From assembly GCA_023245215.1 (NCBI GenBank), contig JAHFKS010000006.1:2004-42020 (forward strand): a stretch of 40,017 bases of DNA, written 5' to 3'. Made by a program: the position numbers and the translations under genes. The notes beneath the pieces are model-generated. The model was not told the DNA's origin and did not search any database. It saw only the letters and a list, made by a program, of their open reading frames with translations. The stretch is from Candidatus Microgenomates bacterium. GTDB lineage: Bacteria; Patescibacteriota; Microgenomatia; UBA1406; GWC2-37-13. Below, one piece after another: positions 1-40,017 of the stretch (the stretch's first letter is position 1; every line of letters starts with the position of its first letter).

Positions 1-1
1 C

Positions 2-361
2 AAGAATGAAAAAGGCCAACCGGTTATTTTAGAGGCCCAAGGAGACTCATATACTGACTATGAACGCGTCTCGGCGATGACCGGGCTACCAACAGTCGCC
101 GGATGGTGGGTCCACGAATGGCTATGGCGAGGATCAGCAGATGTCGTCGGCAGAAGAATCCCGGAAGTAGTAACTCTATATTCTTCAAGAGATGAAAAAG
201 AAACCAAGCAACTTCTTAAAAAGTATCAGATTAAATATGTAATTGTCTCCCGGTTGGAAAAGCAAAAATATAAGGAGCTTCAGGAAGCCAAGTTTAACAA
301 AATAGGGAGACTGATATTCAAGTCAAGTAATGGTCTTGGAGCTATATATCAAATAAATTAA
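2..361 (+). CDS. C-terminal end of a DUF2298 (YYY-type) membrane protein, partial
   Basis: Only the last 119 residues are present; the frame is open to the left edge. It reads PVILEAQGDSYTDYERVSA, then TGLPTVAGW and HEWLWRG, followed by a region containing IKYVIVSRLE. In my recollection this LEA.G.SYT...RVS..TGLPT.GW..HE..WRG pattern is the extracellular C-terminal part of the large multi-membrane-helix DUF2298 family, thought to be glycosyltransferase-like. No function can be read from this piece alone. A strong hairpin terminator follows 44 nt after the stop. The family call rests on motif memory, not on a search. Confidence 0.7.
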   Translation, partial: KNEKGQPVILEAQGDSYTDYERVSAMTGLPTVAGWWVHEWLWRGSADVVGRRIPEVVTLYSSRDEKETKQLLKKYQIKYVIVSRLEKQKYKELQEAKFNKIGRLIFKSSNGLGAIYQIN

Positions 362-404
362 CGACCATATTGACAAGCCGATTTTTATTTGCTACTTTAA
401 TCAA

Positions 405-463
405 AGAGCATTACTACTCGTCGTTCCCCTAATACGAGCGGTAGTGATGCTCTATTTTTTTTT
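405..463 (+). terminator. Rho-independent terminator after the DUF2298-like gene
   Basis: Inverted repeat with outer arms AGAGCAT and ATGCTCT that continues through ACTAC/GTAGT pairing, capped by a loop around 421-433. It is followed by a run of nine T at 455-463. The T run is on the plus strand, so it serves the upstream gene. The opposing 50-residue gene ends inside the T run at 462. Confidence 0.85.
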
Positions 464-614
464 ATAGATGATATAGCTGTATCGGCACTCTCAAATTCTT
501 CTTAGATAGCTTCTTAAATTGATCTGCGACAAAACCTATGAATTCATTTCTGTTCAAGCCCTTATTCTTCAGAAAATTAGACTTGGGCTTTTGAGAAAGG
601 ACAATCTTTTTCAT
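462..614 (-). CDS. Small basic hypothetical protein, 50 aa
   Basis: Not recognised. The ORF runs from ATG at 614 to TAA at 464-462 and encodes 50 residues. It begins MKKIVLSQKPKSNFLKNKG, is rich in Lys, and contains NRNEFIGFVADQFKKLSKKN, which suggests one amphipathic helix. There is no signal peptide or membrane segment. The main support for reality is a near-consensus promoter (TTGACA, 17-bp spacer, TATATT) whose -10 ends 6 nt before the ATG, so the mRNA would be leaderless. The ORF fills most of an otherwise empty 436-bp gap. It could be a DNA- or RNA-binding peptide, but nothing in the sequence proves this. Confidence 0.55.
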   Translation of the reverse strand: MKKIVLSQKPKSNFLKNKGLNRNEFIGFVADQFKKLSKKNLRVPIQLYHL

Positions 615-620
615 AATTTA

Positions 621-649
621 AATATAACCGAGGCAAATTTATTTGTCAA
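621..649 (-). promoter_or_regulatory. Sigma70-type promoter of the 50-aa gene
   Basis: On the minus strand TTGACA (649-644) is followed by a 17-bp spacer and TATATT (626-621). The predicted start site is within a base or two of the ATG at 614. Confidence 0.75.
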
Positions 650-651
650 GG

Positions 652-691
652 CCTATAGATATTATTAACTGTTCTATAGGATAACCTATAG
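652..691. repeat. Three CTATAG-centred boxes upstream of two divergent promoters
   Basis: CCTATAG occurs at 652-658 and 685-691, and its complement CTATAGG at 674-680. The hexamer CTATAG is self-complementary. The centres are 21 bp and 12 bp apart, close to two turns and one turn of DNA. They sit just upstream of the -35 of the 50-aa gene. They could be an operator cluster; the AT-rich context makes chance possible. Confidence 0.4.
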
Positions 692-734
692 ATTTATAGT
701 TCTTATATAGCCCTTCCCACCAATCTAAAAAAAG

Positions 735-755
735 TTATCCAGAATTTGTGGATAA
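735..755. other. Inverted pair of DnaA-box-like sequences
   Basis: TGTGGATAA at 747-755 is an exact complement of the consensus DnaA box TTATCCACA. TTATCCAGA at 735-743 matches eight of nine in the opposite orientation. They lie in an AT-rich gap just before the promoter of the 798 gene. No dnaA or dnaN is nearby, so an origin is not supported. A DnaA regulatory site is possible. Confidence 0.35.
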
Positions 756-763
756 TTATCAAC

Positions 764-792
764 TTAACAGGAAGACGAATCTGCTGTATAAT
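764..792 (+). promoter_or_regulatory. Promoter of the 798 gene, predicted leaderless
   Basis: TTAACA (764-769), a 17-bp spacer and a perfect TATAAT (787-792). Only five bases separate the -10 from the ATG at 798, so transcription should begin at or next to the start codon. No Shine-Dalgarno sequence is possible. Confidence 0.75.
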
Positions 793-797
793 AAATC

Positions 798-1583
798 ATG
801 AATTTTTCGCTTTTGACCTACAATACCCTCTTTAACAGAGCTTTTCTACAGTTAGATTCAATCGTCGACAAATATCAGCCCGACATTCTCTGCCTTCAGG
901 AAGTTAGCACCGATAACAGCAACCTCAGGCTTTTGGAAACCAAAGGGTATACGCTCGCCGACTATTCAAACTCATTTATCAGGCTCGCCAATATCTACGG
1001 CGTCGCCACTTACTACAATTCCCAAAAATTCAGGTTTATCCAGTCGGACTCACTAGCAATAAGCGGCAATTTGACCGAGTTTTTCTACACTCTGTTTCAA
1101 ACTCTGGCAGGAGTGAATAAACCAAAAACAGTCTTGAGAACTGACTTCGTCCACAAAGCTACCGGCAAACAATTAACTGTCTGCAACGCCCACCTCATTG
1201 TTGTCGCTTCCAATGCCTTAAGAGTCATTCACATCAATAAAGCCCTCAAATTATTAAATATCGACAAGAAAATCCCCCTTATCATGGGCGGCGACTTCAA
1301 TTACCTTCCCTACCGGAGAAAACGGCTGGAAAAATTGATGAAAAAATACGGCCTGGTGGAAGCGACTAAAAATATCAGGCAGACATTGGACTTTTCCCTT
1401 ACAGGAAAAAAAGAGGATTATACGCCTTTACAACATGCCGTCATGAAAATTCTTGATAAACTATTTTCCCACAAAATGAAAAATGATTACCTATTTTACC
1501 GGGGCGTCAAATTGAAAAAAACAGAAAGAATCGAAGTCCGCATCTCCGACCACTACCCCATTCTCTCGACTTTTTCTATTTAA
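798..1583 (+). CDS. Endonuclease/exonuclease/phosphatase-fold metal-dependent hydrolase
   Basis: A 261-residue protein with the full set of EEP-superfamily motifs in order: N9 in LLTYNT, E35 in CLQEV, N130 and H132 in CNAHL, D166 and N168 in GGDFNYLP, D229 in NDYLFYRG and D251/H252 in SDHYPI. Such enzymes cut phosphodiester bonds using Mg2+. Substrates in the family range from abasic DNA to lipids and phosphoinositides. There is no signal peptide or membrane helix, so it is probably cytoplasmic. The length suits a compact single-domain member. The substrate cannot be told from sequence. Its stop overlaps the stop of the convergent glycosyltransferase gene by 4 bp. Confidence 0.85.
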   Translation: MNFSLLTYNTLFNRAFLQLDSIVDKYQPDILCLQEVSTDNSNLRLLETKGYTLADYSNSFIRLANIYGVATYYNSQKFRFIQSDSLAISGNLTEFFYTLFQTLAGVNKPKTVLRTDFVHKATGKQLTVCNAHLIVVASNALRVIHINKALKLLNIDKKIPLIMGGDFNYLPYRRKRLEKLMKKYGLVEATKNIRQTLDFSLTGKKEDYTPLQHAVMKILDKLFSHKMKNDYLFYRGVKLKKTERIEVRISDHYPILSTFSI

Positions 1584-2413
1584 TCGCTGATAAGTTTTTG
1601 GAAGACTATTTTAATTTTTTTCAAATATTTCTTTACTTCCGTCTCTATATTTTTGTCTTTTTTCCAGCTGTCACCAGCAAAATAACCACCGCCCATCTGA
1701 TATCCGAAATTCTTGTCGGTGATCTCACCGAACAACATGGAATAAAGCGCGGCAAAACCATATTTCACTACAATCGGCAGGTGGCCGTCTTTCTTGAACC
1801 TTCTAAAAGACCATTTAAGCAGTTTTTTGGGTATTATATTAACTTTTACTCCGCTTTTTAGCAGACGGATGCTTAATTCGTGGTCTTCGCTGAAAGTGGT
1901 TTTTTCGTTGAACCCGCCTATTTTAATAAAAATGTCTTTGTAAACGACAAAATTGTATCCCGGCGCCATCTGTTTATTCATTATTTTCAATATTTCCAAA
2001 CCGTAGTTGGCCATCTGGCTCAAAAAAACGTCAATCGGGTCGTTCGTATCCGGAAGCTGGTAGGTAGTCAAAAATAAATAAGAATTTTTCTTAATAGTTT
2101 CTTTTAATATAGACAGGTAGTTTTTATATAGTCTGATGTCAGCATCCATAAAAATCAGGTAGTCGCCCTGGCTTTTTTTGGCGCCGAGATTTCTTTGGTA
2201 GCACAGGTTTCTTTTCTCGCTGGAAACAATTTTTAAATTGAGTTTTTTTTCAAAACGCGTGGCTTTTTGGACTGTCTGGTCTTCGGATTTTCCGTCGACG
2301 ACAATCACTTCAAATTGCTGTTCTTTTTGCTTCGTCAAATCAAGCAAAATTTTAGGGAGCAGTTTTTCTTCGTTCAAGGTAGGAATGACTATTGAAAAAA
2401 ATGGTTTCACCAC
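1580..2413 (-). CDS. Family 2 glycosyltransferase (277 aa)
   Basis: GT-A fold glycosyltransferase. From the preferred GTG start it opens VVKPFFSIVIPTLNEE, the usual GT2 N-terminus. It carries VIVVDGKSED for nucleotide-sugar binding, FMDADI as the DXD metal site (about residues 90-92), and FSEDHELSIRL as the acceptor-side ED motif. A hydrophobic stretch near YGFAALYSMLF may contact the membrane. It probably adds sugar to a lipid-linked or cell-surface glycan. An in-frame ATG 51 nt upstream would run through the promoter and into the opposing gene, so the GTG at 2413 (or 2410) is chosen. It is divergent from another GT2 gene. Confidence 0.85.
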   Translation of the reverse strand: MVKPFFSIVIPTLNEEKLLPKILLDLTKQKEQQFEVIVVDGKSEDQTVQKATRFEKKLNLKIVSSEKRNLCYQRNLGAKKSQGDYLIFMDADIRLYKNYLSILKETIKKNSYLFLTTYQLPDTNDPIDVFLSQMANYGLEILKIMNKQMAPGYNFVVYKDIFIKIGGFNEKTTFSEDHELSIRLLKSGVKVNIIPKKLLKWSFRRFKKDGHLPIVVKYGFAALYSMLFGEITDKNFGYQMGGGYFAGDSWKKDKNIETEVKKYLKKIKIVFQKLISD

Positions 2414-2420
2414 GATATGT

Positions 2421-2432
2421 ATATTATAATAT
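2421..2432. promoter_or_regulatory. Palindromic -10 element shared by two divergent glycosyltransferase genes
   Basis: ATATTATAATAT is a perfect 12-bp palindrome. Read on the plus strand it gives TATAAT (2425-2430), ending 6 nt before the ATG at 2437. Read on the minus strand it gives TATAAT (2428-2423), ending 9 nt before the GTG at 2413. No good -35 is visible on either side. Confidence 0.65.
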
Positions 2433-2436
2433 AAGA

Positions 2437-3123
2437 ATGAGAGTATCGGTTGTTGTCCCGACATATAACGAAGAAAAGAATATCGGAAGATGTCTCGACA
2501 GCTTAATCAACCAGGAGGAAAAAGCAGACGAAATAATTGTCGTTGATAACAACTGTATCGACAAAACCGTCGAAATCGTCAAAAAATACCAGGGTGTTAG
2601 AATTATCAAAGAAAAAAAACAAGGAATCGCCCACGCCAGAAATGCGGGCTTTAACAATGCAACTAGTGAAATTTTGGCGCGCTGCGACGCCGATGCCATC
2701 ATGCCTCCGGACTGGATAAAAAAATTAAAAAGAGATTTTAAGGAAAAAAAGGAAATAGTCGCCGTTGCTCCTTTTTTTTACATTTTCGACATGCCTTCGG
2801 TCAGCAAATCCAAGCTGCCAGGAAAAGCTTTTTATGCAATTTCCAAATTAATCCTGAGAACCCCTTCTCTTGTTGGTCCCTCGATGGCGATAAGAAAATC
2901 TGCCTGGGAAAAAGTCAAAGATAAGGTCTGCGTCGACGACGACCGGGTCCACGAAGACATCGATTTGTCAATTCACATATCAAGATATGGTGAAATCTAT
3001 CAGGATGAATCTATTATTTTTAAACTGTCGGGCCGGAGAATAAAATTCAACCCGTTGTCTTTTTTTGTCGAATACCCTTGGATATTGGTAAGAATGCTTT
3101 ATTCACATCGCCATCTTTATTAA
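2437..3123 (+). CDS. Family 2 glycosyltransferase (228 aa)
   Basis: GT-A fold transferase starting MRVSVVVPTYNEEKNIG. Motifs are IIVVDNNCID, KQGIAHARNAGF, the DXD-like CDADA (D84, D86) and VHEDIDLSIHI. It is small for GT2 and has no obvious C-terminal membrane helices, so it is probably cytoplasmic or peripheral. The sugar and acceptor are unknown. The ATG at 2437 is preferred over upstream in-frame ATGs because TATAAT ends 6 nt before it and those upstream codons would lie in the promoter. Its 3' end overlaps the convergent DNA ligase gene by 21 bp. Confidence 0.85.
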   Translation: MRVSVVVPTYNEEKNIGRCLDSLINQEEKADEIIVVDNNCIDKTVEIVKKYQGVRIIKEKKQGIAHARNAGFNNATSEILARCDADAIMPPDWIKKLKRDFKEKKEIVAVAPFFYIFDMPSVSKSKLPGKAFYAISKLILRTPSLVGPSMAIRKSAWEKVKDKVCVDDDRVHEDIDLSIHISRYGEIYQDESIIFKLSGRRIKFNPLSFFVEYPWILVRMLYSHRHLY

Positions 3124-4818
3124 TTCCGTCAAAGTAGTCGTTTCCTGGGAATTTTTGTCGTCTCTGAATCTTTCCAGCCTGGGAAACCTTAATGCCAAAC
3201 CGGCGGTATGGACTGGCGATTTGGTTATTTCATCAGCCCGGATCTCAACGACTATTTTCGGCTCCACCCAAACATCGCATTCCATCATTTTATCAACAGA
3301 ATAATTTGCCGGTTTATTTTTGACTTTTGACTTTTGACTTTTAACTTGAATCTCCTTCCATTCTTCGTCCGTTAGTCCAGTGCCTATTTTAGCAACTGTG
3401 ACAAACCTGTCTTTTTCGTTGTCATAAACTCCGGCTAAAAATGCACCGATTCCGAATCCAGCCCTCTTTCCCTTTCCCAAGTCATAGCCCATCACTAGAC
3501 AATCGATTGTGTCATTTATCTTTGCCGAATAGCTTCTTTTATACTTTATCCAGTTCCATTCACGCGCTCCCGGTTTATAAACGCCGTCTATTTTTTTGGC
3601 AATCACGCCTTCCAAGCCCTTTTTGACCGCCTGATCAAATAGTTTTTCCAGTCTGTCCTCCTGACTAACTTCTTCCTCGTCGGCAATAACTACAGTATCT
3701 TTTGACAGATCCCTTGTAGTTATGATCGATCTTTCCAGGGCTTTTCTTCTTTCAATAAAAGGCCTATTGATAAAACTCTCACCATCAAGATACAATAACT
3801 CGAATGAAAATAATCTTAACGGTATTTCTTTTGCCATTTTTTCGATTTCATACTTCCTTTTTCTCTGAACTGTCTCCTGAAACGGCAAAAGATCCTTAGT
3901 CTGCGGATTATAACCAATCGCCTCGCCTTCAAGGATAATTTCTTTTGCCTTAATCTGCTTTTTCGCTCCGTCTGCAATGTCCGGATACATATAAGTTACA
4001 TCTTCTAAGCTTCGTGAATAGAGTTTTACGCCGTCATTTTTTTTGTGGACCTGCAGACGAAAACCGTCAAACTTGGGTTCAACCAGGCATTTGCCAATCT
4101 GCTTTAGAATCTCGCTTGCCGACGACAGTCTTTCCGCCCTCATCATGATAATTGGGGTAAAGACTTTTGGCCCGATTTTGTTTAAAGATTCTATCCCCTT
4201 TTCTTTTATCAACCGGCCGATATAACCGAGTTCCGGCCTGACGTGATAAGCTTTTTCAATCATCGGCCTCAGGCTTTTGTCGCCCTTGAGCATCCACGAA
4301 TAGGCATCCAAAACAGTCATATCGGAAAAACCCATCCTGATGTTGCCGGTGGGCAGGCGCACCAAAAACCGCGAAGATAAAAAATCCAGCTGACGGAGAA
4401 GCTGGGCTAACAAACTTATTTTGGCTTCCTGACTCCCGGGACCCGACGAAGTAGCCAGCCGATAAAACATTTCGTAAGCGCCGGTTATTTCCATGTCTTT
4501 TTCTTCAAAAGAAGTATATTGTTTTTTAAAATATTCGACAGTCTCACCCAAATCGCCGGTTTTCTTCAACTCTTTTTCGAAAAAACTTTTCTCAATATTA
4601 AGGGCCGATACGGCTGCCTTGACAATCATTTTTTCCGCCATGCCGAAATCTATCCCTTCATATGCCGGTCTGACCCTCCCTTGAAGAAGATAGACGACTT
4701 TTTCAATTTCTTCCGGGGATAGTTTTTTAAAAAGCTCTGCCAAAATTCTGGTTATTTCAAGACGGGACGAAACCTGGCTGATTTTGTCGAAGTAAATTGC
4801 TAATTGTGAGAATTTCAT
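3103..4818 (-). CDS. lig: ATP-dependent DNA ligase, archaeal/eukaryal LIG1 type
   Basis: 571 residues, the length usual for archaeal ATP-dependent ligases. The N-terminal helical DNA-binding domain covers about 1-200. The nucleotidyltransferase domain has motif I EPKFDGFRL (the lysine to be adenylated is about residue 249), ILEGEAIGY, LFSFELLYLDG, EGVIAKK and WIKYKRSY. A C-terminal OB-fold ends with AGLALRFPRLERFRDDK. It seals nicks in replication and repair. The ATG at 4818, 1 nt after the Fic stop, is preferred over an in-frame ATG at 4833, which would overlap Fic. The OB-fold holds a low-complexity insert, VKSQKSKVKNK, encoded by a heptamer repeat. Whether a second NAD-dependent ligase exists elsewhere cannot be seen. 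Confidence 0.93.
   Translation of the reverse strand: MKFSQLAIYFDKISQVSSRLEITRILAELFKKLSPEEIEKVVYLLQGRVRPAYEGIDFGMAEKMIVKAAVSALNIEKSFFEKELKKTGDLGETVEYFKKQYTSFEEKDMEITGAYEMFYRLATSSGPGSQEAKISLLAQLLRQLDFLSSRFLVRLPTGNIRMGFSDMTVLDAYSWMLKGDKSLRPMIEKAYHVRPELGYIGRLIKEKGIESLNKIGPKVFTPIIMMRAERLSSASEILKQIGKCLVEPKFDGFRLQVHKKNDGVKLYSRSLEDVTYMYPDIADGAKKQIKAKEIILEGEAIGYNPQTKDLLPFQETVQRKRKYEIEKMAKEIPLRLFSFELLYLDGESFINRPFIERRKALERSIITTRDLSKDTVVIADEEEVSQEDRLEKLFDQAVKKGLEGVIAKKIDGVYKPGAREWNWIKYKRSYSAKINDTIDCLVMGYDLGKGKRAGFGIGAFLAGVYDNEKDRFVTVAKIGTGLTDEEWKEIQVKSQKSKVKNKPANYSVDKMMECDVWVEPKIVVEIRADEITKSPVHTAGLALRFPRLERFRDDKNSQETTTLTELIKMAM
3318..3345. repeat. Heptanucleotide tandem repeat inside the ligase gene
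   Basis: The unit TTTTGAC occurs three times exactly (3318-3324, 3325-3331, 3332-3338), and a fourth unit TTTTAAC has one change. On the coding strand it gives a Lys/Ser/Gln/Val-rich stretch in the OB-fold. Because 7 is not a multiple of 3, gain or loss of one unit would shift the frame. Confidence 0.85.
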
Positions 4819-4819
4819 A

Positions 4820-5860
4820 TTAAACCATAACATAACGGGCCGCTTTAGTGCTTCCCACTTTCTTAATTAACCCTTTCTTAATCAAATCCTGCAAATCCCT
4901 CAATACTGTATCTTCGGAAACTTGCGGGAAAACATCTTTGAATATCTGGTTTTGGATATAACCGACTTCCTGAAGATATTCAACGAGCTTCATCTGTCTC
5001 TCTGTCAGGTAAATCTGTTGTCCTCCGAATTTTTCCTTTAATTTGACGTCTTTTGACAATTTCAGGATTTTTTCCTTGATTTTTTCAAACTCGACTGCCG
5101 CGCCGAAGGTAAAATATTCCAACCAGCTAGTGAGATCTCCGGCCGAAGCTTTTTGAAGGTTGTGATAATAAGTCACCGCGTCCTTGTCATAATATTCTTC
5201 GAGGGAAAAAAAGCGCCTTATATCATATCCACCCAAAAGTAGTATTAAAGTCGCCAAAAGCCTGGCTACTCTGCCATTGCCGTCGATAAAAGGATGAATC
5301 CTAACTAGTTCGTGGTGGGCGATACCTGCTTTTAAAACGGGATGCAGACGGTCGCGGTCGTCCCGATTAAGCCAATAGACGAACTCCCTCATCAAAAAAG
5401 GCACTTCCAATGGCGGCGGCGGGCGAAAAGTCACTTCGCCTGTTGAAGAATTCCTGATGATAACTTGTTTCGTCCGATACTCTCCCTGGTCGGCCAAGAG
5501 AATTTTATCGGTAATGGTCCGGTGCAGTTTTTTTATTAACAATTCTGTGATTTTATCAATCCTCCGGTTTGCTTCCTCGTCGATAAAGTCAATTACTTTA
5601 CGGTAATTGATGATTTCCTGGATGTCCCTCGGCCGGCCTATGACCTGGCGGCCTTCGAGAATGTCTTTGGCGTCGTCTTTGTGAAGTGGATTGCCCTCGA
5701 TATGAGTCCCGTGATATGCCGATCGGATAATGGCGTCTTCCTTAAACTGCTTTTCCCATAAAGGAAGCAGTGGTGAATGTTTTATGACTTCCTCGGAGGC
5801 TTCAATTTTGGCAATATTGTTTAATGTTTTGTTGGTAATGTTAAAAGAAGGATTGAACAT
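4820..5860 (-). CDS. Fic-family protein (AMP transferase-like) with C-terminal winged helix
   Basis: 346 residues. The catalytic loop HPFIDGNGRVAR (His about 189) matches the active Fic pattern HxFx(D/E)GNGRxxR, so nucleotide transfer from ATP to a protein hydroxyl is predicted. Near the N-terminus GTHIEGN (about 52-57) resembles the inhibitory helix motif with its Glu, suggesting autoinhibition (class II). The last 60 or so residues (LTERQMKLVEYLQ, then VSEDTVLRDLQDLIKKGLI) form a winged helix, as in Fic proteins that bind DNA. The start at 5860 is chosen because TATAAT lies 7 nt upstream; the ATG at 5878 would be upstream of that promoter. It is followed after 1 nt by the DNA ligase gene. 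The target is unknown. Confidence 0.88.
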   Translation of the reverse strand: MFNPSFNITNKTLNNIAKIEASEEVIKHSPLLPLWEKQFKEDAIIRSAYHGTHIEGNPLHKDDAKDILEGRQVIGRPRDIQEIINYRKVIDFIDEEANRRIDKITELLIKKLHRTITDKILLADQGEYRTKQVIIRNSSTGEVTFRPPPPLEVPFLMREFVYWLNRDDRDRLHPVLKAGIAHHELVRIHPFIDGNGRVARLLATLILLLGGYDIRRFFSLEEYYDKDAVTYYHNLQKASAGDLTSWLEYFTFGAAVEFEKIKEKILKLSKDVKLKEKFGGQQIYLTERQMKLVEYLQEVGYIQNQIFKDVFPQVSEDTVLRDLQDLIKKGLIKKVGSTKAARYVMV

Positions 5861-5867
5861 GCTAATA

Positions 5868-5873
5868 ATTATA
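5868..5873 (-). promoter_or_regulatory. -10 element of the Fic-ligase operon
   Basis: TATAAT on the minus strand, ending 7 nt before the ATG at 5860. This predicts a leaderless transcript and fixes the start codon. No convincing -35. Confidence 0.65.
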
Positions 5874-5890
5874 GCCAAAAAATATATTTA

Positions 5891-5919
5891 TTGCATAATT
5901 AACGCAGTTAGATTACACT
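5891..5919 (+). promoter_or_regulatory. Promoter of the VirB2-like gene pair
   Basis: TTGCAT (5891-5896), a 17-bp spacer and TACACT (5914-5919). Six bases then lead to the ATG at 5926, again predicting a leaderless mRNA. The -10 is a weak match. Confidence 0.5.
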
Positions 5920-5925
5920 TTTATC

Positions 5926-6216
5926 ATGATTTATGCCCTTGATATTGAAACCAAATTTGCCCCGGCTAAAATTTCCTCAATCGGCACGCTTTTGAAAATC
6001 GTCCTCCCTTTGACAATGACCGGAGCAGCGCTTATTTTTTTGACGATGACTCTTTACGGCGCTTTCCGTTACCTGACAAGCGGCGACAATCCCGAAGCCC
6101 TGAAAAAAGCCCAGTCGACAATAATGTTTGCAATAATCGGTTTATTTATAGTCATTGTCAGTTTTGTTATCGTTCAAGTTATTGGTAAACTATTAAATAT
6201 TAACCAGTTTATTTAA
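5926..6216 (+). CDS. Small two-helix membrane protein, VirB2/TrbC pilin-like
   Basis: 96 residues with two hydrophobic helices: about 22-46 (IVLPLTMTGAALIFLTMTLYGAF) and about 69-88 (FAIIGLFIVIVSFVIVQVIG). The polar loop between them, LTSGDNPEALKKAQSTI, is typical of VirB2/TrbC-like proteins, as in type IV secretion pilins. No cleavable signal peptide is clear. It lies 2 nt before a paralogue with the same plan. No VirB4, VirB6 or coupling protein is in the window. The pair may instead be stand-alone envelope proteins, which are common in CPR genomes. Function not established. Confidence 0.65.
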   Translation: MIYALDIETKFAPAKISSIGTLLKIVLPLTMTGAALIFLTMTLYGAFRYLTSGDNPEALKKAQSTIMFAIIGLFIVIVSFVIVQVIGKLLNINQFI

Positions 6217-6218
6217 AT

Positions 6219-6596
6219 ATGAAGTTTTTAGCGGCTAACGACATTCCCGGACTGTTTGGCACAGTTGAACCTCCACAGGGAATGAACTTCGGCGGCAGCG
6301 ACCCGGTCTCCGGCTTTGGCAAATTTATCGCCTTTGGGATAAATCTTTTTGTCGTCGTCGCAGGAATGTTTTTGCTGATTTATATGATGTGGGGAGCTTT
6401 TGATTGGATAATCTCTGGTGGAGAAAAAGAAAGGATTCAAAAAGCCCAAAGCAAAATCACCAATGCCCTTATCGGAATAATTCTTGTTTTTGCAGTCATA
6501 GTAGTCTTTAATGTCTTTGCCGGAAACATTTTGAAAATCATCAAGCCTTCAGAGGATGGTAGTGGCTGGCAGCTTGTCCTTCCGGTCTTGAAGTGA
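6219..6596 (+). CDS. VirB2/TrbC-like membrane protein, paralogue of its neighbour
   Basis: 125 residues. After a short N-terminal part (NDIPGLFGTVEPPQG) come two hydrophobic helices, about 38-62 and 80-102, joined by ISGGEKERIQKAQSKITNAL. This matches the loop of the preceding protein (SGDNPEALKKAQST), so the two are likely paralogues. An extra polar C-terminal tail of about 20 residues ends in VLPVLK. The start is 2 nt after the previous stop, so the genes are co-transcribed. Its last 48 bp overlap the convergent isopentenyl phosphate kinase gene, the longest coding overlap in the window. Confidence 0.65.
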   Translation: MKFLAANDIPGLFGTVEPPQGMNFGGSDPVSGFGKFIAFGINLFVVVAGMFLLIYMMWGAFDWIISGGEKERIQKAQSKITNALIGIILVFAVIVVFNVFAGNILKIIKPSEDGSGWQLVLPVLK

Positions 6597-7319
6597 ACCA
6601 ACAATGGTTCCGTTGATTATGTCAGCCTTAATTCCTTTATCCGCCAATCTCAAACACTGCTCTACTTTATATCTCATTCCTCCGGAAACATCTACTCCTT
6701 TCCCTTTGAAAAATACTTTATTTGTTTGAGAAAAATTATTTCTGTTAATTTTGGGGATTGTCTTTCCTTTTTCGTCTATGACGCCGTTGGTAGTGCCGGC
6801 AAATATAACTCGCTTTATTTTGTAGCCTTTTTTTTTGAAGTAAATTGCCGAATCGGCTAAAAACCTATCCATGGACAAAACAGAAACTCCTTTAAACTTA
6901 TCAGTAACGAGGTCCGCGTGAAAAACAGGGATAATATTTTTCTTTAATAAAGAAATTATATAACTACTTGACAATGAAGCCATTTCTCCATTATCGTATT
7001 TTGCCACTTTATCCGGTTCAACCGAAACCGCTTCTAACCCGATTACCTTTAATGAAGAAACAACAATACCATTTATTTCTTTGACAGCCTTTTTTATTTC
7101 CAGCAGACCTTTTTCCAGATTATTTTTATACTTGGCGGCAACCGGGTGGCCATATCCTCCAGCGCCGGTAAAGATGAGTAAAGACAAATCTTTATTTTTT
7201 TCAAGGAGTTCCTTTATTTCTAAGGAAATTTTTTTGATAATAGGGAGCCTCGCTTTATTAACTTTTGTTTTGTCTGTAATCAACGATCCTCCCAGCTTAA
7301 TGAAAGCCAGCTTTTTCAT
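6549..7319 (-). CDS. Isopentenyl phosphate kinase (archaeal type)
   Basis: 256 residues of the amino-acid kinase fold. Seen: the N-terminal KLGGSLITDK (K8), GAGGYGHPVA with the His (about 58) that marks isopentenyl phosphate kinases, SMDRFLADSA, FAGTTNGVID, and DVSGGMRYKVEQCL near the C-terminus. The enzyme phosphorylates isopentenyl phosphate to isopentenyl diphosphate, as in the alternative mevalonate route of archaea. No other isoprenoid gene is in the window. An ATG at 7328 overlaps the -10 box, so the ATG at 7319, 7 nt after TATAAT, is chosen. Another amino-acid kinase such as fosfomycin kinase is a less likely alternative. Confidence 0.8.
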   Translation of the reverse strand: MKKLAFIKLGGSLITDKTKVNKARLPIIKKISLEIKELLEKNKDLSLLIFTGAGGYGHPVAAKYKNNLEKGLLEIKKAVKEINGIVVSSLKVIGLEAVSVEPDKVAKYDNGEMASLSSSYIISLLKKNIIPVFHADLVTDKFKGVSVLSMDRFLADSAIYFKKKGYKIKRVIFAGTTNGVIDEKGKTIPKINRNNFSQTNKVFFKGKGVDVSGGMRYKVEQCLRLADKGIKADIINGTIVGSLQDRKDKLPATTIL

Positions 7320-7326
7320 GCCAATC

Positions 7327-7332
7327 ATTATA
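7327..7332 (-). promoter_or_regulatory. -10 element of the isopentenyl phosphate kinase gene
   Basis: TATAAT on the minus strand, 7 nt before the ATG at 7319. It overlaps an upstream in-frame ATG, which argues against that codon being the start. No clear -35. Confidence 0.65.
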
Positions 7333-7342
7333 CTATCTTGGC

Positions 7343-7370
7343 CAAAAAAATACCCCGGCGTCCCGGGGCA
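7343..7370 (-). terminator. Rho-independent terminator of the Cys-rich protein gene
   Basis: Perfect stem CCCCGG/CCGGGG (7353-7358 with 7363-7368) around the loop CGTC. On the minus strand it is followed by seven T (7350-7344). The plus strand has a shorter T run (CATTTTTA), so it may work in both directions. Confidence 0.85.
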
Positions 7371-7402
7371 TTTTTATAACACTTGATTAGTCAAAAAATA
7401 GA

Positions 7403-8338
7403 TTATTGACACGCCGAACCTGCTTTATATGTGGTTACACAATAATTTCCTGCTCGTCCTTTAGAGCTCTTACTATAATTACCATCATATACAAAACAAG
7501 TTAGAGTTCCATTTACATCAGTGCCTAAATTTTGATACATGGTTCCTTTTTTAGCTAGACAGTCATTCCTAACTTGCGTCCAATCAACAGCCGATGTTGC
7601 TCCGTTACCTGCACAAACTGAATTGTCTGTCTCATAACCAAGAACACAGGTTCCATTTGATCTTTTTACTCCTGTTTCATATTGACATGTACCATCAACA
7701 TATACTTTAACTACTTTGTTAGCTGTACATGTTGCACTAGCTGTTGCTCCACCTAGAGGCTGTCCTACGGCCGGTGTACAAGCCGATGAGTCATATGAAA
7801 TCGCCAGAGCACACGTATTGTTTGATTTCACAACGCCTGTATTATATCGGCACCAAGAACTGTCAAGGGCTTTATTGGCAATTACATTAGCTGTACATGT
7901 TGCTCCTGTCACATTAGTCGCACAGGTAGGATCTTTTCGTGCATAATTTGGACTTAAACATTTCAAGGAATTATTTTGAGGCCACCCGGATAGAGTCTTG
8001 AAACAAACTCCTACTCCGACAGAAAAATTACCAGATTTACAACCTGTTGATGGGGTAGCGGCTATATTACAAGAACCGTCTGTTGGTTTTTTCAAATGGC
8101 CACTTACACACTTGTAAGATGTTTGCCATTCTGTAACATAATCTTTAGCACATCCGGCTTCAGGAATCGTGTAGTTGACTCCTTTATATAGATACGAACA
8201 ATCACCGGCTGCTTTGGGGGTACCACCAAGATTTTGGGTATTGGCATAGTTCATCACCCAAAAAGCGCCGACAACTGCTACGACTAAAAGAACTAAGTAA
8301 GTTAGGGTCTTATTGAAACAAATTTTGTTGTCTTTCAT
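7403..8338 (-). CDS. Cysteine-rich, membrane-anchored surface protein (311 aa)
   Basis: Not recognised as a named family. An N-terminal anchor or signal helix (LTYLVLLVVAVVGAFWVM, about 12-29) precedes about 280 exported residues with 20 cysteines, an even number that fits disulfide bonding outside the cell. Two internal repeats are visible in the pattern TCTAN...C.Y.TGV..SN.TC.L....D.S.C (about residues 147-187 and 203-242). The start at 8338 is set by GAGGGGGTG about 7 nt upstream, the only strong Shine-Dalgarno in the window. An in-frame ATG at 8371 lies in a palindrome upstream. It has its own promoter, a 52-nt leader and a terminator. Adhesion, protection and host-contact roles are all possible. 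Confidence 0.7.
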   Translation of the reverse strand: MKDNKICFNKTLTYLVLLVVAVVGAFWVMNYANTQNLGGTPKAAGDCSYLYKGVNYTIPEAGCAKDYVTEWQTSYKCVSGHLKKPTDGSCNIAATPSTGCKSGNFSVGVGVCFKTLSGWPQNNSLKCLSPNYARKDPTCATNVTGATCTANVIANKALDSSWCRYNTGVVKSNNTCALAISYDSSACTPAVGQPLGGATASATCTANKVVKVYVDGTCQYETGVKRSNGTCVLGYETDNSVCAGNGATSAVDWTQVRNDCLAKKGTMYQNLGTDVNGTLTCFVYDGNYSKSSKGRAGNYCVTTYKAGSACQ

Positions 8339-8343
8339 ATTTT

Positions 8344-8355
8344 CACCCCCTCTCC
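8344..8355 (-). promoter_or_regulatory. Strong Shine-Dalgarno of the Cys-rich protein gene
   Basis: GGAGAGGGGGTG on the minus strand ends 5 nt before the ATG at 8338. Unlike most genes here, this one is clearly translated from a leadered mRNA. Confidence 0.8.
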
Positions 8356-8357
8356 TA

Positions 8358-8377
8358 TAATAATTGATCAATTATTA
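8358..8377. promoter_or_regulatory. Perfect 20-bp palindrome in the 5' leader
   Basis: TAATAATTGATCAATTATTA is fully self-complementary. It lies between the predicted transcription start (near 8390) and the Shine-Dalgarno of the Cys-rich protein gene. It could be an operator for a dimeric repressor or an RNA hairpin that affects translation. Confidence 0.7.
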
Positions 8378-8396
8378 ACGATAGTACTTAATCTTA

Positions 8397-8426
8397 AATG
8401 TAGCTGAAAACATGAGGATTTGTCAA
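8397..8426 (-). promoter_or_regulatory. Promoter of the Cys-rich protein gene
   Basis: On the minus strand TTGACA (8426-8421), an 18-bp spacer and TACATT (8402-8397). The start site is predicted near 8390, giving a leader of about 52 nt. Confidence 0.65.
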
Positions 8427-8429
8427 GTG

Positions 8430-10166
8430 TTACTCGACTTTGTAGATCTTGCTGCCCGCCAAAACATATATAGCATCCTGGAAAACAATCAGATCACTGC
8501 CCTTGGAGAGGATTTCCGAATTGACCTGTTCGATATATTCGCCGGTTTTACCGAGAACATAGACTGTTCCGCGGCTCTTATCCCAAAGGTAGATTTTTTC
8601 CAGGTCGCGCGAGGTGTAAACCTTGTTGAAAACTGGTTTGTCGTCGGGGAGGTCGACTTTGAAGCCGTCGCGGAGGCCGGACGTATATTTGACGATGATC
8701 GAATCTCCGGAAAGATACAGCGATCCGTCGATGGCTAAAGAAGAAACTCCGGAAAGGTCGATAGACTGACCGCTGGCAAAATAAGAGCTTTTGCTTCCGT
8801 ATTCGCTCTCCCCACGCGGATATTTCCAGACTTCGTCTTTGCCTTTATCCAGCAAGTAAGCATTGCCATTGTATATATACATATCAACAATCTCGCCCCA
8901 TTCCTTGTCATTGTCGATAATTTTCTTGGATTTCCCATCGCTCCCTACCCGGTAGACGCCGCTTCCTTTGGCAAAGAAAAAGCTTTCACTCTCAAAACCA
9001 GCAACCAGATTGGCCGACTTGATTTCTGACAGCTGATTTTTATCCAAAGATTTTTTTTCTAAAGACAACTGGTAGACAACGCCTCTTTTTTTGTCTAAGA
9101 TAAAGGCTGTTTTTCCGTCGAGATAGATTTTGTCGCCGCCGGCGTTTTTGTCGTCAACCGAAAGGTCAAAAAATTCGCTGTATTTCCTCATTTCTTTTTT
9201 CAAAATCTTGTTTTCTGTTTCCTTGACCATTGCTTCCAGCTCTGTGACTTCTTTCCTCTTGCCGACGTCTTTATTCAATTTGGCAACAACGTCTTTGCTT
9301 TCTGAAATCAAAACCAGAGCCCGGCTCATATTCAGAAAAGCTACATCTTGTGCCGTCGACAGCTTTTGCGTCACTAGTTCTTTTGCCAGCTTTATTTTAT
9401 TCATGGCGCCGGCGCTCGTTCTCCTCTGGTAGCCCAGGACCACGCTCCACAAAAGAATTATAAAGAGAATAAAAACCGTGATAAAAGTCAGGGTCTTTTG
9501 CCGGCCGATTGAGGCAAGATACTGCCGAAAAGAAACCAATCTGTCTTTCCAGGAAAAAACCGGCATCTCGTCAGATTCTGATGGTAAACCAACTGTCGTT
9601 TCATCATAAACCTGCAACAAATTCACAAAAAGCGCCACTGCCCCCTGGTCCTGCTTTGCCTTTAGAGAAGGCGTAATTTCATCAATAATTTCAGTCGGGC
9701 TGCGGTGGTCAAAAGTTTCTTCCAATCCCTGCCTTCCCGAAATCAAATTGAGAAAATTTTCCGTGACAAAAATGAAAAAATCCCCGTCATCGACAGGGCC
9801 GGAAGCGGTCGAGTCGTTTTCAATCAACAACCCGAGCTTGCCTTTTCTCCTGATATAAATTTCTCCGCTGCCGCTTGTTTTTAAATACAAAATGCTGCCT
9901 TTGAGATAAGCCGATGACAGGGAAAAACCGGTTGGCAGGTTTTTTTCCTTGATGACAGAAATAATGAAGTTTTCTAGAGCCGACAAACTGTCAATTTGGG
10001 CTGCCCGGATTTTTTCTTTGACAAAGTCCAGAACTTTATGGCCGGCTTCCTCGCTCATCCCTGAGGGCACTTCCAGCAAAAAAAACAGGTTATCCTGGGA
10101 AACGATTCCCGAGTAACCGCCGGTTTTTTGTTCTCCTAGATAAAACGCTACGTCAGGTTTAAACAT
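8430..10166 (-). CDS. Receptor-like membrane protein: degenerate PP2C domain, one TM helix, beta-propeller-like domain
   Basis: 578 residues in three parts. Residues 1-185 resemble a PP2C phosphatase in layout (AYLKGSILYLKTSGSGEIYIR, DDGDFFIFVTENF and QDQGAVALFVN replace the usual GDSR, GD..ll.TDG and DD.T blocks), but the metal-binding aspartates of the DG motifs are absent. One membrane helix spans about 225-246. A helical, coiled-coil-like stretch (about 255-328) follows, then about 250 residues of repeated short beta segments (KIYLDGKTAFILD, GNAYLLDKGKDEVWKY, GSLYLSGDSIIVKY, DAIYVLAGSKIYKV) that look like a beta-propeller. This suggests an outside sensor joined to an inactive cytoplasmic domain. 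It is the third gene of an operon. Fold calls are by eye. Confidence 0.55.
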   Translation of the reverse strand: MFKPDVAFYLGEQKTGGYSGIVSQDNLFFLLEVPSGMSEEAGHKVLDFVKEKIRAAQIDSLSALENFIISVIKEKNLPTGFSLSSAYLKGSILYLKTSGSGEIYIRRKGKLGLLIENDSTASGPVDDGDFFIFVTENFLNLISGRQGLEETFDHRSPTEIIDEITPSLKAKQDQGAVALFVNLLQVYDETTVGLPSESDEMPVFSWKDRLVSFRQYLASIGRQKTLTFITVFILFIILLWSVVLGYQRRTSAGAMNKIKLAKELVTQKLSTAQDVAFLNMSRALVLISESKDVVAKLNKDVGKRKEVTELEAMVKETENKILKKEMRKYSEFFDLSVDDKNAGGDKIYLDGKTAFILDKKRGVVYQLSLEKKSLDKNQLSEIKSANLVAGFESESFFFAKGSGVYRVGSDGKSKKIIDNDKEWGEIVDMYIYNGNAYLLDKGKDEVWKYPRGESEYGSKSSYFASGQSIDLSGVSSLAIDGSLYLSGDSIIVKYTSGLRDGFKVDLPDDKPVFNKVYTSRDLEKIYLWDKSRGTVYVLGKTGEYIEQVNSEILSKGSDLIVFQDAIYVLAGSKIYKVE

Positions 10167-10170
10167 AATT

Positions 10171-10410
10171 TCAAACTAAAAACAATGAAAAGATCAAAAG
10201 AATCAACGCTACAGCAATCTGCAAAGAACTGACAAAAGAAATTACGTACTGAAATTTATCCTCCAGAGTTCTGTTCATAATGCTGACCTGTTTGGATATA
10301 ACAATGGCGTAAAGCAGATAAAGAATCGCCAATAATACAGCCGACACTTTAAAAAACTCGTCCACCACTTTGAGCGAATTGAATAGATTCAAAAAACCGT
10401 TAAGTTCCAT
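10171..10410 (-). CDS. Small two-helix membrane protein (79 aa)
   Basis: Function unknown. Two hydrophobic helices, about 22-38 (VSAVLLAILYLLYAIVI) and about 57-79 (ISFVSSLQIAVALILLIFSLFLV), are joined by the polar loop SKQVSIMNRTLEDKF. The protein ends right after the second helix. It overlaps the upstream PH-domain gene by 11 bp and is followed 4 nt later by the PP2C/propeller gene, so all three are probably co-translated. Similar small two-helix proteins are common in CPR genomes; I cannot assign a family with certainty. Confidence 0.65.
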   Translation of the reverse strand: MELNGFLNLFNSLKVVDEFFKVSAVLLAILYLLYAIVISKQVSIMNRTLEDKFQYVISFVSSLQIAVALILLIFSLFLV

Positions 10411-10954
10411 GTCTTTTGCTCAATAACTTATTGATACTTTCTATTACCTTTGAAGGGAAAGGAATGTCGGCAAATTCGACATTGGCCTCGGTGCCGGCGG
10501 TCTGGACAAAGACGGTCCCAAAGTCGAATAGTGATTCAAAATATCCGCCGCTTTTGACGGTAATGTCTTCAATCTTATCGAGACGGGCTGTCGTCACCTC
10601 TTTATATAAAATGCTGTGAAAATCAACGTCTATAACACGCTTGTTTGTCACAATTCCCACATTGAAAAACCAGTTCAAAAAACTAAACCAAATAAAGCTA
10701 AAAATAAAAACAAACATAAAACTATTGAAGACAAAAATTTGGCTTACTGACAAAAAAGAAGGCAGAATAAAATTAAGACTAAAAATAACAATTAAAAGAA
10801 TAATGGAGCTAATCACCCAATGCAGCTGGGTAAAAGGATGGGCGCGGAGGAGCAAAAGAATCTTCTCCCCGGACTCGTAAGTCTCAAATTTTATCTGGGG
10901 ATAAACGCAGTAGGAAAATAAAACCCGGTTCTCTGATTTTGGATTGTTTTCCAT
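10400..10954 (-). CDS. Membrane protein with bacterial PH (DUF304/bPH2-like) domain
   Basis: 184 residues. After a polar start come two membrane helices, about 44-65 (HWVISSIILLIVIFSLNFIL) and 72-98. A bPH2-type domain follows: GIVTNKRVIDVDFHSILYKEVTTARLDKIEDITV, then GTVFVQTAGTEANVEFADIP. The pattern TNKRVI.......i..l.ki.di is typical of YdbT/DUF304 proteins, whose exact role is unknown. It is the first gene of a three-gene membrane operon. The start at 10954 lies 8 nt after TATAAT (10968-10963). This promoter overlaps the divergent 5S rRNA promoter. Confidence 0.75.
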   Translation of the reverse strand: MENNPKSENRVLFSYCVYPQIKFETYESGEKILLLLRAHPFTQLHWVISSIILLIVIFSLNFILPSFLSVSQIFVFNSFMFVFIFSFIWFSFLNWFFNVGIVTNKRVIDVDFHSILYKEVTTARLDKIEDITVKSGGYFESLFDFGTVFVQTAGTEANVEFADIPFPSKVIESINKLLSKRHGT

Positions 10955-10972
10955 CTAACATTATTATATACT
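10944..10972. promoter_or_regulatory. Overlapping divergent promoters for 5S rRNA and the PH-domain operon
   Basis: Plus strand: TTGTTT (10944-10949), a 17-bp spacer and TATACT (10967-10972), with the 5S RNA beginning 8 nt later. Minus strand: TATAAT (10968-10963) for the gene starting at 10954. The two -10 boxes share bases, so the promoters should compete. Confidence 0.6.
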
Positions 10973-10980
10973 ATATAACT

Positions 10981-11101
10981 GCCCTGGTTATTGAAGCGAC
11001 TTGGTACCACCCTTTTCCATCCCGAACAAGGAAGTGAAACGAGTCAGCGCCGATGATACTGACCCGCTTAGCGGGTAGGGAAAGTAGGTCGTAGCCAGGG
11101 C
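10981..11101 (+). rRNA. rrf: 5S ribosomal RNA
   Basis: About 121 nt. The terminal helix pairs GCCCTGG at the start with CCAGGGC at the end. Conserved internal blocks are seen: CCCGAACAAGGAAGTGAAAC (loop B/helix III region), CAGCGCCGATGATACTG, the hairpin ACCCGCTTAGCGGGT, and GGGAAAGTAGGTCG. No 16S or 23S is in the window, so this is a stand-alone copy. A T run (11102-11108) directly after the terminal stem probably ends transcription. Confidence 0.93.
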
Positions 11102-11110
11102 TTTTTTTAT
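11088..11110 (+). terminator. Probable 5S rRNA transcription end
   Basis: The 3' side of the 5S terminal stem is followed at once by CTTTTTTTATTT. The stem plus T run, together with the inner GC-rich hairpin at 11072-11086, could act as an intrinsic terminator. It runs into the stop codon of the convergent 11107 gene. Confidence 0.5.
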
Positions 11111-11538
11111 TTAAAGTCTTCTTTCTTGCAGGTTTTATAGATTGCTTCCAAGTCAACCTTCTTGCCCAAATACTGGCTGGCCATTGATTCAAGAGTAGAA
11201 ATATTGTTGTTGAGCATACCTCCGACCAACGGTACGTATGAGGAAAGGTCATATTTTACTATCTGGCCGCCGGCTTTTACTTCCAAAGAAACTTTTTTGT
11301 TTTTGACAAACAGGTCATATTCCTGGTTGTTGTTTTTATAATGACAAACCAAAGGACCATTAAGATCAATGTTTAGTTTCTTGGAGACTAGCGGCGACGG
11401 CTTCAGCGTCGGTGTGAGAATACTATTCTTTACAGGCAGAGGCTGGTTTTGGTTGAATTTTATTATCAAAGACGAAACAATGATGATGATGGGAAGAATA
11501 ATTATTCCTTTGGAGACAGTTGAAAAAAAGTCGTCCAT
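11107..11538 (-). CDS. Hypothetical single-pass membrane protein (143 aa)
   Basis: Not recognised. One N-terminal membrane helix (GIIILPIIIIVSSLII, about 11-26) is followed by a Pro/Ser/Thr-rich linker (PLPVKNSILTPTLKPSPL) and an exported globular part of about 90 residues with two cysteines (in LVCHYKNN and YKTCKKED) that could form a disulfide. It contains QEYDLFVKNKKVSLEVKAGGQ, suggesting short beta strands. The upstream DUF2130 stop codon is 1 nt before its ATG, so the two are probably one operon. It ends against the 5S terminator. Confidence 0.65.
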   Translation of the reverse strand: MDDFFSTVSKGIIILPIIIIVSSLIIKFNQNQPLPVKNSILTPTLKPSPLVSKKLNIDLNGPLVCHYKNNNQEYDLFVKNKKVSLEVKAGGQIVKYDLSSYVPLVGGMLNNNISTLESMASQYLGKKVDLEAIYKTCKKEDFK

Positions 11539-11539
11539 A

Positions 11540-12655
11540 TTATTCGCCTGATTGTAATTTTTTTGCTTCCGGAGGACCGACGAGGGATTTTCCGGTAATT
11601 GCCTTTACGTCGCCGTCCATACCCGAAATGCTGTCTATCACCTGGCGGATATTTTTTTCCTGTTTGGCCCACTTTTTGGTAAACCAGCGTTTTTCTATTT
11701 CCATTTCTTCTTGCATCTGGCTGTAAACGTCGGCAATTGCATCCATCCTGTTTTTGAATTCAATCCCGGTCAGATAGTTCCAAAGAATTTCTTTTTTATC
11801 CTGTTTATTTGTTTCTGATAGTCTGACAACGGCAATTCTCAATAAGGAATCTCTCAATAAAGTTGCCAACCCAAGGATGGAATCATAGTTGCTTATCCAG
11901 ACTTCGTTTTTGTTGGCAAAATTCTTTATTCCGTCAGGCAAAACCTGGCTGACAATGACGGCTAAATCAGCGTTAACCATCCGCTTGTCCTGTTTTAATT
12001 TATTGATCCAACCGTCACTCCACGCTTTAGTTCTTTTTGATTCCCAAACAATCGACCCGACTATCTTTCCAAAATTATTCTTAACAATCTGTTGGATGTC
12101 GGCGCCGGTAATGCCTTTGGGTACTTCTTTGATTTCGTCATAAGGAAACTCTCTTCTTAAAATATTTTCTATTTCCAATTCCAGAACTTCCCCCTGGGTC
12201 TGCTGCGACCCTTGCTGCATTTTCCTCTTAAGTTCTTCTATTTGCTTCAAGTAATCGCCTTCTTTTTTTTGGTGTTCCAAGTTTTTCAAGCGGTTTTCCT
12301 CCAGAGCTTTTTTATAAGATTCATCGCTGATCTTTTTCCTTTCTTCGTCGAGTCGTCTTTGCGCTTTTAGCTCGATTTCTTTTTTTTCTTCTTCGAGCTT
12401 GGCTTTTTCTTTCCTAATTTCCATTTCGTTTTTTATAAACTGTTCTTCTTTTTTATTTTTTTCTTCCAGCTGCTCCTTGAGAAGTTTTATTTCCTGGAAG
12501 GACTGTTCGTTTTTCCTGGATTCGGCAGCCGCCAAAGCTTTTTTCCACATTTCCGGTTTTTGCTCGCGTTCGAACTTTTCCCTAACCTGGTGTATGAAGG
12601 CTTCTGTGGCGGGAAAAGTCTTGTGACAATGGGGACATTCAATGAGATCGTTCAT
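11540..12655 (-). CDS. DUF2130 protein, coiled coil plus PD-(D/E)XK nuclease-like domain
   Basis: 371 residues. The N-terminus CPHCHKTF (C7, C10) is half a zinc-ribbon motif. Residues about 25-150 are a long charged coiled coil. The C-terminal domain (about 155-340) is DUF2130: LELEIENILRREFPYDEIKEV, then KGITGADIQQIV and GSIVWESKRTKAW. The GAD (D186) and WESK (E205, K207) residues fit a PD-(D/E)XK nuclease core, which I infer makes it a candidate nuclease like the coiled-coil RmuC proteins. No phage genes are near. The start lies 7 nt after an extended -10 (TGCTATAAT), so the mRNA is probably leaderless. Confidence 0.82.
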   Translation of the reverse strand: MNDLIECPHCHKTFPATEAFIHQVREKFEREQKPEMWKKALAAAESRKNEQSFQEIKLLKEQLEEKNKKEEQFIKNEMEIRKEKAKLEEEKKEIELKAQRRLDEERKKISDESYKKALEENRLKNLEHQKKEGDYLKQIEELKRKMQQGSQQTQGEVLELEIENILRREFPYDEIKEVPKGITGADIQQIVKNNFGKIVGSIVWESKRTKAWSDGWINKLKQDKRMVNADLAVIVSQVLPDGIKNFANKNEVWISNYDSILGLATLLRDSLLRIAVVRLSETNKQDKKEILWNYLTGIEFKNRMDAIADVYSQMQEEMEIEKRWFTKKWAKQEKNIRQVIDSISGMDGDVKAITGKSLVGPPEAKKLQSGE

Positions 12656-12662
12656 AACGAGA

Positions 12663-12671
12663 ATTATAGCA
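12663..12671 (-). promoter_or_regulatory. Extended -10 promoter of the DUF2130 gene
   Basis: TGCTATAAT on the minus strand matches the extended -10 form TGnTATAAT. It ends 7 nt before the ATG at 12655. No -35 is evident, as expected for extended -10 promoters. Confidence 0.7.
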
Positions 12672-12748
12672 AATGTAGAGATATTAAAATCCTTACAATT
12701 GAAAAAACTATGGTATTATAATTAACTTATACTAAAATGGTAATAGCT

Positions 12749-13048
12749 ATGACTAAAATCAAAATCGCCGATTTGGAAATGGATGTCAAAACCAAAGAGG
12801 TAAAAAGGGCCGGAAAACCTATTAACTTGACGCCAAAAGAATACGACCTCCTCCATTATTTGATGTTAAATGCTAACCAAGTTGTATCACGTAAAACAAT
12901 CTTAAATAAAATCTGGAGGTATTCTCCCGAGATTGAATCTCGGGTAGTTGACGTCTACGTCGGATACCTCAGGAAAAAAATCGATTTCAAGAACAGGAAA
13001 AAACTCATCCGCTCCATCCGCAGCTTCGGCTACTCCATCAAGAAATAG
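12749..13048 (+). CDS. Stand-alone OmpR-type winged-helix DNA-binding protein
   Basis: 99 residues from the ATG at 12749 (103 from the ATG at 12737). The whole protein is a Trans_reg_C winged helix: LTPKEYDLLHYLMLNANQ, VVSRKTILNKIW, SRVVDVYVGYLRKKID as the recognition helix, and SIRSFGYSIKK as the wing. There is no receiver domain and no histidine kinase beside it, so it cannot be switched by ordinary phosphorelay on its own. Possible -10 boxes are TATAAT at 12717-12722 and TATACT at 12728-12733; the start depends on which is used. It is divergent from DUF2130 and may regulate it. Confidence 0.82.
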   Translation: MTKIKIADLEMDVKTKEVKRAGKPINLTPKEYDLLHYLMLNANQVVSRKTILNKIWRYSPEIESRVVDVYVGYLRKKIDFKNRKKLIRSIRSFGYSIKK

Positions 13049-13081
13049 CTTCTTTTTTTGGTAAAATATATATGTATTTTT

Positions 13082-13152
13082 TGGGAGATCGTCCAATGGT
13101 AGGACAACAGACTTTGGATCTGTTTATCTAGGTCCGACTCCTAGTCTCCCAG
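13082..13152 (+). tRNA. tRNA-Gln (anticodon TTG)
   Basis: Acceptor arms TGGGAGA (13082-13088) and TCTCCCA (13145-13151) pair over 7 bp. The D stem is GTCC/GGAC. The anticodon stem ACAGA/TCTGT holds loop CTTTGGA with TTG at 13114-13116. The T stem is CTAGG/CCTAG with loop TCCGACT. The first base is T, as usual in bacterial tRNA-Gln. The 3' CCA is not encoded; the discriminator base is G13152. Confidence 0.95.
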
Positions 13153-13163
13153 CAAGATTGGAC
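13151..13163 (+). repeat. Left copy of a 13-bp direct repeat at the tRNA-Gln 3' end
   Basis: AGCAAGATTGGAC starts at the last paired base of the tRNA and recurs exactly at 15560-15572. GTCTC precedes both copies, with two extra C in this one. Together they bracket an AT-richer gene block and may be attachment-like sites. Chance is possible for a match this short. Confidence 0.4.
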
Positions 13164-13171
13164 ACTTAATT

Positions 13172-13498
13172 ATGAATAAGTTAATTAAACTTTTGTTAAT
13201 TGTTTGTCTCGTCCTTATCGCTATCATTTTAGCAAAAAATCTATTTACTGAAAAAATAATATGGGAGTTCGTAGGATATCAATATAGATGGAATGAAAAT
13301 TATGTGGCAAATTCTAGTTTAGCGACGCAGCAAGAATGTGTTTCTTACGGGAATGAGTGGTTAAAGGGACAGAATTCTTCTGACGCTCTTTTTACCTGTT
13401 CAACTGGATGCAGAGATGCTGGGTTTGGAAACAGTATGGAAGTTTGTAATTTAATTTGCGAATATGAAAAAACTGGACTTGTAAAATGTCGAAAATAG
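13172..13498 (+). CDS. Small Cys-rich anchored or secreted protein (108 aa)
   Basis: Not recognised. A hydrophobic N-terminal helix (LIKLLLIVCLVLIAIILA, about 4-21) acts as signal or anchor. The exported part carries six cysteines (56, 76, 80, 92, 96, 106), which suits three disulfides. Base use is AT-richer than in flanking housekeeping genes. It begins 19 nt after tRNA-Gln with no clear promoter of its own, so it may be read through from the tRNA. Confidence 0.65.
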   Translation: MNKLIKLLLIVCLVLIAIILAKNLFTEKIIWEFVGYQYRWNENYVANSSLATQQECVSYGNEWLKGQNSSDALFTCSTGCRDAGFGNSMEVCNLICEYEKTGLVKCRK

Positions 13499-13522
13499 AG
13501 AATATCCAATTTAAATGATTCT

Positions 13523-13798
13523 ATGGTAACACACGACAAAGAATTTAAGACTGATTTAACAAAGCTTTCAGATGAAGAATTGCAAAAACGGAGATTAAGA
13601 TTTGTTGGTGGTCTATTTGATGGTGAAAAAGGAAGTAGAGATAATGTCGAAAAAGAGTCTCTTATACAAGAGATAGACATTGAAAGAGAAATGCGTTTAA
13701 AGAAAAACACAGAGAGAAGAAGTAATATTGCATTGTTAATCTCAGTGGTTTCACTTTTTATATCGATTATCGCTTTAATTATAAAATATTGGTTATAA
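13523..13798 (+). CDS. Hypothetical tail-anchored membrane protein (91 aa)
   Basis: Not recognised. The first 67 residues are charged and helical (LSDEELQKRRLRFVGGLFDGEKGS, then a stretch rich in Glu/Lys/Arg). One C-terminal membrane helix follows, about 69-89 (IALLISVVSLFISIIALIIKYWL). The topology suggests a cytoplasmic helical domain tethered to the membrane. AT-rich like its neighbours in the block behind tRNA-Gln. No clear promoter or ribosome-binding site. Confidence 0.6.
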   Translation: MVTHDKEFKTDLTKLSDEELQKRRLRFVGGLFDGEKGSRDNVEKESLIQEIDIEREMRLKKNTERRSNIALLISVVSLFISIIALIIKYWL

Positions 13799-13807
13799 GA
13801 ATAAGTA

Positions 13808-13833
13808 GGGCCTAGACCGACACGCTCAGCAAA
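13808..13833 (+). repeat. 26-bp direct repeat, copy 1
   Basis: Shares 23 of 26 bases with 14433-14458, including the exact core CTAGACCGACACG; all three differences are transitions. It sits between a stop codon and the RDD gene start, 25 nt before the ATG. Confidence 0.8.
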
Positions 13834-13858
13834 CTCAAAAATTTATTTCAAAAATATA

Positions 13859-14398
13859 ATGAAAAAAATAATTGATTTTTTAAATAGAGACTTAATTAAA
13901 TTTGACGTGAATTCAAACAGTAAAATAATTAAGGGTAGAGAAAAATATTCTGGATTTTTTAGACGTTTTGGAGCTACAATGGTTGATCTCGTTTTGTTCT
14001 CAGTACTAATTATTACAATGGTCAAATTTCGCTTTGCAACTTTTTCTAATTCTTTTTTTCCTTCGCTATTGTTGATCTACCCGCTTTATGGCGCTATTTT
14101 TTTAAAGATTTACGGAATGACTTTAGGAAAATACGTATTTGGTATTAAATTACGAGGGGAAAATAATATAAAAATAAATTTTTTCACTTTAATAATTCGT
14201 GAATATATATTAAAACCAATATCAATAATTCCTCTAGGTTTTGGAATAGTGAGAATGTTTTTTGATCCCCATAAACAAACATATTATGATAAAAAAATAA
14301 AAACGGAAGTCGTGATATGGAGAAATGACTGGATTAACAGTTTATTCATATTTGCTGCTATTTTCGGACTAGTCTTCGAGATTATGGGTTATTTTTAA
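13859..14398 (+). CDS. RDD-family membrane protein (179 aa)
   Basis: RDD domain: FFRRFGATMVDLVLFSVLI gives the Arg and first Asp in and before the first membrane helix, GMTLGKYVFGIKL is the typical central motif, and YYDKKIKTEVV replaces the usual DxxAxT end. Four hydrophobic helices are visible, the last (SLFIFAAIFGLVFEIMGYF) outside the core domain. RDD proteins are poorly understood; some are proposed to transport ions or solutes. It lies between two copies of a 26-bp repeat and is AT-rich, so the unit repeat-gene may have moved as a block. Confidence 0.75.
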   Translation: MKKIIDFLNRDLIKFDVNSNSKIIKGREKYSGFFRRFGATMVDLVLFSVLIITMVKFRFATFSNSFFPSLLLIYPLYGAIFLKIYGMTLGKYVFGIKLRGENNIKINFFTLIIREYILKPISIIPLGFGIVRMFFDPHKQTYYDKKIKTEVVIWRNDWINSLFIFAAIFGLVFEIMGYF

Positions 14399-14432
14399 AC
14401 CCCAAGATGATACAATGTTATAAGGACATTAA

Positions 14433-14458
14433 GGGTCTAGACCGACACGTTCAACAAA
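14433..14458 (+). repeat. 26-bp direct repeat, copy 2
   Basis: Second copy of the repeat at 13808-13833. It includes the perfect palindrome GGTCTAGACC (14434-14443), which in copy 1 has one mismatch. It ends 5 nt before the GIY-YIG gene start. Confidence 0.8.
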
Positions 14459-14463
14459 AACAT

Positions 14464-14730
14464 ATGTCATATTTCTTCTATATTCTCCGTTGTTCTGATA
14501 ATACGCTTTATTGCGGACAGACTAATGATTTGGAAAGAAGAATCCAGGAGCACAATTTTGACAAAAATAAATCGGCCAAGTATTTGAGAGGAAGAACTCC
14601 AGCAAAACTTGTCTACTCGGAAAAATATCCGACATTACAGGAAGCAATGCGGCGGGAAGCAGAAATAAAAAGATGGCCAAAAGTAAAAAAGGAAGCTTTA
14701 GTTAAAGGCAAAAAAACCTTACTTATTTGA
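14464..14730 (+). CDS. GIY-YIG nuclease-superfamily protein (88 aa)
   Basis: A single GIY-YIG domain starting MSYFFYILRCSDNTLYCGQTNDLERRIQEHN in one run, where FYIL...LYCG matches the GIY..YIG blocks; the Arg of LERRI and His of QEHN are the usual catalytic neighbours. KYLRGRTPAKLVYSE, then REAEIKRW (E) completes the YhbQ/UPF0213-like form. Such small proteins are predicted DNases of unclear role. An in-frame ATG at 14407 would add residues encoded by the 26-bp repeat, so the ATG at 14464 is preferred. Confidence 0.85.
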   Translation: MSYFFYILRCSDNTLYCGQTNDLERRIQEHNFDKNKSAKYLRGRTPAKLVYSEKYPTLQEAMRREAEIKRWPKVKKEALVKGKKTLLI

Positions 14731-14745
14731 TATAATTTTTTTCAT

Positions 14746-15594
14746 ATGAAAAAAATAGGAATTGTTGGTTTAGGAATTATGGGTAGAGGAATAGCTAACA
14801 ATTTTCTTAAACATAACTATCAGTTGTTTGTCTGGAATAGAACTAAAAAAATAACGGAAGAATTTAAAAATAAAGGAGCGGTCGTTTGCGATTCTCCTTC
14901 CGAAATAGCCCAAAAAGCTAACATAGTCTTTGAAATAACGTCTAATGATAAATCTTCAAAACAAGTTTGGACGGGTAAAAATGGAATTCTATCTGAAGCA
15001 AGAAAAGATAATGTACTTATTACTAGTGCTACTTTATCTGCCCAATGGATTGACACTCTAATATCTTTATGTAAAAAAGAAAATTTAAACTTCATGGACA
15101 TTGCCTTAACTGGTGGCAGAATTGGAGCAGAAACTGGTAATTTAATTCTTCTTTGTGGTGGAAAAGAATCAGCCCTTAAAGAACTAACTGTAGTTTTGCA
15201 AGCAATTTCAAAAAAAATTTACTATTTTGGACCAGTTGGTCATGGTATGAAATATAAATTAATTCTTAATTTCTTACAGGCAGTTCACGTTGTTGGTTTC
15301 GGACAGGCAATGAAAATTGCAAAAACTTATAATATGGATTTGAAAAAAGTCAGCGAAGCGCTAGTTGATAGACCAGGAGGAATAATTACGCAAATAGCCC
15401 AAAAAGCTTATTTCCAAAATCCTCCACCTATGACTTTTTCAATAGAAAATATTACTAAAGATTTAACATATGCAAAAAAATTAGCTAAAGCATTGGATCT
15501 TGGACTACTAGATAAAACGCTTACTCTATATAAAAAAGCCGTAAAAAAGAACATGTCTCAGCAAGATTGGACCGCCATCAATGAGATAATTTGA
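14746..15594 (+). CDS. NAD(P)-dependent 3-hydroxyacid dehydrogenase-family oxidoreductase
   Basis: 282 residues. The Rossmann start IGIVGLGIMGRGIANN and WNRT give the dinucleotide site; the Arg after Asn favours NADP. DIALTGGRIGAETGNL matches the family motif DAPVSGG...A..G.L. GHGMKYKLILNFL holds the catalytic Lys and following Asn of beta-hydroxyacid dehydrogenases. The C-terminal helical domain is complete. Substrates in the family include 3-hydroxyisobutyrate, tartronate semialdehyde, glyoxylate and imines; this one is undetermined. TATAAT (14731-14736) ends 9 nt before the ATG. The 3' end contains the right copy of the 13-bp repeat found at tRNA-Gln. Confidence 0.85.
   Translation: MKKIGIVGLGIMGRGIANNFLKHNYQLFVWNRTKKITEEFKNKGAVVCDSPSEIAQKANIVFEITSNDKSSKQVWTGKNGILSEARKDNVLITSATLSAQWIDTLISLCKKENLNFMDIALTGGRIGAETGNLILLCGGKESALKELTVVLQAISKKIYYFGPVGHGMKYKLILNFLQAVHVVGFGQAMKIAKTYNMDLKKVSEALVDRPGGIITQIAQKAYFQNPPPMTFSIENITKDLTYAKKLAKALDLGLLDKTLTLYKKAVKKNMSQQDWTAINEII
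15560..15572 (+). repeat. Right copy of the 13-bp direct repeat
   Basis: AGCAAGATTGGAC, identical to 13151-13163 at the tRNA-Gln 3' end. It lies inside the last codons of the dehydrogenase gene, close to where base composition returns to the window average. Confidence 0.4.
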
Positions 15595-15600
15595 AGATAA

Positions 15601-15762
15601 CTAAACTTTAATTTTTCTTTTCTTGATCTCTCCAAGCATCTTTCCGTCCAAAGGTCTACAAGAACAGTTTTTTGCATGGGCGACGTGCCAGACGACTCTC
15701 TGGTCCATTGTCGGACACCTGGGCATTTTGTTGGTCCGGTGCCAATCCGCATTGATTTTCAT
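15601..15762 (-). CDS. Small His/Cys-containing protein (53 aa)
   Basis: ORF from ATG 15762 to TAG 15603-15601. It reads MKINADWHRTNKMP at the start, then WHVAHAKNCSCRP. The spaced H8, H26, H29, C33 and C35 could bind a metal. The pattern W-H-R-x-N-K-M-P plus N-C-x-C-R-P matches my memory of a short conserved hypothetical family in uncultured bacteria, but I cannot name it. TAAAAT (15776-15771) ends 8 nt before the ATG, in keeping with the leaderless pattern here. It fills most of a 279-bp gap. A different-frame ORF covering this stretch lacks any such features. Confidence 0.65.
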   Translation of the reverse strand: MKINADWHRTNKMPRCPTMDQRVVWHVAHAKNCSCRPLDGKMLGEIKKRKIKV

Positions 15763-15858
15763 ATCTAAGTATTTTATTACTGTCTAAAAAGCGTTTCAAA
15801 TATTACTTTTTGACTATAAGTTGAAATCAATACATGCAAGTTTTTTAAAATAAAATCT

Positions 15859-15867
15859 TGATATAAT
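15859..15867 (+). promoter_or_regulatory. Extended -10 promoter of the cyclophilin gene
   Basis: TGATATAAT fits TGnTATAAT and ends 6 nt before the ATG at 15874; leaderless transcript predicted. Confidence 0.7.
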
Positions 15868-15873
15868 TTTAGA

Positions 15874-16482
15874 ATGATAAAAAAATTATTACTTTATTTG
15901 TTTGTCGTTATCGCAGCGGTGGTTTTTTATGTTATTATTACTAATCCAGAAGTAAAAACACCAAAAACTATGAAAGACAAATACCCGTTTCCACTAATCG
16001 ACAGCAAAAAACAATATACCGCTACTCTCAATACCTCCGAAGGAAAAATTACCGTTGAACTCTATGCCGACAAAACGCCGGTGACGGTGAGCAACTTCGT
16101 CGCCCTGGCCAAAAAAAACTTTTATAACAACACTATATTCCACCGCGTCATCAAAGGATTTATGATCCAGGGGGGCGACCCCATCGGCAACGGCACAGGA
16201 GGACCAGGATACAAATTCAACGACGAACAGTTTAGCGGTGAATACACCAGAGGAACAATCGCCATGGCCAACTCGGGCCCCAACACTAACGGCAGCCAGT
16301 TTTTCATCATGCACCAGGCGGTTTCTCTCCCGAAAAATTATGTCATCTTCGGACAGGTCGCGGACGGCATGGATGTGGTTGATAAAATTGCTAATGCGCC
16401 TGTAAAACCTTCGGCTTCCGGGGAAAATTCGACTCCGGTGACGCCGGTTGTCGTCAAATCAGTCTCCATATCAGAAAAATAA
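15874..16482 (+). CDS. Membrane-anchored cyclophilin-type peptidyl-prolyl cis-trans isomerase
   Basis: 202 residues. An N-terminal helix (LLLYLFVVIAAVVFYVII, about 5-22) anchors it outside the membrane. The cyclophilin domain (about 48-200) has VTVSNFVALAKKNFY, FHRVIKGFMIQGGDP and MANSGPNTNGSQFFI, including the catalytic Arg of FHR and the FMIQGGD and NGSQFFI substrate-pocket residues. The later Trp common in eukaryotic forms is absent, as in many bacterial ones. It should speed proline isomerisation in exported proteins. It has its own promoter; the next gene begins 43 nt downstream with its own -10. Confidence 0.93.
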   Translation: MIKKLLLYLFVVIAAVVFYVIITNPEVKTPKTMKDKYPFPLIDSKKQYTATLNTSEGKITVELYADKTPVTVSNFVALAKKNFYNNTIFHRVIKGFMIQGGDPIGNGTGGPGYKFNDEQFSGEYTRGTIAMANSGPNTNGSQFFIMHQAVSLPKNYVIFGQVADGMDVVDKIANAPVKPSASGENSTPVTPVVVKSVSISEK

Positions 16483-16500
16483 TCCGCTATAATCTAACTA

Positions 16501-16518
16501 ATACAATTTTTGTATAGA
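16501..16518 (+). promoter_or_regulatory. -10 and overlapping inverted repeat before the iron permease gene
   Basis: ATACAA (16501-16506) and TTGTAT (16510-16515) form a perfect 6-bp inverted repeat with a 3-bp gap. It overlaps TATAGA (16513-16518), a -10 box that ends 7 nt before the ATG at 16526. A repressor bound here would block the promoter. Confidence 0.5.
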
Positions 16519-16525
16519 TTAACTA

Positions 16526-17359
16526 ATGATCAGCACTACAATCATTTCCTTCCGAGAGTTTTTGGAGGCTTTTCTGATTGTCGGTGTTTTCCTGGGAATT
16601 TCAAAAAAACTCAAAATAAAAAAAGAAATAGAAATTGGAGTTGCCGCTCTTGTAGGAATATTGACATCTCTTCTTCTTTCAACAATAGTATACAGTTTCG
16701 GTGACCAAGCTCGAAGCGTTTTGAATGAAAAAAATGCCGAACTTCTCGAAGGATATCTTATGATTTTTTCGGGATTTTTTTTGGCCTATGTGATTTTTTC
16801 ACTACACAACATCTTAAGGAGAAATCAGGGAGGCGATATAATTTTCAGCCATGAGAAACTGCGCGCCCACTCGTTTGATTTTTCCCTTTTTTCGACGATA
16901 ACATTCCTGGTTTTCAGGGAAGGTTTTGAAATAGCTCTGTTTACAGCTTCGTCTTCCCTATTTTCCGCATTTATGCAGAATTTTATCGGTTTAATTGCCG
17001 GTTTTATCGGTGCATCAATTTTGGGTGTCGCCACTTTTGCAGCCTATGTAAAATTTCCCATAGCAAAAGTCTTCAAAACCACCGAATACCTGATAATTCT
17101 TCTCGGAGCTTCCCTTGTCCAAAACGGCTTGACCGAAATTCTGGAACATGGAATGAATATAGAGCTTGGAAAAATACTTTCTCTACCGCTGAAATTTCTG
17201 CCGGAAAAATCAACTGTTGCCGGCCATTTTATCAACAGTTTTTTCGGCATCGACCGCGAGTTTAGTCTTTCCAGACTTGTTATTATGTTAATATATGTAT
17301 TGATAATCTATTTGATATTCTTTAAAAATAGAAGACTGAAAAATGAAAAAACTGTTTAA
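16526..17359 (+). CDS. FTR1-family iron permease
   Basis: 277 residues with about seven membrane helices. Both REXXE iron-binding motifs are present: FREFLEAFLIVGVFLG at residues 9-24 and FREGFEIALFTASS in the fourth helix. FTR1/EfeU proteins move ferric iron across the membrane after oxidation of Fe2+. No EfeO/EfeB or multicopper oxidase is in the window, so its partner is unknown; the following membrane protein overlaps it by 17 bp and may be that partner. A possible operator overlaps the -10. Confidence 0.88.
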   Translation: MISTTIISFREFLEAFLIVGVFLGISKKLKIKKEIEIGVAALVGILTSLLLSTIVYSFGDQARSVLNEKNAELLEGYLMIFSGFFLAYVIFSLHNILRRNQGGDIIFSHEKLRAHSFDFSLFSTITFLVFREGFEIALFTASSSLFSAFMQNFIGLIAGFIGASILGVATFAAYVKFPIAKVFKTTEYLIILLGASLVQNGLTEILEHGMNIELGKILSLPLKFLPEKSTVAGHFINSFFGIDREFSLSRLVIMLIYVLIIYLIFFKNRRLKNEKTV

Positions 17360-17894
17360 AACAATTAAAGAAATCTTTCCAACCTGGCTGATGACGTTTT
17401 TTTTAACGACGGCTATTTTTTTTACAATCTATGCCTCTATGCAGCAGGTTCTCCGCCAGACAACCTACGACCCACAGATAGAACTGGCACAGGACCTTGC
17501 CAATAATCTTAATAACGGAGTCAAGCTTCCCACCTTCAAGGGATATTTGGATATGGACAAAACCCTGGCAACATTTTTAATCGTATACAATTTTCAGGGA
17601 AAGCCTTTGGCTGCCAACGTCAGGCTTGACAGCAAAATCCCGTCGCCTCCATACGGAGTTTTTCAAAATGCAGAGAACTCAAAAGAAAACAGATTAACCT
17701 GGCAACCGAAACCAGGAGTGAGGATTGCTTCTATTGTCAAACCTTTCGGAAAAAAAACCGGCTACATTTTGGTCGGCCGCTCTCTAAAGGAAACAGAAAA
17801 TAGAATTGAAAGAATCGGTTTCCTCATTTTTCTCGCATGGGCCGTTACCTCTATAGCCGGATTCTTTCTATTGACCCTGTGGCATATTCCTTAA
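17343..17894 (+). CDS. Two-helix membrane protein with an exported sensor-like domain (183 aa)
   Basis: Not assigned to a family. A helix near the N-terminus (LMTFFLTTAIFFTIYASM, about 16-33), about 120 exported residues, and a second helix at the end (IGFLIFLAWAVTSIAGFFLLTLW) give the plan of a histidine kinase sensor region cut off after its second helix. The exported part includes FKGYLDMDKTLATFLIVYNFQGKPLA. It overlaps the FTR1 gene by 17 bp, so the two are co-translated. No kinase domain follows. Its last 27 bp overlap the convergent minus-strand gene. Confidence 0.65.
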   Translation: MKKLFKTIKEIFPTWLMTFFLTTAIFFTIYASMQQVLRQTTYDPQIELAQDLANNLNNGVKLPTFKGYLDMDKTLATFLIVYNFQGKPLAANVRLDSKIPSPPYGVFQNAENSKENRLTWQPKPGVRIASIVKPFGKKTGYILVGRSLKETENRIERIGFLIFLAWAVTSIAGFFLLTLWHIP

Positions 17895-18305
17895 AACCGG
17901 ATTGACCTGGACGTTCTGAGCTGTCACGGTTCCGTCGGGATTTTCCGTACCGAAAACCGCCACTTTCACACCGGTTTTTAATTCGCTTTTATTGACTGTT
18001 TCCGCCTTATTTATTTGAGTCTTGTCAGACAAGATTACGATTTTGCTGCTTCCGTCCTGGAGCTTAACCGTAATTGACTTATCGTCGGCTGAAATAATAT
18101 CACCGTTGACAGGTCTAAATCCTCCGCTGTTATTTACTCTTGTCCCTTGGCCATTTCTGACAAACTGTCCGTTTCCAGATTGACCGCTGCCAAACTGTCC
18201 GGAAAAATTACCCCGTTGGCTCTGCTGATATTTCATTCCACCATAAAAACCTATTCCTCCAACAATTAAAGCGATAACGATTGTTAATAAGTAATTATTT
18301 TTCAT
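17868..18305 (-). CDS. Anchored Gly/Gln-rich protein with a small C-terminal beta domain (145 aa)
   Basis: An N-terminal helix (YLLTIVIALIVGGIGFYGGM) is followed by a low-complexity linker rich in Gly, Gln, Ser and Asn (about 28-62). The C-terminal part, GDIISADDKSITVKLQDGSSKIV, then TGVKVAVFGTENPDGTVTAQNVQV, resembles the DUF5666-like OB/beta domain found on bacterial surfaces. ATG overlaps the upstream hydrolase stop as ATGA, so it is the last gene of the long RR-to-hydrolase operon. Function unknown. Confidence 0.7.
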   Translation of the reverse strand: MKNNYLLTIVIALIVGGIGFYGGMKYQQSQRGNFSGQFGSGQSGNGQFVRNGQGTRVNNSGGFRPVNGDIISADDKSITVKLQDGSSKIVILSDKTQINKAETVNKSELKTGVKVAVFGTENPDGTVTAQNVQVNPVLRNMPQGQ

Positions 18306-19339
18306 TTACTTTCACCGCCCTTCAAATATTTATCAAAAAATTGTAATGACCTTTCCATAGCCAAATTGAATCCTTGGGAAATATTATGATCGGCTCCGGG
18401 ATAAGTATAGAGTTCAACTTTTTTATTCATGCTTTTCAGTTTTTCAAAAAGAGACTGAGAAAATGCCAATGGCACTTCTTCGTCTGATTCTCCATGATGA
18501 AGCTGAATTGGAGCTGTAATATCTTTTAGAAAATAGGTTGGATCGATTGCATTCCAAAAAACCGGGTTTGTTTTTGGTGCGCCGAACTGCTTAGTTAAAT
18601 TTTGTCGATAGCGGTTACGAAGAGCCATTTCTGTCGGTCCAGGCCGGAAAGGCACACGTCTTTGCCAGTTGTTTAGTAAATCGTCATAAGAACCGACCAC
18701 TCCTCCCCAAATCACCGCCGCTTTTATGTCGTTTGGCTTAACCGTTAGATCTCTTAAGGTAATATTTCCTCCCATTGAATGCCCCCACATTCCGATTTTA
18801 TTCGGGTCGGCATCTTTGAATTTTTTTATCGATGAAACAGCATTCAAAATATCTACCGCATAAGCCGGAGAATAGTAGGCGCCTTCTGGCTGGCCTTCAG
18901 ACTGGCCGTTCCCGCGGTAGTTTGACTTTAATACAATATATCCATTCATCGCAAAATAGTCGACATAGGCAATATATCTTTCTGTAGGGCTGTATTGGTC
19001 TGGCGGTATATGGCCATGGTTAAAAATTATCGCCGGCCAGCCGTTTTTTGGTTTTTCTCCGCTCGGGACTGTCAAAAGTCCGTAAATTTTCAGTCCTTCT
19101 GAAAGATAAGAAATAATATAGCGTTTGTAGTTAGATCCCGGATCCAGAGTTTCTTCGATTTTAATATCGCTGCCCGGAAATTTTTCCGTCCTCATCAATT
19201 CTACTGAAAGCGGATTTGTATTTATGTTTTTTTTCTTAACTTCAAGTGTCTGCTTTTTTACGTCGCTTTTATTCTTTAACAAAAAAATTCCCGATGCCAT
19301 CAATAAAACTAAAAGCAATATAAAAAAAATATTTTTCAT
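18302..19339 (-). CDS. Membrane-anchored alpha/beta hydrolase, S9-peptidase/acyl-hydrolase-like
   Basis: About 345 residues. An N-terminal anchor (IFFILLLVLLMASGIFLL) is followed by an alpha/beta-hydrolase domain: the oxyanion stretch FNHGHIPPD, the nucleophile elbow GMWGHSMGGN, the acid region HHGESDEEVP and the catalytic His in GADHNIS. The prolyl oligopeptidase-like layout (SYLSEGLKIYGLLTVPSG before the core) suits a secreted peptidase or esterase. It sits directly after a MacB-like permease whose stop overlaps an upstream in-frame ATG at 19351; which ATG is used is unsure. It may act on the transported compound. Confidence 0.85.
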   Translation of the reverse strand: MKNIFFILLLVLLMASGIFLLKNKSDVKKQTLEVKKKNINTNPLSVELMRTEKFPGSDIKIEETLDPGSNYKRYIISYLSEGLKIYGLLTVPSGEKPKNGWPAIIFNHGHIPPDQYSPTERYIAYVDYFAMNGYIVLKSNYRGNGQSEGQPEGAYYSPAYAVDILNAVSSIKKFKDADPNKIGMWGHSMGGNITLRDLTVKPNDIKAAVIWGGVVGSYDDLLNNWQRRVPFRPGPTEMALRNRYRQNLTKQFGAPKTNPVFWNAIDPTYFLKDITAPIQLHHGESDEEVPLAFSQSLFEKLKSMNKKVELYTYPGADHNISQGFNLAMERSLQFFDKYLKGGESK

Positions 19340-19343
19340 AGGA

Positions 19344-20573
19344 TTATTCATACCTCAACGCTTCAATAGGCTGAAGATTAGAGGCTTTCTGAGCCGGATA
19401 CCAACCAAATAAAATCCCAATGGCTCCGGAAACGCCGATCGCCAATAAAATAGCAGAAGATGAAATCGTAAAAGGCAGAGTCATTACCTGAGCCAAAATA
19501 TAAGAAATTAATATTCCTATAATCATCCCGATAATCCCCCCGGCGAAAGTCAGTATTATCGCTTCAATCAAAAACTGGGTGATAATAGTTTTTCTCTTGG
19601 CTCCGAGCGCCTTTCTCAAACCGATTTCTCTGGTCCTTTCTGTCACCGTCACGAGCATTATATTCATAATTCCAATTCCTCCAACCAATAATGAAATGGC
19701 GGCAATTCCTCCCAAAAGTGCAGTGAAAGTCCCCGTCACCTGGGAAGCCGTGTTCAAAATGTCACTCTGGGAAAGAATGGAAAAATCCGCCTGAGTGGCG
19801 TCACTGATTTTATGACGCTCAAGTAAAAAATATCCGATTTCGTTTTGGGCGTCAGTCATGACGTCGGCTGACTTGGCTTCAACGGCTACTGACGACAAAT
19901 AACTAACTCCATATAGCTGTTTCATCGCCGTTAATAAAGGTACATAGACAATATCATCCTGGTTTTGAAAACCTGACCCGCCTTTTGCTACAGTCACTCC
20001 GATGACTTTTAGCTGCTGACCTCCAACTCTAATCATCTGGCCTATCGGATTGGCATTATCACCAAAAAGATCGCTGACCACCTGCGGGCCCAATACCGCT
20101 ACCTTTCTCATACTGTCGACGTCGTTTTGGCTGATAAAAACACCGCTCGCCAGATTGACTTTTCTTATATCTGCATATGCCGGATAGACGCCGACAACCT
20201 GGGTATTGGTATTATTTCTCCCGGCTGTTATCTGACTTCTCCTCTGTAGTTCGGGTGACAGTTTGTTGATTGTTGTAATTTTCGGAGTTGATTCTATAGC
20301 TTTGGCGTCATCGAGGGTTAAAGTCGTGCCGCCGCCAAAAGCTCCCCTCACTCCTCCTTCTGACCGCTGGTTTGAAGGCTGGATGGTCAGGAGATTACTC
20401 CCCAGGGATTCAATGTTATTTTCTATTGATTTTTGGCTGGCTTGACCGAGAGATATCAAAGCAATGACGCTTCCTATCCCAATGACTATTCCGAGAATCG
20501 CCAAACCGGTTCTCATCTTATTCAAAGTCAAAGTCCCCAGACTTTCAAAAAATGTTTCTATCAAATCTTGCAT
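19344..20573 (-). CDS. MacB-like ABC transporter permease (FtsX domain)
   Basis: 409 residues. An N-terminal membrane helix (GLAILGIVIGIGSVIALISL), a periplasmic-type MacB_PCD domain of about 220 residues, and three C-terminal helices forming the FtsX domain (ITVTERTREIGLRKALGAKRKTI between helices). In didermic bacteria MacB exports peptides and macrolides with MacA. Here, in a presumed single-membrane CPR cell, it would work with the adaptor encoded two genes upstream. Its ATPase gene lies 1 nt upstream; together they form a single exporter. Confidence 0.9.
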   Translation of the reverse strand: MQDLIETFFESLGTLTLNKMRTGLAILGIVIGIGSVIALISLGQASQKSIENNIESLGSNLLTIQPSNQRSEGGVRGAFGGGTTLTLDDAKAIESTPKITTINKLSPELQRRSQITAGRNNTNTQVVGVYPAYADIRKVNLASGVFISQNDVDSMRKVAVLGPQVVSDLFGDNANPIGQMIRVGGQQLKVIGVTVAKGGSGFQNQDDIVYVPLLTAMKQLYGVSYLSSVAVEAKSADVMTDAQNEIGYFLLERHKISDATQADFSILSQSDILNTASQVTGTFTALLGGIAAISLLVGGIGIMNIMLVTVTERTREIGLRKALGAKRKTIITQFLIEAIILTFAGGIIGMIIGILISYILAQVMTLPFTISSSAILLAIGVSGAIGILFGWYPAQKASNLQPIEALRYE

Positions 20574-20574
20574 A

Positions 20575-21276
20575 TTATATCGTTTTTGCTTTTAACTTAT
20601 GACCGTTTTTTTCATCTTTGACTATTTTTCCGTCTTTGATATGAATGATTCTCTTTGCATGGCTGGCGATGTCGGGTTCATGAGTTATCATAATAATCGT
20701 ATGACCTTCTTCATTCAGTTTTCTGAAAATATTCATTACTTCTTCTGCTTGGACCGATGCAATATTTCCCGTCGGCTCGTCAGCCAAAAGAATCGACGGA
20801 TTCATCGCCAATCCTCTGGCAATCGCGACTCTTTGTTGCTGTCCTCCTGATAATTGATTCGAAGTGTGATTCATCCTATCTTCAAGCCCGACCATTTTCA
20901 GATATTTCCGCGCCTTTTCAATCCTCTCCTCTTTTGGAACGTTGGCATAACGCATCGGTAGCATGACATTTTGCAGAGCTGTCGTCCTCGGCAAAAGATT
21001 AAACGCCTGAAAGATAAATCCGATTTTCTGATTTCTTATTTCAGCTGCATCGTCGTCTGTCAGCTGACTAACGTTGACATCGTCCAAAATATATTCGCCT
21101 GTTGTCGGCTGGTCTAAAACTCCGAGTATGTGCATCAGAGTAGATTTACCCGACCCTGAAGGACCCATAATGGCAACGTATTCGCCTTTATTTATTTCAA
21201 ATGAAATGTCCGATAGAGCTACTGTTTCGACAGCGCCAGTGTTGTAGATTTTTGAAATTTTTTTTACTTTAATCAT
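20575..21276 (-). CDS. MacB/LolD-like ABC transporter ATP-binding subunit
   Basis: 233 residues. Walker A GPSGSGKST (38-46), Q-loop FIFQAFNLLP, signature LSGGQQQRVAIARGLA (142-157), Walker B ILLADEPTG (to 170) and the switch His in MITHEP. The D-loop that normally reads NLDS or ALDS is NIAS, so the usual Asp is Ala; ATP hydrolysis should still be possible, since Walker B Glu is present. It powers the permease encoded 1 nt downstream. Confidence 0.92.
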   Translation of the reverse strand: MIKVKKISKIYNTGAVETVALSDISFEINKGEYVAIMGPSGSGKSTLMHILGVLDQPTTGEYILDDVNVSQLTDDDAAEIRNQKIGFIFQAFNLLPRTTALQNVMLPMRYANVPKEERIEKARKYLKMVGLEDRMNHTSNQLSGGQQQRVAIARGLAMNPSILLADEPTGNIASVQAEEVMNIFRKLNEEGHTIIMITHEPDIASHAKRIIHIKDGKIVKDEKNGHKLKAKTI

Positions 21277-21278
21277 GG

Positions 21279-22559
21279 TTAACGAGCGATTCTAAAAGCG
21301 TTTCCGCCTCCGCTGAATGACCCAAAAGGCGAAGTTGTATTGGTAGTAGAATTTGTCGAAGTCTGTTGAGTCGTACTCGTGACAACAACGTCGCCCTCAC
21401 TTAACCCTGATGTAATCTCGGTATTTTCATCAGAAGCCAACCCGATTTCGACAGCAACTGATGCTGGTTTTCCGTTTTTCATTACCTGAACGGTCGAGGA
21501 TCCGTTTTGAGTTGTCACGGCTGTACTTGGTATCATAAGCACTTCGTCTTTGGTATTTGTAATGATGCTTGCCGAAGCTGCCATGTTCGGCAAAATTTCT
21601 TCTGACTTTATATCTAATAGAATTACCGCCGGATAAGAAGTCACATTCGAAGAGACAGATCCGCTCAAATCAATACTGATGACTTTTCCTGTAAATGTTT
21701 TATCCGGAAAGGCATCAAATGTGACGGTCGCTTTGTCGCCGACCTTGACTTTTGGAACATCTATTTCCGACAAGTTAATTGAGATTGTCGGCATGGCGTC
21801 GGTCCTGATGGCGGCAATCTTATTTGTCGTCGCCGAAGTATTGCTGCTGGACTGGGAATTAATGACAGAACCTATCTGTAATGACAGACCCGATACTGTT
21901 CCGGAAATTGGAGCGTATATGGTTGGAGACGCCTGCTGATAAGAATACCAGGCCGAGTTTAAAGACGTTTGCGCTTGAGTGACGGCTTTTTCCTGGAGCT
22001 TATATTTTGCCTCGGCTGAAAGCCAGTTATCCTGGGTTGTCAAAAATTCTGTCTGTGACTGGCGCTCTGGAGTATTTGGGGTACCATCACCGTTCTCGTA
22101 ATTTTTGCTTGTCGCTAAGTTAAAATAAGTCTGCCATTTTGAGAATAAATCTGATTGAACTGAATATAAGGCGTCTTTGGCAGATTGGGAGGAATTTTGG
22201 GCTGAAAGATAACTCGAATAAGCTTGGGAGTTTTTTTGCTGTCCTTCGAGATCTAATTCAAGCTCAGCTATCTTGTCGCCTGTCTTGACTTCATCACCAT
22301 CTTTAACGAAAAGTTTTTTGACCACGCCGGTCGCTTCTGTTGTGATATTACTGTTATTTGTTGCCGCCACTGTCCCCGACCCTGTGACTGAAACAATTAA
22401 AGTACCCTTTTGCACGGTTGAAGTCTGATATTGAACCTTATTGGTGCCTGAAGACGTAATTTTTGAAAAAACAAACCAGCCTGCGGCCAAAATCAACAGG
22501 ACAATCAATATTTTTTTTAAAAGGGAAAGCTTTACTAACCAATCCTTAATTTTACTCAT
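21279..22559 (-). CDS. MacA/HlyD-type membrane fusion (adaptor) protein
   Basis: 426 residues. An N-terminal helix (ILIVLLILAAGWFVFS) anchors it. The lipoyl-like half motif AATNNSNITTEATGVVKKLFVKDGD lies at the start of the exported part, then a coiled-coil hairpin rich in Gln/Ser/Lys (about 120-200), a second lipoyl half (PTIYAPISGTVSGLSLQIGS), and beta-barrel and membrane-proximal domains (VGDKATVTFDAFPDKTFTGKV). The tail is Ser/Thr/Asn-rich. The start at 22559, 7 nt after TACAAT (22572-22567), is chosen over a TTG at 22580. The MacB-type ATPase gene follows 2 nt later. Confidence 0.9.
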   Translation of the reverse strand: MSKIKDWLVKLSLLKKILIVLLILAAGWFVFSKITSSGTNKVQYQTSTVQKGTLIVSVTGSGTVAATNNSNITTEATGVVKKLFVKDGDEVKTGDKIAELELDLEGQQKNSQAYSSYLSAQNSSQSAKDALYSVQSDLFSKWQTYFNLATSKNYENGDGTPNTPERQSQTEFLTTQDNWLSAEAKYKLQEKAVTQAQTSLNSAWYSYQQASPTIYAPISGTVSGLSLQIGSVINSQSSSNTSATTNKIAAIRTDAMPTISINLSEIDVPKVKVGDKATVTFDAFPDKTFTGKVISIDLSGSVSSNVTSYPAVILLDIKSEEILPNMAASASIITNTKDEVLMIPSTAVTTQNGSSTVQVMKNGKPASVAVEIGLASDENTEITSGLSEGDVVVTSTTQQTSTNSTTNTTSPFGSFSGGGNAFRIAR

Positions 22560-22589
22560 CAATGAAATTGTAAGAAACAATTCTTAAAA

Positions 22590-23597
22590 CTAACTGAAAA
22601 CCGGCAGTTCAATATTTACTGTCGTTCCTTTTCCTACCTTACTATTAATATAGATGTTTCCTTTGTGGAGGTCAATGATTCTTTTGGCAATTGACAGTCC
22701 CAATCCATACCCACCACTTGTCGACTTAGTCCTTGCTCTGTCTGCTCTATAGAATCTGTCAAAAACACGCGGGAGTGACTTTTCGTCTATTCCTATTCCT
22801 GTATCTTTTATAGAAACAGTCACATTCTTCGGATTTTTTTTGGCGTCGATATTTATTATCGTATTTTCCGAACTGTACTTTATTGCATTGTCTAAAACAA
22901 TAACCAGCAAATCGTGCAGGCTATAGCGATTTCCCTTGACGATTCCGTTTTTAACCTGGTTTTTTATTTGAATTTTTTTCACTCCGGCAACCGGTTTCAT
23001 TTTTGAGACCGCTTCTCTGACAAGAGCCGCTAATGAAAGTTTTTCAAACTCCATATTCCCATTCGGTTTTTGATACTGGCTTATTTGCAGAAGCCCCTCG
23101 GAGAGTGACTGCAGTTTATTGACTTCATCAATACTTTCGCTGATGATTTTTTTCGCTGAATCAAGGTCTATTTTTTTGTCGCGTAGTCCCACTTCCATGG
23201 CTGTTTTTAACGATGTCAAAGGCGTCCTTAACTCATGAGAAGCATCGGAAATAAATTGATTTTGTTCTTCGACCATTTCGGCAATCGGCTTTAATGTTTT
23301 CCCGGCGAGAAAATAACCGAGACCGCCGGAAGACACTAAAATAATTCCGTTGACCACAACCAAAGACAGAATTATTCTTTGTTTTGTTTCATTAACTAAA
23401 TCTGTGTCAAAATCATTGGGCGGCACTAGTGTAAAACCGCCGTTTAAATCGTGGAAGAATCTCACTCTTTGGACTCTGGCAAATCTTTCAACTTCCTGAG
23501 TCAAACCTCTATAGATAATACAACTGAATGAGACGCTGACAAACATTATTGTCAGGAGATACCAAGCGGTAAGCTTCAGGCGGGCGGTATTAAACAT
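22590..23597 (-). CDS. Sensor histidine kinase
   Basis: 335 residues. Two membrane helices (about 10-30 and 75-97) enclose a short 45-residue outside loop, too small for a large ligand-binding fold. HisKA has FISDASHELRTPLTSLKT with phospho-acceptor H121. HATPase_c has N-box DNAIKYS, G1 DTGIGID, F-box RFYRADRAR and G2 GGYGLGLSIAKRI. It should phosphorylate the regulator encoded just upstream, whose stop overlaps its start (TAATG). The small outer loop and the neighbouring MacAB-like pump suggest membrane or antimicrobial-stress sensing; this is inference. Confidence 0.93.
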   Translation of the reverse strand: MFNTARLKLTAWYLLTIMFVSVSFSCIIYRGLTQEVERFARVQRVRFFHDLNGGFTLVPPNDFDTDLVNETKQRIILSLVVVNGIILVSSGGLGYFLAGKTLKPIAEMVEEQNQFISDASHELRTPLTSLKTAMEVGLRDKKIDLDSAKKIISESIDEVNKLQSLSEGLLQISQYQKPNGNMEFEKLSLAALVREAVSKMKPVAGVKKIQIKNQVKNGIVKGNRYSLHDLLVIVLDNAIKYSSENTIINIDAKKNPKNVTVSIKDTGIGIDEKSLPRVFDRFYRADRARTKSTSGGYGLGLSIAKRIIDLHKGNIYINSKVGKGTTVNIELPVFS

Positions 23598-24268
23598 TAT
23601 TCAATTTTAAATCCAAAACCTCTAACTGTTTTTATCATTTCTTTTTTGTTATTAAAAGGCAGGTCTATTTTATTTCTCAAATTCCTTATATAAACCTCAA
23701 CCGTATTGGGAAGAATATCGGCGTCATAATCCCAAACGTGGGAGATAATCTGGTCTTTGGTCATTATTCTGCTTTTATTTTTCATCAAATATTCAAGTAG
23801 GGAAAATTCTTTATTCGACAGTTCTATTAATTTTCCCGCGCGTTTTACTTCGAAAGACTTTGAGTTAAGTGTCAGATCGGAAACAGCCAGCGTCTCGTCA
23901 ACTGTCACCTTTGGCCGGCGGACCAATGCCCGGATACGAGCCAAAAGCTCTTCAAAAGAAAACGGTTTTGTTAAATAATCATCAGCTCCGCTATCAAGCC
24001 CTTTGACTTTATCCTGAATCTGACCTTTGGCGGTCAAAATCAAAATTGGCGTGTGGATTTTTTCCTTGCGTAGTTCTTTGGTGATGTCAATGCCGTCCAT
24101 GCCCGGTAACATAAGATCAAGAATAATAACGTCATATTCTTCTGTCGAGGCAAAATCATAACCGTCTTCTCCATTATAAGCAACGTCGACAGCATAACTT
24201 TCCTGTTCCAAGCCTTTTTTGATAGAGTTGGCAATCCTGTGCTCATCTTCAACCACCAGCATTCTCAT
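23597..24268 (-). CDS. OmpR-family response regulator
   Basis: 223 residues. Receiver domain with VVEDE (E7, D8), phospho-acceptor D51 in VIILDLMLPGMDG, T79 in LTAKG and K101 in TKPF. The Trans_reg_C winged helix (about 128-223) has LSNKEFSLLEYLMKN, NTVEVYIRNLRNKID and TVRGFGFKIE. It is the first gene of the operon and shares a 1-bp overlap with the kinase gene. The ATG is 7 nt after TATAAT, so its mRNA is predicted to be leaderless. It probably controls its own operon with the exporter. Confidence 0.93.
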   Translation of the reverse strand: MRMLVVEDEHRIANSIKKGLEQESYAVDVAYNGEDGYDFASTEEYDVIILDLMLPGMDGIDITKELRKEKIHTPILILTAKGQIQDKVKGLDSGADDYLTKPFSFEELLARIRALVRRPKVTVDETLAVSDLTLNSKSFEVKRAGKLIELSNKEFSLLEYLMKNKSRIMTKDQIISHVWDYDADILPNTVEVYIRNLRNKIDLPFNNKKEMIKTVRGFGFKIE

Positions 24269-24275
24269 GAAACTA

Positions 24276-24281
24276 ATTATA
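24276..24281 (-). promoter_or_regulatory. -10 element of the two-component/MacAB operon
   Basis: TATAAT on the minus strand, 7 nt before the ATG at 24268. No -35 match, which suits a promoter needing an activator such as the regulator itself. Confidence 0.6.
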
Positions 24282-24358
24282 GCCTCTAAGCTGAAAAACT
24301 GCTGAAAATAAATCCCAATTCTAAAATAGACTTATGGTATATAATTTCCTTATCAAAT

Positions 24359-25087
24359 ATGGAGGCCGTATTATTCTCTTTACTTACTTTCGTCTCAACC
24401 AGTCTTGGCGGGCTTTTCAGCTTGAAAAACCGCGACAAGCTCCACTACATCATGAGTTTTACGGCCGGAGTCCTCTTAGGAGTATCGTTTTTTGACATTA
24501 TTCCTGAAGCTTTTGGAATAATCAGCAAAAATAATTTAGATATTAATTATCTGACGATACCTATCGTTGTCGGGTTCCTTTTCTTTCATTTTCTCGAAAA
24601 AACTATTCTTATTCATCATAACCATGAAACAGAATACGCCGAACATAAACATCCAAACATCGGCTTAACCGGCGCTTTAGGCTTGGTTTTTCACAGTTTT
24701 CTTGACGGAGTCGGTATTGGTTTGGGATTTCACATCAACAGCCACATAGGATTATTGGTGGCAATCGCAGTCATCTCTCATGATTTTTCCGACGGATTAA
24801 ACACTGTCTCTTTGATGCTCACGCACAAAAATACCACGAAAAAAACTATTTATTTATTGCTTCTTGATGCCACCTCCCCGATTCTGGGAGCCCTTTCTAC
24901 TCTTTTATTTACTATTCCGGATAAATATTTAGTAGTCTATCTTGGATTTTTCACCGGTTTCCTCCTCTATATCTCCGCGAGTGATTTATTACCTGAAGCT
25001 CACAGCAAACACAGTTCTTATAAATTGATCGGTTTGACTGCTTTAGGAATTATCTTCATCTTTTTTATCACTAGACTTATACAATGA
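24359..25087 (+). CDS. ZIP-family metal transporter
   Basis: 242 residues and seven to eight membrane helices. The metal-binding helices read FHSFLDGVGIGLGFH and ISHDFSDGLNTVSL, the His/Asp pattern of ZIP helices IV and V. A His-rich loop (IHHNHETEYAEHKHP) before helix IV is the usual cytoplasmic metal-binding loop. It should import Zn2+ or another divalent cation. TATAAT (24340-24345) lies 13 nt upstream of the ATG, giving at most a very short leader. It is divergent from the response-regulator operon. Confidence 0.9.
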   Translation: MEAVLFSLLTFVSTSLGGLFSLKNRDKLHYIMSFTAGVLLGVSFFDIIPEAFGIISKNNLDINYLTIPIVVGFLFFHFLEKTILIHHNHETEYAEHKHPNIGLTGALGLVFHSFLDGVGIGLGFHINSHIGLLVAIAVISHDFSDGLNTVSLMLTHKNTTKKTIYLLLLDATSPILGALSTLLFTIPDKYLVVYLGFFTGFLLYISASDLLPEAHSKHSSYKLIGLTALGIIFIFFITRLIQ

Positions 25088-25115
25088 AGTAGTATAATTA
25101 TTTCTTAAAATAAAA

Positions 25116-25913
25116 ATGGATAAAGCAATCGAAGTAAAATCTTTGGTCAAAAAATTCAACGATTTTGTCGCGGTCAACGACATTTCTTTTGACGTGAAAA
25201 GAGGGGAAATATTTGCTTTCTTGGGGCCGAACGGCGCCGGGAAAACTACGACAATCAAAATGCTGACAACTCTTCTCCACCCGACATCCGGACAAATATT
25301 AGTCAATGGATACGACCCGGTTAAAGATCAAAATAACGTAAGAAAGTCATTTGGAATCGTATTTCAAGATCCATCTCTTGATGACGAACTGACTACCTAT
25401 GAAAATATGGAATTTCATGGAGTGCTTTATGGACTGGATAAAAAATTGATGACAAACAGGATCGAAGAACTCCTTAATATAGTCGACCTTTGGGACAGAA
25501 AAGATTCGCTTGTTAAAACTTTTTCCGGCGGCATGAGGCGGCGGTTGGAGATTGCCCGGGGACTTCTCCATCATCCAAAAGTATTCTTTCTCGACGAACC
25601 GAGCCTGGGCCTTGACCCGCAGACGAGAACCCACCTATGGAACTATGTCAAAGATCTTAATAAAAAAGAAAATATTACAATTTTTTTCACGACTCATTAT
25701 ATGGAAGAGGCGGAAAGAGTCGCTGAACGGATTGCTGTTATTGACCATGGAAAAATAGTCGCCCACGGCACCCTTGATGAATTAAAAAAACACACATCAA
25801 CTAATACTCTTGAGGAGGCGTTTCTCAAGTTGACCGGAACAGAAATAAGAGAAGAAGAGGCCGGCGCCGCCGATCATTTAAGAATGGCGAGAAGAATGTG
25901 GAGGAGAAAATAA
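25116..25913 (+). CDS. ABC-2 exporter ATP-binding subunit (DrrA/NodI-like)
   Basis: 265 residues. Walker A GPNGAGKTTT, Q-loop IVFQDPSLD, signature FSGGMRRRLEIARGLL, Walker B VFFLDEPSLGLDPQTR and switch FFTTHYMEEAERV. The tail holds NTLEEAFLKLTG as in DrrA-type ATPases, plus a short extension ending MARRMWRRK. The permease gene begins 1 nt after the stop. The cargo cannot be predicted; relatives export lipids, drugs or glycans. TATAAT at 25093-25098 may drive the pair with a 10-nt leader. Confidence 0.92.
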   Translation: MDKAIEVKSLVKKFNDFVAVNDISFDVKRGEIFAFLGPNGAGKTTTIKMLTTLLHPTSGQILVNGYDPVKDQNNVRKSFGIVFQDPSLDDELTTYENMEFHGVLYGLDKKLMTNRIEELLNIVDLWDRKDSLVKTFSGGMRRRLEIARGLLHHPKVFFLDEPSLGLDPQTRTHLWNYVKDLNKKENITIFFTTHYMEEAERVAERIAVIDHGKIVAHGTLDELKKHTSTNTLEEAFLKLTGTEIREEEAGAADHLRMARRMWRRK

Positions 25914-25914
25914 T

Positions 25915-26661
25915 ATGAATACTATATATATACTTTGGCTGAGGCAGTTAAAAAGATATTTAAGATCCCGGTCGAGGATTATTGGTTCGATTGGACAGCC
26001 GTTACTTTTTTTAGTAGCTCTTGGTTTTGGTTTGGGTCCGATTTTCAAACGCGCGGGAGACGGCAATTATATTGATTTTTTGGCGCCTGGAGTCATTGCC
26101 CAGGGAATCCTTTTTACGGCAATTTTTACTGGTATCGAATTGATTTGGGACAGACAGTTTGGCTTTTTGAAAGAAACTTTGGTCGCGCCAGTCTCCAGAT
26201 TTCAGATAATGCTCGGCAGGACTATCGGTGGAGCCACTATAGCGACTATTCAAGGTGTAATTATTTTCTTTTTGACTTTGCTTGTCGGCTTCCGGCCTTA
26301 TAGCTTGGCAATGTTGCCAATAGCATTAGTAATAATGTTTCTCACCGCTCTTTTTTTTACTGCCCTTGGTACAGCCATCGCCTCCACTTTAGACGACATG
26401 CAGGGATTCCAATTGATTATGAACTTTTTGGTTTTGCCTTTATTTTTCCTTTCCGGCTCTCTTTTTCCCCTAAAAGGAGCTCCGGCATTATTAACCCTTA
26501 TCGCCAAGTTTGACCCTTTGACTTATGGAGTAGATGCTTTAAGATCTTCGCTGGCAAACGTTACCCAGTTTGGTTTGGTGAATGACATAGCAATTTTAGG
26601 AATTTTGACCGCGATTATTCTCTATATTGGCAGTAAACTGTTTTCAAAAATTGAAATTTAA
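25915..26661 (+). CDS. ABC-2 type permease (DrrB-like)
   Basis: 248 residues with six membrane helices. SRSRIIGSIGQPLLFLVALGFG precedes the first helix pair, and the region FGFLKETLVAPVSRFQIMLGRTIGGA is the hallmark ABC-2 stretch contacting the ATPase. DMQGFQLIMNFLVLPLFFLSG lies before the last helices. It forms an exporter with the ATPase encoded 1 nt upstream. Its last 4 bp overlap the convergent typA gene. Confidence 0.9.
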   Translation: MNTIYILWLRQLKRYLRSRSRIIGSIGQPLLFLVALGFGLGPIFKRAGDGNYIDFLAPGVIAQGILFTAIFTGIELIWDRQFGFLKETLVAPVSRFQIMLGRTIGGATIATIQGVIIFFLTLLVGFRPYSLAMLPIALVIMFLTALFFTALGTAIASTLDDMQGFQLIMNFLVLPLFFLSGSLFPLKGAPALLTLIAKFDPLTYGVDALRSSLANVTQFGLVNDIAILGILTAIILYIGSKLFSKIEI

Positions 26662-28484
26662 TTTTGATTTCTTTTTACGACTCTTCTCTGAACGATGGAA
26701 AGAACTTTTTTGCGGATGCGGAGATTAATTGGAGTAACTTCTAGAAATTCGTCGTCAACAATAAAATCGAGGGCCTGCTCAAGACTCAAGACCGTCGCCG
26801 GAGTCAAAGCAACCGATACTCCCTCACCGGCTGAACGGTTGTTTGTCAATTTCTTTTCCTTGCAGACATTGACTTCAATGTCGATATCACGGCTGGCGAC
26901 ACCGACAACCATGCCTTCGTAAATTTTTTCCCGCGGCGAAACAAACAGGATTCCACGGTCTTGCGCATTGACCAATCCGTAAGTCATCGCCTCGCCTGGC
27001 TTGACGGCAATCAAAGCTCCATTTCTAATCGATTCAAGCTTCCCGCCTTTTGGAAAATATCCCAAAAAGTACGTACTCAGAACTGCAGTTCCCCTAGTCT
27101 TAGTCATTAAGATGCTTCTTATTCCTAATAAATTATTGTCGGATATTTTATATTTCAACTTGACTGAATTGCCGCCGGAAACCATATCAAGCATTTCGCC
27201 TTTTCTCTTGCCGAATTCTTCGGTGATTTCTCCCATAAATTTTTTCTCGGCATCAATCGTTACTTCTTCATATGGTTCGCTCATCACCCCGTCAATTTTT
27301 TTATAAATGACCTGCGGTTTTGAAACTTGGAGTTCAAATCCTTCTCTTCTCATGGTTTCGATGAGAACAGACAAATGGAGCTCTCCCCGGCCGGCAACGA
27401 TAAAATTGGCGCCTTCCTGATCCTGTTCTATTTTTAATCCAAGGTTGGTTTCTTTCTCTTTCAGCAATCTTTCGTTAATCTGACGGGATGTTCCGAGTTT
27501 CCCTTCTTTTCCGGCAAAGGGGCTGGTGTTCGGGCCGACGGTAATCTTAATAGTAGGTTCTTCGACTTTAATTGTCGGCAAGCTGACAGGGTTGACAGGG
27601 TCAGTAATGGTCTGTCCTATTGTCAGCTCGGGAATTCCCGCTATGGCAACGACATCGCCAGAACTGACATTGTCGACTTCTTTTTTTTGCAGGCCCTCAT
27701 AGGTATAAAGCTTCTGCGCTCTATAGTTGCCTAAAATTTTGTTATCTTCAACCAAAACAATCGGCTGGTCTTTTTTGAGAGAACCCTGGGAAATTTTTCC
27801 AATACAGAGCTTGCCGACATAGTTGTCAAAGTCCAAAGTGGAAATCAGCATTTGAAAGGGTTTGTCTTCATTTTCGGCAACATTGGGAATTTTTTTCATG
27901 ATGGTTTCAAAAAGAGGGCTCAAATCTCCTGGAGTATCCGAAGTATAGCGGGCCGGTAAATCGAAAAAAACCTTTCCATCACGGCCGACTGCGTAAAGTG
28001 TCGTAAAATGCAGATGTTTTTCATGTTCAGCCAGTTCCAAAAACAAACTTTCTACGTCGTTTAATACCTCTTTCGGCCTGGCGTCCCTTTTATCGATTTT
28101 ATTGATTATGAGAATTATTTTAAGATGGGCCTGAAGGGCTTTTTTCAAAACAAATTTAGTTTGAGGGAGCGGACCTTCAGCGGCATCAACAAGAAGAATT
28201 GCGCCGCTCGCCATATTGATGGTTCTTTCCACTTCTCCTCCAAAATCAGCGTGTCCTGGAGTATCAATGATGTTTATTTTTGTTTCTTTATAGAAAACGG
28301 CGGTATTCTTAGCAAGAATTGTAATACCTTTTTCTCTTTCCAAATCATTAGAATCCATTATTAAAGTTTCGCCCATTTCTTTTTGGTTGTCCCGGAAAGT
28401 GTGGGTCTGCTTCAACATGGCGTCGACCAGGGTAGTTTTACCGTGGTCAACGTGGGCGATAATGGCGATGTTTCTTATTTCCAT
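26658..28484 (-). CDS. typA: Ribosome-associated translational GTPase TypA/BipA
   Basis: 608 residues, the normal length. G1 AHVDHGKTTLVDAML, the G2 region around REKGITILAKN, G3 DTPGHADFGGE and G4 NKIDK are clear. EF-G-like domain II, III and V and the TypA C-terminal domain follow (GRGELHLSVLIETMRREG, later NRSAGEGV). It binds the ribosome and supports 50S assembly and growth in cold or stress in other bacteria. The ATG at 28484 is chosen because the conserved N-terminus MEIRNIAIIAHVDHG starts there; an upstream extension would cover the leader. A hairpin sits in its leader. Confidence 0.96.
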   Translation of the reverse strand: MEIRNIAIIAHVDHGKTTLVDAMLKQTHTFRDNQKEMGETLIMDSNDLEREKGITILAKNTAVFYKETKINIIDTPGHADFGGEVERTINMASGAILLVDAAEGPLPQTKFVLKKALQAHLKIILIINKIDKRDARPKEVLNDVESLFLELAEHEKHLHFTTLYAVGRDGKVFFDLPARYTSDTPGDLSPLFETIMKKIPNVAENEDKPFQMLISTLDFDNYVGKLCIGKISQGSLKKDQPIVLVEDNKILGNYRAQKLYTYEGLQKKEVDNVSSGDVVAIAGIPELTIGQTITDPVNPVSLPTIKVEEPTIKITVGPNTSPFAGKEGKLGTSRQINERLLKEKETNLGLKIEQDQEGANFIVAGRGELHLSVLIETMRREGFELQVSKPQVIYKKIDGVMSEPYEEVTIDAEKKFMGEITEEFGKRKGEMLDMVSGGNSVKLKYKISDNNLLGIRSILMTKTRGTAVLSTYFLGYFPKGGKLESIRNGALIAVKPGEAMTYGLVNAQDRGILFVSPREKIYEGMVVGVASRDIDIEVNVCKEKKLTNNRSAGEGVSVALTPATVLSLEQALDFIVDDEFLEVTPINLRIRKKVLSIVQRRVVKRNQN

Positions 28485-28492
28485 AAATAAAA

Positions 28493-28517
28493 AATAATCC
28501 CTCCAAACGGGATTATT
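28493..28517 (-). promoter_or_regulatory. Hairpin with following T run in the typA leader
   Basis: AATAATCCC and GGGATTATT (28493-28501 with 28509-28517) form a perfect 9-bp stem with a 7-nt loop, followed on the minus strand by T-rich sequence up to the start. The promoter TATAAT is at 28532-28527, so the hairpin lies in a leader of about 36 nt. It resembles an attenuator or thermosensor. A GGAGGG that could act as Shine-Dalgarno is split between loop and stem. Confidence 0.55.
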
Positions 28518-28581
28518 TATCCCAATATTATACTCTTTTTTCCTTGATGGATGAAAGAAAAACAAAGGGTAGCCATTTGTA

Positions 28582-28590
28582 TGTTACAAT
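28582..28590 (+). promoter_or_regulatory. Extended -10 promoter of era
   Basis: TGTTACAAT fits an extended -10 (TGn plus TACAAT). It ends 6 nt before the ATG at 28597; leaderless transcript predicted. Confidence 0.6.
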
Positions 28591-28596
28591 TATCGC

Positions 28597-29460
28597 ATGA
28601 AAATAGGAAAAGTGCTATTGATGGGTCGCCCAAACGTCGGAAAATCAACCTTTGTCAACAATCTTATCGGCCAAAAAGTCGCCATCACATCGCCCAAACC
28701 GCAAACGACCCGTTTTTCCATCAAAGCCCTTTACGAGGATGACCGGGGAAAAATTATTTTTGTCGATACTCCGGGCATATTCGGAAAAGCAGAAGACCAA
28801 CTTTCTAAAAGAATTAACGAAAGAACTCTTAATGTTATTAAAGAAGACGTCGACCTGGTTATTTATATGATTGACCATACTAGGAAACGCGACTTTGAAG
28901 AAGCCAGGGTTTTGGGGTTGGTGCGGAAAATAGAAAAACCCAAGATTCTCGTAATTAACAAGGTGGATTCACAGGAAAAATCATATCTACCGCAATATAA
29001 ATTTTTGGAAGATGAGTTTTCATCTGTTTTTGAGATATCTGCCCTCCATAAAACTAACTTCCGTCTTTTAATGGAGAAAGTTTTCGAATTGCTGCCTGAT
29101 AAATCAAGCGAAGAAATACCCAATGACTTAATCTATCCCGTGCTGAACATCGACAGCAAAATTTTTATCTCTGAATTAATCCGGGAAAAAGTTTTCCTGA
29201 TGATGGGCGAAGAGATTCCTTACCGGACCATGGCGATCGTCGATGAGATTTCCGAAAGAAAAAACGGCATCACCTACATCAAAGCCAGGATTCTAACGAC
29301 AGACGACCGCTATAAAAAAATGCTCATCGGGAGCCAAGGACACAAAATCAAAGAAATCGGAAGCTATGCAAGAAAAGAGATCGCTCTGGCAATCAACAAA
29401 AAAGTTTATTTGGATCTAACTATTGAAACCGACCCCCACTGGCAGGAAACTTATTATTAG
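28597..29460 (+). CDS. era: GTPase Era, 16S rRNA-binding ribosome assembly factor
   Basis: 287 residues, typical of Era. G1 GRPNVGKST, the switch region SPKPQTTRFSIKAL, G3 DTPGIF, and G4 NKVD. The C-terminal KH domain carries IKARILTTDDRYKKMLIGSQGHKIKEIG with the GxxG loop GSQG. Era helps mature the 3' end of 16S rRNA during 30S assembly. It is divergent from typA, another ribosome GTPase. The stop overlaps the convergent gltX stop by 4 bp. Confidence 0.96.
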   Translation: MKIGKVLLMGRPNVGKSTFVNNLIGQKVAITSPKPQTTRFSIKALYEDDRGKIIFVDTPGIFGKAEDQLSKRINERTLNVIKEDVDLVIYMIDHTRKRDFEEARVLGLVRKIEKPKILVINKVDSQEKSYLPQYKFLEDEFSSVFEISALHKTNFRLLMEKVFELLPDKSSEEIPNDLIYPVLNIDSKIFISELIREKVFLMMGEEIPYRTMAIVDEISERKNGITYIKARILTTDDRYKKMLIGSQGHKIKEIGSYARKEIALAINKKVYLDLTIETDPHWQETYY

Positions 29461-30851
29461 ACTAATTTGCCCAATCTTTTAATGCATTCTTCTTTTCCTA
29501 AAATTTCCATCGATTCATTAAGGGGTGGGGAGATTTTTTTACCGGTAATGATGACACGTAAAACCATAAAAAATTCCCCGGCTTTAATTCCTAGTTTTTT
29601 AACCAGCGCCTGCATTGATTCGCCAATTGCATTTGCTTTCCATTCGCTGATTTTTTCCAATTCTTCCTTCATGTTCTTCAATAAAGCCTGTTTGGCTTCC
29701 AATCGTATCTCAAATGATTCTGGAGGCTTAAAGAAAAATTCGCAAAGCGGCAGATAGTCGGCAAGTTTTTTAATCCTTTCTTTAATTAAGGGTATTGTTT
29801 TTCCAATTATTTCTTCTGGGTATTTTTTGTTATAGAATTCATAAATCTTCAGTTTTAAATCTTCATTTTCTATATCTCTAATGTAAACTCCGTTCATCCA
29901 TTCGAGTTTCACCGGGTCAAAAACTGGTGCGGTTTTTTGGATATCTTTAATGTCAAAAACCTTTATATACTCCTCGAGTGAGAAAACTTCTTTTCCTTCG
30001 GGATGACTCCAACCCATTAGAGCCAGATAGTTTAATAAGGCTTCGGAAAAAATTCCCTTATCCAGATACCACGAAGTCCAAACCGGGTTTTTTCGTTTTG
30101 AAAGCTTAGATTTATCAGGATTTCTTAAGAGGGAGATATGGGCAAAGACCGGCAGCTTCCAACCAAAAGCCTGGTATAAAATTACGTGCTTCGGAGTCGA
30201 AGGCAGCCACTCTTCGCCGCGGATTATATGACTTATTTCCATCAGGTGATCGTCGACGACGACTCCCAGATGGTATGTAGGAAATCCGTCTGATTTTAAT
30301 AGAACCTGGTCGTCAAGGTTCTTATTATCAATAGTAATCTCTCCGCGGACAACGTCATTAAACTTAACCTGTCCTTCGGGAATCAACAAACGGACAACAT
30401 GGGGAAGATTTCTTTCTTTGACTTGTTCGACAATTTCTTTTTGGTTAGAAAAACATAGGCGGTCGTATTTGGGGATCTGCTTTTTTGCCACCTGCTCTTC
30501 TCTCATTTTTGTCAGCCTTTCCGGAGTACAAATGCAGTAATACGCTTTTCCTTTATCAACCAATTCTTCCGCGTGTTTTTTATAAATATTCAGCCTCTCT
30601 GATTGTCTGTAAGGGGCAAATTTTCCGCCGGTATTTGGCGACTCATCGGCAACTAGGCCGATTCTATTGAAGGTGTCGAGCATCTTTTCTTCGCCGCCTT
30701 TGACTAACCTGGTTCTATCAGTATCTTCAATGCGAATTATAAACTGGCCGTGATTTTTCTTGGCCCAGGCATAGTTCATTAGGGCTGCGGCAATACTGCC
30801 GACGTGGACATCCTGTCCTGTTGGTGAAGGAGCAATCCGGGTTCTAACCAT
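29457..30851 (-). CDS. gltX: Glutamyl-tRNA synthetase
   Basis: 464 residues. The class I signature appears as RIAPSPTGQDVHVGS, with HVGS for HIGH, and RIEDTDRTR. The zinc-type insert YYCICTPERL, then YDRLC, holds three Cys. The KMSKS loop is KLSKRKNPV. The C-terminal anticodon-binding region is present but the end is short and helical. It charges tRNA-Glu; whether it also mischarges the tRNA-Gln found at 13082 depends on GatCAB or GlnRS, not seen here. TATAAT lies 7 nt before the ATG. Confidence 0.95.
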   Translation of the reverse strand: MVRTRIAPSPTGQDVHVGSIAAALMNYAWAKKNHGQFIIRIEDTDRTRLVKGGEEKMLDTFNRIGLVADESPNTGGKFAPYRQSERLNIYKKHAEELVDKGKAYYCICTPERLTKMREEQVAKKQIPKYDRLCFSNQKEIVEQVKERNLPHVVRLLIPEGQVKFNDVVRGEITIDNKNLDDQVLLKSDGFPTYHLGVVVDDHLMEISHIIRGEEWLPSTPKHVILYQAFGWKLPVFAHISLLRNPDKSKLSKRKNPVWTSWYLDKGIFSEALLNYLALMGWSHPEGKEVFSLEEYIKVFDIKDIQKTAPVFDPVKLEWMNGVYIRDIENEDLKLKIYEFYNKKYPEEIIGKTIPLIKERIKKLADYLPLCEFFFKPPESFEIRLEAKQALLKNMKEELEKISEWKANAIGESMQALVKKLGIKAGEFFMVLRVIITGKKISPPLNESMEILGKEECIKRLGKLV

Positions 30852-30858
30852 GAATAAA

Positions 30859-30864
30859 ATTATA
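30859..30864 (-). promoter_or_regulatory. -10 element of gltX
   Basis: TATAAT on the minus strand, 7 nt upstream of the ATG at 30851; leaderless start predicted. Confidence 0.65.
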
Positions 30865-30875
30865 TAATATTCGCC

Positions 30876-31481
30876 CTATTTATATTCCATGTAGCTTTTT
30901 AAGGTATCTTCTACTTCTTTCCAGTTTAGATTTTCAAAAAAAGCATCGATATAGCTTCCCCTGTTTACTCCGTAATCAATAAAATAAGCGTGTTCATAAG
31001 TATCGAGGGCCAAAATAGGCTCGACCTCCCACATAGGAAAAGTATTCTGCGAATCGCCAAGATAGTTGACTAGTCTTTCTTCCCGCCAGTTCCAACCGGT
31101 CCAGACCCAGCCGCGGGCGGCAATGCCAGTAGCTTTAAGGTCTTTTTTGTAGACGTCAAAACTCCCGAAATCTTTTTCAATCTGTTTCAAAAGGTCACCG
31201 TTTGGAGAACCGCCTTTTCCGCCAAGATGAGAAAAATAAATTTCATGGTTGACGACGCCCCCCCAGGCAAAAGAAAGCTCAACTTTGAGCTCACGAACTG
31301 CTGAAAAAACCTGGTTGGCTTTTGCCAAGTCGTCCTCGGTCAAAGCGGCTAATTTTTCCTGGATTTCATTGTATTTGTTAACGTATCCTTGATAAAGCTT
31401 AAGATGTTCTTCGATTGTTTTTTTGGAAATTCCCTTCATTGTAAACAAACTGTCGGAAAATTTTTCTGCCTCAAGTTTCAT
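30876..31481 (-). CDS. Superoxide dismutase, Fe/Mn family (divergent form)
   Basis: 201 residues. The ligands are kept: the first His in TIEEHLKLYQGYV, the second in VVNHEIYF, and Asp and the third His in DTYEHAYFIDYG. The stretch between the first His and Tyr lacks the HH pair of classical enzymes (HYGKHHQTY) and is one residue shorter; the usual Trp before the second His is shifted (WGGVVNHE). This looks like a distinct subfamily, so activity is likely but unproven. The start at 31481 is preferred over 31490, which overlaps a TTATAT -10. Possible operator repeats lie upstream. Confidence 0.88.
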   Translation of the reverse strand: MKLEAEKFSDSLFTMKGISKKTIEEHLKLYQGYVNKYNEIQEKLAALTEDDLAKANQVFSAVRELKVELSFAWGGVVNHEIYFSHLGGKGGSPNGDLLKQIEKDFGSFDVYKKDLKATGIAARGWVWTGWNWREERLVNYLGDSQNTFPMWEVEPILALDTYEHAYFIDYGVNRGSYIDAFFENLNWKEVEDTLKSYMEYK

Positions 31482-31492
31482 TGCTTTCATAT

Positions 31493-31520
31493 AACTATTA
31501 TTTAACTAGTAATAGTTAAA
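31493..31520. promoter_or_regulatory. Nested inverted repeats upstream of the superoxide dismutase gene
   Basis: TTTAACTA (31501-31508) and TAGTTAAA (31513-31520) form an 8-bp perfect inverted repeat with a 4-bp gap. A second 8-bp inverted repeat, AACTATTA (31493-31500) with TAATAGTT (31510-31517), interlocks with it. They lie in the promoter zone, so an operator is likely. Confidence 0.55.
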
Positions 31521-31531
31521 TTGTAGACTTT

Positions 31532-32221
31532 TTATTTTTTAGTGTCAATTAGATCGGATCGTTTTTTTTTAGTTTCTTCTACTGCTTTTTCACTTTTCCA
31601 TTTTTCGATTTCTTTATGGTTGCCGCCGGTTAAAATTTTTGGCACTTTCAAACCATGGAATTCTTCCGGCCTAGTATATTGTGGGTACTCTAATAGTTTT
31701 TTTCCTTGAATATTAAATGTTTCGTTGATAGTCGCCTCTTCTTTTTTCAAAACTCCCGGAATGAGACGAACAACAGAATCGGTTATCATCGCCGCCGGTA
31801 GTTCCCCACCCGTCAAAATAAAATCCCCGACTGAGACTTCCTCGTCAATAAATTCAGTCACTCTTTCATCAACCCCTTCATAATGACCAGCAATAATTAT
31901 TAAGTTGTCTGACTTTGAATATTCCTGCGCTTTTTTTTGATTGAACTGTTTTCCTTTTGGGCTAGTTAAAATTACTTTTAAATTTTTACCTACATTTTTG
32001 ACTTTTTGTAATGCTTTATGAACAACATCAACCCGTATCACCATTCCCGCTCCTCCTCCATAAGGCCTGTCGTCAACAGTACCATAGTCATCGATGGCAA
32101 AATCCCGAAGATTTATAATTTCCACCTCGACCAGTTTTTTTTCCTGCGCCCTTTTTATTATGCTTTCTTCAAAAAATCCGGAGATCATTTTCGGAAAAAG
32201 GGTAATTATAGAAATTTTCAT
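31532..32221 (-). CDS. trmD: tRNA (guanine-N1-)-methyltransferase
   Basis: 229 residues. Starts MKISIITLFPKMISGFFEESI. SPOUT trefoil motifs are seen: DDRPYGGGAGMV, LTSPKGKQFNQ, IIAGHYEGVDERV (the AGRYEGxDERV region, with His for Arg), VGDFILTGGELPA, EYPQYTRPEEF and LTGGNHKEIEKW. It methylates G37 next to the anticodon in tRNAs reading CNN codons, including the tRNA-Pro(TGG) type found at 37476. The ATG at 32221 is 1 nt after the stop of the upstream EamA-like gene, so they form an operon. Confidence 0.96.
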   Translation of the reverse strand: MKISIITLFPKMISGFFEESIIKRAQEKKLVEVEIINLRDFAIDDYGTVDDRPYGGGAGMVIRVDVVHKALQKVKNVGKNLKVILTSPKGKQFNQKKAQEYSKSDNLIIIAGHYEGVDERVTEFIDEEVSVGDFILTGGELPAAMITDSVVRLIPGVLKKEEATINETFNIQGKKLLEYPQYTRPEEFHGLKVPKILTGGNHKEIEKWKSEKAVEETKKKRSDLIDTKK

Positions 32222-32222
32222 T

Positions 32223-32636
32223 TTATTTAAAAGCAACTAGAAAAAAACCGGAAATCATCAATAATCCTCCAATAACGGATTTAAAAGAAATATTTTCTTT
32301 TAGAAAAACCATACTCAATATTAAAGTACCCAATGGTAACATTAAAACAGCCAAACTTACGTTAAAAGCATTTGTTGATTTTTGAACGCCGGTGACATAA
32401 AAAATTTGAGCTAAAAACCAAGAAGTAAAGGCGTAGATTAATATGACAGCCCAATTATTTATTGATAACTTTTCTTTGACTATAAAAAAAACCGGCAGAT
32501 AGAATAGCGATCCGATTATTGATCCAATCGCGGAAAGAAAAAAAACATTTGTTGTTGGAAAAAATTTTTTTATAAAAATTATTTCGCTGGCGTAAAGTAG
32601 CTCGGCAACAATTACATATATTAAACCAACATCCAT
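32223..32636 (-). CDS. Half-size EamA/DMT-type membrane transporter (137 aa)
   Basis: Five hydrophobic helices, a single EamA repeat where most members have two. Ends [16 protein letters not shown], typical of EamA domains. Half-size forms must pair as dimers. The substrate is unknown. TATAAT lies 6 nt before the ATG, and the trmD gene follows after 1 nt. The start codon is only 15 bp from that of yidD on the other strand. Confidence 0.85.
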
Positions 32637-32638
32637 AG

Positions 32639-32648
32639 TAAAATTATA
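32639..32648. promoter_or_regulatory. Overlapping divergent -10 boxes in a 15-bp intergenic gap
   Basis: Minus strand TATAAT (32648-32643) ends 6 nt before the ATG at 32636. Plus strand TAAAAT (32639-32644) ends 7 nt before the ATG at 32652. The boxes share two bases. Any -35 must lie within the coding part of the opposite gene. Confidence 0.65.
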
Positions 32649-32651
32649 GCA

Positions 32652-32888
32652 ATGAAAAAGCTTATTTTAAGACTTATTAAAGGATATCAGAATACTAAAT
32701 TCTTCCGAAGTACAATTCTCAAACAGCTATATCTAACCGACGCCGTCTGCCGCTTCCGCCCCACTTGTTCCGACTATACTTACCAGACAATAGAAAAATA
32801 TGGAGTCGGCAAAGGAATATTGTTAGGATTAAAAAGAATCATCCGCTGCCACCCTTGGAATAAAGGCGGCTATGATCCTATTCCCTAG
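32652..32888 (+). CDS. yidD: Membrane protein insertion efficiency factor YidD
   Basis: 78 residues, the usual size. Conserved [11 protein letters not shown] near the start, [19 protein letters not shown] and [14 protein letters not shown] at the end. YidD is a small membrane-associated protein that assists YidC-mediated insertion. It usually sits with rnpA, rpmH and yidC, none of which is here. It overlaps the convergent aldolase gene by 11 bp. Confidence 0.95.
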
Positions 32889-33870
32889 CGTCAGAGACTT
32901 TTTTTGCCCTCGATAAGAATGCTTCTTGGGCTGCCTTGACGTTTTCCTGTTTTCCGCCCCAAGCCTTCAAACCTTCCTGTTGAAGAGCCCGGCCAAAAGA
33001 ATAACTCAACTGCCAAGGAAGATTTTTATACGCCTTGTTCATTGTCTGCAAATATTCTGTCGACTGGTCGGGAGTCAGGCCACCTGACAAAAATACAATC
33101 CCGGGTACTTCCGGCGGAACGGTTTTTTGCAAGGTCTCGACAGTCAAGCGGGCGATTTCATCAACTGCCGCCTGTTTTGAGGCATCTTTTCCGGAAAGGA
33201 CCATGTTCGGTTTCAGAAGCATTCCGTCGAGCTGAATATTAAATTCTTTCAACCAATAAAAAACATCTTTTAATACTTCTTCTGTGACTTCTCTGCTTCT
33301 GTTGATATCGTGGTCTCCTGCCAACACCAATACTTCCGGTTCGACTATCGGCACCAGTCCTGACCGCTGGGAAAGAAATGCATATTGTGCCAGGCCGACT
33401 GAATTTACTGTAATCGCCGCTTTTGTCGGCATATCTTTATCAACTTTATATACCGCTCTCCACTTAGCAAAAGCGCAGCCGAGGGTTTTATATTCAGCTA
33501 GTCTTTCTTCTAATTTATCCAGCCCCTGGGTGAAAGTTTCTTCTTTTTCATTAAATTTGACGGTCCCTTTATCGACCTTTATTCCCGGGTAAACATTTTT
33601 TAACTTAAGAAAATCAGCGATCAATTTTCCGTCGGTCATCGGTTGTCTCAAGGTTTCGTCAAATAAAATAATTCCGCTGATTGCGTTTTCAAACCCCGCA
33701 GCATGGACCATAATTTCCCGCCAAAGAGAACGGTTCTCAATGGTTGATTCCACACCAATTGCGTCTAAACGTTTCTTCATCGTCCCGACGCTTTCATCTG
33801 CAGCAAGAATTCCTTTCTTAGGAGCAACTATTTCCTTCGCAACCTTAGTCAATTGGTCATTTGATGTCAT
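32878..33870 (-). CDS. Class I fructose-bisphosphate aldolase
   Basis: 330 residues. The opening [20 protein letters not shown] is the class I (eukaryote-type) signature. KWRAVYKV carries the substrate-binding Lys, VPIVEPEVL the catalytic Glu, and [12 protein letters not shown] the Schiff-base Lys; [11 protein letters not shown] is the phosphate site. It interconverts fructose 1,6-bisphosphate with two triose phosphates without a metal. It is divergent from glpX and close to gap and pgk, so this is a central carbon cluster. Confidence 0.95.
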
Positions 33871-33909
33871 AATAAAAACATTCTATAATTATCAAAAAAC
33901 AAATGCAAG

Positions 33910-33938
33910 TTGACAAAACCCTATCTAATTTGTAAATT
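33910..33938 (+). promoter_or_regulatory. Promoter of the glpX-gap-pgk operon
   Basis: TTGACA (33910-33915), a 17-bp spacer and TAAATT (33933-33938). The start site is expected near 33945, leaving a leader of about 7 nt before the ATG at 33952. Confidence 0.6.
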
Positions 33939-33951
33939 ATAGACAACCAAT

Positions 33952-34902
33952 ATGGACCGAAACCTCGCCCTTGAATTTGTCCGCGTAACCGAAGCCGCTG
34001 CTATTGCCGCCGCCCACTGGGTAGGACGGGGAGAAAAAAACAAAGCCGACGGAGCCGCTGTCGACGAAATGAGAAAAAGATTTAATAATGTCGATTTTAA
34101 AGGACTGGTTGTCATTGGCGAAGGAGAAAAAGATGAAGCGCCGATGCTTTATACCGGAGAAAAAGTCGGTACAGGCCGCGGCCCGCAGATGGATCTTGCT
34201 ATCGATCCCCTTGAATGTACAGACAGCGTCGCCCACGGAAGATACAACGCCTTAGCTGTCATTGCCGCCGGAGCACACGGAAGTCTACTCCACGCCCCGG
34301 ACACCTACATGGAAAAAATAGCCACCGGTCCGGAAGCCGCCAAAGTTATAGACCTTGACGATTCCGTAACTAATAATATTAAAAAAACCGCCAAAGCAAT
34401 CGGCAAGGATGTGAGAGAAATTACCATTATGATGCTCGACCGGGAAAGAAACTATCCGATTATGAACGAAGCCAGGTCAATCGGCGCCAGAGTAAGGTTG
34501 ATCACGGACGGCGACGTCGCCGCCGGCATCGCCACCTGTATCCCGGAATCAGGTATTGACCTTTTGATGGGAAGCGGTGGATCAACCGAAGCAGTTCTGG
34601 CTGCGGTCGCCCTGAAAATCCTTGGTGGGGAAATGTTGAGCCGGTTTAAACCGAAAAAAGAATCTGACGTTGGCAAAATTAAAGCCATGGGAATAAAAAA
34701 CGTCAAAAAAATCTTTACTGCGTCCGACCTTGCCCGCGGCGACGAGTTGACTTTTACGGCAACAGGAGTCATCGACGGCCCGTTTTTACAAGGCGTTATC
34801 TTCAGGAAAAACCGGACTATTACCCATTCTATTGTCATGAGAGCCAAGTCAAAAACCATCCGCTATATCACTACTCATCACCATTTGTATAAGGTAAAAT
34901 AA
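33952..34902 (+). CDS. glpX: Class II fructose-1,6-bisphosphatase (GlpX)
   Basis: 316 residues. VIGEGEKDEAPMLYTGE and MDLAIDPLECTDSVAHG are the metal- and phosphate-binding motifs (Asp/Glu of DPLE). LITDGDVAAGIATC and MGSGGSTEAVLAA follow. It removes the 1-phosphate of fructose 1,6-bisphosphate, the committed step of gluconeogenesis. Next to it lie aldolase (divergent), GAPDH and PGK, so flux toward sugar phosphates is encoded as a unit. The gap gene begins 7 nt after its stop. Confidence 0.96.
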   Translation: MDRNLALEFVRVTEAAAIAAAHWVGRGEKNKADGAAVDEMRKRFNNVDFKGLVVIGEGEKDEAPMLYTGEKVGTGRGPQMDLAIDPLECTDSVAHGRYNALAVIAAGAHGSLLHAPDTYMEKIATGPEAAKVIDLDDSVTNNIKKTAKAIGKDVREITIMMLDRERNYPIMNEARSIGARVRLITDGDVAAGIATCIPESGIDLLMGSGGSTEAVLAAVALKILGGEMLSRFKPKKESDVGKIKAMGIKNVKKIFTASDLARGDELTFTATGVIDGPFLQGVIFRKNRTITHSIVMRAKSKTIRYITTHHHLYKVK

Positions 34903-34909
34903 ATATAGA

Positions 34910-35923
34910 ATGAAAAGAATTAAAGTTGGTCTAAACGGTTTTGGCCGTATCGGAAGAGCCTTCACCAGAATTGCCTTATCAAGAGATGTTTTTGATTTAA
35001 CAGTAATCAATACTAGAAAGACTCCCAATTCGATGATGGCCTACCTACTCCAACACGATTCTGTCTACAGAACTTTTAATAAAGAAGTTAAAGAAGAAAC
35101 CGACGGCATTTCAGTTAACGGTAAAAAAATTACCACACTTCTCAATGATAAACCAGAAAATATTCCTTGGGATAAATATAATGTCGACGTTGTTGTTGAC
35201 GCCACCGGCGCTTTCCCGAAAAAACCCGATTTAGCTAAACATTTAAAAGGTTCGGTAAAAAAAGTCGTTTTGTCGGCCCCTGCCAAAGATGAAGAAACTC
35301 CTTTTGTCGTTTTGGGAGTCAACGACGATAAGTTTGATTTCAAAAAAGAATCAGTTATTTCTATGGCTTCGTGCACTACAAACTGCGCCGCACCCATGTT
35401 TAAAGTAATCAACGATAATTTTAAAGTGCAGACCGGCTTTTTGACAACGGTCCATGCCGCGACAATTAGTCAAAGCCTGTTGGACGACGCCGGTAAAAAG
35501 GAAGACAGATCGAGAGCCGCTTTTATTAACATAGTTCCTTCAACAACTGGGGCCGCTAAAGCCGTTGCCCGCGTCATCCCCGATTTGAAAAACAAGGTCG
35601 ACGGCATGTCTCTCCGGGTTCCAGTCGCCACCGGATCAATTACCGATATCTCCGTAATAGTGGAAAAACCAACTAATGCTGATGAAATCAACCAAAAATT
35701 TAAAGAAGCTTCTGAAAAACTGATGAAAGGAATCCTTGGCTATGAAAAACAGATATTAGTTTCATCTGATTATATCGGTTCTTCTTATTCCTGCATCTTT
35801 GACGCCAACTACACCAAAGTCATCAACGGCAACCTGGTCAAAATCTTCGGTTGGTACGACAACGAGTGGGGCTATTCAACCAGATTAGTAGATTTAGTTG
35901 AACGTTTGGCTGAATATGTCTAA
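34910..35923 (+). CDS. gap: Glyceraldehyde-3-phosphate dehydrogenase, type I
   Basis: 337 residues. NAD-binding start VGLNGFGRIGRAF; active site MASCTTNCAAPMFKVI with the catalytic Cys; HAATISQSLLDD for phosphate binding; and NEWGYSTRLVDLVERL near the end. It oxidises glyceraldehyde 3-phosphate to 1,3-bisphosphoglycerate, or the reverse. It lies in the operon between glpX (7-nt gap) and pgk (8-bp overlap). Confidence 0.96.
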   Translation: MKRIKVGLNGFGRIGRAFTRIALSRDVFDLTVINTRKTPNSMMAYLLQHDSVYRTFNKEVKEETDGISVNGKKITTLLNDKPENIPWDKYNVDVVVDATGAFPKKPDLAKHLKGSVKKVVLSAPAKDEETPFVVLGVNDDKFDFKKESVISMASCTTNCAAPMFKVINDNFKVQTGFLTTVHAATISQSLLDDAGKKEDRSRAAFINIVPSTTGAAKAVARVIPDLKNKVDGMSLRVPVATGSITDISVIVEKPTNADEINQKFKEASEKLMKGILGYEKQILVSSDYIGSSYSCIFDANYTKVINGNLVKIFGWYDNEWGYSTRLVDLVERLAEYV

Positions 35924-37079
35924 AGTCACCTACATTGATGAAGTTGAAATAAAAAATAAGACCATTCTTCTCCGGGTTGATTTTAACGTCTCATTAAATA
36001 AAAATCTTACCATTGCCGATGATATGAGAATACAACAAGCCTTGCCAACAATTAAGCTGCTTTTAAAAAATAACAACCGGCTCATTATTGTTTCCCATCT
36101 TGGCAGGCCTCAGGGATTTGACGAGAAATATTCTTTACGGGTCGTTGCCGAACGGCTCAAGGAATATCTTCCCAAGGAAAAAATCTACCTGGCAAAAGCA
36201 ATTGAAGAACTAAAAAACAGGCCGGAAAACATTATCGTCTTGGAAAACATCCGGTTTTTTCCTAAGGAAAAAGATTACTCAAATATATTTGCCAAAAAGC
36301 TTTCTTCATTCGCCGATGTCTATGTCAACGATGCTTTTGGAGTCTGCCACCGTTCAGATACATCGGTAATCGGCCCGCCCAAATTTATTCCTTCATACGG
36401 CGGACTTCTCTTAAAAAAAGAGCTGGAAACGATTGCTAAGGTGATTAAAAATCCCAAAAAACCGGTAGTCGCCATCATTGGCGGGGCAAAAGTATCCACC
36501 AAAGTCGGACTGATAAATAAACTGATGAAAATCGTCGACTATCTGATAATCGGCGGCGGCCTGGCCAATACTTTTGTCTGTGCCCAGGGCCACGAAATAG
36601 GCGCCAGTTTCTGTGAATATGAATCGGTGCAATTGGCCAGGAAACTGCTTTCTTTGGCTAAGAATAACCGGGCCTTTATAGTTTTGCCCGTCGACGCAGT
36701 CGTAGCTAATAACAAGGAAGATAAAGAAACTGAGGTGGTCAAAATTGAAAATATTCCCCAAAATAAATGTATTTTTGATATCGGCCCCGAAACCAAGGCA
36801 CAAATTGGAGGAATTATCGCCAAAGCAAAAACCATTATCTGGAACGGCCCGGTCGGTTATTTTGAAAATCCAGCTTTCCGTCAGGGAACTGATTTTATCT
36901 ATTATTCAATTACCCACAATAACAAAGCGATGTCGATTGTCGGCGGCGGCGATACTCTAGCGGCTATTTCAAAAAAAGAATATCTGGATAAGATTACCCA
37001 CATCTCAACCGGAGGCGGCGCCCTGCTTGAATATATTGAGAAAGGAACTCTTCCCGGAATTGAAGCTCTGAAAAAATAA
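35916..37079 (+). CDS. pgk: Phosphoglycerate kinase
   Basis: 387 residues. RVDFNVSLNKN, VSHLGRPQG, ENIRFF, VNDAFGVCHR, GGAKVSTKV, WNGPVGYFE and VGGGDTLAAI are in the standard order, and STGGGALLEYIEKGTLPGI ends the protein. It makes ATP from 1,3-bisphosphoglycerate in glycolysis or runs in reverse. The start at 35916 gives MSKVTYIDE and overlaps the gap stop as ATGTCTAA, so the two are translationally coupled. Its stop touches the stop of the convergent DUF192 gene with no base between. Confidence 0.96.
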   Translation: MSKVTYIDEVEIKNKTILLRVDFNVSLNKNLTIADDMRIQQALPTIKLLLKNNNRLIIVSHLGRPQGFDEKYSLRVVAERLKEYLPKEKIYLAKAIEELKNRPENIIVLENIRFFPKEKDYSNIFAKKLSSFADVYVNDAFGVCHRSDTSVIGPPKFIPSYGGLLLKKELETIAKVIKNPKKPVVAIIGGAKVSTKVGLINKLMKIVDYLIIGGGLANTFVCAQGHEIGASFCEYESVQLARKLLSLAKNNRAFIVLPVDAVVANNKEDKETEVVKIENIPQNKCIFDIGPETKAQIGGIIAKAKTIIWNGPVGYFENPAFRQGTDFIYYSITHNNKAMSIVGGGDTLAAISKKEYLDKITHISTGGGALLEYIEKGTLPGIEALKK

Positions 37080-37472
37080 TTAACGGATAATTTCTATCAC
37101 TTTATCGGCGTTTTTTTTGGAATCAATGGTGAAAGGTTCTTTTGTCTTGTTAATATTAGGAAGATAATCCTTTCCGACTATCTTATCGCCGTCTAACCAA
37201 TAGACATCAAGGTCTAAATAGGTATTTTCATTCCAGAAAGTACGCAGGTCTTTTTCCGGAAAAATAAAAATCATTCCGTCGGCGCCCTTTAGTTCTTCTT
37301 TGTTTTTATAAAACATTAGCCCCTTTTCCCATTCGGAAGAATTTTTGGCAGTAAGCAGTTTATAAGTTTTATTATTGAGTTTGTAGTCTATAAATGAAGA
37401 TTTTTTGTTAAAAGAAAAATAAAAGAAGATAAAAACAAATAAAACTAAAATTCCGATTAGTATTTTTTTCAT
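37080..37472 (-). CDS. DUF192-family anchored protein (130 aa)
   Basis: An N-terminal helix (ILIGILVLFVFIFFYFSF) is followed by a DUF192 domain: LLTAKNSSEWEKGLMFYKN, GADGMIFIFPEKDLRTFWNENTYLDLDVYWLDGDKIVG. The GLM....L....GM.F.F......FW..NT...LD..WLD pattern is the family signature. Members are small exported proteins of unknown role. The ATG lies 3 nt after the 3' end of tRNA-Pro on the same strand, so it is probably expressed from the tRNA transcript. Confidence 0.88.
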   Translation of the reverse strand: MKKILIGILVLFVFIFFYFSFNKKSSFIDYKLNNKTYKLLTAKNSSEWEKGLMFYKNKEELKGADGMIFIFPEKDLRTFWNENTYLDLDVYWLDGDKIVGKDYLPNINKTKEPFTIDSKKNADKVIEIIR

Positions 37473-37475
37473 CTG

Positions 37476-37549
37476 TCGGAGTGGCGAGACTTGAACTCGC
37501 GACCTTACGCTCCCAAAGCGTACGTTCTGGCCATCTGAACTACACTCCG
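37476..37549 (-). tRNA. tRNA-Pro (anticodon TGG)
   Basis: Acceptor CGGAGTG and CACTCCG pair over 7 bp; the discriminator is A at 37476. The anticodon stem TACGC/GCGTA holds loop TTTGGGA with TGG at 37515-37513. The T arm is GCGAG TTCAAGT CTCGC. The 5' C matches bacterial tRNA-Pro. CCA is not encoded. TATAAT at 37570-37565 is a likely -10, 15 nt upstream. Confidence 0.95.
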
Positions 37550-37618
37550 TGTGACATGGAACTAATTATATCATTTTAGCTGCTATAATTATTTTTTCCT
37601 TACTATTACTAAACCAGT

Positions 37619-38800
37619 ATGAATAAAAACAGAAATCTCTTGATAATCGTTCTGATCGCTTTGGTAAACATGTTGGGCTATGGAATCATTATCCCGATAC
37701 TCTATGCATATTCAAAAAAATACGGGTTGACAGATTTTCAAAACGGGCTTCTTTTTTCTATGTTTTCTATCTGTCAGTTTATATCGACACCGATTATCGG
37801 CCGCCTATCTGATAAATACGGCCGCAGGCCTATGTTAATTCTTTCTATTGCGGGAACTACGGCTTCGTTTTTTTTGATGGCCTTCGCTCCAAACGCCGCT
37901 TTTCTTTTTATTGCCCGGGCAATCGATGGTTTGACTGCCGGAAATATACCGGTCGCTTTTGCCGTTATCTCTGATTCAACCAAGCCGGAAGAAAGAGCCA
38001 AAGCTTTTGGTTTTATCTGGGCAGCATTGAATTTTGGCTTTGTTTTTGGTCCGGCTATTGCTGCTTTTACAGTTGGATTAAACCAAGCCCTGCCTTTTAT
38101 AATCGCCGGAATTATTACTTTAATCGCGACATTAATAACCGCTTTTTATTTACCAGAAACGAATAAACATATGGGAGAAATAAAAAACAAAAAGCTAATT
38201 GACCTGCCCCGCTTGTGGCACACTTTATTCGACAAGGATCTAGGACCAATATTTATTATTACGTTTGTGTTTTTCCTGGCATTTTCCTGTGCTTTGCTCT
38301 ATGGTTTTCAACCGTTTACAATGAAGGTTTTAAAAGTAACTCAATCACAAAACGCACTGCTTTTTACAGTATTTGGAATTATCGGCCTGATTTCCCAAAC
38401 TTTCCTCGTTGGGTTTGTTTCAAAAGTGCTTGGACTAAAAAAAGCTTTCTCAACTTCTATGATATTTACTTCTTTGGCTTTTTTGATAATGTTTTTTTCA
38501 CGGTCTATTCCGGTTTTTGTCATCGGGATGCTTATTTTAGGGTTATTTAATAATATTGTCCAGACGCTGATTCCAACCATTTTATCCCGTGAAACAGATG
38601 AAAAATCCCAGGGATCAATAATGGGTCTAAATGCTTCTTATCAGAGCGTAGGGATGATTTTCGGGCCTATCCTGGGAGGAATTACGGCGTCTTTTGCCAT
38701 AACCATGCCTTTTATTACCGGCAGCATTTTGGTTCTTGTTTGTTTTTTTCTGTCTTTCCGGGTTCTTCGCCCCGGCATAAAAAAAGAGTCGGCTTTCTGA
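37619..38800 (+). CDS. Major facilitator superfamily transporter (TetA-like)
   Basis: 393 residues, 12 predicted helices. Motif A appears as GRLSDKYGRRPMLI between helices 2 and 3; ARAIDGLTAGNIPVAFAVISD is motif B/C-like, and PEERAKAFGFIWA follows helix 5. This pattern is seen in TetA-type drug:proton antiporters, so drug or metabolite efflux is likely. The substrate is not known. Possible -10 boxes lie at 37584-37589 and 37604-37609. It is divergent from tRNA-Pro. Confidence 0.9.
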   Translation: MNKNRNLLIIVLIALVNMLGYGIIIPILYAYSKKYGLTDFQNGLLFSMFSICQFISTPIIGRLSDKYGRRPMLILSIAGTTASFFLMAFAPNAAFLFIARAIDGLTAGNIPVAFAVISDSTKPEERAKAFGFIWAALNFGFVFGPAIAAFTVGLNQALPFIIAGIITLIATLITAFYLPETNKHMGEIKNKKLIDLPRLWHTLFDKDLGPIFIITFVFFLAFSCALLYGFQPFTMKVLKVTQSQNALLFTVFGIIGLISQTFLVGFVSKVLGLKKAFSTSMIFTSLAFLIMFFSRSIPVFVIGMLILGLFNNIVQTLIPTILSRETDEKSQGSIMGLNASYQSVGMIFGPILGGITASFAITMPFITGSILVLVCFFLSFRVLRPGIKKESAF

Positions 38801-38817
38801 TATATTTAAATATACTC

Positions 38818-39441
38818 ATGAAAAAAAAGATGGTTTGGCTTAAGGTCAGTTTTTTCTTTCTGATTGTTTTTGCAGTTTTTACTTACCTTGCCCGCGCCCA
38901 AATTTTTAAAGAGTTTGATTTTAATACAACGATCCGTCTGCAAAAACATATTTCTACCAGGTTCGATACGGTCTTCTCCGTATTCAGTCTTATCGGAAGT
39001 TTTGAAATCGTCAGTATTATTTTTTTGGGCATTATAATTGCCAGGAAAAAATTATTCTCTCTTTTTGCCTTCGCCCCATTTTTAGCCGCCCATTTTTTGG
39101 AAACCATCGCCAAGGCGTTTTTTTACCACCCCGGCCCGCCTTTTACGTTTTTCCGTTATAACCTTAGCTTTCTTTTTCCCTCAAGCTATATCCAACCGGG
39201 CTCGTCTTATCCATCAGGCCACAGCTTGAGGGCGGCTTTTATCTCGGTAATTTTTTTCTTTCTGCTTAAAAATTCAAAACTAAAAACAAACGCCAAAATT
39301 ATTTTGTTTATTTTGCTTTGTCTATTTGATGCTGTGATGTTGATATCCCGCGTCAGTCTGGGTGAACACTGGACTACCGACGTCATAGGCGGAGCTATAC
39401 TTGGTCTGGCGACGGCTTTTAGTGCCTGGTTATTTTTATAG
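38818..39441 (+). CDS. PAP2-family membrane phosphatase
   Basis: 207 residues, six helices. The phosphatase motifs are KAFFYHPGPPF (the C1 site, degenerate at the Arg), SYPSGHSLRAAF (C2, with the catalytic His) and SRVSLGEHWTTDVIGG (C3: Arg, His and Asp). Such enzymes remove phosphate from lipid phosphates such as undecaprenyl pyrophosphate or phosphatidic acid on the outer face. The start at 38818 is chosen because upstream codons run through the MFS gene. It overlaps the convergent peptidase gene by 23 bp. Confidence 0.9.
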   Translation: MKKKMVWLKVSFFFLIVFAVFTYLARAQIFKEFDFNTTIRLQKHISTRFDTVFSVFSLIGSFEIVSIIFLGIIIARKKLFSLFAFAPFLAAHFLETIAKAFFYHPGPPFTFFRYNLSFLFPSSYIQPGSSYPSGHSLRAAFISVIFFFLLKNSKLKTNAKIILFILLCLFDAVMLISRVSLGEHWTTDVIGGAILGLATAFSAWLFL

Positions 39442-40017
39442 AAGTTTCTCTCTTTTTAGCTGTTATTTTTACCTCTCCTCCGACAGGAAAAGTTATTTTC
39501 GGATCGGTGTGGCCAAAATCTATATTGGCAATAACAGGAAGATTTTCCAATTCTTTTTTTGTCTTGACTATTTTTATTAAGAGATCATCGGAGATTTTAC
39601 TCGCCTTCTGAAACCTGCCGATTACCAATCCTTTTACTCCGTCAAAACCGGGAAGATGAATCAATGATTGTAAATCACGGTCAAAAATATAGGGATCGGT
39701 TCCGGCGTCGTCCTCGACAAATAAAATTGAACCGGCAATGTCCGGAAAAAATTCCGCCCCCTGAAGAAGGTTTAAAGTATTGACGTTGCCGCCGATAATC
39801 ATTCCCTCTACCTGGCCTTCGTTTATGACCAAATAGCCCCGGTTGCCTTCTAAGCTTCTTTTATCCTGGTTTTTAAACCAAGAGTCGTCGCTCCATTTTT
39901 CGCTGGATTTTATTTCAAAAGCCTCTTCACTCATTAAACACTTTTTAAAATATTCCAAGGTGTAATCGAAGTATAATTTCTGGCCGAAGGTCGAATAGTG
40001 GGGTCCGTAATAGTTAA
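39419..40017 (-). CDS. S66-family peptidase (LD-carboxypeptidase/MccF-like), C-terminal part, partial
   Basis: The frame is open to the right edge, so only the last 199 residues are present. It includes YYGPHYSTFGQ, the linker before the C-terminal domain. EGMIIGGNVNTLNLLQG is the substrate loop. LFVEDDAGTDPY and NIDFGHTDPKITFPVG hold the catalytic Glu and His of the Ser-His-Glu triad; the Ser lies beyond the window. Family members trim peptidoglycan tetrapeptides or hydrolyse microcin C. The role here is not decided. Confidence 0.88.
   Translation of the reverse strand, partial: NYYGPHYSTFGQKLYFDYTLEYFKKCLMSEEAFEIKSSEKWSDDSWFKNQDKRSLEGNRGYLVINEGQVEGMIIGGNVNTLNLLQGAEFFPDIAGSILFVEDDAGTDPYIFDRDLQSLIHLPGFDGVKGLVIGRFQKASKISDDLLIKIVKTKKELENLPVIANIDFGHTDPKITFPVGGEVKITAKKRETSIKITRH

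Follow-up and report, generated by a model that had tools for sequence, protein, structure and literature searches.

We suggest that the largest of three tightly packed genes in a Candidatus Microgenomates genome encodes a member of a new protein family, best filed among the membrane-anchored PP2C proteins, in which the catalytic motifs are lost and a six-bladed beta-propeller makes up the putative outer part. The genes were analysed in a stretch of 40,017 nucleotides, called the window here, and all positions are those of the window unless another locus is named. The large protein was detected throughout most of the phylum Patescibacteria, and we tentatively propose, at a level of confidence slightly short of even, that it acts in the cell envelope as a non-catalytic, bitopic scaffold.

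The trio occupies the minus strand from 10954 to 8430, in the order bacterial PH (bPH) protein, DUF5657 protein, pseudo-PP2C/propeller protein:

10400..10954, minus strand: gene 1, putative bacterial PH-domain membrane protein of 184 aa (PF03703 match at E=0.004, below the curated cut-off), with two hydrophobic helices around residues 40-95 and, at its C-terminal end, a bPH_2-like domain around residues 100-175
10171..10410, minus strand: gene 2, DUF5657 protein (PF18901, E=2.3e-14), 79 aa, two membrane helices
8430..10166, minus strand: gene 3, pseudo-PP2C/propeller membrane protein, 578 aa (open reading frame, model, Foldseek, profiles)

Genes 1 and 2 overlap by 11 bp (10400-10410) and a gap of 4 bp (10167-10170) separates genes 2 and 3, so the gene coordinates bear out the tight packing noted in the preliminary description. 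Both operon partners of the large protein had been called small membrane proteins there, which agrees with their lengths and with the two helices found in each. The gene 2 product belongs to DUF5657 (53.7 bits against PF18901, above the curated cut-off of 25). The match of the gene 1 product to bPH_2 (PF03703) is weak (17.7 bits, cut-off 22); 35 homologues were aligned for it, with a mean column identity of 43%. In YdbS/YdbT-type bacterial PH proteins a bPH_2-like domain comes after two membrane helices, as it would in the gene 1 product, but the gene 1 match lies below the Pfam cut-off and the partner genes differ. The 578-aa product of gene 3 gave no convincing Pfam or NCBIfam family match, and its nearest named homologues are mostly on Roizmanbacteria contigs, which puts the genome of the window near Candidatus Roizmanbacteria within the Microgenomatia.

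The AlphaFold2 model of the large protein, built with an alignment of 37 homologues from public genome contigs, had a mean pLDDT of 89.3 and a pTM of 0.57, the latter meaning that relative domain placement is not to be read from the model. It replaced a single-sequence model, which was uninformative (pLDDT 46). The following parts were recognised in gene 3:

9612..10166, minus strand: residues 1-185, PP2C fold without catalytic motifs (compact alpha/beta at 2-185 in the model, Foldseek, hhalign, residue counts)
9498..9602, minus strand: residues 189-223, disordered linker (pLDDT <50), variable in length among homologues
9429..9491, minus strand: residues 226-246, single membrane helix (model and hydrophobicity)
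9204..9428, minus strand: residues 247-321, helical stalk (model)
8436..9197, minus strand: residues 324-577, six-bladed NHL/SGL-like beta-propeller (model, Foldseek)

In the model, the membrane segment sits in a long helix (223-276), and two more helices lie at 280-321. Foldseek comparison with solved structures detected two separate sets of matches, PP2C phosphatases and propellers, with E values of about 1e-8 to 1e-7. The first set included PppA (6jkv, E=1.4e-8), PstP (2cm1 and 1txo) and SpoIIE (5mqh), and the TMt values of 0.61-0.63 for PppA and PstP assign the N-terminal domain to the PP2C (PPM) superfamily fold. An independent profile match was obtained by hhalign against Patescibacteria PP2Cs (P=90%, E=1.5e-6), and among the relatives one matches PF13672 at E=9.7e-4 and another PF00481 at E=0.004. 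The propeller set is largely six-bladed and comprises the streptogramin B lyase family, Drp35, the NHL domains of Brat (TMt 0.65) and TRIM2, and Pizza6 (TMt 0.72); the six four-stranded blades close as a ring, as seen in both the model and the Foldseek matches, and some homologues show weak NHL, SGL and DUF5128 matches in this region. Profile searches against the sequences of solved structures gave nothing meaningful. The preliminary description had guessed from the letters alone a PP2C-shaped domain, one membrane helix, a helical stalk and a beta-propeller-like domain; helix and stalk are both present in the confident model, and the two fold guesses were right, since Foldseek and profile comparison match both folds.

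The same description held that the PP2C-like domain lacks the metal-binding aspartates, and this loss was found to extend to the whole family. Among 80 members from across the phylum, none keeps more than one of the four catalytic PP2C motifs (DGxGG, GDSR, SDG, DN), with the motif positions taken from the sequence alignment, in which single columns may be shifted. At the position taken for the first aspartate (position 32), 59/80 members have E or D; the last aspartate remains in 21/80, and the GDSR and SDG positions vary. Conserved instead are R107 (68/80), G123 (76/80) and D129 (73/80), and the best-conserved stretch of the pseudo-PP2C domain throughout the phylum is:

9780..9806, minus strand: loop A-S-G-x5-D, residues 121-129 of gene 3

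The acidic residues at positions 32 and 129 could in principle form another site, as they would if the protein were still an active phosphatase, or a hydrolase of another kind, with an unusual metal site. We regard such a hidden enzyme as very improbable, because DGxGG, GDSR and SDG are lost family-wide, the last aspartate survives in so few members, and the profile alignment pairs D129 with a PP2C aspartate that binds no metal, the one in the turn '..GD..' preceding the SDG strand. The missing Hanks-type kinase also argues against it: Ser/Thr kinases (PF00069) gave no match in the protein's own genome, nor in 44/56 relatives. PP2C_2 phosphatase (PF13672) was likewise not found in the own genome. 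The absence of both from this genome further supports a non-catalytic role of the pseudo-PP2C domain, which would be the simplest reading of the sequences, and Ser/Thr phospho-signalling as the main role was rejected on the same grounds. A very strong Ser/Thr kinase match in another genome (G046:C93:126-992) contains six in-frame TAA codons and probably comes from a contaminant that uses a different genetic code, perhaps a ciliate.

In 97/116 homologues of the large protein a single hydrophobic segment is prominent, and no signal peptide precedes the N-domain. Positive charge is slightly higher on the N-terminal than on the C-terminal flank of this segment (+3.4 vs +2.5; N higher in 64 homologues, lower in 33). 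Together, the slight charge bias and the missing signal peptide weakly suggest an N-inside orientation, that is, a bitopic protein with the pseudo-PP2C domain in the cytoplasm and the propeller outside the cell.

PstP (Ppp) of Mycobacterium tuberculosis, whose structures are among the best matches, is alike in its N-terminal PP2C fold and one membrane helix, and its C-terminal extracytoplasmic part would be a further trait shared with the large protein. PstP is, however, an active Mn-dependent phosphatase working with Ser/Thr kinases, whereas the large protein has lost the catalytic motifs, has no kinases found in its own genome, and would carry as its outer part a six-bladed propeller on a stalk. 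PppA, a regulator of the Pseudomonas aeruginosa T6SS, shares the PP2C fold but is a soluble active phosphatase without membrane helix or propeller. The six-bladed NHL/SGL propellers (Brat and TRIM2 NHL, Drp35, streptogramin B lyase) have the same fold as the C-terminal domain at about 9-16% identity, and the enzymes among them have active-site residues; no PP2C fusion to such a propeller was present among the Foldseek matches listed.

Inactive enzyme folds with other roles offer analogies. EssB/YukC of type VII secretion is a membrane pseudokinase that combines a cytoplasmic inactive enzyme fold, one helix and an outside part and has a structural role; the large protein may work in a like manner, although the fold is that of a kinase and not of PP2C, and no homology is claimed. 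PHLPP2, an animal PP2C-family pseudophosphatase (PMC12002173), and TAB1 have a PP2C fold without activity and act by binding; both are eukaryotic and of other architecture, and the likeness would lie in PP2C folds being able to lose catalysis and yet be kept. The literature searched contained no mention of DUF5657, nothing joining Patescibacteria, PP2C and propeller, and no description of a pseudo-PP2C/propeller family in the work on bacterial PP2C pseudophosphatases; the preliminary description, too, did not recognise the combination of a pseudophosphatase with an external propeller. According to a 2019 study of CPR protein families (PMC6744442), the majority of CPR-enriched families have poor annotation and many are membrane-bound, and the present family may be one of them.

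A broader profile (E<=1e-10) detected the large protein in 229/287 of the Patescibacteria genomes sampled, and in 206/255 of those of good quality; it was mostly a single, full-length copy. An earlier, first profile had found it in 225/287 genomes of the phylum, and the first search of relatives in 55/57 genomes, the own genome included (37/37 of good quality). The framing of the preliminary description as a matter of Microgenomates is thus too narrow for the large protein, which occurs phylum-wide, and holds for the order of the trio, which is conserved in the class Microgenomatia. Homologues fetched from outside the class are 507-884 aa long, many exceeding the window protein mainly through a longer linker, and no relative was found in viral contigs. 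A 3.4-kb contig labelled Omnitrophota (L152) encodes a Roizmanbacteria-like large protein with 60% identity and is probably mis-binned.

Two orthologues, L193:1480-2262(+) and L194:1501-2286(+), are reduced to the pseudo-PP2C domain and the membrane helix (260-261 aa). Their genomes are small and complete, and the short gene still lies beside rplL/rplJ, as it does in many full-length relatives. Genetic code 25 (TGA = Gly) as the cause of the short L193 orthologue was rejected, the frame still stopping right after the membrane helix. The loss of stalk and propeller in two reduced genomes, with the syntenic place kept, suggests that the inner half is useful alone.

The order bPH, DUF5657, large protein was called automatically in 35/41 loci of the class and, after a six-frame check, in 38/41, far beyond chance; another locus is truncated where its contig ends, and the remaining exceptions are L039 and L064, the genome of the latter having a DUF5657 gene about 24 kb away. 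Intergenic gaps within the trio are mostly -20 to +15 bp. Outside the class, the trio order was detected in families f26, f37, f57, f67, f73, f127 and f133, and comparison of two tables showed that all genomes with a DUF5657 match above the cut-off also carry the large protein. In a tree built from 80 large proteins, 4 changes suffice for the trio state (shuffled mean 24.9), and in one clade of 28 the large gene stands alone, near rplJ/rplL, mraZ-rsmH, argS or rnpA. Trio and solo are inherited states, and genome counts therefore overstate the independent evidence. The three genes had been taken for one unit, with conservation of their order in Microgenomates proposed as a check; the order is indeed kept there, but a large clade has the large gene without both partners nearby, and the bPH and DUF5657 proteins are thus not obligate for the large protein everywhere.

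Genes for pilins and for a SpoIID-domain protein recur in the neighbourhood, the former represented in the window by:

5926..6596, plus strand: two VirB2-like T4SS pilin genes near the trio, outside the operon (PF18895 over the cut-off; recurrent neighbours)

VirB2-like pilin genes were found within 9 kb of the large gene in 8/12 class families and in 6 families outside the class, most class genomes having five to eight such pilins. A SpoIID-domain gene occurs within 9 kb in 7/12 class families, often directly upstream of the trio. Outside the class, a pilin or SpoIID neighbour is present at 8/10 trio loci vs 1/29 solo loci, a contrast correlated with descent because trio and solo are clades.

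These neighbours could mean that the trio is part of a Patescibacteria type IV secretion-like machine, for example as a partner that helps to assemble the VirB2-like pilins at the inner membrane, while the SpoIID enzyme would open the wall. Both the recurrent pilins and the SpoIID genes that adjoin the trio in many families would fit, as would the own genome, where SpoIID lies about 6-9 kb from virB4 on contig C12, with dnaN and a dnaA-like gene between. We consider this quite improbable, because no homologue of virB4, TrsD-like genes or prgI was present near the large gene or trio within the 81 fetched loci compared. The trio is thus not encoded with virB4 and prgI, the mark of a Patescibacteria T4SS, and proximity to these genes gives no support for it as a T4SS core member; in the own genome virB4, prgI and SpoIID are on C12 and the trio is on contig C33. 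The solo clade, moreover, is without pilin or SpoIID nearby, and the published Patescibacteria T4SS survey (PMC12102498) makes no mention of the family and names no propeller, phosphatase, PH or SpoIID component. The idea that DUF5657 stands in for an absent VirB3/PrgI was rejected, since the own genome encodes PrgI separately, next to virB4. At that locus (L212:12624-16059, minus strand), virB4, a gene for 218 aa and then prgI lie together, near a dnaA-like gene and dnaN; further along are the SpoIID gene and a gene for an 816-aa secreted-looking protein.

In the scaffold that we tentatively put first, the pseudo-PP2C domain on its flexible linker would bind a protein in the cytoplasm and remove no phosphate, the single helix and helical stalk would cross the membrane, and the propeller would dock an envelope or surface component outside. 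In Microgenomatia and several other lineages, the large protein would probably join the bPH and DUF5657 proteins in a complex of about 5 membrane helices, and the gene context would point to envelope or pilus assembly. The scaffold is supported by the loss of the motifs in all 80 members while another loop stays conserved, by the confident model of the two folds, the mostly single-copy presence in 229/287 genomes and the tight trio order, and by the recurrence of SpoIID and T4SS-pilin genes as neighbours. It is weakened by a topology drawn from a weak charge bias, by neighbours correlated with descent, by the own virB4, prgI and SpoIID lying on another contig, and by the solo clade, given which the complex is not universal.

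The main rival to the scaffold is a ligand-driven receptor, as the preliminary description had proposed: the propeller would bind a ligand outside the cell, such as a host surface, a wall fragment or a nutrient, and the pseudo-PP2C domain would alter its contact with a cytoplasmic protein, giving a signal without catalysis. NHL/SGL propellers often bind ligands or proteins, and the modelled layout of outside domain, one helix and inside protein-binding fold fits such a sensor. We nevertheless find a receptor somewhat unlikely, as the trio loci have no consistently neighbouring regulator or output gene and near-universal single-copy presence suits a housekeeping role no less than a ligand-specific receptor. 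A broader form of the scaffold reading is possible, if doubtful: the large protein would be the core of a Patescibacteria-specific envelope system, a transmembrane organiser tying outside pilus- or wall-building parts to a cytoplasmic partner, with the PP2C fold made purely structural early in the phylum and kept in very reduced genomes.

Patescibacteria represent a very large part of bacterial diversity and are ultra-small and mostly uncultured, and their membrane proteins of unknown function are a main gap in explaining small-cell life, often on other cells. The family described here spans nearly the whole phylum, is mostly single copy and has a structure that can be read, so that one protein can be traced through the whole group. 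A conserved inactive PP2C where the genomes are mostly without Ser/Thr kinases would clearly illustrate how an enzyme fold becomes a connector, and our results suggest that Patescibacteria turned this fold into a non-catalytic connector across the membrane, for which the operon supplies two candidate partners, the bPH and DUF5657 proteins.

Several other genes were observed around the trio. A 5S rRNA gene (10983-11100, plus strand) lies antisense between the trio and the next upstream gene, with no 16S or 23S gene accompanying it in the scanned region 5000-14000. Upstream of the 5S gene, 11107-11538 (minus strand) encodes a small single-helix protein found at the same place in 20/41 class loci, a homologue of which gave no Pfam match. 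Directly downstream of the trio, 7403-8371 (minus strand) encodes a cysteine-rich, secreted-looking 322-aa protein without Pfam match, and its gene has no conserved position beside the trio. Further along, 3103-4833 (minus strand) encodes an ATP-dependent DNA ligase with three domains (PF04675, PF01068, PF04679), of a kind typical of archaea and viruses.
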